In this document: in pieces, positions 1 to 64,000 of the stretch
Layout: every line of letters begins with the position of its first letter
Numbering within the stretch: the stretch's first letter is position 1
Assembly: GCA_030429705.1 (NCBI GenBank)
Contig: JAUIES010000001.1
Span: forward strand, 1,364,001 to 1,428,000
Direction: 5' to 3'
Source of the DNA: Phycisphaerae bacterium
Lineage (GTDB): Bacteria; Planctomycetota; Phycisphaerae; Phycisphaerales; UBA1924
Length of the DNA stretch: 64,000 bases
The notes under the pieces: generated by a model
What the model saw: the letters and a program-made list of their open reading frames with translations, nothing else
The model's database searches: none
Told to the model about the DNA's origin: nothing
Position numbers and translations under genes: made by a program

Positions 1-1232
1 TCGGCCGAATCCGCCCGATGTACCGCGATATCCGTACGACGCGACAGGAAATTGACGGGCAGGCGACCGAATCGTTCGGCGGGATGCGCGTGGTGCGCGG
101 ATTCAATCGCGGAGCGGCAGAGACCGCACGATTCACACGCGACAACCATTTCATGGCGCGGCAGGAACTCAACACCTGGTGGTGGGCGAGGCTACTTGAA
201 GTTGTATGGCAGATCATCATCCCCGCCGGTTCGGCTGGGGTGTTGCTCTACGGCGGCTCGCGGGTCGTCGACCCGAATGACACCATGACCATCGGCGATG
301 TCATGATGTTCAGCGCATATCTGCTGATGCTGCTCGGGCCGCTCGAAGCGCTCGTGGCGAGCGCGACCAATATTCAGAACAGTCTCGCCGGTCTCGACCG
401 GGCGCTCGACCTGCTCGAAGAACCCCGCGAGTTTGCCGGCGATGAAGCTGGGCCGCTCGACACCAGCCGTGTTGAGGGACGCATCACCTTCGATGGTGTG
501 TGGTTTGCCTATCCATCGGCTGAAGATGAATCGAAGTATGTCCTCGAGGACATCAACCTGGATGTCGCGCCGGGCGAGATGATCGCGCTCGTTGGGTTGA
601 GTGGCGCGGGCAAGACCACGCTGTGCAATCTGGTTGCCCGGTTCTATGACCCGACGCGCGGTGCGGTGCAGATTGACGGCCGCGACCTGCGTGAGTTCGA
701 AGTCGATCACTATCGCTCGCTGCTCGGGATCGTCGAGCAGGATGTGTTCCTGTTCGATGGTTCAGTTGCCAAGAACATTGCCTATGCCAAACGCGGCGCG
801 ACGATGGACGACATTCGTATTGCGGCGCAGGTTGCCAATGCTGCAGGGTTCATCGACGAGTTGCCTCATGGGTATGACACGCTGATAGGCGAGCGCGGGG
901 TGCGCCTGTCGGGCGGGCAAAAGCAACGCATCGCGATTGCACGCGCGGTCCTTGCCGATCCCAAGATCCTGATCCTTGATGAAGCGACCAGTAACCTCGA
1001 TTCAGAATCGGAGCGGCTGATTCAGGCAGCACTCGGCGATCTCATGCGCAAACGCACCAGTTTCGTGATTGCTCATCGCCTGAGCACGATTCGCCACGCC
1101 AATAGAATCGTGGTCATTGAAGACGGCCGTATCCGCGAGGTCGGATCTCACGAGCACCTCATGGAGATCGATGGGCGGTATGCCGAGTTAGTGCGCCTCC
1201 AGACCGCGGAGCCCGAGGCTGTGGACGATTAG
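1..1232 (+). CDS. ABC transporter, fused permease/ATPase (5' partial)
   Basis: This is the C-terminal part of an exporter-type ABC protein. The reading frame is open to the left edge (codons in frame from base 3), so the true start lies outside the window. The visible part begins in the transmembrane domain with two hydrophobic segments, then carries a complete nucleotide-binding domain. That domain has a Walker A motif GLSGAGKTT (bases 594-620), the signature LSGGQ (906-920), a Walker B with ILILDEATS and a switch histidine in AHRLST. The architecture matches MsbA/lipid-A or multidrug half-transporters that work as dimers in the inner membrane. The substrate cannot be told from this fragment. 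No clear intrinsic terminator follows. Confidence 0.93.
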   Translation, partial: GRIRPMYRDIRTTRQEIDGQATESFGGMRVVRGFNRGAAETARFTRDNHFMARQELNTWWWARLLEVVWQIIIPAGSAGVLLYGGSRVVDPNDTMTIGDVMMFSAYLLMLLGPLEALVASATNIQNSLAGLDRALDLLEEPREFAGDEAGPLDTSRVEGRITFDGVWFAYPSAEDESKYVLEDINLDVAPGEMIALVGLSGAGKTTLCNLVARFYDPTRGAVQIDGRDLREFEVDHYRSLLGIVEQDVFLFDGSVAKNIAYAKRGATMDDIRIAAQVANAAGFIDELPHGYDTLIGERGVRLSGGQKQRIAIARAVLADPKILILDEATSNLDSESERLIQAALGDLMRKRTSFVIAHRLSTIRHANRIVVIEDGRIREVGSHEHLMEIDGRYAELVRLQTAEPEAVDD

Positions 1233-1402
1233 GCGAGTTGTTAAAAATGTGACCAACCCATGGCAGTCACGACCTCCAGCCTGCGCCTTGGGTGTTGGGC
1301 GGGCTTGTTTATCGAACAAGTCTCCGCTCGGCCGCCTCAGCCTTGGGTCACACCCTTGGACCGCCTGTGGCGTCATAGGTCAGCAATCAACCGGAGATTC
1401 AC

Positions 1403-2035
1403 ATGAGTACGCAACGCAAGAATCGAATAGCCATTTCCATGCTCGCACTGTCTGCTTGCGCCGTTTCATCGAACGCCGAGATCGCCATATCATTTGATGA
1501 TCCGCGCTATCACGGATTTGAAGGTAGTTTCGTCGTCGCTTGGGCGTTTACCACGACGCACGACATCGTTGCCACCGAACTGGGGTACTACGACGCAGAT
1601 GGCGACGGCCTCAGCGCCGATCACGCGGTCGGACTGTTTCGGGCCTCTGATGGATCAATGGTGATCTCGACAACCGTCAGCACCGACGACGCACTTGATG
1701 GTCACTTTCGGTACGCCGATAGTCGAGATGTTTTGTTGAATCAGGGTGAAACCTATTTCGTGGCTGGGTTTGATCCGCTCGGGAGCGCCGATCACATTGG
1801 TATTCCTGCTGTCAGCGCACTCTCCTTTGGGCAAGGGATTGTTTTTGAAGGCTGGCAAGATTGGTCTGAATCGGATTTGAGTGTGCCGGGTAATCCGCAG
1901 TTTGGATCGGATTTCTGGGCTTCGACCGACGGGTACATGGTCAATGCCAACTTCCGGTATACCGTGCCAGCACCAGGGTCCGTTGCTTTGCTCATGCTGG
2001 GCGGTCTGGTCGCGCGTTCACGCCGAACGCGATGA
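1403..2035 (+). CDS. Exported PEP-CTERM-like protein with DUF4082-like domain
   Basis: This 210-residue protein is predicted to be exported. It has a basic N-terminus and hydrophobic core with likely cleavage after SNA near residue 26. The middle has the pattern of DUF4082-type beta domains (AFTTTHDIVATELGYYD, then DGDGLSADHAVGLF). The last ~23 residues start with VPAPG, continue as a short hydrophobic helix and end in a basic RRTR cluster. That is the layout of a PEP-CTERM sorting tail in its planctomycete variant (PAPG instead of PEP). A GGAGA ribosome binding site sits 5-10 bases before the ATG. Function is unknown. The DUF4082 assignment is by eye and less certain than the sorting tail. 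Confidence 0.75.
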   Translation: MSTQRKNRIAISMLALSACAVSSNAEIAISFDDPRYHGFEGSFVVAWAFTTTHDIVATELGYYDADGDGLSADHAVGLFRASDGSMVISTTVSTDDALDGHFRYADSRDVLLNQGETYFVAGFDPLGSADHIGIPAVSALSFGQGIVFEGWQDWSESDLSVPGNPQFGSDFWASTDGYMVNANFRYTVPAPGSVALLMLGGLVARSRRTR

Positions 2036-2105
2036 TCAAACACCAACAGTGTCACGCATGCGACGGGTTTGTTTCACATCGAGTCCGGCGATTCACATGT
2101 TCGAC

Positions 2106-3335
2106 TCAGCGAGCCTCAGCTTCAGTGGAAAGTTCAGCGTTGAGCGCCTCAACCAGTGCCTGGTAGTCACCCATCTCGTTGTACAGTTGGGCGCTCACAC
2201 GCATGAGTCGCGGCGCGACGCCGGGCATGTCCCACACCGGCACCTGAATGTGGTACTTGTCATTGAGGATGTCCTGCAGCGTGTCGTCATACTCGGTGGG
2301 TCGATCGGGGGCTGTGTTTTCTGGGAGCGCGATCGAAGCCATCGAACCAATCATCGAAGGCGGTGCGATCGGCGATGCGAGTGTCCGCCCGGTCAGCAGA
2401 TTGACCGCAGCGACGATCTTGTCGTGGTTCTCCCGCATGATGGTCGGCCACCCGTCTGGGCGCTGGGCAGCCATGTGCGCGATCGCGTCAGGGATGACCA
2501 GGTTTCCCGTGTAGTCGTTGGTGCCGACATAGTCAGTATCGCACAAGAATCGCGAGCGATCGTCACGCGTGACATGTACGCGGCATGACTGCGCCAGCGT
2601 GCGCACCCGCTCCTGATATTGCGGATTGACATACAGGAACCCGGTGCCTTTGGGCGCGTTGAGCCACTTGTGACAACTGGCTGCGTAGAAGGATGGCTGC
2701 AATGCTTCGATATCGATCGGTATCTGCCCCGGCGTGTGGGCGCCATCGAGCAGGATCGGGATGCCCTTTTCGCGTGCGAGATCGGCGAGCGCCTGGGCCG
2801 GAAAGATGATGGCCGACGCACTGGCGATGTGACTGACCACGATCAGGCGCGTGCGATCGGTGATTGCGCTCGCGACAGCATCAACCACGGCTTCGGGACC
2901 GACGACCGGCAGGCGAACCTTGGCAGTGGCCACCGTCGCCCCGGTCCGCTGACAGATCCGGGTCAGTTCGTTGAGCGTCGCGTTGTATTCGTGGTCGGTG
3001 ATCAGGATCTCGTCACCCGCTTCGAGGGGCACGGCATTGAGCGCCATCGCCATCGCGACCGTGCCATTGGGCATCAACGCGATATCGGCTGCGGGTGAGT
3101 TGACGAAATCGGCCAAAGCCCGTCGGGCAGCATCGCTCAGGGGCTCAAGATCGACCTTGAAGAACCGGGTCGGGTCGCGTTCGAGGCGGGCCCGCATCTC
3201 GGACTGTTTTTCGAGCACGAACGCCGGGCACGAGCCATACGAGCCGTGGTTCAGGTAGGTCGCACCGGGTGCGAGAGGCCACACCGCCCGGCGGCGACGG
3301 GCGAGCGGGGAAGTATCAACTTGGGCAATGGTCAT
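2106..3335 (-). CDS. Class V aminotransferase, isopenicillin-N epimerase-like
   Basis: This 409-residue PLP-dependent enzyme belongs to the aminotransferase class V / isopenicillin N epimerase-like family. The N-terminus has the family opening with LNHGSYGSCP. The PLP-binding region includes HIASASA and LLDGAHTPGQ, with the cofactor aspartate in DGAH. The Schiff-base lysine is in SCHKWLNAPKG (K223), followed by GTGFLYV. Length is normal for the family. Substrate is unknown; relatives act as cysteine desulfurase-like, kynureninase-like or epimerase enzymes. It stands alone and converges with the upstream PEP-CTERM gene. Only about 70 bases separate their ends, and no strong terminator hairpin is visible there. 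Confidence 0.85.
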   Translation of the reverse strand: MTIAQVDTSPLARRRRAVWPLAPGATYLNHGSYGSCPAFVLEKQSEMRARLERDPTRFFKVDLEPLSDAARRALADFVNSPAADIALMPNGTVAMAMALNAVPLEAGDEILITDHEYNATLNELTRICQRTGATVATAKVRLPVVGPEAVVDAVASAITDRTRLIVVSHIASASAIIFPAQALADLAREKGIPILLDGAHTPGQIPIDIEALQPSFYAASCHKWLNAPKGTGFLYVNPQYQERVRTLAQSCRVHVTRDDRSRFLCDTDYVGTNDYTGNLVIPDAIAHMAAQRPDGWPTIMRENHDKIVAAVNLLTGRTLASPIAPPSMIGSMASIALPENTAPDRPTEYDDTLQDILNDKYHIQVPVWDMPGVAPRLMRVSAQLYNEMGDYQALVEALNAELSTEAEAR

Positions 3336-3536
3336 AACTCAATTTCTCGGCGGTCGGCGTGCGTACACATGAACCGGTAATCATGGGCGGACCCTGACAG
3401 ACAATCCACCGGAAACCCGGCCATGACGCATCATTTCGTGATTGGTGGCTGTTGCCGCGATCAGTGCGTGCTGGCGGCCGGTGAGTTGAACCGGGTCGAT
3501 TCTTCAAGCCCAAGTGCGAGGAAGGAAACGCTGCCC

Positions 3537-3613
3537 AACGAGACTGAAGCGCAGGCGCGGGAACCCGCCCGATCAAGTCTGCCTCAACGAGCCGCGACCG
3601 TCAGGGAGCGGTC
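3537..3613 (+). repeat. Dispersed intergenic repeat, two units (cluster A)
   Basis: Two short units lie in the 339-base intergenic stretch 3336-3674. Unit 1 (3537-3570) contains AACGAG followed by GAAGCGCAGGCG. Unit 3 (3585-3613) contains CAACGAGCC, GACCGT and AGGGAG. The same cores recur in the same order on the opposite strand at 4541-4638. I recall similar AACGAGCC...GAGGGAG elements as common intergenic repeats in planctomycete genomes, but cannot confirm that here. The rest of 3336-3536 shows no gene or RNA that I recognise. Confidence 0.65.
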
Positions 3614-3630
3614 TACTCCTTCCCCGGCAG

Positions 3631-3649
3631 CATGGGCATCCTGCCCGTG
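3631..3649. repeat. 8-bp stem palindrome downstream of repeat cluster A
   Basis: The arms CATGGGCA and TGCCCGTG pair over 8 positions (one T-G wobble) around a TCC loop. It lies 25 bases before the end of the minus-strand PEP-CTERM gene, between that gene and repeat cluster A. It could help end transcription of that gene, but there is no T-tract, so a REP-like mobile palindrome is equally plausible. Confidence 0.5.
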
Positions 3650-3674
3650 GGAGACAACGCATACCACGCTGCCT

Positions 3675-4283
3675 TCACCGCCTCCGCCGCGCGGCCGCGA
3701 GACCGGCGAGCGAGAGCACCGCAACCCCCCCTGACGACGGCACCACCCGCACCGTGGCCGGTGTGATGATCCGCGATGAACCGGGGTCGGTGTCAAGGAT
3801 TGAAGTGCCCTGTGACCAATCTACCCACCACGCAAGCAGAAAGTCCTCTCCATCTCGAGCTTCCGGCGAGATTTCAAGCGTGCCGTATGATGCCTTGGAT
3901 GTAGTCACCTGAACATCAAACAGGTGATATGGGTTAGACTCGAAACCGTCGCTAAACAGCAGATTTACCCCCTCAACCCAGCGAAGCGCGTTCGCGCCGG
4001 GTGTTCCTGCGCTAACCCGGCCCATCGTTGGAAATGTGGCCGGTGAGAAATCAACATTCAGGCCACTCGAAAGTATGTCGGTCGAGACATGTGCGATTGC
4101 ACCATCGCCTTCGTTGAGGACAGATCCGGAGACTTCTGTCCAAACCGACGCGGTGAATGACCCGCCAGCGTTGACTTGCTCCGGTGCTTCGACCCAAATG
4201 TTGAACAAAGCATCGGCCCGTGACGACGAAGCTGTCGTTGCGACCAATGTCAGTCCTAAGCCAATTCTAACTATGGTGAACAT
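3675..4283 (-). CDS. Exported PEP-CTERM-like protein
   Basis: A 202-residue exported protein of unknown function. The start chosen is the ATG at 4283. It gives a clean signal peptide (MFTIVRIGLGLTLVATTASS, cleavage near SRADA) and has GGGGA just upstream; the longer frame adds a Cys-rich, non-signal leader and is rejected. The mature part is a beta-rich domain beginning FNIWVEAPEQVNAGGSF, resembling cohesin-like or generic PEP-CTERM domains. The tail starts VVPSSGG, has a short hydrophobic helix and ends AAARRRR, a PEP-CTERM-type anchor without the PEP. The gene is bracketed by two inverted clusters of the same short repeat. Confidence 0.7.
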   Translation of the reverse strand: MFTIVRIGLGLTLVATTASSSRADALFNIWVEAPEQVNAGGSFTASVWTEVSGSVLNEGDGAIAHVSTDILSSGLNVDFSPATFPTMGRVSAGTPGANALRWVEGVNLLFSDGFESNPYHLFDVQVTTSKASYGTLEISPEARDGEDFLLAWWVDWSQGTSILDTDPGSSRIITPATVRVVPSSGGVAVLSLAGLAAARRRR

Positions 4284-4540
4284 GCCTATCCCCAGTTCGA
4301 AGGTACACCAGTCACCAATGATGGCAAGGAAACATCGGCATTCGTTTGCATGCTGAACACCAAGTGTGGCAATCAAGTTACATGACAAATCTTCTTTGCG
4401 CCAACCCAAGAGCGCACATAGGCATCGACACCCGACCACGGGCTTTTGGTGATTCGATCTTGAACGCCCACTGGCATGCGCCCGATCTGCCGACGGAGGC
4501 GTATCTGAGCACCGTGCGATCGCGCCGATGATGCTGGAGT
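4284..4540. other. Intergenic stretch with no recognised feature
   Basis: Together with the repeat array at 4541-4638 this makes a 375-base gap between the PEP-CTERM gene and the M32 peptidase gene. Both strands carry short open frames here, but none has a convincing ribosome binding site, codon pattern or family motif. Part of it presumably holds the promoter of the minus-strand PEP-CTERM gene; I see no clear -35/-10 pair. Confidence 0.4.
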
Positions 4541-4638
4541 TGAGGCCCCCTCCCTCACGGTCAGGGCTCGTTGTGGATCCCCCTCCTTGAGGGTCATGGT
4601 TCTTTGGGGGACTCCCTCGCCTGCGCTTCGGGCTCGTT
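4541..4638 (-). repeat. Tandem array of three related repeat units (cluster B)
   Basis: Read on the minus strand, three units of about 31-33 bases follow each other. Unit 1 (4638-4606) has AACGAG, GAAGCGCAGGCG and GAGGGAG. Unit 2 (4606-4576) has TGACCCTCAAGGAGGGG. Unit 3 (4573-4541) has CAACGAGCC, TGACCGTGAGGGAGGGG. Units 2 and 3 are clearly related. Units 1 and 3 match cluster A at 3537-3613, which is inverted relative to this one. The array lies 20 bases downstream of the M32 peptidase stop. Confidence 0.65.
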
Positions 4639-4658
4639 TGGTTGTGTCGATATCAGTC

Positions 4659-6179
4659 TTAAAGGCCGTAGACCGGCTTGAGTTTACCTTCGAGATGTCG
4701 CATGAGTGGAGCCGCTTCGAGCGGTTTGCCGGTGATGCGTTCGCACAGTTGGCCGGCTTTGTATTGCTTGCCGCAGGAATGGATGTTCGTGCGGAGCCAG
4801 TCGAGCAATGTGATGAAGTCGCCGCGGCGGAATCGGTCGTCGAGATCGGGGATGTCTTCGTTGATCTTGTCCCAGAACTGGGCTGCGTAGAGATTGCCCA
4901 GGGCGTAGGTGGGGAAGTACCCCATGAGTCCGAACGACCAGTGGACATCCTGCAGGCAGCCGCGCGCGTCGTCGGGCACCGGCATGCCGAGGTACTCTTC
5001 AAATCGTTTGTTCCATTCGCCGGGGATGTCAGCGACAGCGAGGTCGCCCGAGATAATCGCCCGCTCGAGTTCAAATCGCAGCATGACATGCAGGTTGTAA
5101 GTCGCTTCGTCGGCTTCGACGCGGATGAGGCTGCGCTCGACGGCGTTGACCGAGGCGTAAACCTCGTCGACGCTGAATGAGTTGATCGGGTCGCCGAAGG
5201 TCTTGCTGACGACCGGCAGGGCCCATTCCCAGAACGCGTGACTCCGCCCGACAAAGTTCTCCCACATGCGGCTTTGGCTTTCATGGATGCCGAGCGAGAT
5301 CGAGTCGGCGAGTGGTTGGCCGAAGAACTCGGCTTTGGGCAGCCCTTGTTCATACAGCCCGTGCCCGCACTCGTGCATGGTGCCGAAGAGGGCATCGGTC
5401 CATGAACTTTCGCGGTAGCGGGTTGTCAATCGCGTATCGCCAGCAGCGACACCCGAGCAGAACGGGTGGGTGGTGACATCGAGTCGGCCGGCGTCGAGGT
5501 CAAAGCCATAGGCCTCGATGATCGCGAGCCCGAGGGCGTGCTGCTTGGCTTCGGGCACTTTGATGCGGCGCGGGGCGGGGTCGGGCGACTTGCCAGCGCC
5601 GGTCAGGTCGCTGACGAGGCCCGCGAGTTTGTCACGCAGTGGCGTGAACACCGCCTCGATCTCGCTGGCTTTTGCGTCGGGTTCGTATTGGTCGAGCAAT
5701 GCGTCATAGATCTCGCCGCCCGTCGGCACGCCGAGGCATTCGGCCTTGCGGCGTGACAGTGCGACCATCTTCTCAAGCCACGGACGAAACATGGCAAAGT
5801 CGTTCTTCGCTCGGGCATCTTTCCAGACATGCTGGGCTTTGGACCCGACCTCGGCAAGTTCGGAAACCAGTTGGGAAGGCAGTTTGGTTGCTTGGTCATA
5901 GTCGCGGCGCATCTCACGGAGATTCGCAGCTGCACGGGCATCGCCGAGGAGCGACTTGTCGCGTTCGCAGTTTTCGAGCAATTCCCCGACGCGCGGGTCG
6001 GTGGTGCGCGCGTGGACCAGTTCGGCCATGAGCGACGATTGTTCGGCCCGGGCGTTGGCACCGGAAGGCGGCATGTAGGTTTCCTGATCCCAACTGATGA
6101 ATGCGGAGACCGAGCCGAGCGTGGCTGCCTTCTTGAGAAGCGAGCAGAGTTCGGTGTAGTCGGCGGGGTGGTCGGACAT
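4659..6179 (-). CDS. M32 family metallocarboxypeptidase (Taq-type)
   Basis: A 506-residue zinc carboxypeptidase of family M32, which removes C-terminal residues from peptides in the cytoplasm. The zinc site HECGH is at residues 269-273 and is followed by the family motif HESQSR with the distal glutamate. Further family marks are GDTRLTTRY and FWEWALP. Length matches the ~500 residues of Thermus aquaticus carboxypeptidase. There is no signal peptide. The ATG start has AGGAG about 8 bases upstream. It is the last gene of a minus-strand run, 15 bases after the PhoD-like gene, and probably co-transcribed with it. Confidence 0.92.
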   Translation of the reverse strand: MSDHPADYTELCSLLKKAATLGSVSAFISWDQETYMPPSGANARAEQSSLMAELVHARTTDPRVGELLENCERDKSLLGDARAAANLREMRRDYDQATKLPSQLVSELAEVGSKAQHVWKDARAKNDFAMFRPWLEKMVALSRRKAECLGVPTGGEIYDALLDQYEPDAKASEIEAVFTPLRDKLAGLVSDLTGAGKSPDPAPRRIKVPEAKQHALGLAIIEAYGFDLDAGRLDVTTHPFCSGVAAGDTRLTTRYRESSWTDALFGTMHECGHGLYEQGLPKAEFFGQPLADSISLGIHESQSRMWENFVGRSHAFWEWALPVVSKTFGDPINSFSVDEVYASVNAVERSLIRVEADEATYNLHVMLRFELERAIISGDLAVADIPGEWNKRFEEYLGMPVPDDARGCLQDVHWSFGLMGYFPTYALGNLYAAQFWDKINEDIPDLDDRFRRGDFITLLDWLRTNIHSCGKQYKAGQLCERITGKPLEAAPLMRHLEGKLKPVYGL

Positions 6180-6194
6180 GGATATCGCTCCTGT

Positions 6195-8894
6195 TTATGG
6201 TGAGTCGAAGGGTAGACCCAGGATGGTCGGGCTTTCGACCGGGCGCAGGCCTTGGATCGATTTCCAGATGTTCAGGTCCGGGTCGCCCGCCCGTACGGTG
6301 TACGGGCCAGAGCCCGGTACGGCAGCGGTGTAGATCGGGGCGTCGGATTGGCCAGCGGCGTTCTGGGCCGAGCCATCGATGCGTAGGGTCGAGATGATCT
6401 CGCCGGTGGTCTCGTCGATAACCTGGAAGACCGTCGATGTCAGCCCGGGCGTGCGAATGGTCGGCAGCGTCAGATCGCCAGGGCGGAACATCTCTCCCTG
6501 CGTGAATGTGCGAGGCCAACCGGTGAACTGCTCCGCGTTCGGGTCGTTCGGTTGAGCCCACCGCGGCCAGCACTCCATGGTGATCGATCGATCGTCGCGA
6601 TTGAGACGGATGATGCCATAACCAGGCGCCCGGTCATAGAGGCGGGCCGGTTCGAGTCCGGTTTCGCGCGGGTTTGCAACAGCGTACACCGTCACGCGAT
6701 TGCCGAAGCCGTCGAAGTAGTCGCCTGTGTAGGCCGGGTCACTGGGGTCGGTGATTCCTTCGCGGGCTTCTGAAGGGGGGAACCATCGGCGCGGCCAGGT
6801 GTTGGCGATCGCCGGCGAACAGAACGCGACACCAGCATCGCGCCAGTCGTCAACGCCATAGTGAATGAGGCTGCCGAGGTGTTGATCGCCCGCGAGGTGA
6901 AACGCGTAGCCGGTTCGCATCGCACGGAGCGCGCGGTTGCGTCCCGCCTGAGGCCAACCGTTGGAGTCTGTGTCGGCAGCGGGCGAATCGCCAGTTGCGT
7001 ACACCGACTCGGGCTTGATGGCAAGCCCCGGTACGGCGCCGTCGCTCTTGGCGGTGTCTGGAAGCGTGGCGACATTGGCGAAGATCGTCTGGCTGAGCAC
7101 GCCCTTCATCCAGACATCGTCTGACCAGTCACTTGCCCACGATCGAAGGAACTGCTCTTGCTGGTCGCCGAGGAGGACAGCCCCGGGGACATCCGCATCG
7201 CGCGGGTTAAAGTCGGGGTTCTGAAACCAGCCATTGACATTCTTGCCTTCTGGAACGATGACCGCAGCCGAGTCTTTGAACATGCGATCTGCGAGAATGA
7301 CGAAACTCACGCCCCCCCAAGTGAGGTCGGTGTAATACACGCTGATGCCCTGGCCGATCGGACCCGGGTGTGGAGGGTCGGGAAGATGCGAAGTCTGCGT
7401 GCGATGCACAGCGTTGACAAACCGGGCGGGCATCTTGTACCCACCCGAATCTTGGGCGCTGAGCCCGTTGCCCGCCTTTGCTCGTCGCCCGCCCGCACCC
7501 CACAGGTTGCCGTGATAGACATCGTGATCGTCGGGAATCGCAACCGTCGGCCTCGATCGGGTCAGTCCCTCAAACGACCAACAGAACCGATACCACTTGT
7601 ACAGGTAGTCAAGCATGGCGACATCGGGTGAGCGGTTGTCAACGCCGACCAGGTCGCCCTCATAGATCTGGTCGCCAGCGAAGAAGAGCAGATCGGGGTC
7701 GTGGGCTGACACAGCACTGACGAGTTCGGCGTGTGGGAACCAGATGGAGTCATGATTCCACTTGAGATTGCCGGTAAATGTCTTCTGACAGTTGAGCGAT
7801 GCAATGACCATTTCGCCATTGGTTGGCTCGGCTGCCACATCGACGGTGTACATCGTCATGCGAGAGCCACTTTCGTCGGCTAGTTCATACTCGATGCGCA
7901 GCCTGGCGTTCTGCGACGGGTTCCATAGTCCGACGTTGAACTGAAATGTGTAGCTGTCCGGTTGTAACTCTGCCGATCCCAATCGTCGCCACGAGCCGTC
8001 CGGGTCGTGGATTGCAAGATGTGCTTGTTGTGCATCGTGTGAACCGAGCGGGCCCATCTGCGCGGTCAGTTTGAGCGTGAACTCATCAACGGTGTACATC
8101 GTCATGAGGACCGGACCCCACGATCGATCCGTGTGTGTTTGCTGGCGCGGGCCTTCGATTTCGAGATTGTCAAACCAGTGTTTGCCGAGGTGAGACACGA
8201 GCGCGACCGAACCGGTCAGACGGGTCGGATCAAACTGTTCAAAGACGCGCTCGTCCAACACTGTGTTGCTGTCGATCGCGTGTGTGCGAGCCACCAACCG
8301 GCAGCCGACATCATCTGGTTCTGCAGCGATCGTGAGACGGATCGGTCCTGCCGATTCAGCCTGCATGAGCGATCGCGGGCTGATTTCGATCAGATCGCCG
8401 GGCTTGAGTGCTCCGCCGAGCGACCATTGGTTGCCGCTCGCCCCGCCTTGCTCGTTGTCATAGAAATGGATTCTGCCAGCGTGGTCGGCTGCGATGATCA
8501 GTCCGCCATCTTCTGCAGGTCGATGATGGGTCATCGCACTGACGCGATGGTCAATCGTCGGGCCGCCCTGGCCGAGGAGAAGACCTGCGAAGGACCCGGC
8601 TTGATTCGAGCTGTCAGACTGCTCGAGTTCGACACTGATGTCAAAGGCATCATTGGAGTCAGCAATGGATGTGGGAAGAATCTGAAGCGTTCGCAGGGGG
8701 TAGCGGGCGGCATCTTCGACGCATAAGACACGCTCATCCTCCACGCGCCAGTCTTGCAGGCGGTTGGCCCAATAGTCAGGACCGACCCACACGCGATTCG
8801 GCACGCGATCAAAAGTCGCACGGAACGCGTCGTTTTCGTTCGTCGAGGTCGGCAGGCTGGTCAGCAGCACGGCTGCTATGGGCAACACAGTCAT
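6195..8894 (-). CDS. PhoD-like metallophosphatase with N-terminal lectin-like domain
   Basis: An 899-residue protein with a weak signal-like N-terminus (MTVLPIAAVLLTSLPTS). About residues 20-230 look like a LamG/3-keto-disaccharide-hydrolase type beta-sandwich (WANRLQDWRVEDERVLC, SFAGLLLGQGG). From about 360 a PhoD-like calcineurin phosphoesterase fold follows, with metal motifs SLNCQKT, FAGDQIYEGD, PDDHDVYHGN and LAGDQHLG. The C-terminus is a further beta domain. Family members hydrolyse phosphodiesters or monoesters outside the cytoplasm; the real substrate is unknown, and the lectin-like domain suggests a glycan- or polymer-linked phosphate. GGAGA precedes the ATG. It lies 24 bases after the toroid-repeat gene in the same operon. 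Confidence 0.8.
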   Translation of the reverse strand: MTVLPIAAVLLTSLPTSTNENDAFRATFDRVPNRVWVGPDYWANRLQDWRVEDERVLCVEDAARYPLRTLQILPTSIADSNDAFDISVELEQSDSSNQAGSFAGLLLGQGGPTIDHRVSAMTHHRPAEDGGLIIAADHAGRIHFYDNEQGGASGNQWSLGGALKPGDLIEISPRSLMQAESAGPIRLTIAAEPDDVGCRLVARTHAIDSNTVLDERVFEQFDPTRLTGSVALVSHLGKHWFDNLEIEGPRQQTHTDRSWGPVLMTMYTVDEFTLKLTAQMGPLGSHDAQQAHLAIHDPDGSWRRLGSAELQPDSYTFQFNVGLWNPSQNARLRIEYELADESGSRMTMYTVDVAAEPTNGEMVIASLNCQKTFTGNLKWNHDSIWFPHAELVSAVSAHDPDLLFFAGDQIYEGDLVGVDNRSPDVAMLDYLYKWYRFCWSFEGLTRSRPTVAIPDDHDVYHGNLWGAGGRRAKAGNGLSAQDSGGYKMPARFVNAVHRTQTSHLPDPPHPGPIGQGISVYYTDLTWGGVSFVILADRMFKDSAAVIVPEGKNVNGWFQNPDFNPRDADVPGAVLLGDQQEQFLRSWASDWSDDVWMKGVLSQTIFANVATLPDTAKSDGAVPGLAIKPESVYATGDSPAADTDSNGWPQAGRNRALRAMRTGYAFHLAGDQHLGSLIHYGVDDWRDAGVAFCSPAIANTWPRRWFPPSEAREGITDPSDPAYTGDYFDGFGNRVTVYAVANPRETGLEPARLYDRAPGYGIIRLNRDDRSITMECWPRWAQPNDPNAEQFTGWPRTFTQGEMFRPGDLTLPTIRTPGLTSTVFQVIDETTGEIISTLRIDGSAQNAAGQSDAPIYTAAVPGSGPYTVRAGDPDLNIWKSIQGLRPVESPTILGLPFDSP

Positions 8895-8918
8895 CAGGTG
8901 TCTCCGGTTTTTGTGAGG

Positions 8919-10085
8919 CTATCGGCTTGCAATCTCGAGAGCGATGAGGGCATAGGCAGTGATGAGCACCGGATCGTTTTCCATCCATCGGCTGTCGAGC
9001 ACGCGAAATGACCCGTCGTGCTCCTGAAGTGTGCCCAGCCGATCAATCAACTCATCGCGCCATCGCACTTCTCGGCTAATGCCATTTGGCAACTGTACTT
9101 CGAGCGTGTCCTGGCCGAAGGCATCGAGCGCACGCGCCATCATGGCGTAGTAGTAATACTGGCCTTCACTGCCCATGCCCGGGTTTTCGTCAAGTGTGTA
9201 GTTGTGTTCGATCCAGTGCAGGGCAGCCTGCAATCGCGGGTCTTCAGGAGGTAAATCGGCGTAGATCAGGCTTTTGAACCCGACATAGGTCATCGAGCCG
9301 TACGCGCGCAATCGACTGACGGTTGTCCCGTCAAGCATGGCTTCGTCAATCGTCCCTGCTTGCGACTGCCCGGGGCGTGAGTCAACACTCTCGGCGTTTG
9401 GTGTGGTTGCGTAAATGAACCCCCCCTGTCGCGTGCCATCGGCGTAGGGCATTTCGTTTGTCTCGTCGTGCATCTGGGTTCGGGCCAGAAAGGTCATGGC
9501 TCGTTTGAACGACTCGTCTTCGCTGCTGACACCCGTATCGTGCATCGCCTGCAACGCAAAGCCGAGATTTGAGAGGTCAGGTCGACTGTGCTTGCCGTAG
9601 CCAACACCACCGAAGTAGGGATGATTCTTGTCAACGGACTCGTTGTAAGGCTGCGCGTTAGGCAACACCCCCGTTTGCCACTGCATCGCCCGAATCGCCA
9701 ACTGACCGGCAGCGATTGTCTCGGCTGCATCACACGAGTGCACATGCGACAGCGCACTCAGGCAAATCGCGGTGTTATAACTCGGCAGCATGCCATCGTG
9801 AATGGTGCCGTCCGGTTGACGGTACGAATAGATGTACTGCAGCGCCCGCGCTACCACCGGGTCGTGTTGGTCGATGCGGCGATCCATCAACATGCCATCA
9901 AGCACGAGTCCGGTGATCGCGGGCAGATTTTGCGAATCAACCTTGTGTGACCAGCCTCCGGTCGATTCGTCCTGTTGACTGCGCAGATAGGCAAGAGCTC
10001 GATCGATGATCGGCCTCGCTTGCTGGTGGGGCGAGGCATGCGTCACACTCGCCAGTACACACACGACAATCAGTGTTTTCAACAT
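8919..10085 (-). CDS. Exported prenyltransferase/squalene-cyclase-like toroid repeat protein
   Basis: A 388-residue protein with a signal peptide (MLKTLIVVCVLASVTHA). It is followed by repeats of the alpha/alpha-toroid type found in terpenoid cyclases and prenyltransferases (ALAYLRSQQDESTGGW, ALQYIYSYRQPDGTI, FLARTQMHDE). The start at 10085 is preferred over an upstream ATG because GGAGGT lies 5 bases before it and only this start gives a signal peptide. Many planctomycete exported proteins share this fold without a known reaction. I see no DxDD cyclase motif, so catalysis is not claimed. It lies 29 bases downstream of rsmE and 24 bases upstream of the PhoD-like gene. Confidence 0.78.
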   Translation of the reverse strand: MLKTLIVVCVLASVTHASPHQQARPIIDRALAYLRSQQDESTGGWSHKVDSQNLPAITGLVLDGMLMDRRIDQHDPVVARALQYIYSYRQPDGTIHDGMLPSYNTAICLSALSHVHSCDAAETIAAGQLAIRAMQWQTGVLPNAQPYNESVDKNHPYFGGVGYGKHSRPDLSNLGFALQAMHDTGVSSEDESFKRAMTFLARTQMHDETNEMPYADGTRQGGFIYATTPNAESVDSRPGQSQAGTIDEAMLDGTTVSRLRAYGSMTYVGFKSLIYADLPPEDPRLQAALHWIEHNYTLDENPGMGSEGQYYYYAMMARALDAFGQDTLEVQLPNGISREVRWRDELIDRLGTLQEHDGSFRVLDSRWMENDPVLITAYALIALEIASR

Positions 10086-10114
10086 AAGGACCTCCGATGA
10101 ACGCGAACGGATTC

Positions 10115-10801
10115 TCACGAGAGCATAGCGGCACACGCGACGACGGCTGCGGTTTCAATCCGCATGATCCAAGGCCCGCATCGCATAACGCACGCCGATG
10201 ACTGTGCGATTTGCTCGCGCTCATCATCAGACCAGCCGCCTTCGGGCCCGACGAGCAGTGCGACTTCCGTTGTGGAACGAGATTTGACCATTTCGCCCTG
10301 CGTGTCAGCGACGACGGTATCACACGACAGGCAAATGGCATCAGAAAGGGGAATGGCCGGACGAATTTCGAGCAGATGCGATCGACCACATTGTTTGGCC
10401 GACTCGATCGTGGTGCGCCGCAGTCGATCGAGTGATCGAGGTTGGCGTTCGCTGCGCTCGGTCACAAGCGGCGTCCACGAGGCTGCGCCGACCTGCGAGA
10501 GTTGATCAATCATTTGTTCAAGAGCGCCACCCTTTGGAACCGGAGTCAGGATGTGAACCGTCGGTTGGAGGAGAGGCTCTGTGTGGACTTCGTCGATCGT
10601 GACTTGGAGGCTCATCGCTCGGCGCGCGGTTTCAAGAGCGCTGATGGTGGCGCGGGCGACTAACCCTTGGCCGTCGAAGAGTGTCACCTGATCACCTTCT
10701 CGGACCCGCTTGACCCGCACCGCGTGGTGTGCTTCATCCCCCACGATAAGGGCAGTTGATCCACTTGCCGCGTCCAGATGTTCCAGATAAATCCGATGCA
10801 T
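10115..10801 (-). CDS. rsmE: 16S rRNA m3U1498 methyltransferase RsmE
   Basis: A 228-residue SPOUT-class methyltransferase that N3-methylates U1498 of 16S rRNA using SAM. It has the N-terminal PUA-like opening (HRIYLEHLD, GDEAHHAVRVKRVREGD). The C-terminal trefoil-knot motifs are LLVGPEGGWSDDE and a degenerate RIETAAVVACAAML that corresponds to the usual LGPRILRTETA. The start at 10801 aligns with family N-termini; the longer frame adds a leader that relatives lack. It heads the minus-strand run rsmE - toroid protein - PhoD - M32 peptidase. It is divergent from the acidic protein gene, with a shared 148-base upstream region. Confidence 0.93.
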   Translation of the reverse strand: MHRIYLEHLDAASGSTALIVGDEAHHAVRVKRVREGDQVTLFDGQGLVARATISALETARRAMSLQVTIDEVHTEPLLQPTVHILTPVPKGGALEQMIDQLSQVGAASWTPLVTERSERQPRSLDRLRRTTIESAKQCGRSHLLEIRPAIPLSDAICLSCDTVVADTQGEMVKSRSTTEVALLVGPEGGWSDDEREQIAQSSACVMRCGPWIMRIETAAVVACAAMLS

Positions 10802-10949
10802 GGTCTGTGTTTCGACAAGTAATCTGAGGATTATGGGGGGGCTTCCCCTCATTCGAGTGTGCTGTTCAATGAAGGTGCGCCGGTGAGGCCGATATTCATT
10901 CAGATGCAGGGCTCCACTACCGATTCATAACAGGGTATGGAATGATCGC

Positions 10950-12818
10950 ATGGCAGAGCGTACGGAGCAACAAACCGGAAAGCCTGATTTGGGCGAACGC
11001 GTGGATGAAATCCTGGGCGCGATCGACGTAGCATGCGCCCGCCTCAAGAATGAGGACCGATCCAATCCACAGCAGCAGCCCGAGGTTTCCGAATCTGATG
11101 TTTCGTCCGTGCCTGCTTCGACAGCGTCGATCTCGGATGCGGGTCTCGAAACGCCTGCACAGGAAGACACATTAGAAGAAATCGACGATCAATCTGTTTC
11201 TACGGAATCGGACGATCTTGATTCGACACATGACCTCGCGTCGTCACTGACCGAGGATCTCGATGACGACCTGGGTGCTGGCGTTCGGACAGTTGAAGCT
11301 GTAGATGGCCCTGAGCAAGAAGATGAACTACTTGATGTTGGTGATGATCTGGCATCCATGATCGATGAAGCGCTCGACGAGATCGAATCTGCAATGCATA
11401 CTTTGGACGAGAATCTTTTTGATGAACAGCCCGATACAGCGTTGCTTGATCAGCAAACTGACACAGACGAGATTGATGACGACGACATCACCGAATCGAT
11501 GTCGGCTGCAACGATTGACGATGTTGATGAGGGTGGAATACCGACCGATGTGAGCGACGCACTCACAGATGCCGACAACACTGATCCTGTGGCAGTTGAT
11601 CCTGATGCGATCGAGTCCGTTACGGCTGAACCAGTCGTGGTCGAACCGGTCGCAATCAAGCAAGATGCGGACATGGATGTTGGTGAGTCACTGGATGAGT
11701 TGATCGAATCGACCGCACATGGTCTTGACGCCCCCACCAGCGAAAATGAAGCGACTGACGAAGTCTTGGTCGATGATCAACCAACTGAAGCGACGGAACT
11801 CGAAGATGCTCTCGTGGCCGAACCTGCAGAGTCTGGCGATAACATAGACCTTGATGTGCTTGAGTCTGTGGAAGAAGAAGTTGCTGAAGAGACGGACTTC
11901 GCTGATGATCTGGCTGCAGAACTCTCCGCGATGGAAGACGAGGAACACGAGTCCGCTGAAGACCTTGTGTCGTCGGTCAGCGAAGACTTGACTGAACCAA
12001 CCGATGTCGTTGATCTGAGTGACTCCGATTTCGACGACTTGTCAATCGACGACGATGCGTCTGCAGTAGAGCTAATTGACGAATCGAACGAAGACGATGG
12101 GATCGCTCCAGACCCAGAATCCGAGGCGACAGAACCCGAAGCAGATGATCTCGAAGCCATTCTTGCAGAAGCGGTCGAGTCGGCGGATATCGAGGCTGAA
12201 GATGACGCTGACGAGGCGGTGAGCAACATCGAGCAACTGGATGAAGAACTCGCAGGTCTCGCCGAGTCACTCGTTGATGGTGATTTTGAAGATGTCGATG
12301 GCGATGTGACTGAGATTGATTTGCCAGAGCCCGTGTCAGAAACAGCGGCGAAATCACCAGCCCTCGCTCCTGAAGGCCTCGGCGACACCGGGGCAACGAT
12401 GGAGGATGCTGCGTTCTCAGATCCTCCCGAAGAGGCGGGCTCTGTAACAACTCCATCGAGTGACAGCGGCCCCGACAAAGTCGAACCGGTACCGAGCGAG
12501 GTTGAATCAAAACCTGCGAAAGGCAAGTTGCTCGCACTCATCGGTGCTCAGGCAGTTGCTGGCGTCAAGAAACTCGCAGTCGCAGCGGCACCCGCCGGAG
12601 CAACCGTTCTCCTGTTGGCATCAAAGCCAACGAACAAGCTTCCCGCTGGCACGCGCGACACGATTGGTTGGCTCGGCTTGTACACGGCGTTTCTGTCGAT
12701 CTGCGTGTGGGGGTTCTTGTTGCTGTTCCGTCAGCCGACCACACCAGCACCGACCACCGACTCGGTGAGTCTCATCGGCGAATCTGCGTCGCTTGAAAAC
12801 ACGATCGAAGAAGAATGA
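10950..12818 (+). CDS. Highly acidic, membrane-anchored low-complexity protein, function unknown
   Basis: I do not recognise a family for this 622-residue protein. Residues ~1-35 form a short mixed-charge helix (ERVDEILGAIDVACARLKNE). Residues ~40-520 are dominated by Asp, Glu, Ser, Val, Leu and Thr, with irregular short themes such as DDLA, ESVE, DELIES and SEDL, and almost no aromatic or basic residues; this reads as an intrinsically disordered acidic tract. A basic patch (KPAKGK, ~525-530) and a semi-hydrophobic stretch follow. One good transmembrane helix (TIGWLGLYTAFLSICVWGFLLLF region, cut here) lies near 575-597, with a ~25-residue tail. Codon use looks genuine. It converges with the DUF1501 gene with a single base between stops. 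Confidence 0.75.
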   Translation: MAERTEQQTGKPDLGERVDEILGAIDVACARLKNEDRSNPQQQPEVSESDVSSVPASTASISDAGLETPAQEDTLEEIDDQSVSTESDDLDSTHDLASSLTEDLDDDLGAGVRTVEAVDGPEQEDELLDVGDDLASMIDEALDEIESAMHTLDENLFDEQPDTALLDQQTDTDEIDDDDITESMSAATIDDVDEGGIPTDVSDALTDADNTDPVAVDPDAIESVTAEPVVVEPVAIKQDADMDVGESLDELIESTAHGLDAPTSENEATDEVLVDDQPTEATELEDALVAEPAESGDNIDLDVLESVEEEVAEETDFADDLAAELSAMEDEEHESAEDLVSSVSEDLTEPTDVVDLSDSDFDDLSIDDDASAVELIDESNEDDGIAPDPESEATEPEADDLEAILAEAVESADIEAEDDADEAVSNIEQLDEELAGLAESLVDGDFEDVDGDVTEIDLPEPVSETAAKSPALAPEGLGDTGATMEDAAFSDPPEEAGSVTTPSSDSGPDKVEPVPSEVESKPAKGKLLALIGAQAVAGVKKLAVAAAPAGATVLLLASKPTNKLPAGTRDTIGWLGLYTAFLSICVWGFLLLFRQPTTPAPTTDSVSLIGESASLENTIEEE

Positions 12819-12819
12819 C

Positions 12820-14163
12820 TCAGGTCGCGTGAATCACATCAACCGCGCGGTAGCGTTTCTCAAGAACAGTCTCAGCATCAGCCTGCAGCCAGTTATCGAG
12901 GATGCCAGCGTACACCGACCGGAAGTCGATCTGGTACTTGAGATCGCCCTGATCGAGATCGGTCAGAGATGGCTGATTGCCGACAACGCCGGCCTTGACC
13001 ATGGGTCCAAACAGCATCATCGGTGCAGCGGTCCCGTGGTCGGTCCCCTGGCTTGCATTCTGAGATACACGCCTGCCAAACTCAGAGAACGACATGGTGA
13101 GCACACGCTCAGCGTTCTCCTGCGCTTCAAGGTCACGGTAAAACGCTCGTGTCGCCTGTGCGAACTGTCCGAGCAACTGGGCGTGGCGACCATTGGCCCC
13201 CCCTTGACCAGAATGCGTGTCAAAACCGCCGTGCGTGACATAATACACGCGTGTCTTCATGCCCGCCCGAATCATCTTGGCAACCATGGATAACTGGTTG
13301 GCGAGTGATGAGTTCGGATAGTTTACCAGTGGCCTCGCACCAACAGCCCGGCGAATCTGCTCGCTCGAAACCTGCGCGTCCATCGCAGTGCGCATGAGGA
13401 ATGCGGCTGTGGAATGATCGTCGTTCGCAGTGGGGGCTCGTTCGTTGATAGCACGATACGGATCGGCCAAGTCTCTGTGGACATCTTGCCCGGTCCACCG
13501 AAACAGATCAGCGGTTTCAAACGACACCGGCTTGGTCGATCGGCCCATCAAAGCGAGTGGTGCCGTGCGGCCGATGGCGATGGGGGGGATGGCTGCTGTC
13601 GCCGGAGCGGTTGATTCGGCTTGGCCGCTCTCGCCCTTGCCAAAGCCGCAGCATTCTGAATCCACATAGCGCCCGAGCCAGCCATCACCGGTGCCAGATG
13701 TGTCGCCGGTGTGCCAGATGTCCATCGACTTGAAGTGTGATCGGTTGGGATTGGGATACCCCACCCCCTGAATCACCGCACACTGACCATCGTCATACAG
13801 TTCCTTGACCGGAGCGAGCGACTGGTGCAGGCCGACACCATCGACACCCTTGCCCGACAGAGGCAAGACCTGATCGCGCTGAATACCGATGCCCGGTCGA
13901 GCGCGATAATAGTTGTCATCGAGGAATGGCACAACGGTGTTCAGGCCGTCATTGCCACCGGAAAGTTGTATGACGACCAGGATGCGGTCTTCGTTGACTC
14001 CGGCAATCGAGGTTAGTCCGTGGGCAGCCTTGGGCAGGGCGTATGCGGATGCCTGGATAAAGTGGGGCACAGTCACCGCCGCAGATGCCATGGCAAGCGA
14101 GCTGTTCAAAAAATCACGCCTTGTATACGCGCGCGTTTCACCAGGATTGTTGTGTTGGTTCAT
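12820..14163 (-). CDS. DUF1501 family exported protein
   Basis: A 447-residue DUF1501 protein, a family related to the alkaline phosphatase/sulfatase fold and abundant in planctomycetes. A twin-arginine signal is visible (TRRDFLNSSLAMASAAV, arginines 15-16), so export should be by Tat in folded form. Family marks include LVVIQLSGGNDGLNTVVPF, VIQGVGYPNPNRSHFKSMDIWHT, HGGFDTHSGQ and SFSEFGRRV. Length is typical. The ATG has GGAGCC upstream. It follows the DUF1800 gene by 16 bases, the usual arrangement for this pair. The biochemical role of the pair is not established. Confidence 0.93.
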   Translation of the reverse strand: MNQHNNPGETRAYTRRDFLNSSLAMASAAVTVPHFIQASAYALPKAAHGLTSIAGVNEDRILVVIQLSGGNDGLNTVVPFLDDNYYRARPGIGIQRDQVLPLSGKGVDGVGLHQSLAPVKELYDDGQCAVIQGVGYPNPNRSHFKSMDIWHTGDTSGTGDGWLGRYVDSECCGFGKGESGQAESTAPATAAIPPIAIGRTAPLALMGRSTKPVSFETADLFRWTGQDVHRDLADPYRAINERAPTANDDHSTAAFLMRTAMDAQVSSEQIRRAVGARPLVNYPNSSLANQLSMVAKMIRAGMKTRVYYVTHGGFDTHSGQGGANGRHAQLLGQFAQATRAFYRDLEAQENAERVLTMSFSEFGRRVSQNASQGTDHGTAAPMMLFGPMVKAGVVGNQPSLTDLDQGDLKYQIDFRSVYAGILDNWLQADAETVLEKRYRAVDVIHAT

Positions 14164-14179
14164 GATGCGGGCTCCGATC

Positions 14180-15709
14180 CTAGCAGAGTTGGTACTCCGG
14201 CATGGCGGTGATAATGAGCAGCAAAGCGGTCAACATGCCTCGTTCGAGGTTGTCGCCGTGATCGTGGATAAAATCTTCGAGCGTTGCGCTGGCGCGCGGG
14301 GGGGCTGAACCGAGTGTCAGACGCAAGAGGTAGTCTGTCACGCGCGCCGGGTCGCGGGCAGCCGACGGATCCGTTTCGCGCAACCAGGAAAGAAGTTCTT
14401 CCGACTTGTACTCCTGCTGGTCTGCAAGCGCGTCGTATCCCACAGGCTTCTTGCCCGTGAGCAAAAACGCGAGGATGTTCTGTCGAACGAAGAAAGTCGA
14501 TGTGTTGACCCAACTGCGTCCGCCATCCCAGCCTTTGACACTGGGAGGGAACATCAGGTTCTGACCCATCAGGTCGAGCGCCTCGGTCAGGATATTGAGG
14601 TCGCGGACAGGCGTGTGTAGTGATCGCACAGCACCCACAACCAGTTCGACCGGGCTCTTGACCTGTTCGTTCATGACGCTTGGGGCGTAGAAGTGTTCGG
14701 ACAGGAATAACTTCGTCAGGACCGGCTGAAGATCGTACTTTGATCGCAGCAAAGTCGACGCCATCTGGTCAATAAATGCTCGTTGATCGGAAGGGATGTC
14801 GCGCCAGTTGAACGGCACCTGAGCAACGAAGTAGCGATAGAGTTTGGTGCAGATGAATCGCGAACAGGCTCGTTGTTCGAGGATGGCTGTGACAAAGTCG
14901 TCGCCGTCAAGCCGTCCCGATTGACCGAGGATGTTCTTCGATCCCTTGTCGTGGTTGTTTTCATTGAAGACGAACGAATCGTCATTGAATGAATACCCGG
15001 TCAGCGCGCGGGCACCTTCCTTGATATCGCGTTCCGTGTAGTTGCCAACGCCGAGGCTGAAGAGTTCCATGAGTTCACGCGCGAGATTTTCGTTGGGCCG
15101 ACCCACGCGTGAGTCGTTGTTGTCGAGGTATGCCAGCATTGCCGGATCGCGAATGATCTGATACAGCAACTCGGCAAAGTTTCCACTTGCATGCTTGCGG
15201 AACAACTGGTTCTGCTGGAACATGTGAAAACTGTTTTCGATCGTGCGGTAACTCGTGGCAAAGTGCCCGTGCCAGAACAGGGTGAGTTTTTCCTCCAGAG
15301 GCCTGGGCGACTCAATCAGTCGTGTCACCCACCAATGTTGAATGCGTCGCACCTGGCGCCGATCGTCGCGCTGTGACTGTTGCTGCATCAATCGGAACCG
15401 CGCGACGGTTTCTTCGTCGCGCGACTGTCGCGCCTGGCGGATGATGCGTTGTTCTTCTTCGGTGTAGGGCCGAATGATTTGCGAATCAAAAAGCGTCGCA
15501 TCGGGTGATTCGTAAGGGATGCTGTCATATTCAACAATGTGCTCAACCGCCCGCTGCGGGCCCCAGGAAGCGAGCGTGTTGATCTGATCGGGTGTACCGC
15601 CAAAGCCTGCTCGCCACAGCAGGTGCCTCGCCTCGTCATATCCGAATCGACTGTCATCAATCGAACGCATGTGCTTCGGCAGTCGCGTGGGCTGGTCCTG
15701 AGCCGGCAT
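14180..15709 (-). CDS. DUF1800 family protein
   Basis: A 509-residue DUF1800 protein. The start at 15709 (MPAQDQPTRL) has AAAGGAT upstream and places RHLLWRAGFGGTPDQI, the family N-terminal motif, near residue 25. Other marks are LTLFWHGHFATS, NENLARELMELFSLGVGNYTERDIKEGARALTGY (given in part), SPVELVVGAVR and GQNLMFPPSVKGWDGG. The open frame runs much further upstream, into the next gene, but that extension has no support. DUF1800 and DUF1501 genes occur together across planctomycetes and other phyla. No function is proven; they are probably co-exported or assembled in the periplasm. Confidence 0.92.
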   Translation of the reverse strand: MPAQDQPTRLPKHMRSIDDSRFGYDEARHLLWRAGFGGTPDQINTLASWGPQRAVEHIVEYDSIPYESPDATLFDSQIIRPYTEEEQRIIRQARQSRDEETVARFRLMQQQSQRDDRRQVRRIQHWWVTRLIESPRPLEEKLTLFWHGHFATSYRTIENSFHMFQQNQLFRKHASGNFAELLYQIIRDPAMLAYLDNNDSRVGRPNENLARELMELFSLGVGNYTERDIKEGARALTGYSFNDDSFVFNENNHDKGSKNILGQSGRLDGDDFVTAILEQRACSRFICTKLYRYFVAQVPFNWRDIPSDQRAFIDQMASTLLRSKYDLQPVLTKLFLSEHFYAPSVMNEQVKSPVELVVGAVRSLHTPVRDLNILTEALDLMGQNLMFPPSVKGWDGGRSWVNTSTFFVRQNILAFLLTGKKPVGYDALADQQEYKSEELLSWLRETDPSAARDPARVTDYLLRLTLGSAPPRASATLEDFIHDHGDNLERGMLTALLLIITAMPEYQLC

Positions 15710-15819
15710 ATCGATCCTTTCGCACAGACACTCTACCTTACCAGAAGGTTGGCAAAGCAACACCATCTGTTTCGGCCAAACGCCAAAACCACAACGAAAT
15801 TGCGTGTGGCTGCGCGGAA

Positions 15820-17343
15820 TTACGGTGCGTCGGATGAAGATCGCGTGCGTATGTACGAGGATGCGGTCAGAGCAAGAAGTGCTGCACCGATCGCCTGGTG
15901 AGCCGTGGTAAATATCGCTTCGACCACAGGCAAGGCGTGCGCGCTGGCGAGTTCCTCGGCTTCGGGAATGGGTCGCTGTGCGTCCGCCGTAACAACCAGA
16001 ATCACCGCCACGATTCCCAGTGCGACCTGGGTCGACACCAGATGAATCAGCCCGAGCCCGCGCCGTTTGGCCCATCGGCCCAGTTCACTCTCCCGATCGG
16101 CCTGCCGCAACGACATGCCAAGCAGGACCACAAGCGTTAGTACCGCGATCGCGAGCAGGATGTGGCCGCCCAGATACGCATGACTGCCCGTGTGCCTGTA
16201 ACCCGCGCCCAAGATCAACTGCAGGATCAAGGCAATCAAGGACATCTTTGCAAACCCACACCCTTGCTGGAGCGCCCTGTTCGTTTGCCCGGAAAGATCG
16301 CTTGCAGGTTGTTGTTGGCTTCGATACATGGTTGACGCGAGTGCAGCAGCACACGCCAGAACCAACTGCGCAAGTACACCATGCACCATTGCCAAAGGCG
16401 TCGAGATTTCGCTGACGCGCAATGCTCCGAGCAGCCCTTGAGCGATGACAAGAACGAGAATGCCGACCCCCCCGAAACCAATGCGTCCAAGAATAATCGC
16501 ACGCCAGGTGAGCACGAGTGCGATAGCCGTCAGTCCGATGATGGCCCAGACAGCGACAGCAACACTGACCGTTTCAGCGCTTTCAGCCGCGAACACGCCG
16601 CCCAGCATCGCGATCAGGATCAGCCCGCACATGCCCGCAACCCAGGCGCGTTCACGCAGCATGCACCACAGAGCAAGCACGATCGCGGTGACACCCACAA
16701 GGGTGCCGAAGAGGCGATGGGTGTGCTCAAAAAACACACGCGGCTCGGCCATCAGCGAAAGCGGGAACAGAAACGACACCGAGCCATAGGTGGTGACTGA
16801 GTCCGGCACCGCCATCCCCGATTCGGTGCTGGTGACAATGCCCCCTGCGACAACCAAAGGCCAGATCGCAAATGCCAATACGGACGCGAACCTGCCGATC
16901 CACATTGGCTGTGAGGATGGGTCGCGGGCGAATCGATTTCCAACCAATCCGGCGACAGCTCCTGCAAGGGCGCTGACGACAAGGAACCCAAGAACGACGG
17001 CCGCAGCATCTGGGCGCAACTGATTCGTGTGTTCCGTCAGGGCTTCGGTCGATTCTGGTTGAACGACCACCCGATTGCCGAGAAGGAGTAGATTGACACA
17101 CGCCGCGACAAACCCAGCCACGAGACCGACCATCCAGGGCGAGTGCCTGTGAGTCCTTCCCGCCAGCGAACTGCCCTTGAGGCAAACGAGGATGAGAATA
17201 CCACCCAGAACAGGGGTTGCTATAAGGCTTGGTGCATTGACACCTGGCAAGTGGAGCACATACCAACCGATCCACATGGCGACGGCAGCCGCAAACCCAA
17301 TGACGAGCCCGGGCTGAAGAATATGACGCGAGGTTTGCTGCAT
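15820..17343 (-). CDS. ctaA: Heme A synthase, COX15/CtaA family, with N-terminal extension
   Basis: A 507-residue polytopic membrane protein. The core from about residue 150 has the COX15/CtaA signature: GGIVTSTESGMAVPD followed by TTYG, the EHTHRLFGTL heme-ligand motif, a second histidine in HGVLAQL, and a pseudo-repeat with TGSHAYLGGHIL and TTAHQAIGAAL. CtaA oxidises heme O to heme A, needed by the caa3 oxidase encoded next door. The usual W after VPD is replaced (VPDSVTTYG). The first ~145 residues form an extra module with about four hydrophobic helices, making it longer than typical CtaA. The start at 17343 is an inference. It diverges from the ACIII-caa3 operon, which supports the assignment. 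Confidence 0.85.
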   Translation of the reverse strand: MQQTSRHILQPGLVIGFAAAVAMWIGWYVLHLPGVNAPSLIATPVLGGILILVCLKGSSLAGRTHRHSPWMVGLVAGFVAACVNLLLLGNRVVVQPESTEALTEHTNQLRPDAAAVVLGFLVVSALAGAVAGLVGNRFARDPSSQPMWIGRFASVLAFAIWPLVVAGGIVTSTESGMAVPDSVTTYGSVSFLFPLSLMAEPRVFFEHTHRLFGTLVGVTAIVLALWCMLRERAWVAGMCGLILIAMLGGVFAAESAETVSVAVAVWAIIGLTAIALVLTWRAIILGRIGFGGVGILVLVIAQGLLGALRVSEISTPLAMVHGVLAQLVLACAAALASTMYRSQQQPASDLSGQTNRALQQGCGFAKMSLIALILQLILGAGYRHTGSHAYLGGHILLAIAVLTLVVLLGMSLRQADRESELGRWAKRRGLGLIHLVSTQVALGIVAVILVVTADAQRPIPEAEELASAHALPVVEAIFTTAHQAIGAALLALTASSYIRTRSSSDAP

Positions 17344-17549
17344 GACGATGTGTCCAGGTCTCAGTTGAGACTGTGTCGCAGTTACGGTGAAACAGTGAAG
17401 ATCTGCCCTCAGGATAGGCGAGGCCGTGATCAATTTCGGTCAGACAGCAAGACACGGCGGGTCCGGAGTGGCTAATCTAGTGGACCCCATGTGGCACTTT
17501 GCCGCCGGGGCTTGGTTGCGCTGAAAGCGCTTCGTAAGGAGTTCGGCTC

Positions 17550-18239
17550 GTGTCCTCACTCTTTCCGCGATGGATGAACACCCTACCGACAGCCCTCGGG
17601 CTCGTTGGCGCCGGAGCGACAGCTGCGGCGATTGGAGGTGTGTGGTATTACTTCACTCCTTCCTATTGGGAAGTGGGTTACATGCCCACCCAACCTGGGA
17701 ATGGATTCAACCACCAGATTCATGCTGGCAAACTTGGCATGGACTGTTTGTATTGCCACACCAATGTTGAGTCGTCAAGTCATTCCAATGTGCCGCCGGT
17801 TGCCACTTGCTATGGCTGCCACGCCGAGAATCGAATGACGACACCGACCGCAGAAAAAGTCGGGTTCATTCGAGAGGCGTATGCCAACGACGAACCGATT
17901 CCGTGGCGCGAGATTCACATCTTGCCTGACTATGTGCAGTTTCCGCATCTCGCGCATGTGAACGCTGGCGTGAGTTGTTATTCATGCCACGGGCAGATCG
18001 CGGGTATGCCGGTCGTGCATCAGGTTGAAAACCTGGCGATGGGTTGGTGTCTTGACTGTCACCGTAATCCTGAAGAGAACCTGGTTCCGCGTGACAAGGT
18101 CACGGATTTGGTCTGGGTGCAGAACGAGTGGATGAACCAGCCGGTCGAACAGCGGAAGTATCACGGTATGACAGCGGAAACACTCGCTCAGTCACTTGTT
18201 CAGGACCCACCCCAGCACTGTGCAGCGTGTCACTACTAG
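17550..18239 (+). CDS. actA: Alternative Complex III subunit ActA, pentaheme cytochrome c
   Basis: A 229-residue cytochrome c with five CXXCH heme sites at residues 66-70, 87-91, 143-147, 167-171 and 224-228, and an N-terminal membrane anchor around residues 13-35. This is the layout of ActA, the multiheme electron-exit subunit of ACIII, facing the periplasm. The start is GTG with TAAGGAG 8 bases upstream. It opens the respiratory operon. The 206-base region 17344-17549, shared with the divergent ctaA, presumably carries both promoters. It includes a small GCGCT-GAA-AGCGC hairpin at 17518-17530. Confidence 0.95.
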   Translation: MSSLFPRWMNTLPTALGLVGAGATAAAIGGVWYYFTPSYWEVGYMPTQPGNGFNHQIHAGKLGMDCLYCHTNVESSSHSNVPPVATCYGCHAENRMTTPTAEKVGFIREAYANDEPIPWREIHILPDYVQFPHLAHVNAGVSCYSCHGQIAGMPVVHQVENLAMGWCLDCHRNPEENLVPRDKVTDLVWVQNEWMNQPVEQRKYHGMTAETLAQSLVQDPPQHCAACHY

Positions 18240-18272
18240 GCCCTCGGCAGCACACCAAGTGAGAATGCAACG

Positions 18273-21200
18273 ATGAGCACCATCGATCAATGTCCTTCAA
18301 CTCGCGGCATGGAACCAGCGGCTCCCGATCAACCGTCGGGCAAGCAATACTGGCGCAGCGTTGAAGAGTTCTCAAACTCCGAATCGTTCAAGCCATTCCT
18401 TGAGCGAGAGTTCCCATCGGGCGCGAGCGAACTGCACGAAGCCTCCCGTCGCACCTTCGTCAAGTTGATGGGTGCGAGTTTTGCGTTGGCTGGTGCAGCA
18501 ACGATTCCCGGTTGCCGCCGCCCTGATCGCAAGATCATGCCCTATTCGCGTGATGTGCCCGAGCACATCATCCCCGGTCGTCCGCTTTACTACGCGACCG
18601 CGATGCCGCTCTTGGGTGGGGGGGCCGAAGGGCTCCTTGTCGAAACCCACACCGGTCGCCCGACGCACATTCAGGGCAACCCGTTGCATCCGACCAATCA
18701 GGGTGCGAGTTCGATCTTCAGCATCGCTGCCACCCTTGATCTCTATGACCCCGATCGTTTGAAGTTTCCGACCTACAAGAATCCCGCTCGCGGCCCGCTC
18801 ATGGCGACCTGGGACGACTTCAAGGCATTCTGGGGCCGGCACCAGAAAACAATCGACGGCAACGGCTCGTCACTCGCATTCATCGTCGATAAGAAAACCA
18901 GCCCGTCGCGTGATGCAGTCCGTGACCGCGTGCTCGCCCGGTTCCCCGGAGCCACCTGGGTTGCGTGGAATGCGGTTGAAACCCGCAGCGAGATCGAAGG
19001 CGGCAAGATCGCGTTTGGCAGCCCGGTCCGCTCGCACCACGACTTGAGCAAGGCTGCGGTTGTCCTTTCGCTCGACTCCAACTTCGTCAGCGATGGCCCG
19101 GAAGCGATCAAGAACGCGAGGTTGCTCGCTCGCAAACGCCGCGTAGATGACACGCACACCGACATGAACCGTCTGTATGTTGCTGAGTCGAGCCCGACTG
19201 CAACCGGTTCGCTCGCCGACCACCGGTTCCGCCTCGCGCCTTCGCAGATTTCAGCGATGGCGGCCTGGGTCGCAAAGTACATCATGGCCAAGCAAGGGCC
19301 CGCTGGTTCCGGCGCTTTGAAGGCTGCACTTGCTGCTCAGAGTGAGCCCGAAGTGGACGGGATCAGTCATGACCATCTCAAAGCGGTGGCTGACGACTTG
19401 ATCAACCATCGCGGCCGCTCGGTCGTCATGGCCGGTCCGTCACAGTCCGCCGAAGTTCACGCACTCGTCTGGGCGATCAACGCTGCGATCGGTGCGATGG
19501 GTTCATTGGTGTGGACCTCGCCGATGCCCGCTGAAGTCGCGTCTGATTCCGGCGCCGAACTCGCCGCTTTGGCTGGCAAGATTGACCGCGGCGAGATCAA
19601 GACCCTCGTCTGCATCGATACCAACCCGGTCTTCGATGCTCCAGCAGGGATGGACTTCGCGCAGAAGTACGCCAAGGTTGACACGACGATCTGCCTGAGT
19701 GTCGGCAGCACCGAAACCGCTGCCGCCTCGACCTGGTCGCTCAACGGTGCCCATTTCCTTGAATCATGGGGCGATGTCGAATCGTGGGATGGCACACTCT
19801 CTGTGATTCAGCCGATGATCGCGCCGCTCTACGAGCCCGCGATGAGTGAACTTGAACTGCTGTCCTACATCCGAGGTGATGCCGAACCCGATGGGTACGA
19901 GATTGTTTCGGGAGTCTGGGCTGGTCGCACGGGGCTTGAGCGCGACTCGGCAGCCTTCGACAAAACCTGGCGGCGTGTCCTGCACGACGGCTTGCTCTCA
20001 GGTTCGGCATCCACGCCGGCCGCAGGTTCACTCCGGTTTGACACGATCGGTGAAGCAGCATCACGACTGACGATCGAAGCAGCGCCGACCGAGAACGCGC
20101 TTGATGTGGTGTTCACGACAGGTCACGCGCTTGATGGCCGATGCGCCAACAACGGCTGGTTGCAGGAATTGCCCGATGTCGCCTCAAAAGTCACCTGGGC
20201 CAACCCGGTCTATGTGAGCCCGGCAACCGCCAAAGCGTTAAAAGTGCTCCCTGAGGGGGGCGAAGAGCCTTACACCAAGCAACAACTTCCGCAGGGGAGA
20301 ATCGCCGAGATCGTTGTTGATGGTCATCGCATGGAACTGCCTGTGTGGATCCAGCCCGGCATGGCGGACAACACGGTGCGTGTCGTGCTCGGCTACGGCC
20401 GAACGGTGTGCGGCCATGTCGGTACCGGCATCGGTCACAACACCTACATCGTTCGCGATGCAAGCACATCATCGAGCCGAGGCGCCACCCTCACGCGGAC
20501 ATCTGGCACAGAGACCATCGCGAGCACGCAGGACCATTGGTCTATGGAAAGCCGCACCGCGATCGTCCGCCAGATCGACAAGAAGTATTGGGACGAGTAC
20601 GCATCGCACGCACCGAAGCACGAGCCGGATCTCGTGTACGGTGCGGCTGCCGGCATCGCCGAACTCAATGTCGCTGAACAAATGGGTGAGTTGGCTCACA
20701 CCCCCCCGAATATTTCGATCTATCAGAATCCGCTCAATGAGAGCGATGTAGAGCCACGCGAAGGTTCCGAATACAGCAAGGGTCCGCAGTGGGGCATGTC
20801 GATCGACCTCGGCAGTTGCTCGGGCTGTGGTGTCTGCACCATCGCCTGTCAGAGTGAAAACAACATTCCGATCGTTGGTCGCAACGAAGTTGCCAAGGGA
20901 CGCGAGATGCAGTGGATCCGCGTGGATCGCTACTTCACCGGCGACGACCTGAACAACCCCGACGGCATGTTCATGCAGCCCGTCGCGTGTGTGCACTGCG
21001 AAAACGCACCGTGCGAAACCGTGTGCCCCGTCACCGCGACGACACACGGGCCCGAGGGCACCAACAACATGGCGTACAACCGGTGCATCGGTACCCGGTA
21101 CTGTGCCAACAACTGTCCGTACAAAGTGCGTCGATTCAACTTCTTTGACTGGGGACAGAACAAGCACAACGGCGGGCTCGACCCCAAGTATGTCGGCAAG

Positions 21201-21815
21201 ACCGAGGCCGAGGGCAGCGCCGAACGCATCACTTTCAACGAGAATTTCATCCCGCCGCGCCTCCGGGCCAAGGTCGATGAGATTTCGAAGATGCAGCGGA
21301 ACCCGAATGTCACGGTCCGTCCGCGTGGTGTGATGGAGAAATGCTCTTACTGCATTCAGCGCATCAACCGGGCCAAGCAAGAGGTCAAGACGCGCAAGAT
21401 CTGGACGGACCCGAGTTCAAAGAGCCCGATCCCGGACGGCTTCTTCCAGACCGCGTGTCAGGCAGCGTGCCCGACCGAGTCGATCGTGTTTGGTGACATT
21501 CTCGATCCGAACAGTCAGGTGTGGAAAGCACGCGAATCGCAGCGGCGATACGCGCTGCTCGGTTACCTCGACACACGCCCACGCACGACCTATGCGATGC
21601 GTGTTGCCAACCCGAACGAAGAAATCCGAGCGTCGGAAGACCCCATGCATCACGGCGGGGGCCACGGCGGCGGACACGACGACGAGCATCATGACGACGG
21701 ACACACGGGCGAGGGTGAGCCTCAAGCGACTTATGTCGATCCCGCGAAGCAAGTCACTGACGATGGATACGCGCTGAGCCTACGGGTACTCAGCCAGGTC
21801 GGAGCCATGGCATGA
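18273..21815 (+). CDS. actB: ACIII subunit ActB, fused molybdopterin-like and Fe-S protein
   Basis: A 1180-residue ACIII iron-sulfur subunit. A Tat motif [10 protein letters not shown] lies at residues 58-67, preceded by the family N-terminal region ([23 protein letters not shown], shown in part). Residues ~100-800 resemble a molybdopterin oxidoreductase (ActB1-like), which in known ACIII binds no cofactor. The C-terminal part (ActB2-like) has the ferredoxin clusters [41 protein letters not shown] and CQAACP, fitting three 4Fe-4S and one 3Fe-4S centres. A His/Gly/Asp-rich stretch ([19 protein letters not shown]) lies near the end. It overlaps actC by 4 bases (ATGA). Confidence 0.95.
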
Positions 21816-23368
21816 AGGATCCGGATCAGATCAACACCGAACGGCTGGCCGGCATGGGAACTGTCGCGCTCGCTCAGACGGGCGACGGCACACTCATCGA
21901 AGACCCGGCGATCGAAGCGCCACTGGTCATCAATGACCGAGAGTTTGCCGATGTGACCGAGACTGTCTGCGGGTACGCCGAAAAGCCGGCGCCGTTGTGG
22001 TGGTACGCTGCACTGACTGCTGCCAGTGGTGCCGCACTCATGGCGATGATTTTCATCCCATACCTCATCATCACCGGTGTTGGTGTGTGGGGCCTGAACA
22101 ACCAGGTCGACTGGGCGTGGGATATCACCAACTTCGTGTTCTGGATCGGTATCGGCCACGCCGGAACGCTGATCTCGGCAGTGTTGTGTCTGCTCAAGCA
22201 GAAGTGGCGCACCGCCGTCAACCGTTCGGCTGAAGCGATGACGATCTTCGCGGTCGTCTGTGCGGGCATCTTCCCCGGCATTCACATCGGTCGCGTGTGG
22301 ATGGCGTGGATGCTGGCACCGCTTCCGAACTACAACGCCATTTGGCCGAACTTCCGATCGCCACTTCTGTGGGATGTGTTCGCGGTGTCGACCTACGCCA
22401 CCGTGTCGCTCCTGTTCTGGTACATGGGCATGATTCCTGACCTTGCCACGCTGCGTGACCGCGCCCAGCGCCGCATCGCAGAAGGCAAAGCGATGCATCT
22501 GCGGCTCATGCTGCCGACAGGCAAGCCGCTCGATATCAAGTTCATCAATATGGACAAGATCCGTGCGTTCGGATACGGCCTGTTCTCGATCGGATGGCGA
22601 TTCAGCAGTCGGCACTGGCACCGCTATGAAGCGGCCTATCTCATTCTCGCCGGCATTGCGACGCCGCTCGTGCTCTCGGTGCACTCGATCGTGTCGTTCG
22701 ACTTTGCGACCTCGGTCTTGCCCGGTTGGCACACGACCATCTTCCCGCCGTACTTCGTGGCGGGTGCTATCTTCGGCGGGTTCGCGATGGTGCTGCTCTT
22801 GCTGGTGCCCTTGCGTGTGGTCTTGCCAAACTTCAGCGATCTGCTGACCCTGCGCCACCTTGAAAACATGGCCAAGATTCTGCTCGTCACCGGCATGATG
22901 GTCGGGTTCGCGTACGCGATGGAGTTCTTCATCGCCTGGTACGGCGGCAACGAGTATGAATGGAGCGTGTTCATCAACAACCGTGCCAATCCAGCGGAAG
23001 CGCCATATTGGTGGTCCTACTGGATCATGATCTCGTGCAATGTCATCAGCCCGCAGCTGTTCTGGTTCCGCAAACTGCGGCAGAACCCGACGGTGATCTG
23101 GATCGTCGCGCTCGCTGTGACGATCGGCATGTGGTTTGAACGGTTCACGATTATCGTGACCTCGCTGCACCGCGCGTGGTTGCCCGGCGAATGGCACATG
23201 TTCTGGCCGACCTGGGTCGACATCCTGACCTTCGTCGGTTCGTGCGGCATCTTCCTGACGCTGTTCATGCTGTTTACCAAGTTCCTGCCCATGTTTGCGA
23301 TGGCCGAACTCAAAGCCGTCATGCCGCAGGCAAGCCCGCATCCACATGATGAAGAGGGGGGGCACTAA
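21812..23368 (+). CDS. actC: ACIII subunit ActC, NrfD/PsrC-like quinol-binding membrane protein
   Basis: A 518-residue polytopic protein with about ten transmembrane helices, NrfD/PsrC family. ActC is one of the two large membrane subunits of ACIII and takes part in menaquinol oxidation and probably proton translocation. Family marks include [23 protein letters not shown] (shown in part), [26 protein letters not shown] and [10 protein letters not shown]. The soluble N-terminus (~65 residues) carries [11 protein letters not shown]. The C-terminus ends with a short His-containing tail, [10 protein letters not shown]. The ATG overlaps the actB stop and actD starts 3 bases after the stop, so the genes are tightly coupled. 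Confidence 0.95.
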
Positions 23369-23371
23369 GTC

Positions 23372-24019
23372 ATGGCCGACACACGCAATAAACCAGGCTC
23401 GTGGACGCGCGACATCGCGATGATGATGGGGACCTATATCCCTGGCTTCGCCAAGCCGCCCGCACGATTTGTGACCGAAGACGGCAGAGCGGTGCACGGT
23501 GTCTTGGCCGAGTTCAAAACACCGGCTGAGGTTTATCACGCTGCAGAAAAGGTCCGTGACAAGGGTTACAAGCGGTGGGATCTCTACAGCCCGTTCCCGA
23601 TTCACGGCATCGAAGGGGCAATGGGATTCAAACGCACCAAGTTGCCACTGCTCGTCGCTGCGATCGGGTTTACTGGAGCCGGACTCGGGCTGTTGCTCCA
23701 GTACTGGGTCTCAGCGGTGGCGTATCCGCTCGTTGTGCAGGGGAAGCCCTACGGGGCCTGGGAGCCGTTCGTACCGATCATGTTTGAACTCGGTGTTTTG
23801 CCATCTGCGTTCGCAGCCCTCTTTGGCATGCTCGCGCTCAATGGCCTGCCGCGATTCCACCATCCCTTGCTCGGCCAGAAGAGTTTCTGGCGAGTCAGTG
23901 ACGATCGATTCTTTATCTGTATCGAGGCTGAAGACACCAAGTTTGACGCTCAAGAAGTCCGCACATTGCTTGAATCAGCCGGTTCGACCAATGTTGAACT
24001 TGTGGAGGACGACGCGTGA
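23372..24019 (+). CDS. actD: ACIII subunit ActD (DUF3341)
   Basis: A 215-residue membrane protein of the DUF3341 family, ActD of ACIII. The N-terminal soluble part (VHGVLAEFKTPAEVYHAAEKVRDKGY, shown in part) is followed by WDLYSPFPIHGIE, the strongest family motif. Two transmembrane helices lie around residues 85-110 and 125-155. The C-terminal domain (FFICIEAEDTKFD, LLESAGSTNVELVEDD) resembles a ferredoxin-like fold. It overlaps actE by 4 bases. In solved ACIII structures ActD sits beside ActC and ActF. Confidence 0.94.
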   Translation: MADTRNKPGSWTRDIAMMMGTYIPGFAKPPARFVTEDGRAVHGVLAEFKTPAEVYHAAEKVRDKGYKRWDLYSPFPIHGIEGAMGFKRTKLPLLVAAIGFTGAGLGLLLQYWVSAVAYPLVVQGKPYGAWEPFVPIMFELGVLPSAFAALFGMLALNGLPRFHHPLLGQKSFWRVSDDRFFICIEAEDTKFDAQEVRTLLESAGSTNVELVEDDA

Positions 24020-24789
24020 AAACGCCCACCTTGTACAAGCGTGTTGTCATCGGAGTCGTCGGTGCTGCCGCCATCCTGGGCGGCTGCCGAGGCGACCGCA
24101 CCGATGCCCCCCCGCGTCGATTCTTTCCAGACATGGATCACCAGCCCAAGTGGAACCCGCAGGCCGACAGCCCGTTTTTTGAAAATGGCAGCACGGCTCG
24201 CGTGCCCGATCCGAATGCGGTCGCGTTCGGTCGTTTGCCGTTCAGCCCCGCCGACTATGGCGATCAACCTTGGGCTGCATCGTTCATGAGTGAACGAGCC
24301 AGTTTCCTCGCAGAAGATGACGCGGTGTATCTCGGCAAAGCCCCCGATGGTTCTTACATCGACTACATCCCGGTCCCCGTCACGCTCGAGCGCATCGAAC
24401 GCGGGCAGGAACGATTCAACATCTTCTGTGCGACCTGTCACGGCACCGCTGGCGATGGCAAGAGCCTCGTCGCCGAGCGATTCATCGCCAAGCCCGTCAA
24501 TCTGAACACCGAACCCTACACCGACCCAACGCTGCGTACCGCTCGTGACGGGTACATGTATGAAGTCATTCGAAACGGCGTGCGCAACATGCCGGGTTAT
24601 GCCCACGCCCTCAACGCACAGGACACTTGGAATGTCGTGATGTATGTGCGTGCCCTGCAGAAATCACACAGCGGCACGCTTGAACAGGTGCCACAGGGTC
24701 AGCGTGACACGCTCGAGCGCGAACGCCCTGCTGCCCCGCCGCCGCCCGAGACCGATGGCGAAGATTCAACCGAAGGGAGCGGAGCATGA
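24016..24789 (+). CDS. actE: ACIII subunit ActE, monoheme cytochrome c lipoprotein
   Basis: A 257-residue lipoprotein. The signal peptide ends in the lipobox ILGGC with the acylated cysteine at residue 24. A single c-type heme site CATCH is at 138-142, followed by GTAGDGKS and a plausible methionine ligand in NGVRNMPGYA. It is the monoheme subunit of ACIII in the periplasm, likely passing electrons from ActA or onward to the oxidase's cytochrome domain. The last ~25 residues are Pro/Glu rich. It overlaps both actD and actF by 4 bases. Confidence 0.94.
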   Translation: MKTPTLYKRVVIGVVGAAAILGGCRGDRTDAPPRRFFPDMDHQPKWNPQADSPFFENGSTARVPDPNAVAFGRLPFSPADYGDQPWAASFMSERASFLAEDDAVYLGKAPDGSYIDYIPVPVTLERIERGQERFNIFCATCHGTAGDGKSLVAERFIAKPVNLNTEPYTDPTLRTARDGYMYEVIRNGVRNMPGYAHALNAQDTWNVVMYVRALQKSHSGTLEQVPQGQRDTLERERPAAPPPPETDGEDSTEGSGA

Positions 24790-26090
24790 GCCAAATCTCC
24801 ACTCAATCGTCACCCGATGCGGCTATGGACGATCACGCCTATCAGGCTGTGCTCGATCGACTCGCAACCGAACCGGCGTTGGCAGATGACAACATCACCC
24901 TGACATCGGCTGAAGCTGCCGGCGTGAGCCGACTTCTGCTCGGCCTGGGTGTTGTCGGCCTGGTGATCGCAGCGGGTGGGTTTGCGTTGAACTTCCGTGC
25001 CGGTTTTGCAGCCATGCAGATTGGTCTGTTCGCAGTCACCGCGATTGCGCTCGGTGCACTGTTCTTCGTACTCGTCTTCCACATCACCAACGCGGGCTGG
25101 TGTGCCACCATTCGTCGTCAGTTTGAAAATGTCGCGTCGCTGCTCCCGCTTTGCATGATCGGTGTTGCGGTTTTACTCGTTGTTGAGTTGGCGACGGGAG
25201 GCACGCTGCTCCGGTGGCTTGGCACTGACTACGAAGGCCATCACTTGATGGTCCACAAAGAAGGGTACCTCAACCCAACCTTCTTGGTGATCCGATTTTT
25301 AGTCTACGCAGGCATCTGGACTTTCCTCGCATTCCGCATGCGAGGCTGGAGCACAGAGCAGGATCAATCTGGCGATCGCTGGTTGACACGCCGGATGCGG
25401 TTCAACTCGGGGTGGGGCATCCTGGCATTCGCCCTGACAACCGCGTTCTTCGCGTTCGACTTCCTCATGGGTATGGACTTCCGTTTCTTCAGCACCATGT
25501 GGGGCGTGTACTTCTTCGCAGCGTGTGCGTTCAGTTCGCTCGCATTTCTTGCCATCGTCTTTGCATGGCTCATGAGCAAGGGCAAACTGCAGGGTGTCGT
25601 GACCAGTGAGCACCTGCACGATCACGGCAAACTCATGTTCGCCTTCACGGTCTTCTGGGGTTATATCGCCTTCAGCCAGTACTTCCTGATCTGGTACAGC
25701 AACATCCCGGAAGAGACCATGTTCTACATCTTCCGCCGCACGGGTGACTGGGCTCTGCTGAGCAAAGTGCTTATCGCGGTGCACTTCCTGATCCCGTTCT
25801 TCCTGCTCGTTTCACGGGTGCCCAAGCGCAACCCGCGCTTCATCGCTGCGATTGGGGCATTCATGCTGTTCGCGCATGCGATCGACATGACATTCATCAT
25901 CCAACCGATGGTCGATGCGGGTGAAGAAAAAGTGATCGGGCTGTCAAGTTGGTGGGCGATCGCTGGGGGTGTGCTCGGGTTCATCGGTATCTTCGGCTTC
26001 CTGCTGCTTCGCAAGATGGTCGCCGTTCCGCTCACCGCCACCAAAGACCCGCGCTTGCCACTGGCACTGAACCACAAGAACTATGTGTAA
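24786..26090 (+). CDS. actF: ACIII subunit ActF, membrane protein
   Basis: A 434-residue protein with about ten transmembrane helices, the second NrfD-like ACIII membrane subunit and paralogue of ActC. Typical marks include FHITNAGWCATIRRQFENVA (HITNAGW is the ActF hallmark), WFSxxxD-like FAFDFLMGMDFRFFSTMWG (shown in part), HLHDHGKLMFAFTVFWGYIAF and QYFLIWYSNIPEET. ActF is thought to contribute a proton path. There is no histidine-rich tail here, unlike several neighbours. 36 bases separate it from the next gene, the first real gap since actA-actB. Confidence 0.94.
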   Translation: MSQISTQSSPDAAMDDHAYQAVLDRLATEPALADDNITLTSAEAAGVSRLLLGLGVVGLVIAAGGFALNFRAGFAAMQIGLFAVTAIALGALFFVLVFHITNAGWCATIRRQFENVASLLPLCMIGVAVLLVVELATGGTLLRWLGTDYEGHHLMVHKEGYLNPTFLVIRFLVYAGIWTFLAFRMRGWSTEQDQSGDRWLTRRMRFNSGWGILAFALTTAFFAFDFLMGMDFRFFSTMWGVYFFAACAFSSLAFLAIVFAWLMSKGKLQGVVTSEHLHDHGKLMFAFTVFWGYIAFSQYFLIWYSNIPEETMFYIFRRTGDWALLSKVLIAVHFLIPFFLLVSRVPKRNPRFIAAIGAFMLFAHAIDMTFIIQPMVDAGEEKVIGLSSWWAIAGGVLGFIGIFGFLLLRKMVAVPLTATKDPRLPLALNHKNYV

Positions 26091-26126
26091 TCCGCGGGTA
26101 ACACGCCTGCTAAGAGGGAATCAATC

Positions 26127-26498
26127 ATGACGAATCCTGACAACAGCCACGAACAGCACACCGACGAGTGGTTCCGCCATACTGCGGAAGAGGGTGTTCC
26201 GCAACATGAGCATGGTGCTCACGCCAGCGCTCGGGCACTGGCGATTACCTTCATCGCGATGGTGCTCGGCGTTGCCTTCACCATCATTGTGCTGGTCGCC
26301 TACTTCAATAGTTACAACAGCCGATTCAAGATGGATGTGCAAGAGACCACCTCAATCGGTGACGAGGCACGCCGCATGCGCGCCGAAGCCAACGGCAACC
26401 TTGAGCAGTACCGCTGGATTGATCATGAGAGTGTCCAGGTCCCCATCGACGAAGCCATGAAGGCTGTCGTTGCCGAACGAGGCAACAACCCCGGCTAA
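26127..26498 (+). CDS. Small single-span membrane protein in the ACIII-caa3 operon, unrecognised
   Basis: A 123-residue protein I cannot assign to a family. Residues 1-37 are hydrophilic and His-rich (NSHEQHTDEW, QHEHGAHASA). One transmembrane helix spans about residues 40-64. The remainder is a charged domain with YNSYNSRF-like aromatic content near the membrane (AYFNSYNSRFKMDV) and a C-terminal helix (VPIDEAMKAVVAERGN). GAGGGAA precedes the ATG. Its place between actF and SCO, with SCO starting 5 bases later, makes it a candidate accessory subunit of ACIII (the position an ActG-like subunit might take) or an oxidase assembly factor. Neither is shown. Confidence 0.8.
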   Translation: MTNPDNSHEQHTDEWFRHTAEEGVPQHEHGAHASARALAITFIAMVLGVAFTIIVLVAYFNSYNSRFKMDVQETTSIGDEARRMRAEANGNLEQYRWIDHESVQVPIDEAMKAVVAERGNNPG

Positions 26499-26502
26499 CC
26501 GC

Positions 26503-27435
26503 ATGACCCGATTCTACAGCCCATCTCGATCACGATTGCAAGCTCTCATCTTGAGTGCGGTTGTGGTTCTATTGGGGCAGTCGGCCGCAGCTCAAATGGT
26601 CGGGCAAAAGGAACTGCCATCTGACGGTCTCGACCTGGTCGAACGCGGCGGCGAGCAGATTCCGCTCAACCTTGTCTTCACCGATTCAAACAATCAGCCC
26701 GCACCGCTTGCGAACTGGTTTGACGACGATCGGCCGGTCGTCCTGGCACTTCTGTACTACCGATGCCCTGTCGTCTGCTCGGTCATGATGGAGCGGATGC
26801 TCGAATCGTTCAATGGTTTCGACTATCAGGTTGGTCAAGAGTTCAATGTCGTTTTCGTCAGCATCGACGAGACTGAAAACCCGACGATCGCAGGCGCCAA
26901 GAAGCAGGAGATCCTCGCCGACTATGTATTCGGCGCCGGGACCGAAGTGCAAGACAACTGGGCCTTCTTGACGGGCGACACCGAGAGTGTCAAGCAACTC
27001 GCCGATGCGGTCGGTTATGAATATCGTCGACTTGACAACGGCGAATACGCGCACCCAGTCGCATTCACCATCGTCTCGCCGACGGGCACGATCACCCGAT
27101 ACATGTACGGCTACGAGTATCCGTCCAAGCAAATGAAACTGGCGCTCCTCGAAGCAAGCGAAGGCAAAGTTGCCAAGTCGCTCGGCGATCGGGTGCTGCA
27201 GTTCTGTTTCAGGTTTGATCCGACCGAGGGCGCGTACACGCTGCAGGCGATGCGCGTCATGCAACTCGGCGGCATACTCACCATGTTGTTTCTGATCACG
27301 CTGATCGGCGGCTTCCTTCTGGCTGACCGTCGACGCAAGCGTCGCAATATTGATACCAACGCACACACTTCAGATGCCGACACCGGTCCCGCAGGACTGG
27401 ACAGGCTCGGAGCGAATATGGGGCACGAGTCATGA
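26503..27435 (+). CDS. SCO1/SenC family copper chaperone
   Basis: A 310-residue exported thioredoxin-fold protein of the SCO family, which delivers copper or reduces the CuA site of cytochrome oxidase subunit II. The copper-binding set is present: CPVVC at residues 88-92 and the histidine in EYAHPVAF (H184). The N-terminus is a signal sequence (residues ~10-31, ending SAAAQ). A C-terminal transmembrane helix lies around 262-283, so the protein is membrane-held at its C-terminal end, a variant of the usual N-terminal anchor. The ATG at 26503 is chosen because it follows the previous stop by 5 bases and opens a clean signal peptide. It overlaps ctaC by 4 bases. Confidence 0.92.
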   Translation: MTRFYSPSRSRLQALILSAVVVLLGQSAAAQMVGQKELPSDGLDLVERGGEQIPLNLVFTDSNNQPAPLANWFDDDRPVVLALLYYRCPVVCSVMMERMLESFNGFDYQVGQEFNVVFVSIDETENPTIAGAKKQEILADYVFGAGTEVQDNWAFLTGDTESVKQLADAVGYEYRRLDNGEYAHPVAFTIVSPTGTITRYMYGYEYPSKQMKLALLEASEGKVAKSLGDRVLQFCFRFDPTEGAYTLQAMRVMQLGGILTMLFLITLIGGFLLADRRRKRRNIDTNAHTSDADTGPAGLDRLGANMGHES

Positions 27436-28610
27436 TGCAGGAAGCCGCCGATACAGCACAGGCAGCCACCGAAGCAGTGGATCCATTGGCAGCCTTCAAA
27501 GATCCTGCGATCTCGCTGATCGAACAGTCCGAGCAATTCGACCATGCCGGTGGACCCGTCGAAGAGTTGTTCTTCCGCACAGCAGGCCAGAACGAGACCG
27601 CTGTTTTTACTGATTCACTGTTCTTGTTGACACTCTGGTTCAGTGTGTTTTTCTTTGTGCTCTTGATGGGTCTGATGGTCTATTGGGTCATCAAGTATCG
27701 TCGTCGTCCTGGTGTGCCCGCCGAGGTCAGCCCTTCGCACAACGGCCCGCTCGAAATCCTGTGGACTGTCGTCCCCTCGAGTTCCATGATCATCATGTTC
27801 CTCCTCGGGTTTCAGGGGTACATGCAAAAGACGGTCGCCCCGGCTGATGCCATTCAGTTGCAAGTCGAAGGACAAAAGTGGGACTGGAACATCCGCTATC
27901 CCGGCGGTGAGCAGTCGGCCTACTTCACCTCGCTGGGAACCAAGATCAACGCGGTCAAAATCTTCGTCCTGCCCGAGGACACGCCAATCCAACTCAAGAT
28001 GACAAGCAAGGATGTCATCCACTCGTTCTGGATTCCCGACTATCGCACCAAGATGGACCTGTACCCCAACCGGTACACCACCATCACCTTCAAAACCGAA
28101 AAACTGAATGCAGGTGAAGCCTACCGCGACCACTGGGTGTTCTGCGCCGAATACTGCGGCGACCTGCACTCACAGATGTTCGGCGTGCTCCGTGTTGTCT
28201 CGCGCGAGAACTATGACAAGATCCTGCAGGACTGGAACACAGGAAACCTGTCGCCAGAAGCTCACGGTGAAGTCCTCTTCAAGAGCAATTGCGTCTCATG
28301 CCACTCCGTGGATGGCTCGAACAACATCGGACCAACATGGAAGAATTTGTACGGCTACGAGCGACCGATCTCCGGCGGAACCTCAGTTGTGGCTGACGAC
28401 ACCTACATCCTCGAGTCCATCTGGAATCCGACCAAGAAGATCGTGGCCGGGTATGAAGGTCAGAACATGACCAACTTCGCACACCTCACGCAGGAAGAGG
28501 TGTCCGCAATCATTGCCTATATGAAGACGCTCAGCGACAAGGGTGGCGCAGCCGAAGACGCCCCGGTCGAAGGTGAAAACGAAGAATCGCAGGAATCAAC
28601 CGGGGGCTGA
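27432..28610 (+). CDS. ctaC: Cytochrome c oxidase subunit II with fused cytochrome c domain (caa3 type)
   Basis: A 392-residue subunit II. Two transmembrane helices lie around residues 62-86 and 107-131. The cupredoxin domain carries the CuA ligands: the histidine in VIHSFWIPD, then C238, C242, H246 and M249 in CAEYCGDLHSQM. A C-terminal cytochrome c domain has CVSCH at 287-291. The fusion marks a caa3-type oxidase that receives electrons directly, here presumably from ACIII. The last ~20 residues are Glu-rich. The N-terminal ~45 residues have no clear signal peptide, as is common when the first helix acts as the anchor. Confidence 0.95.
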   Translation: MMQEAADTAQAATEAVDPLAAFKDPAISLIEQSEQFDHAGGPVEELFFRTAGQNETAVFTDSLFLLTLWFSVFFFVLLMGLMVYWVIKYRRRPGVPAEVSPSHNGPLEILWTVVPSSSMIIMFLLGFQGYMQKTVAPADAIQLQVEGQKWDWNIRYPGGEQSAYFTSLGTKINAVKIFVLPEDTPIQLKMTSKDVIHSFWIPDYRTKMDLYPNRYTTITFKTEKLNAGEAYRDHWVFCAEYCGDLHSQMFGVLRVVSRENYDKILQDWNTGNLSPEAHGEVLFKSNCVSCHSVDGSNNIGPTWKNLYGYERPISGGTSVVADDTYILESIWNPTKKIVAGYEGQNMTNFAHLTQEEVSAIIAYMKTLSDKGGAAEDAPVEGENEESQESTGG

Positions 28611-28633
28611 GCCCACGGCGGAGGTGTTGAACG

Positions 28634-30412
28634 ATGACCGCAATCGACACAAGTCACGACCATCACGACGAGGGCTCGTTCCTCGATCGCAAAGGCATGG
28701 GACTTTGGAGCACAATCTGGGATTGGGCGACCACGGTCGATCATAAAAAGATCGGCATCATGTATCTCTTTGCTGTCCTCACCATGTTCTTCATTGGTGG
28801 TGTTGCAGGTCTCGCCATTCGGGCTGAGTTGCTCGAACCCATGCGAACAAGCGCCGATGGCGCAACCACTGGCGTGATGATCAACTTCGGCTCACCGGTG
28901 CAGGATCCTGACACAGGTGAGATGATTCGCGATTACACCGTCACGCCAAACGCTGCTGGCAACACCTTCAATCGGATGTTCACGCTCCACGGTGCGGTCA
29001 TGGTGTTCATGTTTATCGTGCCGGCGGTGCCCGCGTCTCTTGGCAACTTCTTTCTGCCCATCATGATCGGGGCCAAGGATGTGGCGTTCCCCAAACTGAA
29101 CTTGTTCAGTTGGTATATCTATGTCACCGGGAGCCTTTTTGGTGTCATTGGACTCATATTAGGGGGGGCTGATACCGGGTGGACCTTCTACACGCCCTAT
29201 TCCATTCAGACTGATGCAGACTTCTGGCGCGTCACATTGATGGTGATGGCTGCCTTTATTCTTGGGTTCAGTTCAATCCTGACCGGGCTCAACTTCGTGG
29301 TGACGGTGCACAAGTTGCGGGCACCCGGTGTCGGCTGGTTCGACATGCCCCTGTTCATCTGGGCCATGTACGCCACGAGCATTATTCAGGTTCTCGCGAC
29401 CCCGGTCATCGGCATCACGCTGCTGCTGTTGGTGTTCGAGCGACTCTTCCGCATCGGTATCTTCGACCCATCACTGGGCGGCGACGCGGTTCTCTACCAG
29501 CACTTCTTCTGGTTCTATTCACACCCGGTGGTGTATGTGATGATTCTGCCCGGCATGGGCATTATCTCTGAGTTGCTCGCGGTACACGGCCGCAAGCACA
29601 TCTTCGGCTATCGCGCGATCGCGTTCAGTTCGCTGGGTATCGCTGCGGTGAGTTTCCTCGTCTGGGGTCACCACCTTTTCACCGCCATGAGCCCGCTTGC
29701 TTCGATGGTCTTTAGCGCCTTGACCTTCCTCGTCGCGATCCCGACGGCAATCAAGGTGTTCAACTGGATCGCAACCCTGTACAAGGCTTCGATCGCGCTG
29801 AACACACCGATGCTCTATGCACTCGGATTCCTGTTCTTGTTCTCGATCGGTGGCCTCACTGGTTTGCCCTTGGCTACGCTCGCGACTGACCTCCACCTCC
29901 ACGACTCCTACTTCGTGGTCGCCCACTTCCATTATGTCATGATGGGTGGCACAGTCATCGCCTTCATTGGCGGCTTGCACCACTGGTGGCCCAAGATGTT
30001 CGGCCGCATGTACAACGAGAGGGTCGGCATCATCGCATTCGCGCTCGTGTTTATCGGTTTCAATGTGACCTTCTTCACGCAGTTCTTCCTCGGCACCCAG
30101 GGCATGCCGCGTCGCTATGCCAGTTATGTCGATGAGTTCCAGATCTATCACCAGATCTCGACCTATGGCTCGTGGGTCCTCGGCCTCGGATTCATGCTGC
30201 ACCTTGGCAACTTCATTCACTCCCTGCTCGCCGGGCCGAAAGCCCCGCCAAACCCATGGGGCGGGCTCAGCCTCGAATGGGAAACCGAAAGTCCCCCCTG
30301 TGCACACAATTTCCATCATGAACCGCTGATCAAGCACGGCCCGTACGACTTTGAAACCGTCGTTCCGCCGCACTGCAGCGAACAAGATTTCCCCCTGCCC
30401 AAGCAGCACTGA
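28634..30412 (+). CDS. ctaD: Cytochrome c oxidase subunit I, A2-type
   Basis: A 592-residue catalytic subunit of the heme-copper oxidase. The low-spin heme histidine is in FTLHGAVM (H119), CuB ligands are H297 and H346-347 ([10 protein letters not shown]), and the last pair is H431 and H433 in [10 protein letters not shown]. The helix VI motif is YSHPVVY (295-301) rather than GHPEV. By the standard classification, YSHP instead of the glutamate marks the A2 subfamily, as in Rhodothermus marinus caa3. The cross-linking tyrosine (Y301) is kept. GGAGGT lies upstream of the ATG. A short His-rich N-terminus ([10 protein letters not shown]) precedes the first helix. Confidence 0.96.
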
Positions 30413-30426
30413 TCCGGAGTACCACG

Positions 30427-31110
30427 ATGAGCACCATCAACGCCCATCACACACCTGGCGCCAAACCGATGCGCTGGGAAACATACAAGCACGAACACCA
30501 TTGGCGCACCGCGGCCGATGAGTTCGATGCCGCCAAACTCGGCATGTGGCTGTTCCTGACGACAGAAGTCCTCCTCTTCGGCGGCATCTTCTGTGCGTAC
30601 GCCATCTTCCGCATGATGTACCCCGAAGCATTTACCAACGGGTCAAGTTACCTCGATTGGCGCATCGGGCTGATCAATACCATCGTGCTGCTGATCTCTT
30701 CGTTTACGGTCGCGATGAGCGTGCGCTGCGCCCAGCTCAACCAGCAATTCTGGCTCAAGGCCAACCTGATCATTACGCTGATCTGCGCCGCTCTCTTCGT
30801 CGTGATCAAACTCACCTTTGAGTACATTCCCAAGCTCAGCCAAGGCAAGGCACCGGGCACCTGGTTCAGTTACCCCTACGCGCATCATCCCGAAGAGCCG
30901 ATCTGGTGGGGCATCTATTACGCCGGCACGGGCATCCACGCTCTCCATGTGTTCATCGGGGCAGGGCTGCTCATCTGGGTCCTGGTTCGTTCATTCAAGG
31001 GTATCTATGGCCCAAAGAACTACACCATGGTCGAAACCTCAGGCCTGTACTGGCACCTCGTTGACCTTGTCTGGATCTTCCTCTTCCCCCTCCTGTACCT
31101 CATTCACTGA
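30427..31110 (+). CDS. ctaE: Cytochrome c oxidase subunit III
   Basis: A 227-residue subunit III with about five helices. Diagnostic stretches are KLGMWLFLTTEVLLFGGIF (LFLxxExxxF pattern), GIHALHVFIGAGLLI (family motif HxxHVxxG) and SGLYWHLVDLVWIFLFPLLY, the near-invariant C-terminal end. It stabilises subunit I and proton uptake. The hydrophilic N-terminus is rich in His (NAHHTPGAKP, KHEHHWR). A GGAG ribosome binding site precedes the ATG. It sits 14 bases after ctaD. Confidence 0.96.
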   Translation: MSTINAHHTPGAKPMRWETYKHEHHWRTAADEFDAAKLGMWLFLTTEVLLFGGIFCAYAIFRMMYPEAFTNGSSYLDWRIGLINTIVLLISSFTVAMSVRCAQLNQQFWLKANLIITLICAALFVVIKLTFEYIPKLSQGKAPGTWFSYPYAHHPEEPIWWGIYYAGTGIHALHVFIGAGLLIWVLVRSFKGIYGPKNYTMVETSGLYWHLVDLVWIFLFPLLYLIH

Positions 31111-31124
31111 TCTGGAGCACACGC

Positions 31125-31847
31125 ATGAGCCACGACGCAACTGCTCAGTTTAATCCGCTTGACCCGCACGGCCATCACGACCATGACCACGAAGGTCACA
31201 TCGTTGTCGATTGGAAGATCCTCCTCGGCATCCTGATGGCCTTGCTGTTTTTTACACTGTTGACTGTGTCGGCAGCAAACTTTGAGAAATGGATTGCAGC
31301 CGAGTTTGATGTGGTGATCCCCAACTGGGTCAATGTCATGGTTGCCATGAGCATCGCCACGGTGAAGGCAACGCTGGTGTGCGCGTTCTTCATGCAGTTG
31401 TTCTATGACAAGTTCCTCAACACGGTCATCATGTTGTTCTGCTTGCTCGCACTCGGCTTGTTTCTCGGATTCAGCGCACTCGATCTCGGCGGCCGCGGCC
31501 GGGTGAACGACTTCATCGCTGCTCCAATCGTGCTCGGCGGCAACTCCGAAACTGCAGGCATGCAGTCGGTCCTTGGTTCGGTCCCCAACAAGAAAACGAA
31601 TTTGCTGACCCAAATCGAGTTCGCGAAGCAGACCTATATCGAAGAGCATGGCCAGGAAGCGTGGGACCAGCACAACGCCGAACTCGAAGCCAAGCATGGA
31701 CATCATGGGTCACATCCTGTGAGCGATGCCAATCGGTCCATTCCCACGCACGGCATCACGCCGGATCTGTACAGCACCACCGAACCAAACCACGACGGGC
31801 ACACTTCGCATGACGATCCTGCACATGACGAGGATGATGGGCACTAG
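31125..31847 (+). CDS. ctaF: Cytochrome c oxidase subunit IV-like protein with His-rich ends
   Basis: A 240-residue protein whose central ~100 residues fit the prokaryotic subunit IV family: three helices, starting VDWKILLGILMALLFFTLLT (cut) and including AMSIATVKATLVCAFFMQL, the most conserved part. The N-terminus (DPHGHHDHDHEGH) and a C-terminal ~100-residue extension (KHGHHGSHP, HDGHTSHDDPAHDEDDGH) are strongly His/Asp-rich, making the protein about twice the usual size. GGAG lies upstream of the ATG. Its role in the oxidase is accessory; the tails might bind metal. Confidence 0.88.
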   Translation: MSHDATAQFNPLDPHGHHDHDHEGHIVVDWKILLGILMALLFFTLLTVSAANFEKWIAAEFDVVIPNWVNVMVAMSIATVKATLVCAFFMQLFYDKFLNTVIMLFCLLALGLFLGFSALDLGGRGRVNDFIAAPIVLGGNSETAGMQSVLGSVPNKKTNLLTQIEFAKQTYIEEHGQEAWDQHNAELEAKHGHHGSHPVSDANRSIPTHGITPDLYSTTEPNHDGHTSHDDPAHDEDDGH

Positions 31848-31871
31848 CCCGCGAGACAAATCGGTGACGCT

Positions 31872-32732
31872 GTGAGGCGGTCGCGCACCATCGCGTGGGC
31901 AGTCGTTGTTGTTTCTGTGGCGACCACACTTTTTGGCGGCTGGACGCTTGCCAATCGCATCCACCAGTTCAATCTGGACAACCCGCGTAACGAGCCGTAC
32001 TTCCTGCCGGTGACCGTGCCGCAGTTCGCGTACAAGGATCGCGTGGTCAATATCACCAACATCCTCGACGACGAAGGCAAAGGCGAGATACGCGTGGAGT
32101 ACGGCGATGATCTCGCAGCAATTCCAATCGGCGTGCCGAACACACTTGATCTGCCTGGTCTCGCTCGGCATTCAGATTGGCTCGGCGTGTTCTTTGTTGG
32201 TGAACCAGAAGGCCGAAAGTTTGAAGAGTACAAAGCGGCGGTCGATGCGGGGGAGATTGAACCTCGTCTGATTATCGTCTCGCGGCATCTCAACCCAGGG
32301 ATCGATGACAGCGCTTTCGGACTTGAGGTGGATGCATCCAGCCGAGAGCGCGGCGAGACCATGCGCAAACGATGGACATTCGGATTCCTCGTCTTTGAAC
32401 CCGAAGGTGGCTTCAGCCAGCGCGAACTCAAGTATCCCGAGAGCACCCGATCATTCGAAGGTCGTTCGCAGGCAGCGATGCTCGCGGGGAAGCCCCAGCC
32501 AGTGCGCGATCCGAATGAACTGCAGGAAGACACTTGGGAGTGGTACGCAGCGTTGCAGGTCATCCCATCAGGCAAAGCCCCGGCGCGATCATTCAAGCAG
32601 AGCGCGCTCGCTCAGTCAGGCTGGGCCTTCCCGGTGACAGCCGTCGGAATCCTCGGCCTCATCCTCGGGCTCGGGTGGGCAGTGCTGCCAAGCCCGAAAG
32701 CTCGATGGGAATCGACAGACACGACAGTGTGA
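31872..32732 (+). CDS. Unrecognised two-helix membrane protein at the end of the respiratory operon
   Basis: A 286-residue protein that I do not recognise. A GTG start is used (MRRSRTIAWA). There is an N-terminal transmembrane helix around residues 7-30, a long periplasm-sized soluble domain (31-~240) with no cysteines or CXXC, and a second helix near 250-272 before a short polar tail. The soluble part holds themes such as YFLPVTVPQFAYKDRVVNITN and RWTFGFLVFEPEGGF, given here only as short excerpts. It follows ctaF by 24 bases, so it is probably the last gene of the operon, and could be an oxidase assembly or stability factor. It converges with rho. Confidence 0.75.
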   Translation: MRRSRTIAWAVVVVSVATTLFGGWTLANRIHQFNLDNPRNEPYFLPVTVPQFAYKDRVVNITNILDDEGKGEIRVEYGDDLAAIPIGVPNTLDLPGLARHSDWLGVFFVGEPEGRKFEEYKAAVDAGEIEPRLIIVSRHLNPGIDDSAFGLEVDASSRERGETMRKRWTFGFLVFEPEGGFSQRELKYPESTRSFEGRSQAAMLAGKPQPVRDPNELQEDTWEWYAALQVIPSGKAPARSFKQSALAQSGWAFPVTAVGILGLILGLGWAVLPSPKARWESTDTTV

Positions 32733-32776
32733 AACATTGATGCCGGTACTGGGCGAGCACCAACATCGCTCAGAGG

Positions 32777-33982
32777 TCACGCCGACCCAACAAGTTGGGC
32801 GTTGGTCTCAAACCGAGCGAGAGCCGCCAACAACTGCTCAATTTGCTGCGGCGGCGGCATGGTCAGCATCCGCCGGCGCAACGCAGTAATCGTGCTCAGC
32901 GTTTTTTCGTCGAGCAATAGGTTCTCTTTGCGCGTGCCACTGGCAGCGAGATCCATCGCAGGGAACAGTCGGCGATCAGCAACCCGGCGATCAAGGATCA
33001 ACTCCATATTGCCTGTGCCCTTGAACTCTTCGAAAATCACCTGATCGCCCTGGCTGCCGGTGTCAATCAGACATGTGGCAATGATCGTCAGGCTACCCGC
33101 TTCTTCTGTGTTTCGAGCCGATCCGAAGATCGTCTTCGGCACTTCCAGTGCTTTTGAATCGATGCCACCCGACATGGTTCGTCCGCTGCTCGAGTGCTTC
33201 CGGCTTCGGTTGAACGCTCTTCCCAGCCTCGTCAATGAATCCAGAAACACGACGACATGCTTACCCGCTTCGACCATGCGCCGACAGCGTTCCATTGCAA
33301 GAAGCGAAATCTGGATGTGTCGCTCGACATCGTGGTCATTGCTCGATGCCATGATCGTGACACGATCTTGCGCCCATGGGTGATCCCACACACCATCCGG
33401 ACCGGGTCGCACGAAAGTCCGTCGAAAGTCGGTGACTTCTTCTGGGCGCTCATCCACCAACAGCATGAACACGGTGACATCCTCGTGGTTTGTGAGGACA
33501 GCGGTTGCCATGTCTTTGAGGAGGGTTGTCTTCCCGGCCTTGGGCGGACTTACGATCAATGCTCGTTGTCCACGACCGATCGGGCAAAACAGGTCAACCA
33601 AGCGACAGGCGGGCGGGCAACCGGGATACTCAAGCGTGAGCCGAGGCTGCGGATCGATCGAGGTCAAGTCCTCAAACCGAATGCGATCTTTGAATGTTTG
33701 CGGGTCCATGCCCTCGATCTTGAGGATCGTCTCGACAACGGGTCTGGGTTCGCGCGGGCCGTTGTTGCCTCGTCCGCCTCGGCGTCTTCGTCGAGGCTTG
33801 CGTTGCCCGACTTCCACAGTCACCTCAAGCCCATGGCGCAGGTCAAATTCCTGCCCAAGTGCGACTGGCACAAATGGGTCGTCGGTTCGTTCAAGCAGTG
33901 TTGCATCAGGCGCGAGTTGGCGGACGCGCCCTTCAGCGCGCTCCGGCCACTCGAGGATGCCGGTCATGGTCGTCGTACACAT
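32777..33982 (-). CDS. rho: Transcription termination factor Rho
   Basis: A 401-residue hexameric RNA helicase that ends transcription. The C-terminal ATPase shows Walker A SPPKAGKTT (145-153), LLVDERPEEVTDFRR (Walker B and following), the Q/R-loop region and GTGNMELILDRRVADRR. The protein begins at the cold-shock RNA-binding domain (GILEWPERAEGRVRQ corresponds to the GVLE segment of E. coli Rho), so the ~47-residue N-terminal helical domain is absent. An Arg-rich loop (RKPRRRRRGGRGNN, residues 61-74) is inserted inside the RNA-binding domain. The start could also be the ATG at 33967; neither has a strong ribosome binding site. It is divergent from ptsI. Confidence 0.94.
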   Translation of the reverse strand: MCTTTMTGILEWPERAEGRVRQLAPDATLLERTDDPFVPVALGQEFDLRHGLEVTVEVGQRKPRRRRRGGRGNNGPREPRPVVETILKIEGMDPQTFKDRIRFEDLTSIDPQPRLTLEYPGCPPACRLVDLFCPIGRGQRALIVSPPKAGKTTLLKDMATAVLTNHEDVTVFMLLVDERPEEVTDFRRTFVRPGPDGVWDHPWAQDRVTIMASSNDHDVERHIQISLLAMERCRRMVEAGKHVVVFLDSLTRLGRAFNRSRKHSSSGRTMSGGIDSKALEVPKTIFGSARNTEEAGSLTIIATCLIDTGSQGDQVIFEEFKGTGNMELILDRRVADRRLFPAMDLAASGTRKENLLLDEKTLSTITALRRRMLTMPPPQQIEQLLAALARFETNAQLVGSA

Positions 33983-34174
33983 GAGAATTTCAGAATCAGG
34001 GACGCGTCAAACCCGCACAATCGGATCTTCGGCGACCACGAGCCGAGGACGAGGTCTCCCGCTGTAGTGTCCCCCGGCACCAGATTGGAGCAGGTTTGCA
34101 GCGACAAGTCAAGTTCTGTTTCATTTCTCGGCGCTCTTCATCGTCCGCTAAGATACCCCCTTGGACAACAACGC

Positions 34175-35941
34175 ATGAAAACCATCAAGGGCATCAAGGT
34201 GGCACCCGGCATCGCGATTGGACGCGCTTTCGTCATCGACGAAGTCGCGTTGCCGCGTGTTCGCCGACGAAAGATCGATCCCGTCGCCGTACGGGACGAA
34301 CTCGTTCGATTCGAACAGGCCCGGAAAGAGGCGATCGCCGAACTGAACCGCGTCCATGCCCACGCCAGAGAGGAAATGGGCGAAGATCCCGCTCGGGTCT
34401 TTCTGTTTCATATTGGCATGCTCAATGACCCGGCCATGCTCGAGCCGATCCGCAAGAAGATTGAAGACGATCTGCTCAGCCCGGAATATGCGTCGGCTGA
34501 AGTCATCAAATCGTGGATTCAACGATTTCAGAAGATGCACGAGCCTGCGTTTTCCACAAAAATAAACGACCTCGTCGATCTTGCCAATCGCCTCATCGGA
34601 GCGCTCATCGGACGCAAACTGATCGAGTTTGACGAGCAACCGGATGGACAGGCGATCGTGATTGCCCACGAACTGACTCCAAGCCAGACGATTGCATTCG
34701 ATCGATCCCGCATTCTGGGTCTGGCGACAGAGTTGGGCGGCCCGACCAGCCACACGGCGATCGTCGCTCGCGCTCTTGGTCTCCCGGGTGTTGTCGGTGC
34801 GGGTGAACTGCGTACACAAGTCGATGATGGCGACCTGCTCATCGTCGATGGTGATCGAGGCCGCATCATCATCGACCCCGACGAGGAAACGGTCGAGCAT
34901 TATCGCGGGCTCATGCAACAAGCGCAGGAGTTTGACCGATCACTCGTCGAATTGGCACGCTTGCCGTCGGTCACCACGGATGGCGTGGAAATCGAACTCC
35001 TCGGCAATATCGAGTTTCCGGACGAAGCGTCCAATGTCGCCGAACGAGGTGGCACCGGCGTCGGGCTTTATCGCACCGAATTCCTGTACCTCGGGACCGA
35101 TCATGATCCCACCGAAAACGAGCACTTCGAAGCGTACAAGCGGTGTATCGAGCGCCTCGATGGACAGTCGCTCACCATCCGTACTTTCGATCTCGGTGCA
35201 GACAAGTACACCCAGATGCGCAGCGAAAAGCCCGAGCGAAATCCATTTCTGGGTCAGCGATCGATTCGTCACAGCCTTGCCAACCTGCCAATGTTTCGTA
35301 CGCAACTCCGAGCGATCCTCCGTGCGTCCGCACTGGGTCCGGTTCGCATCATGCTGCCGCTCGTGACGAGTGTGCATGAGTTTCGGCAAACGCGGTATCT
35401 CATTCGAGATGCCATGGAAGACCTCGATGATCTGGGCATTTCGTATGATCCGTTGATCAAGGTCGGCATCATGGTTGAGGTACCCGCAGCGGTCATGCTG
35501 GCGGACGCATTCGCTCGCGAGGTCGATTTCTTCAGTATCGGAACAAACGACCTTGTGCAGTACACGCTTGCGGTCGATAGAACCAACGAACGGGTTGCGG
35601 CGCTCTATCAGCCGGCCCATCCGGCAGTGCTCAAGATGATTCGGATGGTGGTTCGTGCCGCTCGATCCAAAAAGATCCCAGTTTCCTGTTGCGGCGAGGC
35701 GGCGGGTGATCTCGAGTATGTCCCATTGCTGATCGGGCTCGGCGTGCGTACGCTCTCGGTGACGCCTTCCGGCATCCCACTTGTCAAGCGATTGGTACGG
35801 AGTGTGTCGATACACCAGTGTGAACGGCTCGCTAAAAAGGCGATCCAGTTCGATTCGGAACTCGAAGCCGGAGCATTCCTCCGGGATCGAGTCAGGAAGA
35901 TCGTTCCCGAGGCCTTTGAAGGGCGTGCCGGAGAAGACTGA
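34175..35941 (+). CDS. ptsI: PTS enzyme I, phosphoenolpyruvate-protein phosphotransferase
   Basis: A 588-residue enzyme I, which transfers phosphate from PEP to HPr. The phosphorylated histidine is in GGPTSHTAIVAR (H193). The PEP-binding TIM barrel has GVGLYRTEFLYLG, TIRTFDLGADK, NPFLGQRSIR, KVGIMVEVPAAV, DFFSIGTNDLVQYTLAVDR and VSCCGEAAGD with the active-site cysteine. Length matches E. coli EI (575). The start at 34175 opens with KGIKVAPGIAIGRAF as in the family; the open frame upstream is antisense to rho and is not coding. No ptsH or sugar EII lies in the window, so it may serve a regulatory (nitrogen-type) PTS. Confidence 0.95.
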   Translation: MKTIKGIKVAPGIAIGRAFVIDEVALPRVRRRKIDPVAVRDELVRFEQARKEAIAELNRVHAHAREEMGEDPARVFLFHIGMLNDPAMLEPIRKKIEDDLLSPEYASAEVIKSWIQRFQKMHEPAFSTKINDLVDLANRLIGALIGRKLIEFDEQPDGQAIVIAHELTPSQTIAFDRSRILGLATELGGPTSHTAIVARALGLPGVVGAGELRTQVDDGDLLIVDGDRGRIIIDPDEETVEHYRGLMQQAQEFDRSLVELARLPSVTTDGVEIELLGNIEFPDEASNVAERGGTGVGLYRTEFLYLGTDHDPTENEHFEAYKRCIERLDGQSLTIRTFDLGADKYTQMRSEKPERNPFLGQRSIRHSLANLPMFRTQLRAILRASALGPVRIMLPLVTSVHEFRQTRYLIRDAMEDLDDLGISYDPLIKVGIMVEVPAAVMLADAFAREVDFFSIGTNDLVQYTLAVDRTNERVAALYQPAHPAVLKMIRMVVRAARSKKIPVSCCGEAAGDLEYVPLLIGLGVRTLSVTPSGIPLVKRLVRSVSIHQCERLAKKAIQFDSELEAGAFLRDRVRKIVPEAFEGRAGED

Positions 35942-36166
35942 ACGGGTTTTGTACCTGTTCTACTCGGGTTCAAGAAATATGACGGGTGAGTGTGCGCCGT
36001 TTGGCGGCTGCACTCAGCGACAAGATATTCGGCCATTCGCCGACGCTTCGGGCAAGTTCCCGATCCGGCGACTGCAACTCATCAGCGAACCGAACGGTGG
36101 TTCGCGTTCAACGCCGAGGCGGTCAACGCTGGCGTTTGTAGCCGAATCTTGGCAGCCCCGTCCTGT

Positions 36167-36183
36167 GCCCGCGTTGCGCGGGC
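36167..36183 (+). promoter_or_regulatory. Leader hairpin just before the RNase E/G ribosome binding site
   Basis: A perfect 7-bp stem (GCCCGCG / CGCGGGC) with loop TTG ends 16 bases before the ATG at 36200. The ribosome binding site GAGGA (36185-36189) begins one base after the stem. It lies at the end of a 258-base leader region (35942-36199) with no other gene. Such a structure could limit initiation or be a cleavage target of the encoded nuclease; this is inference. Confidence 0.45.
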
Positions 36184-36199
36184 TGAGGATATCGCCATC

Positions 36200-38659
36200 A
36201 TGCCAGAAGGCAAAGTACTGATAAACTATGTGCCCGGCGAAGAGTGCCGGGTCGCCATCACCGAAAACGGGCAACTCGAGGAATACCACGCCGAACCGAC
36301 CAATGCCGTCAGTCGTGTCGGCAATATCTATGTGGGCAAAGTCACGAATGTGGAAGCCAGCATCCAGGCAGCCTTTGTCGACTTCGGCGTCGAAGATGCC
36401 GGTTTCCTTCACATCTCTGACCTTCATCCACAGTACTTTCCCGGTGAAGACGACGACACAACCGAACGCGTCGGCAAGAAAACCCCCCGACGCGACCGCC
36501 CACCTATTCAGCAGGCGCTCAAGCGTGGTCAGGAGATCGTCGTCCAGGTGATCAAAGAGGGCATCGGCACCAAGGGCCCGACGCTCACAAGTTACCTCTC
36601 CATTCCCGGTCGCTTCCTCGTGATGATGCCGCAGATGGACAAGGTCGGCGTCAGCCGCAAAGTCGAAGACGAAGACGCGCGGGCCGAGATGCGCAAAGTC
36701 CTCGACGCTCTCGATCTGCCGGAGGGATTCGGGTTCATCTTGCGCACCGCCGGCATGAGCCGCACCAAGCAGGAACTCAAACGCGACCTCGCCTATCTCC
36801 AGCGCCTCTGGAAAGACATGGAGAAGCGACTCGCCACCGGCAAGCAACCGCGGCTGCTGTATTCAGAAAGCGACCTGCTCGTACGAAGCCTGCGCGATCT
36901 CCTTTCACAAGACATCAACGAAGTCGTCATCGACAACGAAACCGCGCTTCGCCGCGCAGCACGATTCATGAAGATTGTCGCCCCGCGTTCTCAGGCGAAA
37001 CTCAAGCACTACAAAGGGCAGAGTCCGATCTATCACGCCTTCGGCATCGAAGAACAGATCCGCCAGATACACGCACGCGATGTTCCCATGCCATCCGGCG
37101 GCCGACTTGTCATCGATGAAACCGAGGCCCTGGTCGCGATCGATGTGAACAGCGGCAAGATGCGGTCCGCGCGCGATGCCGAGACAAACGCGTTTCAGGT
37201 CAACATGGAAGCAGTCGATGTCATCTGCCGGCAGATTCGCCTGCGCGATCTCGGTGGGCTCGTGATCTGCGACCTCATCGACATGCGAAGTCTGTCCAAC
37301 CGTAAAGCGGTCGAAAACAGATTCAAAGAGCGATTGAAGCGAGACCGGGCTCGCTCGACCATTCTCCCGATTTCTTCATTTGGCATCCTCGAGATGACGC
37401 GTCAGCGCATGCGAGGGAGCCATGAGTCCGTTCACTTCGCAACCTGTCCGAGTTGTCGCGGTCGAGGGCTCCTCCAGAAGCCGGACAGCGTCGCGTCAGA
37501 CGCACTGCAAGACCTCGCAGCCCTTCTCGATCACGAACGCGTCGAGCGTATCGAAATGGTGGTCAATGCCCGTGTTGCCGCAGCCTTGTTGAGTACGCGC
37601 CGTGCCGCTTTGACGCGCATCGAACACCTCAGCGGCAAAGTGGTTGATGTTCGCATCAGCGACGCTGTCATGGGTGATCGAGTGACTTTCTACGCCTACG
37701 ACGAATCAGGGGCCGACATCGGGCTCGATCGATTGCCCAAGCAGAGTCGCCGACCCGAGTTGGAAGACTGGATCTCTGAATCAAGCGCAGCAAAGACGGA
37801 CAGTTGGGCGGTCGATATGCGCGCCGAAGCCGAAGAAGTCGCCGAACAAACCGCCGAAGCATTCGCCGAAGCACAGGCCCACCTCGAAGACAAACAGCAT
37901 GAGACGGGTCTGATCGGTCTCATGGAAGACGACAGCCTTGATGATGCCGAGTCGGAAGACCAACCGAAAAAGAAGAAGCGTCGTCGCCGTCGTCGCCGTC
38001 GTCGTTCTGATACCGGCGAAGAACATGCAACCAGCGACGAGAGCGCTGAATCGAGCAGTGGGGGTGAGACCGCGAGCGAAGCCACGAATGATGACACTGC
38101 GTCTGCTGCTCAAGACGCTGCCGAAGACGAGAGCGCGCCCGTTGCGAAGAAGAAGCGCCGTCGCCGCCGTCGTCGCAAAAGTTCAGATTCGTCGCCAGCC
38201 GAGACAGAACAAGACGACGGTTCCGAGTCGGAACAGGCAACCACAGCGACAGAGCAACAGGATGCAAGTGATGAGCCGAGCGGTCCTGAATCGAGTGATT
38301 CGGACGAGCAACCGAAAAAGAAACGCCGTCGCCGCCGTAAACCCGCGAACTCGAAGGCTGATGATGGTGTAGAAACCGAAGTACCCGACAAGCCAGCAAA
38401 AAAGACTGCGAAAGAATCAGACTTGGATGCCCCAGACGACAATGAGCATGAGCCAAAACCGACCGCCAAAAAGAAGCGCCGTCGCACGAAGCGTTCGGCC
38501 GATGCCAATGCAGGCGAGTCCAATGGGAAAGCGTCAGAAGAATCGGCACCAACTGTTGAAATCGTGAGTTCAGAGCCGAAGCCACGACGCCGCACACTTT
38601 ATGGAGCAAGTCGACGCAAACTGACCGCTGCAGAGCGTGCACGGGCTGCTGAAGAGTAA
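36200..38659 (+). CDS. rng: Ribonuclease E/G with long charged C-terminal tail
   Basis: An 819-residue endoribonuclease of the RNase E/G family, acting in mRNA decay and rRNA processing. The S1 domain is at ~35-125 (GNIYVGKVTNVEASIQAAFVD, in part). The catalytic DNase-I-like domain has EALVAIDVNSGKM and DLGGLVICDLIDM with the two metal-binding aspartates, and the Zn-link motif CPSCRGRG. From about residue 565 the tail is disordered and built of acidic stretches alternating with basic blocks (KKKKRRRRRRRRR, KKKRRRRRRRK, KKKRRRRRK, KKKRRRTKR). It would serve as a scaffold or RNA-binding arm. The start at 36200 matches family N-termini (GKVLINY). dxr begins 2 bases after the stop. Confidence 0.93.
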   Translation: MPEGKVLINYVPGEECRVAITENGQLEEYHAEPTNAVSRVGNIYVGKVTNVEASIQAAFVDFGVEDAGFLHISDLHPQYFPGEDDDTTERVGKKTPRRDRPPIQQALKRGQEIVVQVIKEGIGTKGPTLTSYLSIPGRFLVMMPQMDKVGVSRKVEDEDARAEMRKVLDALDLPEGFGFILRTAGMSRTKQELKRDLAYLQRLWKDMEKRLATGKQPRLLYSESDLLVRSLRDLLSQDINEVVIDNETALRRAARFMKIVAPRSQAKLKHYKGQSPIYHAFGIEEQIRQIHARDVPMPSGGRLVIDETEALVAIDVNSGKMRSARDAETNAFQVNMEAVDVICRQIRLRDLGGLVICDLIDMRSLSNRKAVENRFKERLKRDRARSTILPISSFGILEMTRQRMRGSHESVHFATCPSCRGRGLLQKPDSVASDALQDLAALLDHERVERIEMVVNARVAAALLSTRRAALTRIEHLSGKVVDVRISDAVMGDRVTFYAYDESGADIGLDRLPKQSRRPELEDWISESSAAKTDSWAVDMRAEAEEVAEQTAEAFAEAQAHLEDKQHETGLIGLMEDDSLDDAESEDQPKKKKRRRRRRRRRSDTGEEHATSDESAESSSGGETASEATNDDTASAAQDAAEDESAPVAKKKRRRRRRRKSSDSSPAETEQDDGSESEQATTATEQQDASDEPSGPESSDSDEQPKKKRRRRRKPANSKADDGVETEVPDKPAKKTAKESDLDAPDDNEHEPKPTAKKKRRRTKRSADANAGESNGKASEESAPTVEIVSSEPKPRRRTLYGASRRKLTAAERARAAEE

Positions 38660-38661
38660 CA

Positions 38662-39891
38662 ATGGTTCACGCGAAACGCGATCAACGCCTGTCAGACCCA
38701 CTTCGTGTGATTGTGCTCGGTTCGACCGGTTCCGTGGGATGTCAAACACTTGAAGTGATCGCACATCTGCAACAGGCCGGGTACCCGATCGATCTCGTCG
38801 GACTCGCTGCCGGTGCAAATGCAGAACTATTGACGGCCCAGGCATCCAAGTTTGAAGTGCCTCACACCGCACTTGTGACCGCAGGGCATCAGCGATCAAC
38901 CTACACAGGGCCGGATGCAGCCGAAGAACTCGTGCGTCGCATCGATGCCGATCTGGTCGTTGCGGCAATCGTTGGTGCCGCGGGCTTGCCAGCCACGCTT
39001 GCTGCGGTCGAATGCGGACACCATGTGGCGCTCGCCAACAAAGAAACGCTGGTTGCTGCGGGTGAACTTGTGGTGCCACTCGCTCGCAAAAGCAATGTCG
39101 AATTGCGACCGGTTGACAGCGAACATGCAGCCCTCTGGCTCTGCCTTCAAAGTGTCGAACGCGATTGTATTCCCCCCTGCCAGACCGGAACGAGCGTCAC
39201 CCGAGCCGTGTTGACAGCTTCAGGTGGTCCGTTCCGAGAATGGGATATGGATCGCATTGCAGCCGCCAGCCCGGAACAGGCGTTGGCCCACCCGACCTGG
39301 TCGATGGGTACAAAAATCTCCATTGACTCTGCGACGCTGATGAACAAGGCATTCGAGCTCATCGAAGCCCACTGGTTGTTTGGCCTCGAACCCGACCGCT
39401 TGGGCGTGCTTATTCATCCGCAATCGATTGTCCACGCCATGGCCGAACTCGCGGACGGCTCAGTCATCACGCAGATGGGCGACCCTGATATGCGTACGCC
39501 GATTCAACAGGCGATCATGAGCCCGCAACGACCTGACGGCATCTCTCGTCAACTTGATCTTGCTTCGATCGGATCGCTCACCTTCGAAAAGCCCGATGAA
39601 TCCCGATTCCCCGCACTTTCGCTCTGGAAGTCGGTCATCGAGATGGGCGGGACCGCCGGCGCTGTGGTCAATGCAGCCAACGAAGAAGCGATCGCTGCGT
39701 TTCTTGATCGCCAACTGGGATTTTGCGACATTGAATCGACTGCCCGGCAGGCTCTGGCTGTCATTGGTGTGTCGGCTGTGCGCTCGATTGATGACGTGTT
39801 TGATGCCGATCGGGAGGCTCGTCATTTCGTACAATCTCACATCGGGCATTCCAAGACTTCGCCGTTGCGTTCACGAGGGAGAACACGCTGA
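38662..39891 (+). CDS. dxr: 1-deoxy-D-xylulose 5-phosphate reductoisomerase
   Basis: A 409-residue DXR (IspC), the NADPH-dependent second enzyme of the MEP isoprenoid pathway. The N-terminal nucleotide site is VIVLGSTGSVGCQTLEV. Active-site marks are ALANKETLVAAGELV, PVDSEHAALWLCL and the loop MGTKISIDSATLMNKAFE, with KISIDSATLMNK metal/substrate residues. HWLFGLEPDRLGVLIHPQSIVHAM (in part) and the C-terminal NAANEEA follow. The N-terminus is slightly longer than E. coli DXR. The stop overlaps the next gene's start (TGATG). ispF, a later step, is also in this window at 59 kb. Confidence 0.95.
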   Translation: MVHAKRDQRLSDPLRVIVLGSTGSVGCQTLEVIAHLQQAGYPIDLVGLAAGANAELLTAQASKFEVPHTALVTAGHQRSTYTGPDAAEELVRRIDADLVVAAIVGAAGLPATLAAVECGHHVALANKETLVAAGELVVPLARKSNVELRPVDSEHAALWLCLQSVERDCIPPCQTGTSVTRAVLTASGGPFREWDMDRIAAASPEQALAHPTWSMGTKISIDSATLMNKAFELIEAHWLFGLEPDRLGVLIHPQSIVHAMAELADGSVITQMGDPDMRTPIQQAIMSPQRPDGISRQLDLASIGSLTFEKPDESRFPALSLWKSVIEMGGTAGAVVNAANEEAIAAFLDRQLGFCDIESTARQALAVIGVSAVRSIDDVFDADREARHFVQSHIGHSKTSPLRSRGRTR

Positions 39892-41684
39892 TGCCAACTC
39901 GAGCAGAACGCGATATGGACATTCTTCGTGTCGCAGCTGAACATTTTGCCAAGGGGCGCGCCGAAGAGGCGCTCGCAGGCGCACAAAAAGTGCTCAAACG
40001 GTCACCTTCCCACCCCCAGGCAAATCAAATCGCAGCCACTGCGTTTACGCGCAAGAACATGCTGCCGCAGGCTGTCTTCCACGCTGAGCGCGCGGTCGCT
40101 GCCGACCCACGCAATGGGGTCATGCACGCTTCACTTGGCCAGGTTTACCTGGCGAACGCCGAGCCTGAGAAATCACTCGCGTCGTTTGAACGATCACTGC
40201 AGCTCGATCCCACGGTGGCCCGCACACACATATCCTTGGGGACAACACTTCAGCAACTCCATCGGTATGAAGATGCCATTGCTTCCATTGACCGCGGACT
40301 GGACATCGATCCTGATGCGCTCGATGGCTGGACCAATCGCGCAACGACCAACCTCGATATCGCCCGCGCCGACGAAGCGGTGAAGTCGCAGCGCGAAGCC
40401 ATCAAGCGTGAACCCAACAACCCTTACCTTTGGACCGTCTGCTGTAACATGATGAACTACCCATCGGGCTTGAGCGCCGATGAAGTTTTCGCAGCACACC
40501 GTCGTTACGGAGCCATCGTCGAAAAAGGCCTGCGCGATCGAGAGGTCTCTTTCGCAAACACCAAAGATCCTGATCGCGTTCTCCGTATCGGGTATCTGTC
40601 TCGGGACATGCGTATGCACTCATGCGCATATTTCCTCTTGCCCCTTCTCCAATCGCATGATGCGTCACAGGTCGAGAGTTATTGCTATTCGCACAGCCGC
40701 CATGTAGATGAAATGACGGAGGAAATTCGTCAGGCGTGCACTGTGTTTCGTGATTGCACGACAGCCTCGAATGAAGAACTCAAGAAACGGATAGAAGCCG
40801 ACAGAATCGACATCCTGGTGGAGCTGGCCGGCCACAGTGCGCTGCACAAACTCGACATGCTCGCGCATCGCTGCGCACCGATCCAGGCGACCTATCTTGG
40901 GTACCCACACACGACGGGGCTCATGAATATCCAATATCGCATCGTTGACGGCAAGACCGATCCTGAAGACGCGCCGCCCCACGCAACAGAAGAACTTCAT
41001 CGGCTGCCCAACACTTTCCTGTGTTACGCACCCCCACCCGATGCTCCAGCCGTCGCTCCGTCACCCGCTGTCGAGGGCAAGCCGTTCACCTTTGGTTCTT
41101 TCAACGAAGCCAAAAAAATATCTCACGAGATTGTTGAACTGTGGTCAAGCGTCTTGAAAGCCGTTCCGCAATCCAACCTCCTGCTCAAGGCGGGTTCATT
41201 CGACAACGAAGTTGTCCGCCGTGACATGGTCAAACGATTTGAAGCGCATGGCATCGATGCCGAACGACTCGAGATCGTTGCTCGAACCCCAAGCCGGGCC
41301 GAGCATCTCGCATACTACCACCGTGTTGATCTCGCCCTGGACACATTCCCGTATCACGGCACCACAACCACCTGTGAAGCAATGTGGATGGGCGTGCCCA
41401 CCGTCTCATTGCGAGGTGATCGGCACGCGTCGCGGGTTGGCGCCAGCCTGCTCCAAACAGTCGGCCTTGATGATCTCATCGCCGACTCACACGCAGCATT
41501 CATCGAGATCGCCACGAGTCTGGCAACCGATGGACCACATCTCCAGAATCTCCGACTCGGGCTCCGCGATCGCATGGCATCGAGCCCGCTGTGCGATGGT
41601 CCACAATTCGCCCGCGATCTGGAAAACGCATACCGTGCCTGGTGGACGAAATGGTGTCTCGAAGAAAATAGCGACCGGAGCTAA
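39891..41684 (+). CDS. TPR protein with OGT-like (GT41) glycosyltransferase domain
   Basis: A 597-residue protein resembling bacterial O-GlcNAc transferase homologues. Residues ~10-170 form about four to five TPR repeats (LAGAQKVLKRSPSHPQAN, YLANAEPEKSLASFERSLQLDPT, in part). The GT41 catalytic part follows with RIGYLSRDMRMHSCAYF, DILVELAGHSALHKLDM, APIQATYLGYPHTTGL, FTFGSFNEAKKIS and DTFPYHGTTTTCEAMWMGVP. It would move a sugar, classically GlcNAc from UDP-GlcNAc, to Ser/Thr of cytosolic proteins or to N-glycosylation sites in other bacterial relatives. It overlaps dxr by one base and is followed by two sulfotransferase-like genes. Confidence 0.9.
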   Translation: MPTRAERDMDILRVAAEHFAKGRAEEALAGAQKVLKRSPSHPQANQIAATAFTRKNMLPQAVFHAERAVAADPRNGVMHASLGQVYLANAEPEKSLASFERSLQLDPTVARTHISLGTTLQQLHRYEDAIASIDRGLDIDPDALDGWTNRATTNLDIARADEAVKSQREAIKREPNNPYLWTVCCNMMNYPSGLSADEVFAAHRRYGAIVEKGLRDREVSFANTKDPDRVLRIGYLSRDMRMHSCAYFLLPLLQSHDASQVESYCYSHSRHVDEMTEEIRQACTVFRDCTTASNEELKKRIEADRIDILVELAGHSALHKLDMLAHRCAPIQATYLGYPHTTGLMNIQYRIVDGKTDPEDAPPHATEELHRLPNTFLCYAPPPDAPAVAPSPAVEGKPFTFGSFNEAKKISHEIVELWSSVLKAVPQSNLLLKAGSFDNEVVRRDMVKRFEAHGIDAERLEIVARTPSRAEHLAYYHRVDLALDTFPYHGTTTTCEAMWMGVPTVSLRGDRHASRVGASLLQTVGLDDLIADSHAAFIEIATSLATDGPHLQNLRLGLRDRMASSPLCDGPQFARDLENAYRAWWTKWCLEENSDRS

Positions 41685-41687
41685 TTC

Positions 41688-42461
41688 GTGGGTATTACCT
41701 GGCTGGCGTCATTCCCGAAAAGCGGTAACACCTGGGTGCGCTTCCTCCTCTACGCATACCTCTTCGGCGATATCCGCACCAGTGGCGACATCAACCGCCG
41801 CATCCCGGCGATTCACCGCGATCCAAATGTCACCCCCCCGACAGATGAAACGCTCCTCGTTAAAACGCACTTCTTCCTGAGCGATCAACACCCGCAACTT
41901 CATCTCACTGATCGCGCTGTGTACATCTGCCGTCATCCCAAGGACATTCTCCTCAGCGGCCTCAACTACCACCGCATGACCGGTGCCTTTCCCGATAAAG
42001 CCTCCGATGAGCAATATGCCAAACTCTTCATCGCCCATGGCTCAGACCAACTCTGGCTCAAACAAGGCTTTGGTACCTGGGATCAACACGCTACAAGTTG
42101 GACAACCACCGACAAGTTCCCGGTGCACATCACAACCTACGAAAAACTCAAAGCCGACACCGAAGCCGAACTCGCAACGATACTCACTTTCATTGGGCAT
42201 GAACCCAACGAATCAAAAGTTGCAGCCGCTGTCAAGGCAGCGAATTTTGATCAGCTCCGCGCTCTCGAAGTTCGTGAAAAAGCAACGGGCGAGAAAGACA
42301 AACTTTTCCCCGGCCAGGCCACACGCACCAAGTCGCCAAGATTCTTCATGAACAAGGGTAAAACCGGCCAATCGCTCGAATCGATCGCACTAGGGCTCGA
42401 CGCGATCTTTGAATCACGCTTCGCCGATGCGCTCAAGAGGCACGGCTACAGCGATCAGTGA
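41688..42461 (+). CDS. Sulfotransferase domain protein
   Basis: A 257-residue PAPS-dependent sulfotransferase. The 5'-phosphosulfate-binding loop is SFPKSGNTWVRFLLYAY near residue 8, and the 3'-phosphate motif is VYICRHPKDILLSGLNYHR. The C-terminal end has FMNKGKTGQ, matching the RxGxxGxW-like PAPS motif. It is a cytosolic type with no signal. A GTG start is used, 4 bases after the GT41 stop, so co-expression is likely. The acceptor is unknown, perhaps a glycan or peptide handled by the neighbouring transferase. It converges with the next gene, with 7 bases between stops. Confidence 0.88.
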   Translation: MGITWLASFPKSGNTWVRFLLYAYLFGDIRTSGDINRRIPAIHRDPNVTPPTDETLLVKTHFFLSDQHPQLHLTDRAVYICRHPKDILLSGLNYHRMTGAFPDKASDEQYAKLFIAHGSDQLWLKQGFGTWDQHATSWTTTDKFPVHITTYEKLKADTEAELATILTFIGHEPNESKVAAAVKAANFDQLRALEVREKATGEKDKLFPGQATRTKSPRFFMNKGKTGQSLESIALGLDAIFESRFADALKRHGYSDQ

Positions 42462-42468
42462 ATGTCAA

Positions 42469-43263
42469 TCAGTCGTCGTCATATCCCAGCAGCGACTTCA
42501 CGCGGTGGTAACTGTCAAAGGCGCGAAACGATTCGACAATCTTGTCATCGGCTTTCCGCCGGGTCAACGGGCGGATTTCATGTCTACCCCCCCTCGTTCC
42601 AGAAGTGTCGCCGGTGACATGATCATTCGCAGCCCATCGTTCAATGTACGATGGATCAAACGAAACATCGAGCCGGTCACAAATCACTTTCAACTGCTCG
42701 TCGGGTGCGTGCGTGAAATCTTCATATCGAACGAACCCAATCGCAACCGCTTCTTCGGCAAACCGTTCGCACCCTTCCAGATAGTCGCGCAACGGAAACG
42801 GTCGATTCTGCATGATGCCCAGGTTCATCAAACTCAGATACTCGTCGATGGGATGCCGAACCGTCGCGGTACGAACCAACTCAAAGTGCTCCGAGAGTGA
42901 CTCGACAATCCGAGGCTGCATGGTCGGCCTGAGGTACGGCACGCCGTGGTAGTCAATGTGCGTCCAGTCGCGCAGCACCAGCGTCTTGCCCTGTTGGTCT
43001 GCTCGAAACGATGCCAGAACGAACAACTGCGCGAACTCCACACCCCCGCGACGCTTCCATGCTTTGACCTCTGCTTCGCTCACAAGCCCGTACCAATCGC
43101 GTGCCTGCGCGACAGGATCGATGAGTTTCATCGTGTCCGGGTGCACTTCGCTAAAGAGTGCGACACCTTCCATTGAACCGATGCACCGGCTCAAGAGTGT
43201 CCCCCCCGACCGGGCGAGGTGGTGCAGAACACGAATCTTCGGCTTGGATCGCGTACGGGCCAT
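42469..43263 (-). CDS. Sulfotransferase-like P-loop protein
   Basis: A 264-residue protein with the sulfotransferase family nucleotide loop HHLARSGGTLLSRCIGSM at its start and a 3'-phosphate-like segment TATVRHPIDEYLSLMN. Overall it is closer to the Stf0/sulfotransferase-3-like group than to the neighbour on the plus strand; no cross-similarity is obvious beyond the P-loop. The start at 43263 (MARTRSKPKIRVL) is chosen because the longer frame adds a hydrophobic Cys-rich leader without homologous look. Acceptor is unknown. The adjacent placement of two convergent PAPS-type enzymes is notable. Confidence 0.78.
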   Translation of the reverse strand: MARTRSKPKIRVLHHLARSGGTLLSRCIGSMEGVALFSEVHPDTMKLIDPVAQARDWYGLVSEAEVKAWKRRGGVEFAQLFVLASFRADQQGKTLVLRDWTHIDYHGVPYLRPTMQPRIVESLSEHFELVRTATVRHPIDEYLSLMNLGIMQNRPFPLRDYLEGCERFAEEAVAIGFVRYEDFTHAPDEQLKVICDRLDVSFDPSYIERWAANDHVTGDTSGTRGGRHEIRPLTRRKADDKIVESFRAFDSYHRVKSLLGYDDD

Positions 43264-43346
43264 CGCCAATACTGTACACACCGCGCACGAAAAACGGGCG
43301 ACCCACAAGGAGCCGCCCGTTGAGGAATCATCTTGCCGCAGCGTTC

Positions 43347-46300
43347 TTAGCGACCATTCGAGCCGAACAAACCTCCGAACCCACCAAAGCCGCCGCCACC
43401 GATGTCATCCGTGTTATAGATGTACTGGGCATCGAGCGACTTGGCGATCTGCTGCGAAACTTCTGAAAGATGCGCCATCGAATAGGCATCGATCTTGCCT
43501 GCATTCGAACTCTTCGTCAGCCCGTCGATACGCTCGTGCAGATCCTTCAGCGTCATCCGAGCAAGCGTCGAAATTGCCCGGTCGGCCGGGCCGACAGCCG
43601 TGGAACCCGGAATCGACAGATCGATCAGGCGTTCAACATGCTCACGCTGCAAGTTGCGGCGAAGACTCGAAATCATCGGCTCACGCGTCGATGTCTTCTT
43701 CTTCGGCGCTTCGGCGATCTCCGTCCACACCGACTCTGAAACCGCACCGAGCAGTTCAGGCAGCGTCAACGCATCTTCGTTCGATGGCACGAATGCTTCA
43801 TTGTCATACACCCGGGCAAGGGTCGCCGGATTGATCAGCATCGTCATGGCAGATGCCTGAATCCCCGAGATCGTATCGTGAATCGTGAATGTCGGGTCGG
43901 TGAAGATGTCGTTCATCCCCGCCTCGTCATACCACTTGTCCACAGTCATGTGATTCAAGATCTCGGTCGTCAGCCCGAACGCTTCGTCGCGGAACGCATT
44001 CGTAATGACATAGTTCATCGCTTCACGCTGCAAGTCGGCAGACACCACATCGATCGGTGCCCGGCTGTCCGGCGTGCCCTTCTTGTCACGATAGACATGG
44101 GCGCCACCGATCCAGTTCGACATCATCGAAAGTGTCTGGGTCTGCTGGCTCAAGGTGATCATGTAGCCCTGCCGCGCCTTGGCCCAGCTGTCGCCATCCT
44201 TGACGAACCCATCGAGCAGGTTCGCCCGGTGATGCTGCACCAACTCCATCAGGTTGTTGGCATAGTCCAATGGATTTGACGACAGGTCATAACGACGCGC
44301 AAACGGATCTGGTCCCCAGGTGTCTTCGTCGGTGCCATACTGCAACTCGGGCTCAGCGCTGCGCTCGAGAATCTTCGAGGTATCGCCAAAGCCATACCCG
44401 TACTCGATCGCCCACATGTCATATGGACCAATATCGATCACGGCATAGTCGCCCTGCTCTGAACCAGAGCCCGGCATGCGAATATTGACAGGGTTGTAAT
44501 CCATCACCGTTGTGGCAAAAGGTTTCTTGCCCTTCAACTCGTCGCTGTTAATCTCATCCATCGAGTACAGCGATGAACCCTTGAAGTTGTGACGAAGCCC
44601 GATGCAGTGTCCTACTTCGTGCGCCACCAACTCACCGAGTGATTGACCGACGAATGACTCGGGCACGCCGTCGATCATTTCTTCCTTGACCTCGGGTGCC
44701 ATGTCGTCCTTGTCTTCGTGGTCATCCTTCTCGTCTTGTTCGTCTTCGTGATCATCATCGCCATGGGCATCATCATCCATGACCAGCGTGCCCGCCAGCA
44801 TGGCTTCAACCTTGGCGCGATGTTCCGCAGGAATCATCGCCAAGAGGTCAGGATGCTCTTTGAGCATCTCGATCATCTCTGCGGGGATCTCATAGTCATC
44901 TTCGTCATCCGTCGCCACGAGCGTTTCGGGCAGACCCATGGTCAGGTGCATCCGCATGGTTGCGAGGCTCAACGCCTTGCCATGGGCAGCGTGACACAGG
45001 CCGTTCTGCTGACTGACCCGTCCGATCAAGCCATCGAACTCGTCGTCGCCCATCAGGGTCGGATCGCTCGCGATGGCCGGGTGCATGCTCAGCGCTTCTG
45101 CACCGCGACCGCTGAGAAGAGCCTCACGCGTGACCGGGTCGGCCATACGCACACGCGGATCCCAGGTCGGGTTCTTCGCAAGCCACGCAAGCGTTTCCGG
45201 GCTCATCCCTTCCGTCGCCAGTTGCGGCATCAACTTGTTCCACTGATAAGTAAACACGCGAATCCAGCCATCCGTCAACACGACATCGGCATCGAGAATC
45301 TCACCCGTCAGCGGATTCACGCGGCTCGGGCCGATCGCGGTCGAAACATCGTTCGACAGCCAACGGATGAAGTTGTACCGCACATCCTCCGGATCCTTCT
45401 CCATATGCGAACCGGTGTTCTTGTCCTGGAACCGGACTTCGATCGCGCCGACGATGCCGACCTGCTCGTATGCCTTGTTCCAATACTCAATACCGGCACG
45501 CACCCAGCGGCGATACCGCACGGGAACCGTGTGCTCGACATACCAAACGATGGGCTCCTTGGGGGGGCTCATCTTCAACTTCGGATCGGCCTTTTCAAGA
45601 TGCCAACGGTTGATGTAGCGAATGTTGACATCGTCGCGGTCAAACTTGCCAAGGTCGCGGTAACTCGTGGTAAAGAACCCGACGCGTGGGTCGGCCTTGC
45701 GCGGCTTGAAGCCAGGTGTGCCCTTGATATTGCTGATCGAATAGTGCAGCGTCTTCATCACGCCACCCGCAACAGGCACCTTGTACGCAATCTCGACATT
45801 CTCAGGGAATGCCTTGGCAGAAGAAACCTCCGCAAGATGCGACTGCGCGCCCGCAGCACTTCCACCAAAGAAACTTGTCGCACGGCCGAGCAACAACCCG
45901 TTGAAATCGATCACGGGTTGGCCGCTGGGTCCGGTCGCAACAATCGGAACATCGAGCAACACACGATCGGTAAAGATCATGTTGACCGAGTCCCTGCTCT
46001 CCTGATCACCGGTCGACCGAACTCCAATTTCAGGCTCGATCAGCGCCAGGTTGTTCCCGATCCGCTTCCAGTAGCAGTACCGATCACCCGACTGCAAACC
46101 AGCGAAGATCTCGCCGCCAGCAACCGTCATCGCGAAGAAGTGCTTCTGGCGCTCATACCCGCGCGGGAGCTCAGCAAGAATCTTGTTTTCTTTCTTGTTG
46201 TGCCAGATGCCGTAGAACGATCCGCCTTCAGTTGTGGAGACGACCTTCTCGAATCCGTCTGACACATCTTTCCAACTCGGCAGGTCACTTCCGCCGCCAC

Positions 46301-46550
46301 CGCCACCACCGGGTCGGCTACGCATCATGCCCGCGAGCGCACTGATATCGACCGCTTCCACGGTTCCGTCCTGCGCAGGGTTGGTTTCATTGCCCTCGTT
46401 TTGAACCACAGGCTTGGTGTCCTGGTCGATGAACTTGGCACCGTCAGGCTCAGCCGAGGCCCAGGTCAACGCTCCGACACCAACCACCGCACCGGCGATG
46501 CCGATCAATGCCCGAGGTGTCACACTTCCGATCCGAAATTCGCGCTGCAT
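43347..46550 (-). CDS. Exported zinc metalloprotease (DUF5117/DUF5118-like)
   Basis: A 1067-residue exported protease. The N-terminus has a signal-anchor-like stretch (ALIGIAGAVVGVGALTWASA). The zinc motif HEVGHCIGLRHNF starts at residue 644, giving the extended HEXXHXXGXXH of metzincins, with a Met-turn-like segment after it (TTVMDYNPVNI). The sequence around it (GLRHNFKGSSLYS) and the earlier WYVEHTVP and DVRYNFIRWL match the DUF5117/DUF5118 peptidase family. An Asp/Glu/His/Lys-rich insert lies at ~585-612, before the catalytic site. A Gly-rich tail (GGGGFGGFGGLFG) ends the protein. The start at 46550 has AAAGGAG upstream. The leader contains a CGAGTG/CACTCG hairpin (46576-46594). Confidence 0.88.
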   Translation of the reverse strand: MQREFRIGSVTPRALIGIAGAVVGVGALTWASAEPDGAKFIDQDTKPVVQNEGNETNPAQDGTVEAVDISALAGMMRSRPGGGGGGGSDLPSWKDVSDGFEKVVSTTEGGSFYGIWHNKKENKILAELPRGYERQKHFFAMTVAGGEIFAGLQSGDRYCYWKRIGNNLALIEPEIGVRSTGDQESRDSVNMIFTDRVLLDVPIVATGPSGQPVIDFNGLLLGRATSFFGGSAAGAQSHLAEVSSAKAFPENVEIAYKVPVAGGVMKTLHYSISNIKGTPGFKPRKADPRVGFFTTSYRDLGKFDRDDVNIRYINRWHLEKADPKLKMSPPKEPIVWYVEHTVPVRYRRWVRAGIEYWNKAYEQVGIVGAIEVRFQDKNTGSHMEKDPEDVRYNFIRWLSNDVSTAIGPSRVNPLTGEILDADVVLTDGWIRVFTYQWNKLMPQLATEGMSPETLAWLAKNPTWDPRVRMADPVTREALLSGRGAEALSMHPAIASDPTLMGDDEFDGLIGRVSQQNGLCHAAHGKALSLATMRMHLTMGLPETLVATDDEDDYEIPAEMIEMLKEHPDLLAMIPAEHRAKVEAMLAGTLVMDDDAHGDDDHEDEQDEKDDHEDKDDMAPEVKEEMIDGVPESFVGQSLGELVAHEVGHCIGLRHNFKGSSLYSMDEINSDELKGKKPFATTVMDYNPVNIRMPGSGSEQGDYAVIDIGPYDMWAIEYGYGFGDTSKILERSAEPELQYGTDEDTWGPDPFARRYDLSSNPLDYANNLMELVQHHRANLLDGFVKDGDSWAKARQGYMITLSQQTQTLSMMSNWIGGAHVYRDKKGTPDSRAPIDVVSADLQREAMNYVITNAFRDEAFGLTTEILNHMTVDKWYDEAGMNDIFTDPTFTIHDTISGIQASAMTMLINPATLARVYDNEAFVPSNEDALTLPELLGAVSESVWTEIAEAPKKKTSTREPMISSLRRNLQREHVERLIDLSIPGSTAVGPADRAISTLARMTLKDLHERIDGLTKSSNAGKIDAYSMAHLSEVSQQIAKSLDAQYIYNTDDIGGGGFGGFGGLFGSNGR

Positions 46551-46697
46551 CACAGTTCTCCTTTGTGTGCGTCCCCGAGTGCGTTCAACACTCGAGCCGA
46601 TTGGTTCCATGTTGGCTGCTCGGTCGAGCAACCCGATCGACTCGCCAATGACGAGTCGTTCACGCATTGTACATACTACCGACTGTCAGAGATCATC

Positions 46698-47675
46698 CTA
46701 CGGAATTTCGCCAAAGGTCGTGGAAAACGCTTTCAACCCGATCAATGTCAACGACATCGCCACAAACACGCCCGCCGAAATCCTGAACGCAGGGTCATTC
46801 ACAGCCAGTTCCGTCGGGTCGTCATAGTGTCCCGCTTCGAGAAGTGTGATGCATCTGATCAACCCGTAGGTCGCCGGCAACATGGTCAGCCACAACAAGT
46901 TGAATCCGAGGTGATACGCGTCATTGCGTTCCTGAACGAAACCCGCATAGGTAATCAGCGTGGCCACCGCCGTCACCACGACAACCATCCGCAGCATCTC
47001 GTCCGAGTAGTCACCCTGCACGGATCGCGCCAAAGCCGCGTTTTCTGCTGATCCAAGCGTTCGCCGCTCACCGAGCCGTTTGCCAAACGCCAAAAACATG
47101 CTCAGGAAGAAAGTCACATTCAACAACCATGAACTGGGTCCGATCCCGACAGCCGCACACCCCGCCATCACGCGTATCACGAACCCCATCGAAAGACTAA
47201 TCACATCGATGATGACGATGTGTTTGAGTCCCGCCGAGTAGACCAGGACATTGCCGATGTGCAGAAACAGCAACAACCCAACCCATCCCGCCTGAGGCCA
47301 CGGAATGAACACCACAACGACCGCTGACACCAGAAACAGAACAAGCCCAAAAACCCCCGCCTGCTTCTTGGAGACAGCACCGCACGCGATCGGCCGTCGG
47401 CACTTGCGTGGATGGGCGCGGTCGCTCTCCGCATCCGCGAGGTCATTGAACACATAGCACCCGCTCGAAGCGAGCGAAAACGCCACGACCGCAAGCGTGG
47501 TCGCCCACACCAACGACCAGAACGCATCGCCCTCGACCGGATTATCCTGCAAAAAGTAGAACGGCCCGACAACGACGAAGGCGCTCTTCATCCACTGGTG
47601 AGGCCTCGCCAGTCGAATCAACTCACGCCACAACGCTTTCGCCGGACGCACGGGTTCGATCACAGCATCGCTCAA
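46698..47675 (-). CDS. UbiA family prenyltransferase, decaprenyl-phosphate phosphoribosyltransferase-like
   Basis: A 325-residue polytopic UbiA-superfamily protein with about eight to nine helices. The opening RLARPHQWMKSAFVV and the first aspartate motif FNDLADAESDRAHPRKCRRPIA (in part; NDxxDxxxD) match the branch containing mycobacterial DPPR synthase, which joins phosphoribosyl pyrophosphate to decaprenyl phosphate. It would make a lipid-linked ribose phosphate on the cytoplasmic face. Substrates are inferred from family only. It overlaps the upstream methyltransferase gene by 4 bases, so they form a pair. Confidence 0.85.
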   Translation of the reverse strand: MSDAVIEPVRPAKALWRELIRLARPHQWMKSAFVVVGPFYFLQDNPVEGDAFWSLVWATTLAVVAFSLASSGCYVFNDLADAESDRAHPRKCRRPIACGAVSKKQAGVFGLVLFLVSAVVVVFIPWPQAGWVGLLLFLHIGNVLVYSAGLKHIVIIDVISLSMGFVIRVMAGCAAVGIGPSSWLLNVTFFLSMFLAFGKRLGERRTLGSAENAALARSVQGDYSDEMLRMVVVVTAVATLITYAGFVQERNDAYHLGFNLLWLTMLPATYGLIRCITLLEAGHYDDPTELAVNDPAFRISAGVFVAMSLTLIGLKAFSTTFGEIP

Positions 47676-48355
47676 GATCCAACCTCGCTACTCACACAAG
47701 GCTCGTCCGGCAGTTTCGCGGATACTTCAGATACAGATCCAAATACCATGAACTGCAACTTGCCCCCAAACAGGGTGTTCACGAACGGTGGGTAGAGTCG
47801 CATCGCATCATGTCGCTCGATCGCGGACAAGCCGTGCCGAACCAGCGTGGCTGTCCATTCATCCGGGGTGTTGTATCGAAACAGGCAAGGCACGCCATAC
47901 GGAGCGTTGGCTGCCCAATCCATGAACGAAACGCGTTGTTGAGCCAAAATACCCCTGATCTGGTGGTCTTTAATGATCACCATGCGGCGTGCCACACGAC
48001 AGCATTCGGCGATCAGGCCGTCCGGTTCGGGCTCGTGGTGTAACACATCGGCCACCATCACGACATCATAACTCTTGTCCTCGAAAGGCATTGTGCCGCC
48101 GTCATACGCATGGACAGTGATCGGCTCGCCGCCGCGCACCACCCGTTCGAGCCCTTCCGCGACCAATCCTGGCGGCGATCGATCGTCATCCAACAACGCC
48201 TTGCCCAGTGTTCCGACACCACACCCCACATCGAGGATCCGATCGTCCTGTTGCAAGTGGGGCGTGATCACGCGAACCAATTCGCGCAACCGGGCGTTAT
48301 AGATGGGCTTGTGCATCGCCGACATCAAAGAAGAAAATGGTCGAGGCAGTGTCAT
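47672..48355 (-). CDS. SAM-dependent class I methyltransferase
   Basis: A 227-residue methyltransferase with a clear SAM-binding motif I (ILDVGCGVGTLGKALL), motif II-like DVVMVADVLHHE and HEPEPDGLIAECCRVARR. It resembles the Methyltransf_11 group. The N-terminal helices are short. The acceptor is unknown; translational coupling to the phosphoribosyltransferase-like gene suggests a lipid or lipid-linked sugar substrate, which is inference. It diverges from the GT-C-like gene with about 85 bases between starts. Confidence 0.87.
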   Translation of the reverse strand: MTLPRPFSSLMSAMHKPIYNARLRELVRVITPHLQQDDRILDVGCGVGTLGKALLDDDRSPPGLVAEGLERVVRGGEPITVHAYDGGTMPFEDKSYDVVMVADVLHHEPEPDGLIAECCRVARRMVIIKDHQIRGILAQQRVSFMDWAANAPYGVPCLFRYNTPDEWTATLVRHGLSAIERHDAMRLYPPFVNTLFGGKLQFMVFGSVSEVSAKLPDEPCVSSEVGS

Positions 48356-48439
48356 CCACGCTCCTGAATCGCCCCTGACCAGTACAGGGGATGAAAGTCT
48401 ACAGTGTCACCATACCCATCGGCCGAGCAGGAAGGAACC

Positions 48440-49909
48440 GTGCAAGACCGACCCCCTCGTCAACTCGCAATTCTCACTCCGTCCAAGTGGTGGGTCACCG
48501 CCCTTCTGATCGGCTTGCTGTTCTACGCCTTCGCACTCCCAATTGTTTTCTCGTCCAGCGCAATCGAAGGCCGAGCCGCGGCCGATCACCTTAACTACCA
48601 CGAACCTGTCATCCATACTTTCGCTGACGATTGGCCTCGCCCGGACCTGTCCAACTACCACTCCGCAACCACGCCGCTGTATCACCTGATCCTCGCCGGG
48701 GTCGAAGTTGCTCTGAGCCCAACGCGACGCGGCATGATGCTGGTGGCGAGCGTATGGACACTTGCGCTGTTCACACTGTTGGCGAGCACCATCCGCTTGT
48801 CTCCCAAGCAAGCGATCCCATTGCTGCTTCCGGTCGTGGCATCAATGTATGTCTTGTTTCCGGGGATTTGGCTTCTTCCAGACAATGCCGGTTGGCTTGG
48901 GGTCTTTGCCATCCTTGTTCTATCCCTTCGCCAGCGGGTGTCGTGGCGCACACTTGCCTGGTCGGGCGTGTTGCTGGTTCAACTGGTGCTCATCCGACAG
49001 ATTCACCTGTGGGCAGCCGGTGTCATCTGGGCCGCAGCGTGGCTTGGTTCGCAGCCAACTCCTCCCGGTCACAACGCACGCAACATCGAATCACACCATG
49101 ACACAATCGACGCGGTCGCCATGATCAGATCGCTACTGACCATCTCGCGTGGGCGCATGGTCCGTCTTGGTCTGGCGTTAGCCTGCACACTTCCTGCGTT
49201 TGTCGCGGTTGTCTATTTCGTCAACCTCTGGGACGGATTCGTCGTGCCCCGCTATCAAGAGGGACACCACGGCGGGTATCACGGCTGGAATCCGGCGACA
49301 CCCGCATTTCACCTCGCGATCGTCGGTTCATTTGCACCGTTCTTTGCGGGTTACCTCCTGCCGGGTTTCAGACGACTCTGCCGCAACCCAGGTGTCCTGA
49401 TCGGTGCGATCGTGCTTGCGCTCATGTTGGTCGTGATACCAGAGACGACCTACGCGACGGATCTTGGCCGAAAGAGCGGGCTCTGGAACCTCGTCAAGGC
49501 TGCTCCGGTCATCGCCGGGCATACTTCGGTCGTCCTGATCGTCCTCGCACCGATCGGTGTGATCACGATTGCCTCGCTTCTGGCCGCGATCGATCGGCGC
49601 AGCGCCTGGATCTACCTCGGAGCGTTCGTCGCGTTCAACGCCGCCCAGACCGCAAGCCCGCAGCTGTGGCAGCGATACCACGAGCCGTTTATTCTGATCA
49701 TGCTCGCTCTCATGGCGGCTGCTGTCGTGCGGGCGCGTCGCGGTGCTGATGAAGCGTCTCCCGTGCGACTCTGGCAGTTGCTCGGCCCGGCGTTGCTCGG
49801 GTGTGCCCTCGGCGCTCTGTCGATCTGGACGGTCCTCAACGATTCACCCGCAGTGCCTCTCGAAACCGGCGACTTCGAACGATCGGTTGACTATGAACCA
49901 CTCATCTGA
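48440..49909 (+). CDS. Polytopic membrane protein, possible GT-C glycosyltransferase
   Basis: A 489-residue protein with roughly ten transmembrane helices and no family I can name with certainty. The first periplasmic loop after helix 1 has acidic and His/Tyr residues (DHLNYHEPVIHTFADDWP, SNYHSATTPLYHL). That layout is typical of GT-C lipid-sugar transferases and somewhat reminiscent of the ALG10-type family. The GTG at 48440 is preferred as start because AGGAAGGA lies 5 bases upstream; an upstream GTG at 48404 is possible. Context (lipid-ribose synthase, methyltransferase, gmd) favours an envelope glycan role. Confidence 0.75.
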   Translation: MQDRPPRQLAILTPSKWWVTALLIGLLFYAFALPIVFSSSAIEGRAAADHLNYHEPVIHTFADDWPRPDLSNYHSATTPLYHLILAGVEVALSPTRRGMMLVASVWTLALFTLLASTIRLSPKQAIPLLLPVVASMYVLFPGIWLLPDNAGWLGVFAILVLSLRQRVSWRTLAWSGVLLVQLVLIRQIHLWAAGVIWAAAWLGSQPTPPGHNARNIESHHDTIDAVAMIRSLLTISRGRMVRLGLALACTLPAFVAVVYFVNLWDGFVVPRYQEGHHGGYHGWNPATPAFHLAIVGSFAPFFAGYLLPGFRRLCRNPGVLIGAIVLALMLVVIPETTYATDLGRKSGLWNLVKAAPVIAGHTSVVLIVLAPIGVITIASLLAAIDRRSAWIYLGAFVAFNAAQTASPQLWQRYHEPFILIMLALMAAAVVRARRGADEASPVRLWQLLGPALLGCALGALSIWTVLNDSPAVPLETGDFERSVDYEPLI

Positions 49910-49951
49910 ACTTCTGTCCACCAAACCCTCGACCGACCGAAAGCAACAGTG

Positions 49952-51016
49952 ATGACCAACACCGAAACACAACGGGCGCTCATCACCGGCATCACCGGCC
50001 AGGACGGGAGTTACCTCGCAGAACTCCTCCTCGAAAAGGGGTACGAGGTCCACGGGCTCATCCGGCGCTCGAGCACCTTCAACACCGATCGGCTCGATCA
50101 CCTGTATCAAGACCCGCACATCGATGGTGCCCGGCTTCGGCTGCACTATGGCGACCTGACCGACGGCAACAGCGTTGACAAGATCGTCCGCGAAGTGCGA
50201 CCGCATGAGGTCTACAACCTCGGCGCGCAAAGTCATGTCCGCGTCAGTTTCGACTTGCCCATCTACACCGCTGAGTCGGTCGCGACGGGCGCGATGCGGT
50301 TGCTCGAAGCGGTTCGACAGTTTCAGAACGCCGCTGACCATCAGGTGCGGTACTACCAGGCGAGTTCGAGCGAACAGTTTGGCAAGGTCGCCGAAACCCC
50401 GCAGCGTGAAACGACACCCTTCCACCCGCGATCGCCGTATGGGTGCGCCAAAGTCATGGCCCACGCGGCAACCGTCAACTACCGCGAGGGGTACGGCCTG
50501 CACGCGTCCTGCGGCATCCTCTTCAACCACGAAAGCCCGAGACGAGGCGAAACCTTTGTCACTCGAAAAATCACGCGAGCCGTCGGACGCATCGCGACCG
50601 GTTTGCAGGACAAGGTCTACCTCGGCAATCTCGATGCGCAGCGTGACTGGGGCTTTGCCGGTGACTATGTCGAAATGATGTGGCGCATGCTGCAGCAGGA
50701 CAAACCCGACGACTATGTTGTGGCGACCGGAAAAACCTGGAGTGTGCGCACCTTTGCCGAACTTGCGTTTTCCATGGCCGGGCTCGACTTCGACGACCAT
50801 GTCGAATACGACGAACGCTACCTGCGCCCGGCGGAGGTCGATCTGCTTCTCGGGGATGCGTCCAAAGCCGAAGCCGAACTCGGGTGGACCCCACGCACGA
50901 GTTTTGAGGAACTGGTCCGCATGATGGTTGAGCATGATCTGGAACTGGCAAGGCGCGAGAAAACCCTGCGCGATGCCGGCCACGCCATGCCCGATTTTAC
51001 CGGTCACGACCAATAG
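49952..51016 (+). CDS. gmd: GDP-mannose 4,6-dehydratase
   Basis: A 354-residue extended short-chain dehydrogenase that converts GDP-mannose to GDP-4-keto-6-deoxymannose, the first step to GDP-fucose. The NAD(P) site is [17 protein letters not shown]; family marks are [31 protein letters not shown], the catalytic tyrosine/lysine pair in [31 protein letters not shown] (in part) and [18 protein letters not shown]. The ATG at 49952 is used; a GTG one codon earlier is possible. The next pathway enzyme appears as the partial fcl-like gene at the right edge. Confidence 0.95.
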
Positions 51017-51070
51017 CCCCCCCGAGCCGGCCGTCAGGCATGCACAACCCACATGCGATCGACGAAGAAA

Positions 51071-51098
51071 AAGCCCGAGGATAACCATCCTCGGGCTT
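51071..51098 (-). terminator. Intrinsic terminator of the subtilase gene
   Basis: A perfect 12-bp stem (AAGCCCGAGGAT / ATCCTCGGGCTT) with a 4-base loop. Read on the minus strand it is followed by TTTTCTTC, and it lies 29 bases after the subtilase stop. It could also act on gmd from the other side, but there the tract after the stem is not T-rich. Confidence 0.85.
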
Positions 51099-51126
51099 CA
51101 GTCTGACTCAAGTTGAACAATGCGGT

Positions 51127-53286
51127 TTACGGGCAACCGGCGCTAAACGCACTCAGGAATGCCTGCACATCGAAGAAGTTGAACACATCATCATCGATGA
51201 TGTCCGCGTCCGGATCCATCGCACTGAATGCAGCGAGATAGTCCTGCACATCAAAGAAATCGAGAACGGTGTCATTGTTCCAGTCGGCGAGGCACGGGTT
51301 GTCAACGGCTTCTGTGACATCGCCGGTGATGACGATTGAGTATCCTTGGCTGCCCACATTGACCGCGGTTGCGTCAATACGCACCGTGTAGGAGCCCGCA
51401 GCCGGCGCAGGCAGGTACACCATTTCAACATTGTTGCGGAAGTCCGCACTGCCGCCGTTGACCGAGAAGCCGCCGCTGAACACATTGCCGAGGTACACGC
51501 CGTTCGGCGAATCGACCGACAGGTCGAGGTTGTTGACATATGCAGGGTTGGCGTTCACATTGCCTGGTGAATCGTGCCAAACGAGCGTGACTTTGAGCGG
51601 CTCGAAGAAACTGTTGACATCAAATTCGACTTCAACAAAGTCACCCGTGTTGAGTGCGTCGTTTGCACCGATACGCACATCGCGCACGATGATGTTGCGG
51701 TCGCCGTCATCGAACACGAGGCTGTTGTCGAGTTTGACGCGCCCCCAACCCTCCTGATTGGAGGGATACCCGGCGATGCCTGTCATGTCAACAGTTGAGT
51801 TGAGCAAGGTGGCTTTGACCAGAGCGCCGGATGGTGTAAAGCCGTCCTCAGGGACCGCCGCCCCGGTTGGGTAGAACCCATCCATGTAATACTGGCGTGC
51901 GAGCAAGCCGGCACCAGCAATCGCCGGTGCAGCCATAGAAGTGCCGGTCAATCCAGTCGTGCTGCAACCAGAACCGAACGCGGACCGCGTGTTACAACCG
52001 GGCGCAAAAATCTCAGGCTTGCGTCGACCATCATTGGTCAAGCCGCGCCCGCCTGAACAGAAGTTCGCCGAGCTGCCAGCATCTTGCGACGCGCCAACTG
52101 CAAGGACATTCTTGGCATTTTCAGGGTTCTTCAGGGTTGAAGTGTTGGTAACCGCGAAGATGACGAGATTGTCGTCATTATCCCAACTGAATACATCGAT
52201 ATTGCGAGCGAGCGAATCGTAGTTGGTCGTGCCGTCGTTGCCCCAACTGTTGGTGTGGACGGCCGCGCCCTGGTTGTAGTGTTGATTCAAGTTTGAGAGG
52301 AACCCACCTGCGCTGGCGGTTGTGTCATAGACAAGTTTGCCGCCGTAGGCGATGCCGCGCGTGTCACCGGTGGTGCCTGCGTCGCCGACTGCCGTGCCTG
52401 CAACATGTGTGCCGTGCACATCACTTCCGAAACTGGTGTTGTACGCGACGACCTTTCGATGGTTTGCGCCGACGGGGTCACCTTCAGCATCGCGGAATGA
52501 GCAGTGGTTGTAGTTCACCTTGCCGTCCATGATGCCGACGATCTGCCCGGTGCCTGTGATGCCGTGGTCATAGATCGGCGTGTTGTTGGACTGGTTGCTT
52601 TGCACGACCCAGCGCACCGTGGCGTTGCGGTAGGTGATCTCGGTTGTGTCTTCGATCCAGCGCACGCCTCCGATGGCTGCGACGGCCTCGGCGGATGCGA
52701 GCGGTATGGTGGCGGAGAGGGTCATCTCGCGCCCAGACCAGTTTTCTTCGGTGATTGCAAGGCCGTCGATCGCGCCGAGGGCTTGGCGTGTTTCGTTGAG
52801 GTTTGCGCCCGGCCAGAGCATGATCTCGACCGCATAGAGCCCGGCGTTGCGCAGATCGATGCGTTCTTGCGAAACGAGCACCTGTCGGCCGAGGTCGGGT
52901 GATACTTTCCATTCGTCTTCGAATGCGCCGATCCAACTGACGAACGCCATGTCGCGGAGCAGGCCGATGTCGGCACCACTCAGGTCGGCAGCATACGCGA
53001 AATCAGGCAGATAATCGTGCAGCACGACTCCGGCGCTGCGCAGGTCTTCGCGCTGCGCAGGTGTGATCGGTCCGGTGAGTTGGATCACCGCAACGCGTTC
53101 GGTCATATCCACCGGGACAGCCGGTCGCGCGAGCACATTGTTATCCGCAGTTGTAAAGACATCTCCGGTGCGTAGTTTCAACACCCCGGCTCGTTGCGTG
53201 ACATCATTGGCTGTTGCCAGTCCGGTAACACTGAACAGCAACAGCCCCGCGGTGATGCGGCGGCCACAGAACTTCCGATCATTCAT
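51127..53286 (-). CDS. Exported S8 subtilisin-like protease with GC-type dockerin-like tail
   Basis: A 719-residue secreted serine protease. The signal peptide spans about residues 10-27 (ending LATA). The catalytic triad is D254 (IVGIMDGKVN), H291 (HGTHVAGT) and S450 (GTSMAAP), with a likely oxyanion asparagine N381 (FAVTN). A propeptide-like region precedes the domain and a beta domain follows (~540-660). The last ~60 residues have two calcium-loop-like repeats (DWNNDTVLDFFDVQDYL and a degenerate second DDDVFNFFDVQAFL) ending in AGCP. This matches the GC-type dockerin-like sorting tail of Phycisphaerae exoproteins. It would be attached to or secreted from the cell surface. Confidence 0.92.
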   Translation of the reverse strand: MNDRKFCGRRITAGLLLFSVTGLATANDVTQRAGVLKLRTGDVFTTADNNVLARPAVPVDMTERVAVIQLTGPITPAQREDLRSAGVVLHDYLPDFAYAADLSGADIGLLRDMAFVSWIGAFEDEWKVSPDLGRQVLVSQERIDLRNAGLYAVEIMLWPGANLNETRQALGAIDGLAITEENWSGREMTLSATIPLASAEAVAAIGGVRWIEDTTEITYRNATVRWVVQSNQSNNTPIYDHGITGTGQIVGIMDGKVNYNHCSFRDAEGDPVGANHRKVVAYNTSFGSDVHGTHVAGTAVGDAGTTGDTRGIAYGGKLVYDTTASAGGFLSNLNQHYNQGAAVHTNSWGNDGTTNYDSLARNIDVFSWDNDDNLVIFAVTNTSTLKNPENAKNVLAVGASQDAGSSANFCSGGRGLTNDGRRKPEIFAPGCNTRSAFGSGCSTTGLTGTSMAAPAIAGAGLLARQYYMDGFYPTGAAVPEDGFTPSGALVKATLLNSTVDMTGIAGYPSNQEGWGRVKLDNSLVFDDGDRNIIVRDVRIGANDALNTGDFVEVEFDVNSFFEPLKVTLVWHDSPGNVNANPAYVNNLDLSVDSPNGVYLGNVFSGGFSVNGGSADFRNNVEMVYLPAPAAGSYTVRIDATAVNVGSQGYSIVITGDVTEAVDNPCLADWNNDTVLDFFDVQDYLAAFSAMDPDADIIDDDVFNFFDVQAFLSAFSAGCP

Positions 53287-53486
53287 CGGTGACTCCCTTG
53301 GAACGAAAACCCCTCAACCCTCAAAGCGCGATCGCTTCAAGCAGTGTAACGACGATCGGCGCGATTCAAGACAGAAAAATGTCCAGTCATACACCGCGCG
53401 CCCCTCGTTCTGTCCCTACGACACACGCCGATGAACAGTTCCCAGTCCGATCATCATCCCGATCAATGAGCGCGATACGATGACCC

Positions 53487-54530
53487 GTGATACAGACCGC
53501 CCCCACAAGCAAACCGACCATCGCCATAACGATGGGCGACCCCGGCGGGATCGGCCCGGAGATCATCGCCGCTGCACTCGATGATCGAGCGCTGCGTGCG
53601 CGAGCGAGGCACATCGTTCTTGGGTCAGTTTCTGTTCTGGAACGGGCAGCAGCCCAGCGCGGCATCGAGCCGTATTGGTGGACGGTCCCGTTCGGTTCAC
53701 CCGCGGCTCAGGATGCCAAAGCGCACGATGTCGTCGTCCTCGATACTGATCGTGCGTGGGGGCCCATCGAACCGATCGCGCAGGCTGCCAAGAGCGCAGG
53801 CGCGTATTCGTATCGACTGGTCGAAGAAGCGATCGGTCTGTGTCAGTCGTCGTCAGCATTGCAGGCCCGCGGCATCGTGACAGGTCCGATTTGTAAAGAA
53901 GCGTGGTCACTTGCAGGGAAGACTCGATTTCCGGGGCACACCGAGTTGCTCGCACACCACTTTGGTGTCAAGCGGGTCGCGATGATGTTCGTGGGCCCAG
54001 CGCTGCGCGTGGTGCTCGCGACCGTGCATGTGCCTTTGATGGAGGTCCGCAATTTGCTGACCATCGGCAGGGTGCTAGATGCGATCGAGTTGGGCGCACA
54101 GGGGTGTCGCACCGTCGGTATCGAAAAACCTCGCATTGCGGTGTGTGGCCTCAACCCGCACGCGGGTGAGCATGGCATTCTCGGTGACGAAGAGACACGA
54201 CTCATACAACCGGCGATCGACATCGCCAGACAGCAGGGGATTGATGCGCACGGCCCGTTCCCGGCGGACACGATTTTTCTCGATGCAATTGCGCACCGAT
54301 TCGACCTCGTCGTTGCGATGTATCACGACCAGGGCCTGATCCCGGTCAAACTGATCGCGCGCGACGAGACAGTCAACATGACGGTCGGTTTACCAGTCAT
54401 CCGCACCAGTCCTGACCACGGCACGGCATTCGATATTGCTGGTCGAGGGCGCGCCAACTTCGGCTCAATGAAGGCAGCCATTCGACTCGCGCAGGAAGCC
54501 GCAGTACCGGTTGGAATGTCACATGGGTGA
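53487..54530 (+). CDS. pdxA: 4-hydroxythreonine-4-phosphate dehydrogenase
   Basis: A 347-residue PdxA, the NAD-dependent dehydrogenase of the DXP-dependent vitamin B6 pathway. Marks are ITMGDPGGIGPEII at the N-terminus, GPICKEAWSLAG, FPGHTELLAHHF with a metal histidine, CGLNPHAGEHGILGDEE, GPFPADTIF and MYHDQGLIPVKL. The start is a GTG at 53487 without a strong ribosome binding site. The 200-base region upstream, between it and the divergent subtilase, shows no other gene. It overlaps the MATE gene by 8 bases. Confidence 0.94.
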   Translation: MIQTAPTSKPTIAITMGDPGGIGPEIIAAALDDRALRARARHIVLGSVSVLERAAAQRGIEPYWWTVPFGSPAAQDAKAHDVVVLDTDRAWGPIEPIAQAAKSAGAYSYRLVEEAIGLCQSSSALQARGIVTGPICKEAWSLAGKTRFPGHTELLAHHFGVKRVAMMFVGPALRVVLATVHVPLMEVRNLLTIGRVLDAIELGAQGCRTVGIEKPRIAVCGLNPHAGEHGILGDEETRLIQPAIDIARQQGIDAHGPFPADTIFLDAIAHRFDLVVAMYHDQGLIPVKLIARDETVNMTVGLPVIRTSPDHGTAFDIAGRGRANFGSMKAAIRLAQEAAVPVGMSHG

Positions 54531-56103
54531 GCACGATCCCATGGAAAAACCCGAGGCTCAACTTGCCAAGCGAGCGAGCCCGCTGCGCGAGATGATGATG
54601 ATCGCCGCCCCCTCGGTCGCGACGATGGCGTCATACACCCTCATGCAATTCTTTGATCGGCTCATGGTCAAAGACATCGGTCCTGACCCGGTGTACCTTG
54701 CCGCCCACGGCAACGCGGCGATTGCAACCTGGACCCTGCTCACTTTTGCAGTGGGGATCGCCGGCATTGTGAACTCTTTTGTATCGCAGAACCTCGGCGC
54801 GGGGAAGCCCGAGCGCGGGGCTGCGTATGCGTGGAACGCGATCTGGATGGGGGTCATGTATTGGGTCGCGCTGATGCTTCCCGCTGCGATTATCGCCCCG
54901 ACGATCCTTCGCTGGTTTGGACATGAGCAATCGTTGTATGAACTCGAGTTGCAGTACTTTCAGATCGGTCTGTATGGTTCCATTTTCACGCTTGGCGCGA
55001 AGGCAATCCACAATTACTTCTTCGGGATGCATCGACCGGGGATTGTGTTGATCTCAGCCGTCATCGGGAATCTCACCAACATCTGCCTGAATGCATTGTT
55101 GATTTTCGGTGCCGAAGGCCCGCCCGACCATTGGCCGCTGGCGGACACCATCAGATCGATTGCTGCGGCGGGTCACTTCCCCAAAATGGGTCTGGCCGGG
55201 GCGGCTTTGGCGCTGGTCATCGGGACGGCTGTCGAGTTCATCATTCCGTTTGCACTGTTCCTCGGGCCAAAATACGCCAGGCAATATGGCACCCGGAAGG
55301 CCTGGCGAATGCACGGACAGACGCTGCGCGACATACTCCGCGTTGGTTGGCCGGCGGGCTTCATGTTCCTCAATGAACTCCTGTGCTGGGCATACTTGAT
55401 GTCATTTCTGGTTGGAGCAGCTGCAGAGCGGGCTGCCGAACGGGCCGGCCAGACCGCTGAGCAGGTCGAACACGCCGGGACGATCGCGATCACAGCCGGA
55501 TTTGCCGCATTGCAATGGATGCACCTGTCATTCATGCCAGCGGTCGGGCTCTCAATTGCGACGCAGGCGTTGGTCGGAAAGGCGATCGGCGCCAAGGACC
55601 CTGATGCAGCAGCCGCTCGGGCTCGGCTTGGTTTGACGATCGCCATGATCTACATGGGTCTCTGTGCGTTGTTGTTTGTGGTGTTTCGAGCGCCATTGAT
55701 CGAGTTGTTCGTCAATCGGGATACGACCGAAGCCGATGCAGCCTCGATTTTGGCCAGTGGGGTACAGATCATGATCGCGGCAGCGGTGTTCCAAGTCTTT
55801 GATGCAGTTGCGATTACGCTTTCTGCAGCGCTGCGCGGTGCGGGCGATACGGTGTGGCCTGGCGTGGCGCAGATCGTCCTCGCGTGGGTCTTTATCGTCG
55901 GGTTTGGGCATGTGCTGATCGAGATTGACCCATCCATCGGCCCGATCGGACCCTGGATCGGGGCATCCGCCTACATCGTGCTTCTCGGGGTGTTTCTGTA
56001 TGTCAGGTTTCAGTCCGGTAAATGGCGGACGATCCGCCTCACCCATACCGATACGCTGCACAATCTCCCCCCCGATGACATCGCACCCGGGCCCGGTCTC
56101 TGA
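54523..56103 (+). CDS. MATE family efflux transporter
   Basis: A 526-residue MATE (multi-antimicrobial extrusion) transporter with about 12 helices. The N-terminal lobe starts LREMMMIAAPSVATMASYTL; the family's VNSFVSQNLGAGKPERGAAYAW segment is present in recognisable form (FVSQNLGAGKPE), and the second lobe has LQWMHLSFMPAVGLSIATQALVGKAIGAK (in part). It probably exports cationic drugs or metabolites against Na+ or H+. The ATG at 54523 is chosen as it overlaps the pdxA stop; an ATG at 54541 is possible. A small UUCG-loop stem follows the stop (56109-56120) but lacks a T-tract. Confidence 0.9.
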   Translation: MGEHDPMEKPEAQLAKRASPLREMMMIAAPSVATMASYTLMQFFDRLMVKDIGPDPVYLAAHGNAAIATWTLLTFAVGIAGIVNSFVSQNLGAGKPERGAAYAWNAIWMGVMYWVALMLPAAIIAPTILRWFGHEQSLYELELQYFQIGLYGSIFTLGAKAIHNYFFGMHRPGIVLISAVIGNLTNICLNALLIFGAEGPPDHWPLADTIRSIAAAGHFPKMGLAGAALALVIGTAVEFIIPFALFLGPKYARQYGTRKAWRMHGQTLRDILRVGWPAGFMFLNELLCWAYLMSFLVGAAAERAAERAGQTAEQVEHAGTIAITAGFAALQWMHLSFMPAVGLSIATQALVGKAIGAKDPDAAAARARLGLTIAMIYMGLCALLFVVFRAPLIELFVNRDTTEADAASILASGVQIMIAAAVFQVFDAVAITLSAALRGAGDTVWPGVAQIVLAWVFIVGFGHVLIEIDPSIGPIGPWIGASAYIVLLGVFLYVRFQSGKWRTIRLTHTDTLHNLPPDDIAPGPGL

Positions 56104-56158
56104 CCAGAGCCTTTCGAGGCGCTACAGTTGAAATCGCACGAACTTTAGTGGAGGCAGT

Positions 56159-57343
56159 ATGTCGACAGATCCAATGGATGTGGTCATCGGTGCAGGTCCC
56201 TCGTCTCAGCGTGATACCGCCGAGGCCGAGCGTCACCTCAACGCCGCGACCAACCTGCTCACCGGCGGCGAGAAAATCGACGCCATCACCGAACTCCGGG
56301 CAGCCGTCGCTGCCGACCCGTACAGCACCGACGCGATGTTCCGACTCGCGTACCTGCTCGACCTGGTCGGCGAGGAGGACGAAGCCTTGTCGCTCTACGA
56401 GCGCGTGTGCGATACCTCTCCCGCGCCGATCAACGCGCTGATCAACCTCGCTGTGCTCTACGAAGACCGCGGCGACTATGTCCGCGCCGAACGGAGCCTG
56501 CGGCAGGTCCTCGAGACCAACCCGAACCATGTTCGGGCCCGGCTCTTCATGAAGGACATCCAGGAAAGCCGCAGCATGGTTATCGAAGAGGACTCGGAGC
56601 GCGACCTGATCCAGAAGAAGGCGCTCATGGATACCCCCGTGACGGACTTCGAACTGTCAGTCCGGGCTCGTACTTGCCTCAAGAAGATGAACATTCGGAC
56701 GCTGGGCGATTTGCTTCGCATCACCGAAGCCGAACTGATGAGTTACAAGAACTTCGGCGAATCATCGCTCGAAGAAATCAAGAAGATGCTCACGGCCCGC
56801 AACTTGCGACTCGGGCAAGGGCTCGAAGATGCACACCGCGCCGCACGACGCCAGATCATGGAACGCCTCAAGGGCACTGGCAAAGAGGGCGTGTTCAATA
56901 AACTTGTCACCGATCTCCAGTTGTCTGTCCGTGCTCGCAAGGCGCTGCAGATGCTCAACATTCAGACCATCGGCGACCTGATCAGCCACACCGAAGCTGA
57001 ACTGATGGGTGTCAAAAACTTTGGCGCCACATCGCTCGACGAAGTCAAAGAACGCCTGACGGATTACGGGTTGAGCCTGCGGATGCTTGAAGAAGACGAG
57101 ATCGGCATCATGCCTTCGAAGTTTGATACACCTCCGGGCACCACCGAAGCATTCAACGCCGAACTGGCTGCCCTGTCCGCGGACGCGCCATATGAAGCGC
57201 CTTCGGAATTTTCGGCTTCCGTTGACTCGGAATCAGTCACTGAGGCGATCGACGAACCTGAGACCCTGGCAGCATTAGAAACGCCCGAATCAACCGAAGA
57301 AACTGTTGTTGAGCCAGCGATTGATCCGGAAGAGACACCTTAA
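56159..57343 (+). CDS. TPR protein with two tandem RNA polymerase alpha-CTD-like domains
   Basis: A 394-residue protein. Residues ~24-137 are three to four TPR repeats. Two helix-hairpin-helix domains follow, each close to the C-terminal domain of RNA polymerase alpha. The first (160-219) has FELSVRARTCLKKMNI, IGDL-type TLGDLLRITEAEL, KNFGESSLEEIKKML. The second (249-308) has LQLSVRARKALQMLNI, TIGDLISHTEAELM, KNFGATSLDEVKERL. Counterparts of E. coli alpha R265, N294, G296 and S299 are kept; N268 and K298 are not. The C-terminal ~85 residues are acidic and disordered. GGAGG sits 4 bases before the ATG. It has its own terminator. The role is likely in transcription but unproven. Confidence 0.88.
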   Translation: MSTDPMDVVIGAGPSSQRDTAEAERHLNAATNLLTGGEKIDAITELRAAVAADPYSTDAMFRLAYLLDLVGEEDEALSLYERVCDTSPAPINALINLAVLYEDRGDYVRAERSLRQVLETNPNHVRARLFMKDIQESRSMVIEEDSERDLIQKKALMDTPVTDFELSVRARTCLKKMNIRTLGDLLRITEAELMSYKNFGESSLEEIKKMLTARNLRLGQGLEDAHRAARRQIMERLKGTGKEGVFNKLVTDLQLSVRARKALQMLNIQTIGDLISHTEAELMGVKNFGATSLDEVKERLTDYGLSLRMLEEDEIGIMPSKFDTPPGTTEAFNAELAALSADAPYEAPSEFSASVDSESVTEAIDEPETLAALETPESTEETVVEPAIDPEETP

Positions 57344-57377
57344 CGGCAAACGCTTGATCACGATTGTGAAGACCTCG

Positions 57378-57406
57378 CCGACCGGCCCAAGCCGGTCGGT
57401 TTTTTT
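57378..57406 (+). terminator. Intrinsic terminator after the TPR/alpha-CTD gene
   Basis: A perfect 9-bp GC-rich stem (CCGACCGGC / GCCGGTCGG) with loop CCAA, followed directly by seven T, 35 bases after the stop at 57343. A textbook Rho-independent terminator. Confidence 0.95.
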
Positions 57407-57561
57407 GTCTCAATCGACCAAAGTGCCTTATCGGTCGAGGTATGACCGCGCCCAGCCGGAGCATTCCACCCATTCGATCAGTGGTCAGCCTCATCACGCA
57501 AAGTTCGCCTTGCATCCATGCCGATGTCTCCAACGCTTGTCACCAAGTCAGGGAGTCACCA

Positions 57562-58986
57562 ATGTCGCACGATGTGCATGTTCCAAACGCTGCTGAGGGA
57601 ACGGATCTCGTCCCCGCCGAACGCCTTGTCCGACCAATTCAACGATTTATGCGCATGTCCATTGCAGGTGGTGTGCTGCTGCTCGGTTGTGCGGTCCTTG
57701 CGATCATCTGGGCCAACTCGGGGTTTGCAGACCTCTACCACACGATTTTTCATGGGACTGACCTTGAAGTTGTGTTTGGGCAAATACATATATCACATCA
57801 TCTGATTCACTGGATCAACGATGCCCTGATGGCCATTTTCTTCCTCCTCGTCGGGCTCGAAATCAAACGCGAGATGCTCGTCGGAGAACTGGCGAGCCCG
57901 AAGAAGGCTGCACTTCCAATTGCCGCTGCAATTGGCGGCATGGTTGTGCCGGCTCTGATCTATGCCGCGATCAATCTCGGTCAGCCGTCGATGCGTGGGT
58001 GGGGGGTTCCGATGGCGACGGACATCGCGTTCGCCCTGGGCGTGCTCGCACTTCTTGGTTCACGCGTACCGATCGCGCTGAAGGTCTTCCTGACCTCACT
58101 TGCCATTGTTGATGACCTCGGCGCACTCGTGGTCATCGCCCTCTTCTATACCGATGAAATCGCGACGGCCTATCTGATGTACGGGGCGTGTGCCGTCGGC
58201 GTGCTCGTTCTGTTCAACATGTTCAAGGTCCGCTCGCCCATTCCGTACCTCTTGGTCGGCGTAGGGCTTTGGTACTTCCTGCTTGAGTCGGGCGTGCACT
58301 CAACCATTGCCGGTGTCCTGCTCGCGATGACGATTCCTGCAACCGCACGCGTCGATTCGCAACGGTTCTCGAGTGCAACGAGTGATGCGCTCGATACCTT
58401 TGACCACCACGGCAAACTGGGACACTGTGTTCGCACCAACAGCACGCAGCGGGCAGCGGTGCAGTCGATCGCGTCCAGTTGCAGCCATGTCACACCGCCG
58501 CTGCATCGTATTGAGTTCGCACTGCATGGCTGGGTCGCGTTTCTTATTCTGCCTGTCTTTGCGCTCGCGAATGCCGGGCTGCACATCGGCGAAGGAGCAG
58601 GAGCGGCGTTGGTCGGTTCGACTTCACTCGGCATCATCCTTGGTCTGTCCATCGGTAAGCCGCTGGGCATCTTCGGAGCCTGCTGGATCGCAACCAAACT
58701 CGGCATCGCCACGCTTCCGACCGGTACCACCTGGAAGCACATTGTCGGCGTGGGCATGCTCGGTGGCATCGGGTTCACCATGGCGCTCTTCATCGGGACG
58801 CTGGCCTTCCCGACCGCTGCAGGTCTCGAAGCCGCCAAGATGGGCATCCTGCTTGCCTCACTGATCTCGGCAGTCGGTGGAACACTCATCCTGCTCACCT
58901 GCAAGTCGGCAGAGGCTTCGGGCGAGGGGACGCAGTTCGACGACGAGGATCAGCAAGACGATCAGCCGCAGTCACTGGCAGCATGA
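57562..58986 (+). CDS. nhaA: Na+/H+ antiporter NhaA
   Basis: A 474-residue NhaA antiporter of the inner membrane, with about 12 helices. Key features are FFLLVGLEIKREMLVGEL, the transport aspartates in LAIVDDLGALVVIALFYT, the TDIAFALGVLALLG region, and LHGWVAFLILPVFALANAG in the second half. The loop before that (DTFDHHGKLGH through TPPLHRIE) is the longer version found in many non-enteric NhaAs. The ATG at 57562 is chosen because AGGGAG lies upstream and it is the family-like start; the longer frame is not supported. Region 57407-57561 upstream shows no other gene. Confidence 0.94.
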   Translation: MSHDVHVPNAAEGTDLVPAERLVRPIQRFMRMSIAGGVLLLGCAVLAIIWANSGFADLYHTIFHGTDLEVVFGQIHISHHLIHWINDALMAIFFLLVGLEIKREMLVGELASPKKAALPIAAAIGGMVVPALIYAAINLGQPSMRGWGVPMATDIAFALGVLALLGSRVPIALKVFLTSLAIVDDLGALVVIALFYTDEIATAYLMYGACAVGVLVLFNMFKVRSPIPYLLVGVGLWYFLLESGVHSTIAGVLLAMTIPATARVDSQRFSSATSDALDTFDHHGKLGHCVRTNSTQRAAVQSIASSCSHVTPPLHRIEFALHGWVAFLILPVFALANAGLHIGEGAGAALVGSTSLGIILGLSIGKPLGIFGACWIATKLGIATLPTGTTWKHIVGVGMLGGIGFTMALFIGTLAFPTAAGLEAAKMGILLASLISAVGGTLILLTCKSAEASGEGTQFDDEDQQDDQPQSLAA

Positions 58987-59011
58987 TCGATACATTTTGA
59001 TTCTGAACACG

Positions 59012-59040
59012 AACGCCCAGGGTTTCCCTGGGCGTTTTCT
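59012..59040 (+). terminator. Intrinsic terminator after nhaA
   Basis: A perfect 11-bp stem (AACGCCCAGGG / CCCTGGGCGTT) with loop TTT, ending in GTTTTCT, 25 bases after the nhaA stop. The reverse direction toward ispF has no T-tract, though the hairpin lies just past the ispF stop. Confidence 0.85.
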
Positions 59041-59593
59041 ATGACCCGCCGAATTGCAGCAGGACCACGACCTGTGCTTCGATCGCTCGTCCTTCGCCGA
59101 CAGCGTCGACGCCTTCGCCGGTCTTGCCTTTGACATTAACCTGACTGATCTCAACTTCGAGCAGATCGGCGATCGCACTGCGGATTTCGGCTTTGCGATC
59201 GCCCAGTTTGGGTCTCTCGAGCACGACGGTCGCATCGACATTGATCACTCGGTATCCATGGGTTGTGACCTGTCGCATGGCTTCTGACACGAAATCCGCC
59301 GAGTGACGACCCTCGTTCTCCGCTGCTGTGTTCGGGAACAACTGCCCGATATCGGGGAGGGCCAACGCGCCCAACAAAGCATCCGTCAATGCGTGCAGCA
59401 GCACATCGCCGTCCGAATGCCCGACCGGCCCGCGATCATGCTTTAAAGCCACGCCTCCGATGACCAGCGGTCGCCCGGAACCGATCGGTGCGAGCGGCTC
59501 GAGTCGATGTTTGTCATATCCATGGCCGATGCGCAAATTTTGCGCGTTCGAGTCTCCGCTTCGATCATGCGTGGCGTTCGTCTCTTCAGGCAT
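59039..59593 (-). CDS. ispF: 2-C-methyl-D-erythritol 2,4-cyclodiphosphate synthase
   Basis: A 184-residue IspF of the MEP isoprenoid pathway, a trimeric zinc enzyme. Metal ligands lie in RIGHGYDKHRLEP (Asp and His), and in LGALALPDIGQLFPNT after the motif GPVGHSDGDVLLHALTDALLGA (in part). SFPD-type PNTAAENEG and VEISQVNVKGKTGEGVDAVGEG complete the fold; the last gives the C-terminal TGEG motif. The N-terminal ~20 residues (MPEETNATHDRSG) are an extension over E. coli IspF (159 aa). It is monocistronic and convergent with nhaA. Confidence 0.95.
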   Translation of the reverse strand: MPEETNATHDRSGDSNAQNLRIGHGYDKHRLEPLAPIGSGRPLVIGGVALKHDRGPVGHSDGDVLLHALTDALLGALALPDIGQLFPNTAAENEGRHSADFVSEAMRQVTTHGYRVINVDATVVLERPKLGDRKAEIRSAIADLLEVEISQVNVKGKTGEGVDAVGEGRAIEAQVVVLLQFGGS

Positions 59594-59670
59594 ACACCCA
59601 GTCTACCGATAAGACACAAGCAAACATGCGCTCCTTGTGCGGCGTATGCTCAGAACAGACGGAGCAACAC

Positions 59671-60102
59671 ATGAACAAATCCATTCGAACGACCATCCTC
59701 GCCGCTGTAGCCGCCACCAGCACCCTCATCGCCGGGTGCTCATACACCCCGGGTGGCGGGCTCATGAGCGACGACCAGTTCACCTACGAATCCACGCCGT
59801 ATCAGCCGATCTCGGTTGAAGTGGTGGATACACGCACAGATGAAGTTGTGTGGACGATGGATGTCCCCGTGGGCCGAAAAGTCACGCTTCGTTTCTACCC
59901 AGACAAGTCGGAGGGGTATGCGGATTATCCGGACATCATGAAGTGGGAGGTTCAGGGTAAAGAAGACTTCGCGGGTGTTTTGCGGAGCAAGACGACGGTT
60001 CCGGACCGGTGGTCTCGACGGATCGATGTCTCGCTGCGTGAGGAACCGGAGTTCTATCCAGGCGCCGACCCGCAGGCAGCCGCCGGCAATCAGTCGCCGT
60101 AA
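59671..60102 (+). CDS. Small exported lipoprotein, unknown function
   Basis: A 143-residue lipoprotein. The signal peptide (MNKSIRTTILAAVAATSTL) ends in the lipobox IAGC near residue 23. The mature part is a small beta domain with YQPISVEVVDTRTDEVVWTMDVPVGRKV (in part), RFYPDKSEG and DYPDIMKWEVQG. I do not recognise a named family, although similar small planctomycete lipoproteins with a VWTMDVPVGR theme seem to exist. CGGAG precedes the ATG at 59671; the longer open frame overlaps ispF and is rejected. A strong terminator follows. Confidence 0.8.
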   Translation: MNKSIRTTILAAVAATSTLIAGCSYTPGGGLMSDDQFTYESTPYQPISVEVVDTRTDEVVWTMDVPVGRKVTLRFYPDKSEGYADYPDIMKWEVQGKEDFAGVLRSKTTVPDRWSRRIDVSLREEPEFYPGADPQAAAGNQSP

Positions 60103-60132
60103 CTGCGCGCAACCAATGTGCATCGCATATTG

Positions 60133-60161
60133 ACCACGAGCATGTGCTCGTGGTTTTTTTT
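60133..60161 (+). terminator. Intrinsic terminator after the small lipoprotein gene
   Basis: A perfect 10-bp stem (ACCACGAGCA / TGCTCGTGGT) around TG (in practice a slightly larger loop), running into eight or nine T. It lies 31 bases after the stop and abuts the end of the convergent AhpD-like gene. Confidence 0.93.
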
Positions 60162-60702
60162 ATTCAGCGTCTTCGACTTCGACACCGAGTCCGAGGACGA
60201 CGCGATTGGCATAGGCAAAGTAACCAACGACCTGGACGAGGTCGTGGACCGCCAGGTCGCACAGGCCGTGCGCTTTGAGCGTGTCGATATCTTCCCGATC
60301 GACTTCGGTCGGGCGTGTTGTGAGCAGTTCGACAAATGAAACGATCGCTTGTTCTCGATCGGTCAGGCAGCCGAGGTCGTGATTGAGCAGCGATTTCACC
60401 ACACCGGGTCGATCATCCGCGAGAAGGGCTGCAAGACTGCGCGCGTGATGGAGCGTGCAGTATGCACATCCGTTGATCATCGAGACGATCACGCCCGCCA
60501 ATTCTCGCTCGGATCGCGGGAGGACGCCGGGCGACTTCATGATCGTTGTGTACAGCGTCATGTGCGCAGCCAGAACCTCCGGGTTAACGCTGTGGGCGAG
60601 GAGGATGTTGTCGATGCGTCCCTGACGGTCGGCGTATCGTGCAAACAGACCGCGCAATAAGCCATCCGCATCGTCCGGTTCGATTGTTGAGATGAATGCC
60701 AT
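60160..60702 (-). CDS. Peroxidase-related AhpD/CMD family protein
   Basis: A 180-residue protein of the carboxymuconolactone decarboxylase / AhpD fold, in the uncharacterised peroxidase-related branch. The redox pair is in NGCAYCTLHHARSL (CxxC with a following histidine), and the usual SEREL segment precedes it (LPRSERELAGVIVS). Other marks are LLAHSVNPEVLAAHMTLY and LTDREQAIVSF. It likely reduces peroxides or acts as a thiol-dependent stress enzyme in the cytoplasm. The gene is monocistronic, and its stop overlaps the T-tract of the opposing terminator. Confidence 0.9.
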   Translation of the reverse strand: MAFISTIEPDDADGLLRGLFARYADRQGRIDNILLAHSVNPEVLAAHMTLYTTIMKSPGVLPRSERELAGVIVSMINGCAYCTLHHARSLAALLADDRPGVVKSLLNHDLGCLTDREQAIVSFVELLTTRPTEVDREDIDTLKAHGLCDLAVHDLVQVVGYFAYANRVVLGLGVEVEDAE

Positions 60703-60743
60703 AGGTCAAGCGTACTCGCGGTTTGTGCGCAATAAGGTTGTTC

Positions 60744-61052
60744 ATGTCGTTGTTCGAACAGGTTGGCGGAGATTGCCGATTGCGCGTCAAGGCCGTGCCG
60801 GGCGCACGGACCGACCAGATTGTGGGCCGACTCGGCGACCGATTGAAGATTCGTGTCAAAGCCCCCCCGGAAGACGGAAAAGCCAACAAAGCCATCATTC
60901 AACTCATCGCGAAAGCGACCGGGCGTAAGGCAAGCGACATCTCGATCGAGTCCGGGCACACGAATGCGGAAAAGACCGTGCGTGTGCAAGGGGTACATGC
61001 GAGAGAACTGGCTCGATTGTTCGATTTGGACTTGCCTGACGCGACGACATGA
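60744..61052 (+). CDS. DUF167 family protein (YggU-like)
   Basis: A 102-residue DUF167 protein. Family marks are LRVKAVPGARTDQIVG, LKIRVKAPPEDGKANKAIIQLIA (in part) and IESGHTNAEKTVRVQG. The PPEDGKAN segment is the most conserved part. Function in bacteria is not established. The ATG at 60744 has AAGG upstream; a few upstream residues in the same frame are unlikely to be translated. It diverges from the AhpD-like gene and converges with pyrB. Confidence 0.9.
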   Translation: MSLFEQVGGDCRLRVKAVPGARTDQIVGRLGDRLKIRVKAPPEDGKANKAIIQLIAKATGRKASDISIESGHTNAEKTVRVQGVHARELARLFDLDLPDATT

Positions 61053-61095
61053 CACGCATCACACGCTGCATGCGTACTGAAAAACCCGCGCGCAA

Positions 61096-62028
61096 TCAAC
61101 CCGACAGGCATGCTGCGAGCACAGCCATGCGTGCCCGCACGCCATTGGTGACTTGCTGTTTGATTAACGATCGTGGTCCATCGGCGACCGACGGGTCAAT
61201 CTCCAGGCCTCGGTTGGTTGGTCCTGGGTGCATGATCAGCACATGCTCTTCCAGTCGATGGGCGCGCTCTTCGGTCATGCCGAACGCGGACCGGTAGGCA
61301 CGACGCGACGCGATCGCCCGTTGGCCGGCGGTCTGCCGCTCGAACTGAATCCGCAACATCATCACAATGTCGGCGCCATCGATCGCGTCGTCCATCGACC
61401 AGCAAACTTCGCACCCGAGTCCCTCAAGCGTGCGCGGCACGAGTGTTGGCGGGCCTGCGCACACGACCGATGCACCCAGCCCGGTCAGGAGCGCCACATT
61501 CGATCGCGCGACGCGCGACGCGCCCACATCGCCGATGATCGCCACGCGGCGATTCGATAAATCGAACGATGGGCAATCGGTCGCTTCAGCAATCGTCAAT
61601 GCATCGCCCAGTGCTTGTGTCGGGTGTTCGTGTCGGCCGTCGCCAGCATTGATCACGACAAGTTCGGGGAGTTCTTGTGCGATCACGCCGGGCAGCCCGG
61701 CGAGCGCTGAACGAACAACAAGAGCCTCGACACCCATCGCGGCGAGCGTTCGCGCGGTATCGACGATCGATTCACCCTTGTTCGCGGAACTTGAGCCAAC
61801 GGAGAGATCGACAACCGTGGCGCCGAGTCGACCGGCTGCGATGGTAAAACTTGTCCGCGTTCGGGTCGAATCTTCAAAAAACGCAGTTGCGACAAGTCGT
61901 CCAACGAGATCGGTGCTTGCGGTGATCTGGGATGCGTGTTCGAGGATTGAACGCCAGCGTTCAATTGGTTCGCCAGCAATACCAAGCACCGAACGGGACG
62001 AACGCGCGTGCACTGCTGTCATCCCCAT
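61096..62028 (-). CDS. pyrB: Aspartate carbamoyltransferase catalytic subunit
   Basis: A 310-residue PyrB, which makes N-carbamoylaspartate in pyrimidine synthesis. The carbamoyl-phosphate loop is FEDSTRTRTSF (STRTR at 54-58). Others are GSSSANKGESIVDTARTL, GDGRHEHPTQALGDALTI with HPTQ, IIGDVGASRVARSN and HPGPTNRGLEID. Length matches E. coli PyrB (311). No regulatory pyrI is visible here, suggesting the unregulated trimer or a DHOase complex, which is inference. The start overlaps the stop of the upstream lipoprotein gene (TAATG), so they are coupled. No pyrR or attenuator was seen. Confidence 0.95.
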   Translation of the reverse strand: MGMTAVHARSSRSVLGIAGEPIERWRSILEHASQITASTDLVGRLVATAFFEDSTRTRTSFTIAAGRLGATVVDLSVGSSSANKGESIVDTARTLAAMGVEALVVRSALAGLPGVIAQELPELVVINAGDGRHEHPTQALGDALTIAEATDCPSFDLSNRRVAIIGDVGASRVARSNVALLTGLGASVVCAGPPTLVPRTLEGLGCEVCWSMDDAIDGADIVMMLRIQFERQTAGQRAIASRRAYRSAFGMTEERAHRLEEHVLIMHPGPTNRGLEIDPSVADGPRSLIKQQVTNGVRARMAVLAACLSG

Positions 62029-62630
62029 TAATCCTCAGCCTCATCATCAGGCGTGTCGGTGGGTTCGGGGTCGGTGGTTTTCAATGTCTTGGTCGATGGT
62101 GGATTGACAAAGTTGGCATCAGGTGGCGAAACGACGCGCGCAGACCATGGCTGAACGAATGACACATTCCAGGGATGGAGCCCGGCATCGAGCCACACGG
62201 TCATGCCCTGATACGCGATGCCACCATCAGCCTTGGGACCAAGTTCGAGGACCGGTCTGACAACATCAATCTTTGCCTTCGGCCCGCGCACCCAGACGCG
62301 ACCGATGTGATAGGTCGGCAAATGCTCGGTTGCAGGGGTCATCGCGCGAGTGTCAGGGCCGAGACCGGAAAGGATCAGCCTCTGCGCTTCGGGCGTCATC
62401 TCGGGTGGCAGATTCACCGTGTAAGGTCCGGCCCACGCGGGGTGATAACGCTCGATCACTTCCTCGAGAGCAGCCGTCACCGCAGGCTTGACCTGGATGA
62501 AGTTCGGGCTCGACGGCGCGAGACTCTCAAGCTCGGGATACGACGAATAGCCGACACACCCGCCGAGCGAACTCAGCACGGCGCTCAATCCGACGATCGC
62601 AATCTGGGACGCTCTTCTGGTCTGTAGCAC
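62028..62630 (-). CDS. Lipoprotein of unknown function, coupled to pyrB
   Basis: A 200-residue lipoprotein. The GTG start at 62630 is preferred because AGGAG lies about 6 bases upstream and it gives a short signal peptide (QIAIVGLSAVLSSLGGC, lipobox LGGC). The mature part has an alpha segment (IQVKPAVTAALEEVIERYHP) and a beta region ending in a Pro/Asp/Glu-rich tail (TDPEPTDTPDDEAED). I do not recognise the family. Its stop overlaps the pyrB start. The upstream region is shared with the divergent ubiX. Confidence 0.75.
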   Translation of the reverse strand: MLQTRRASQIAIVGLSAVLSSLGGCVGYSSYPELESLAPSSPNFIQVKPAVTAALEEVIERYHPAWAGPYTVNLPPEMTPEAQRLILSGLGPDTRAMTPATEHLPTYHIGRVWVRGPKAKIDVVRPVLELGPKADGGIAYQGMTVWLDAGLHPWNVSFVQPWSARVVSPPDANFVNPPSTKTLKTTDPEPTDTPDDEAED

Positions 62631-62702
62631 GCGATGCTCCTGATAGGGTCTCTCCAACTGTACCCATGCCGGTGGGTGGGCGACGACTACGATCGCAGGT
62701 CC

Positions 62703-63362
62703 ATGACGAATCCTGCACCGCGAAAATTTGTGCTTGGTGTCACCGGCGCTTCGGGCGCTGCGTATGCCCTTCGGACGCTCGAACTCCTGCTCGAGGCGGG
62801 GGCGGAAGTCCATTTGGTCGTTTCTGACTATGGCCGCCGACTGTTGGCAGATGAAGCTGGTGTCAAACAGTTGACTGTGACGGCGTTGCTTCCTCATGTC
62901 TTCGGCGCATCAGACGAGGTGCCGTGCGGCCTGCGTCGGCGTACGCAGGTTCCTGATGTCGATGCCTGGGACACTCGGCTGGTGGTTCATCCGAACAAAG
63001 ATGTGGGGGCTGTCATTGCGAGTGGCAGTTTTTTGCATCACGGCATGGTCGTGATACCGTGTTCGTCGACCTCGCTCGGTGCGATCGCGACCGGCGCTGG
63101 GTCAAATCTTTTGACCCGGGCTGCTGCGGTGACGCTGAAGGAGCGGCGTCCGCTTGTTCTATGTCATCGTGAAACGCCTCTCAATCTGATCGATATCGAG
63201 AACATGCGGACACTCGCATTGGCCGGGGCGATCAACTGTCCGACGAACCCGGGGCTCTACCTCGGCCCGAAATCGGTCGAGGATCTCGTCGACTTCATGG
63301 CCGGCAAGGTGCTGGATCTGCTGGGTGTTGAGCATGGGCTCAAGACACGATGGGAGGGGTGA
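62703..63362 (+). CDS. ubiX: Flavin prenyltransferase UbiX
   Basis: A 219-residue UbiX/Pad1-like enzyme, which joins a dimethylallyl group to FMN to make the prenylated FMN cofactor of UbiD decarboxylases. The flavin site is VLGVTGASGAAYALR. PCSSTSLGAIATGAGSNLLTRAA (in part) and ERRPLVLCHRETPLNLIDIENM (in part) are the typical active-site segments. The ATG at 62703 fits family N-termini (MTNPAPRKFVLGVTG); a longer frame to 62634 is not supported. No ubiD lies in the window. It diverges from the lipoprotein-pyrB pair. Confidence 0.93.
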   Translation: MTNPAPRKFVLGVTGASGAAYALRTLELLLEAGAEVHLVVSDYGRRLLADEAGVKQLTVTALLPHVFGASDEVPCGLRRRTQVPDVDAWDTRLVVHPNKDVGAVIASGSFLHHGMVVIPCSSTSLGAIATGAGSNLLTRAAAVTLKERRPLVLCHRETPLNLIDIENMRTLALAGAINCPTNPGLYLGPKSVEDLVDFMAGKVLDLLGVEHGLKTRWEG

Positions 63363-63474
63363 ACCTTTCGAGGGCAACAATGATCGGACCAACCTTGATC
63401 AGCAGTTCTCGTCTGCAGGATCGTGAAGAGCCTGATAGATAACTGGGACATTATGTGGGCAAGGAATTCGTCAC

Positions 63475-64000
<526 letters not shown>

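Follow-up and report, generated by a model that had tools for sequence, protein, structure and literature searches.

Bacterial RNA polymerase recognises UP elements and many activators through the C-terminal domain of its alpha subunit (alpha-CTD), which is normally joined to the N-terminal domain of the same subunit (alpha-NTD). Proteins with alpha-CTD-like stretches outside rpoA are called 'RNA polymerase alpha C-terminal domain-containing' in databases. The window (the whole 64,000-nucleotide stretch of a Phycisphaerae genome that was analysed) contains a forward-strand gene for such a protein (56159–57343, ATG start, delineated by the ORF call, Pfam matches and relatives); the product of 394 aa combines tetratricopeptide repeats (TPRs) with two alpha-CTDs, designated D1 and D2.

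Judging from partial profile matches, alpha-CTD-like stretches outside rpoA are already catalogued. The NCBIfam model NF005841 (PRK07758, hypothetical protein) lies outside rpoA and partially matches the alpha-CTDs of the window protein with 43.3 bits, missing its cut-off of 115; it is a model of 95 positions and thus has no room for TPRs or a tandem. The BREX kinase PglW, represented by a 1,391-position model, gave a partial match to residues 132–230 (46.1 bits, cut-off of 990 missed), and stretch 1314–1378 of the RNA polymerase beta' model NF011498 (PRK14906) matched residues 249–314 with 35.1 bits; the latter describes a polymerase subunit, and the window protein misses its cut-off of 1437. 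The alpha-CTD of RpoA itself (PF03118) has the same fold as D1, and D1 of the distant members of the family has the same DNA-contact residues, but, unlike RpoA, the window protein carries two copies behind a TPR domain, and no alpha-NTD family was found among the best 25 of its 31 Pfam matches. The full-length RpoA model TIGR02027 reached 128.2 bits against a cut-off of 227.8, with the best stretch at positions 209–297 of 298. A separate rpoA is present in the same genome, on contig C7, and an rpoA fragment was ruled out as an explanation, since no alpha-NTD was seen.

Searches of the literature found, among the matches listed, no description of the layout with TPRs and a tandem of alpha-CTDs, of its near-universality in the phylum or of its constraint beyond that of RpoA. 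No mention of the protein was found in the P. limnophila essential-gene paper (PMC10632474), and the words 'tetratricopeptide' and 'TPR' are absent from its main text.

A phage protein was rejected as a candidate, with no PHROGs family matched at E ≤ 1e-2 (0.01), and so was a defence protein, with only partial PglW and PrimPol matches in PADLOC. With E ≤ 1e-4, the tandem region matches thirteen records of the phage collection, of which four carry an rpoA annotation; alpha-CTD-like matches occur in the human-gut phage records MT836419.1 and MT839982.1. Matches in the viral structure library are mainly TPR-type, Sel1-type or unnamed proteins, and the BFVD entry A0A6J5QDR9, a phage protein of 133 aa, bears the name RNA polymerase, alpha subunit, C-terminal. 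Among 36 matched plasmid records, no place covered 80% of the query. The 16.6-kb Yoonia plasmid NZ_CP150953.1 matches residues 146–364 at 15982–16374 in two pieces with 41% identity; no gene is entered there in its incomplete gene table.

Domain Architecture and Predicted Structure

Pfam searches clearly indicated PF03118 (RNA_pol_A_CTD) in two stretches of the protein (E-value 1.6e-39, 133.9 bits, cut-off 23.8), and each of the two domains is also above the cut-off alone. Several TPR families, including PF13428, PF07719 and PF14559, are above their cut-offs at residues ~28–130. The TPR domain, delimited by Pfam, AlphaFold 2 modelling and fold matching (residues 20–139, 56216–56575), contains three repeats and further helices. 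D1 (residues 159–219, 56633–56815, PF03118 score 75.6 bits) is followed by a linker (56816–56899) with a predicted helix at residues 220–237, which is the least conserved of the five protein segments compared, and by D2 (residues 248–308, 56900–57082, 67.1 bits). The protein ends with an acidic tail (residues 313–394, 57095–57340), mostly of low model confidence and missing from most of the aligned relatives; it has 82 residues and a net charge of −21, and only five other aligned near relatives are longer than 325 aa, the longest having 369 aa.

AlphaFold 2 modelling with 53 relatives (the structure alignments included 53/66 relatives and the window protein) gave pLDDT values of 94–98 over the TPRs and 89–97 over the two C-terminal domains, taken in blocks of ten. 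The TPR fold matched 4cgv_C (Z-score 17.5, rmsd 2.1 over 126 residues) and is shared by the peptide-binding TPR domains of RPAP3/Spaghetti, OGT and PP5 (Z-scores ~16–17.5), a match which points to no particular ligand. D1 matched 8y5l_A2 (Z-score 12.9, rmsd 0.8 Å over 67 residues) and D2 matched the Helicobacter pylori alpha-CTD 2max (Z-score 9.8, rmsd 2.4 over 74 residues). Comparisons of the whole protein with the PDB were filled by TPR proteins, and the tandem was modelled by itself; all 50 matches listed for this model were RNA polymerase or alpha-CTD entries. A Foldseek comparison also belongs to the evidence for the alpha-CTD fold.

The presence of two alpha-CTDs beside TPRs and outside any rpoA, first proposed in a sequence-only reading of the window, is confirmed by both the PF03118 score and the fold. 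The same reading had named a generic helix-hairpin-helix fold as the outcome that would speak against it; structure modelling did not return this fold, and the generic family HHH_5 scored 20.7 bits, below its cut-off of 27. Since all 50 listed structure matches were polymerase or alpha-CTD entries and HHH_5 stayed below its cut-off, the domains are not generic helix-hairpin-helix modules, and a chance match is ruled out on the grounds of the PF03118 score, the alpha-CTD fold and the conservation of the protein throughout the phylum. Both C-terminal domains are genuine alpha-CTDs.

Distribution in Planctomycetota

A search across the phylum, as had been suggested with the first description, revealed relatives (E ≤ 1e-25) in 241 of the 244 genomes of Planctomycetota (the window's own genome included); 240 of these 241 genomes have one match each, and one (G229) has two. 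Among 41 close genomes, again counting the window's own, 40 contain a near full-length relative. The protein is thus not an oddity of the window genome; it is nearly universal and almost always single-copy in the phylum. A scan of contigs for close relatives yielded 67 named loci under planctomycete titles, mostly beginning with Phycisphaer-, with the exception of L017, a record titled Cyanobacteria. The relative in L017 is 82% identical and has the same pdxA, MatE and antiporter neighbours as in the window, so this title looks wrong.

Four genomes without a near full-length match (G001, G062, G120 and G182) were searched again with a profile. G120 retains the end of D1, together with D2, in a frame at the edge of a contig and thus has the gene in truncated form. 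An rpoA match and TPR-only matches were obtained in G001, a 73-aa fragment and TPR-only matches in G062, and a single alpha-CTD match in G182, where the frame of 346 aa has the length of an rpoA. An rpoA and the two domains of this protein should together give three PF03118 matches, and 51 of 59 genomes have exactly this number, counted per genome rather than gene by gene; the eight exceptions have two (three genomes), four (three genomes), five (one) or six (one) matches. The highest totals belong to G054 (six) and G126 (five), and extra alpha-CTD matches in short frames occur at G151:C1:4088706-4088888 (155 aa) and G164:C14:61784-61975 (109 aa).

After identical proteins had been merged and L002–L004, copies of the window gene, excluded, the alignments contained 122 family proteins and 44 RpoA proteins. 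The 23 family proteins from genomes outside the window's order are referred to as far; the other 99, referred to as near, comprise the window protein, those of genomes of its order and, whatever their order, the relatives from the contig scan. Far relatives seem, from their stop-to-stop frames of 432–661 codons (20 fetched), to have longer N-termini. In one genus, represented by three genomes (G104, G161 and G178; loci L186, L187 and L188), D2 is absent and the TPRs and D1 are kept.

Conservation Relative to RpoA

A tree of 94 rows and 61 columns, built with 34 of the 122 family rows and 26 of the 44 RpoA rows, placed D1, D2 and the alpha-CTD of RpoA in one group each (support 98/95, 98/75 and 100/98, respectively); because of the few columns and the long D2 branches, the deeper branching order is unresolved in it. 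The mean identity between the three groups is 0.44–0.48.

In the 20 genomes where both genes were compared (18 from the window's order and 2 far), D1 is more alike than the alpha-CTD of RpoA in 170 of 190 genome pairs and more alike than the alpha-NTD in 177 of 190, counts which do not amount to a significance test, since genome pairs share history. The mean pair identities are 0.775 for D1, 0.672 for the alpha-CTD, 0.650 for the alpha-NTD, 0.507 for the TPR domain and 0.679 for D2. By these alignments, D1 looks better conserved between genomes than the polymerase alpha subunit.

Residues of the DNA-Contact and Sigma-Contact Surfaces

Residues were numbered by the E. coli alpha sequence. R169 of D1 and R258 of D2 align with R265, and both domains have the KNFG motif (residues 197–200 and 286–289); the counterparts of N268 are replaced (T172 and K261), and so are those of K298 (S202 and T291). 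All of this agrees with what had been noticed in the letters of the sequence. For positions 265, 268, 294, 296, 298 and 299 (R, N, N, G, K and S in E. coli), D1 of the window has R, T, N, G, S and S, and D2 has R, K, N, G, T and S.

The altered specificity that had been suggested from the loss of N268 and K298 was not borne out in the wider family. T298 is found in 44 of 44 RpoA rows of the phylum, so the 'loss' of K298 is a trait of the phylum and not a peculiarity of the TPR/alpha-CTD protein, and N268 is kept in D1 of all 23 far rows. In far D1, the residues R265, N268, C269, N294, G296, T298 and S299 are present in 23 of 23 rows; all 44 RpoA rows of the phylum have R265, N268, C269, G296 and T298, with S or T at 299, and 19 of the 44 have N294. 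Of the 99 near rows, 57 have N, 41 have T and one has D at position 268 of D1. In D2, 98 of the 99 near rows have R265, R267, N294 and G296, 98 have K or R at 268, and 97 have T298. The entropy of the DNA face, given here with fractions of random residue sets at least as low that are uncorrected per-comparison values (12 comparisons per sample, three samples), is 0.08 bits vs. 0.72 for random sets in far D1 (23 rows and the window; fraction 0.006), 0.10 vs. 0.89 in near D2 (0.003), 0.87 vs. 1.42 in far D2 (0.033) and 0.31 vs. 1.08 in RpoA (0.004). The DNA face of near D1 is no more constrained than random residue sets (0.79 vs. 0.67, fraction 0.685). These patterns can be read as a passing of the DNA contact from D1 to D2 in the window's lineage. 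According to PMC11434276, the N268T substitution in E. coli RpoA abolished PBAD activity.

D1 is not RpoA-like in having R or K at position 267 and E or D at position 297; at the latter position, 43 of 44 RpoA rows from the phylum carry K or R. Positions 259 and 261 of D1 are both acidic (D or E) in every one of the 122 rows. In E. coli, the alpha residues 259 and 261 contact R603 of sigma70, as stated in PMC5511352, and the sigma-70-type protein of the window's own genome (L202) has, by eye, R at the corresponding place. RpoA is also acidic at 259 (38 of 44 rows) and 261 (41 of 44), and the conservation of the 261 set in D1 is no better than that of random sets (fractions 0.306 for all rows, 0.083 for near and 0.496 for far rows), so the sign of a sigma contact is suggestive only.

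TPR Groove

The conservation of the TPR groove was assessed with the register set by eye and with positions 2, 5, 9, 12, 13, 33 and 34 of the repeat, which we take to be the groove positions. The groove is as conserved as the structural positions in TPR2 (0.57 for groove, 0.58 for structural and 0.41 for other positions) and TPR3 (0.67, 0.67 and 0.46); TPR1 has no groove pattern (0.29 vs. 0.50 for structural and 0.32 for other positions). Residues F61, D68, N96, E102, D103, R126 and D133 are identical in at least 118 of 122 rows. The conserved groove of TPR2 and TPR3 implies a conserved, fixed partner, which fits the putative docking role ascribed to the TPRs from the outset; with several acidic residues among those conserved, the ligand may be basic.

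Proposed Role in Transcription

The reading we prefer, and hold tentatively, is that of a housekeeping transcription cofactor of Planctomycetota which supplies alpha-CTDs in trans. We infer its partner, DNA binding and transcription role as follows. The TPR groove would hold a single conserved partner, which probably belongs to the transcription machinery; D1 would act like an ordinary alpha-CTD and make contact with promoter DNA on the upstream side and/or with sigma region 4 or activators; and D2 would add a second contact. Since D2 is missing in one genus, the TPRs and D1 may form the functional core. For the window's lineage, the proposal is a shift of the DNA-contact constraint away from D1, with its change of N268 to T, and onto D2, where the R-R-K and K-N-F-G-x-T-S signatures are almost fixed. 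Points against the cofactor reading are the T at position 268 in D1 of the window, the unconstrained DNA face of near D1, the E or D at 297, the missing groove pattern of TPR1, the sharing of acidic residues at 259 and 261 with RpoA, and gene neighbours that do not link the protein to transcription.

A bolder formulation, which we consider doubtful, makes the protein a general initiation factor that differs from the ones found in model bacteria. Here, the TPR scaffold would bring a detachable pair of alpha-CTDs to RNA polymerase; RpoA would share the contacts with UP elements and activators with this second, more conserved protein, and the grip on DNA would have passed from the first alpha-CTD to the second in the window's lineage.

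Gene Signals, Neighbourhood and Alternative Roles

The gene has a GGAGG ribosome-binding site, read directly from the sequence (56150–56154, forward strand), 4 bases 5' of the ATG, and an intrinsic-terminator-like stem with a T tract downstream (57377–57406, forward strand; found by a stem search and fold score, with a fold z of −3.4 for 57344–57410); both signals had been pointed out in the sequence-only reading. The high expression claimed there is weakly supported: the codon adaptation of the gene is 0.76, which is rank 6 of the 41 window ORFs of at least 200 aa (median 0.71) and lies within the range of 0.70–0.80 for 14 ORFs picked by eye as ribosomal. The claim of separate expression was not borne out at the 5' end, where a MatE gene on the same strand stops 55 bases upstream; no promoter-like site was found on that strand. 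The MatE gene itself overlaps pdxA, the two occupying 53487–56103 on the same strand ahead of the TPR/alpha-CTD gene, and a Na+/H+ antiporter gene lies downstream (names by Pfam). Members of the MatE cluster occur in 35 and members of the pdxA cluster in 15 of the 87 clustered loci, the window included.

Neighbouring genes in other loci were named by Pfam for one or two members of each cluster and by clustering for the rest; Pfam confirmed RuvA in L128 and L119, RuvB in L128 and RuvC in L131, and secD-like is a tentative name. Neighbours linking the protein to transcription were not seen: they are ruvA, spoIID and tgt, with pdxA and MatE in the window's lineage. The address is, as far as gene order tells, a housekeeping one, and it keeps a repair role alive as a rival to the cofactor reading. 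As a factor of recombination, repair or the nucleoid, the protein would bind minor-groove or junction DNA with its alpha-CTDs and recruit a repair or chromosome protein with its TPRs. Nine of the 20 far loci have ruvA immediately downstream and two have it one gene away (with ruvC between in L131), the order in L128, L130 and L131 being gene – (ruvC) – ruvA – ruvB – queH – spoIID – tgt, and the conserved DNA face would suit such a factor as well. The same neighbourhood, however, also includes queH, spoIID, tgt and, after spoIID/tgt in some loci, yajC and the secD-like gene; spoIID or tgt is next in five far loci, L122, L124 and L127 have none of ruvA, spoIID and tgt adjoining, and in L118 the own frame was displaced in the ORF choice. 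In the 63 of 67 near loci where the own frame was kept, ruvA is never the next gene, yet the gene is still conserved there; 22 of them have spoIID directly downstream and 24 have MatE directly upstream. RuvC replacement is excluded, since ruvC is present in 59 of 59 genomes and the TPR/alpha-CTD protein therefore replaces nothing there. With domains that match the alpha-CTD and not HHH_5, we regard a repair role as unlikely.

It is more improbable still that the protein is a competitor or sink, whose free alpha-CTDs would bind activators or sigma factor unproductively as regards initiation, with a dampening effect on promoters that need the alpha-CTD of RpoA. The kept protein-contact positions and the T in place of N268 in D1 of the window would suit it, and E or D at 297 would be expected to disfavour DNA, but the full set of DNA-contact residues in every far D1 and the fixed basic set in near D2 argue against it, and a mere inhibitor need not exceed RpoA in conservation. 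Least probable of all is a role in connecting transcription to a second machine (the ribosome or the membrane, for instance), in which the TPRs would hold a partner outside RNA polymerase, and the alpha-CTDs would hold RNA polymerase itself, promoter DNA or RNA. In its favour, spoIID and tgt adjoin in several lineages, with yajC and the secD-like gene after them in some loci, and the TPR groove is conserved; neighbours are, however, a weak guide and differ between lineages.

Significance for Planctomycetota

The near-universal occurrence in planctomycetes of a docking module with two alpha-CTDs, almost always as a single copy, suggests that the phylum as a whole initiates transcription differently, and the greater likeness of its D1 between genomes, compared with RpoA, points to an unstudied core transcription helper. 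The family supplies the gene, a probable core composed of the TPRs and D1, and residue-level predictions, with which a phylum-wide difference in transcription becomes directly testable.
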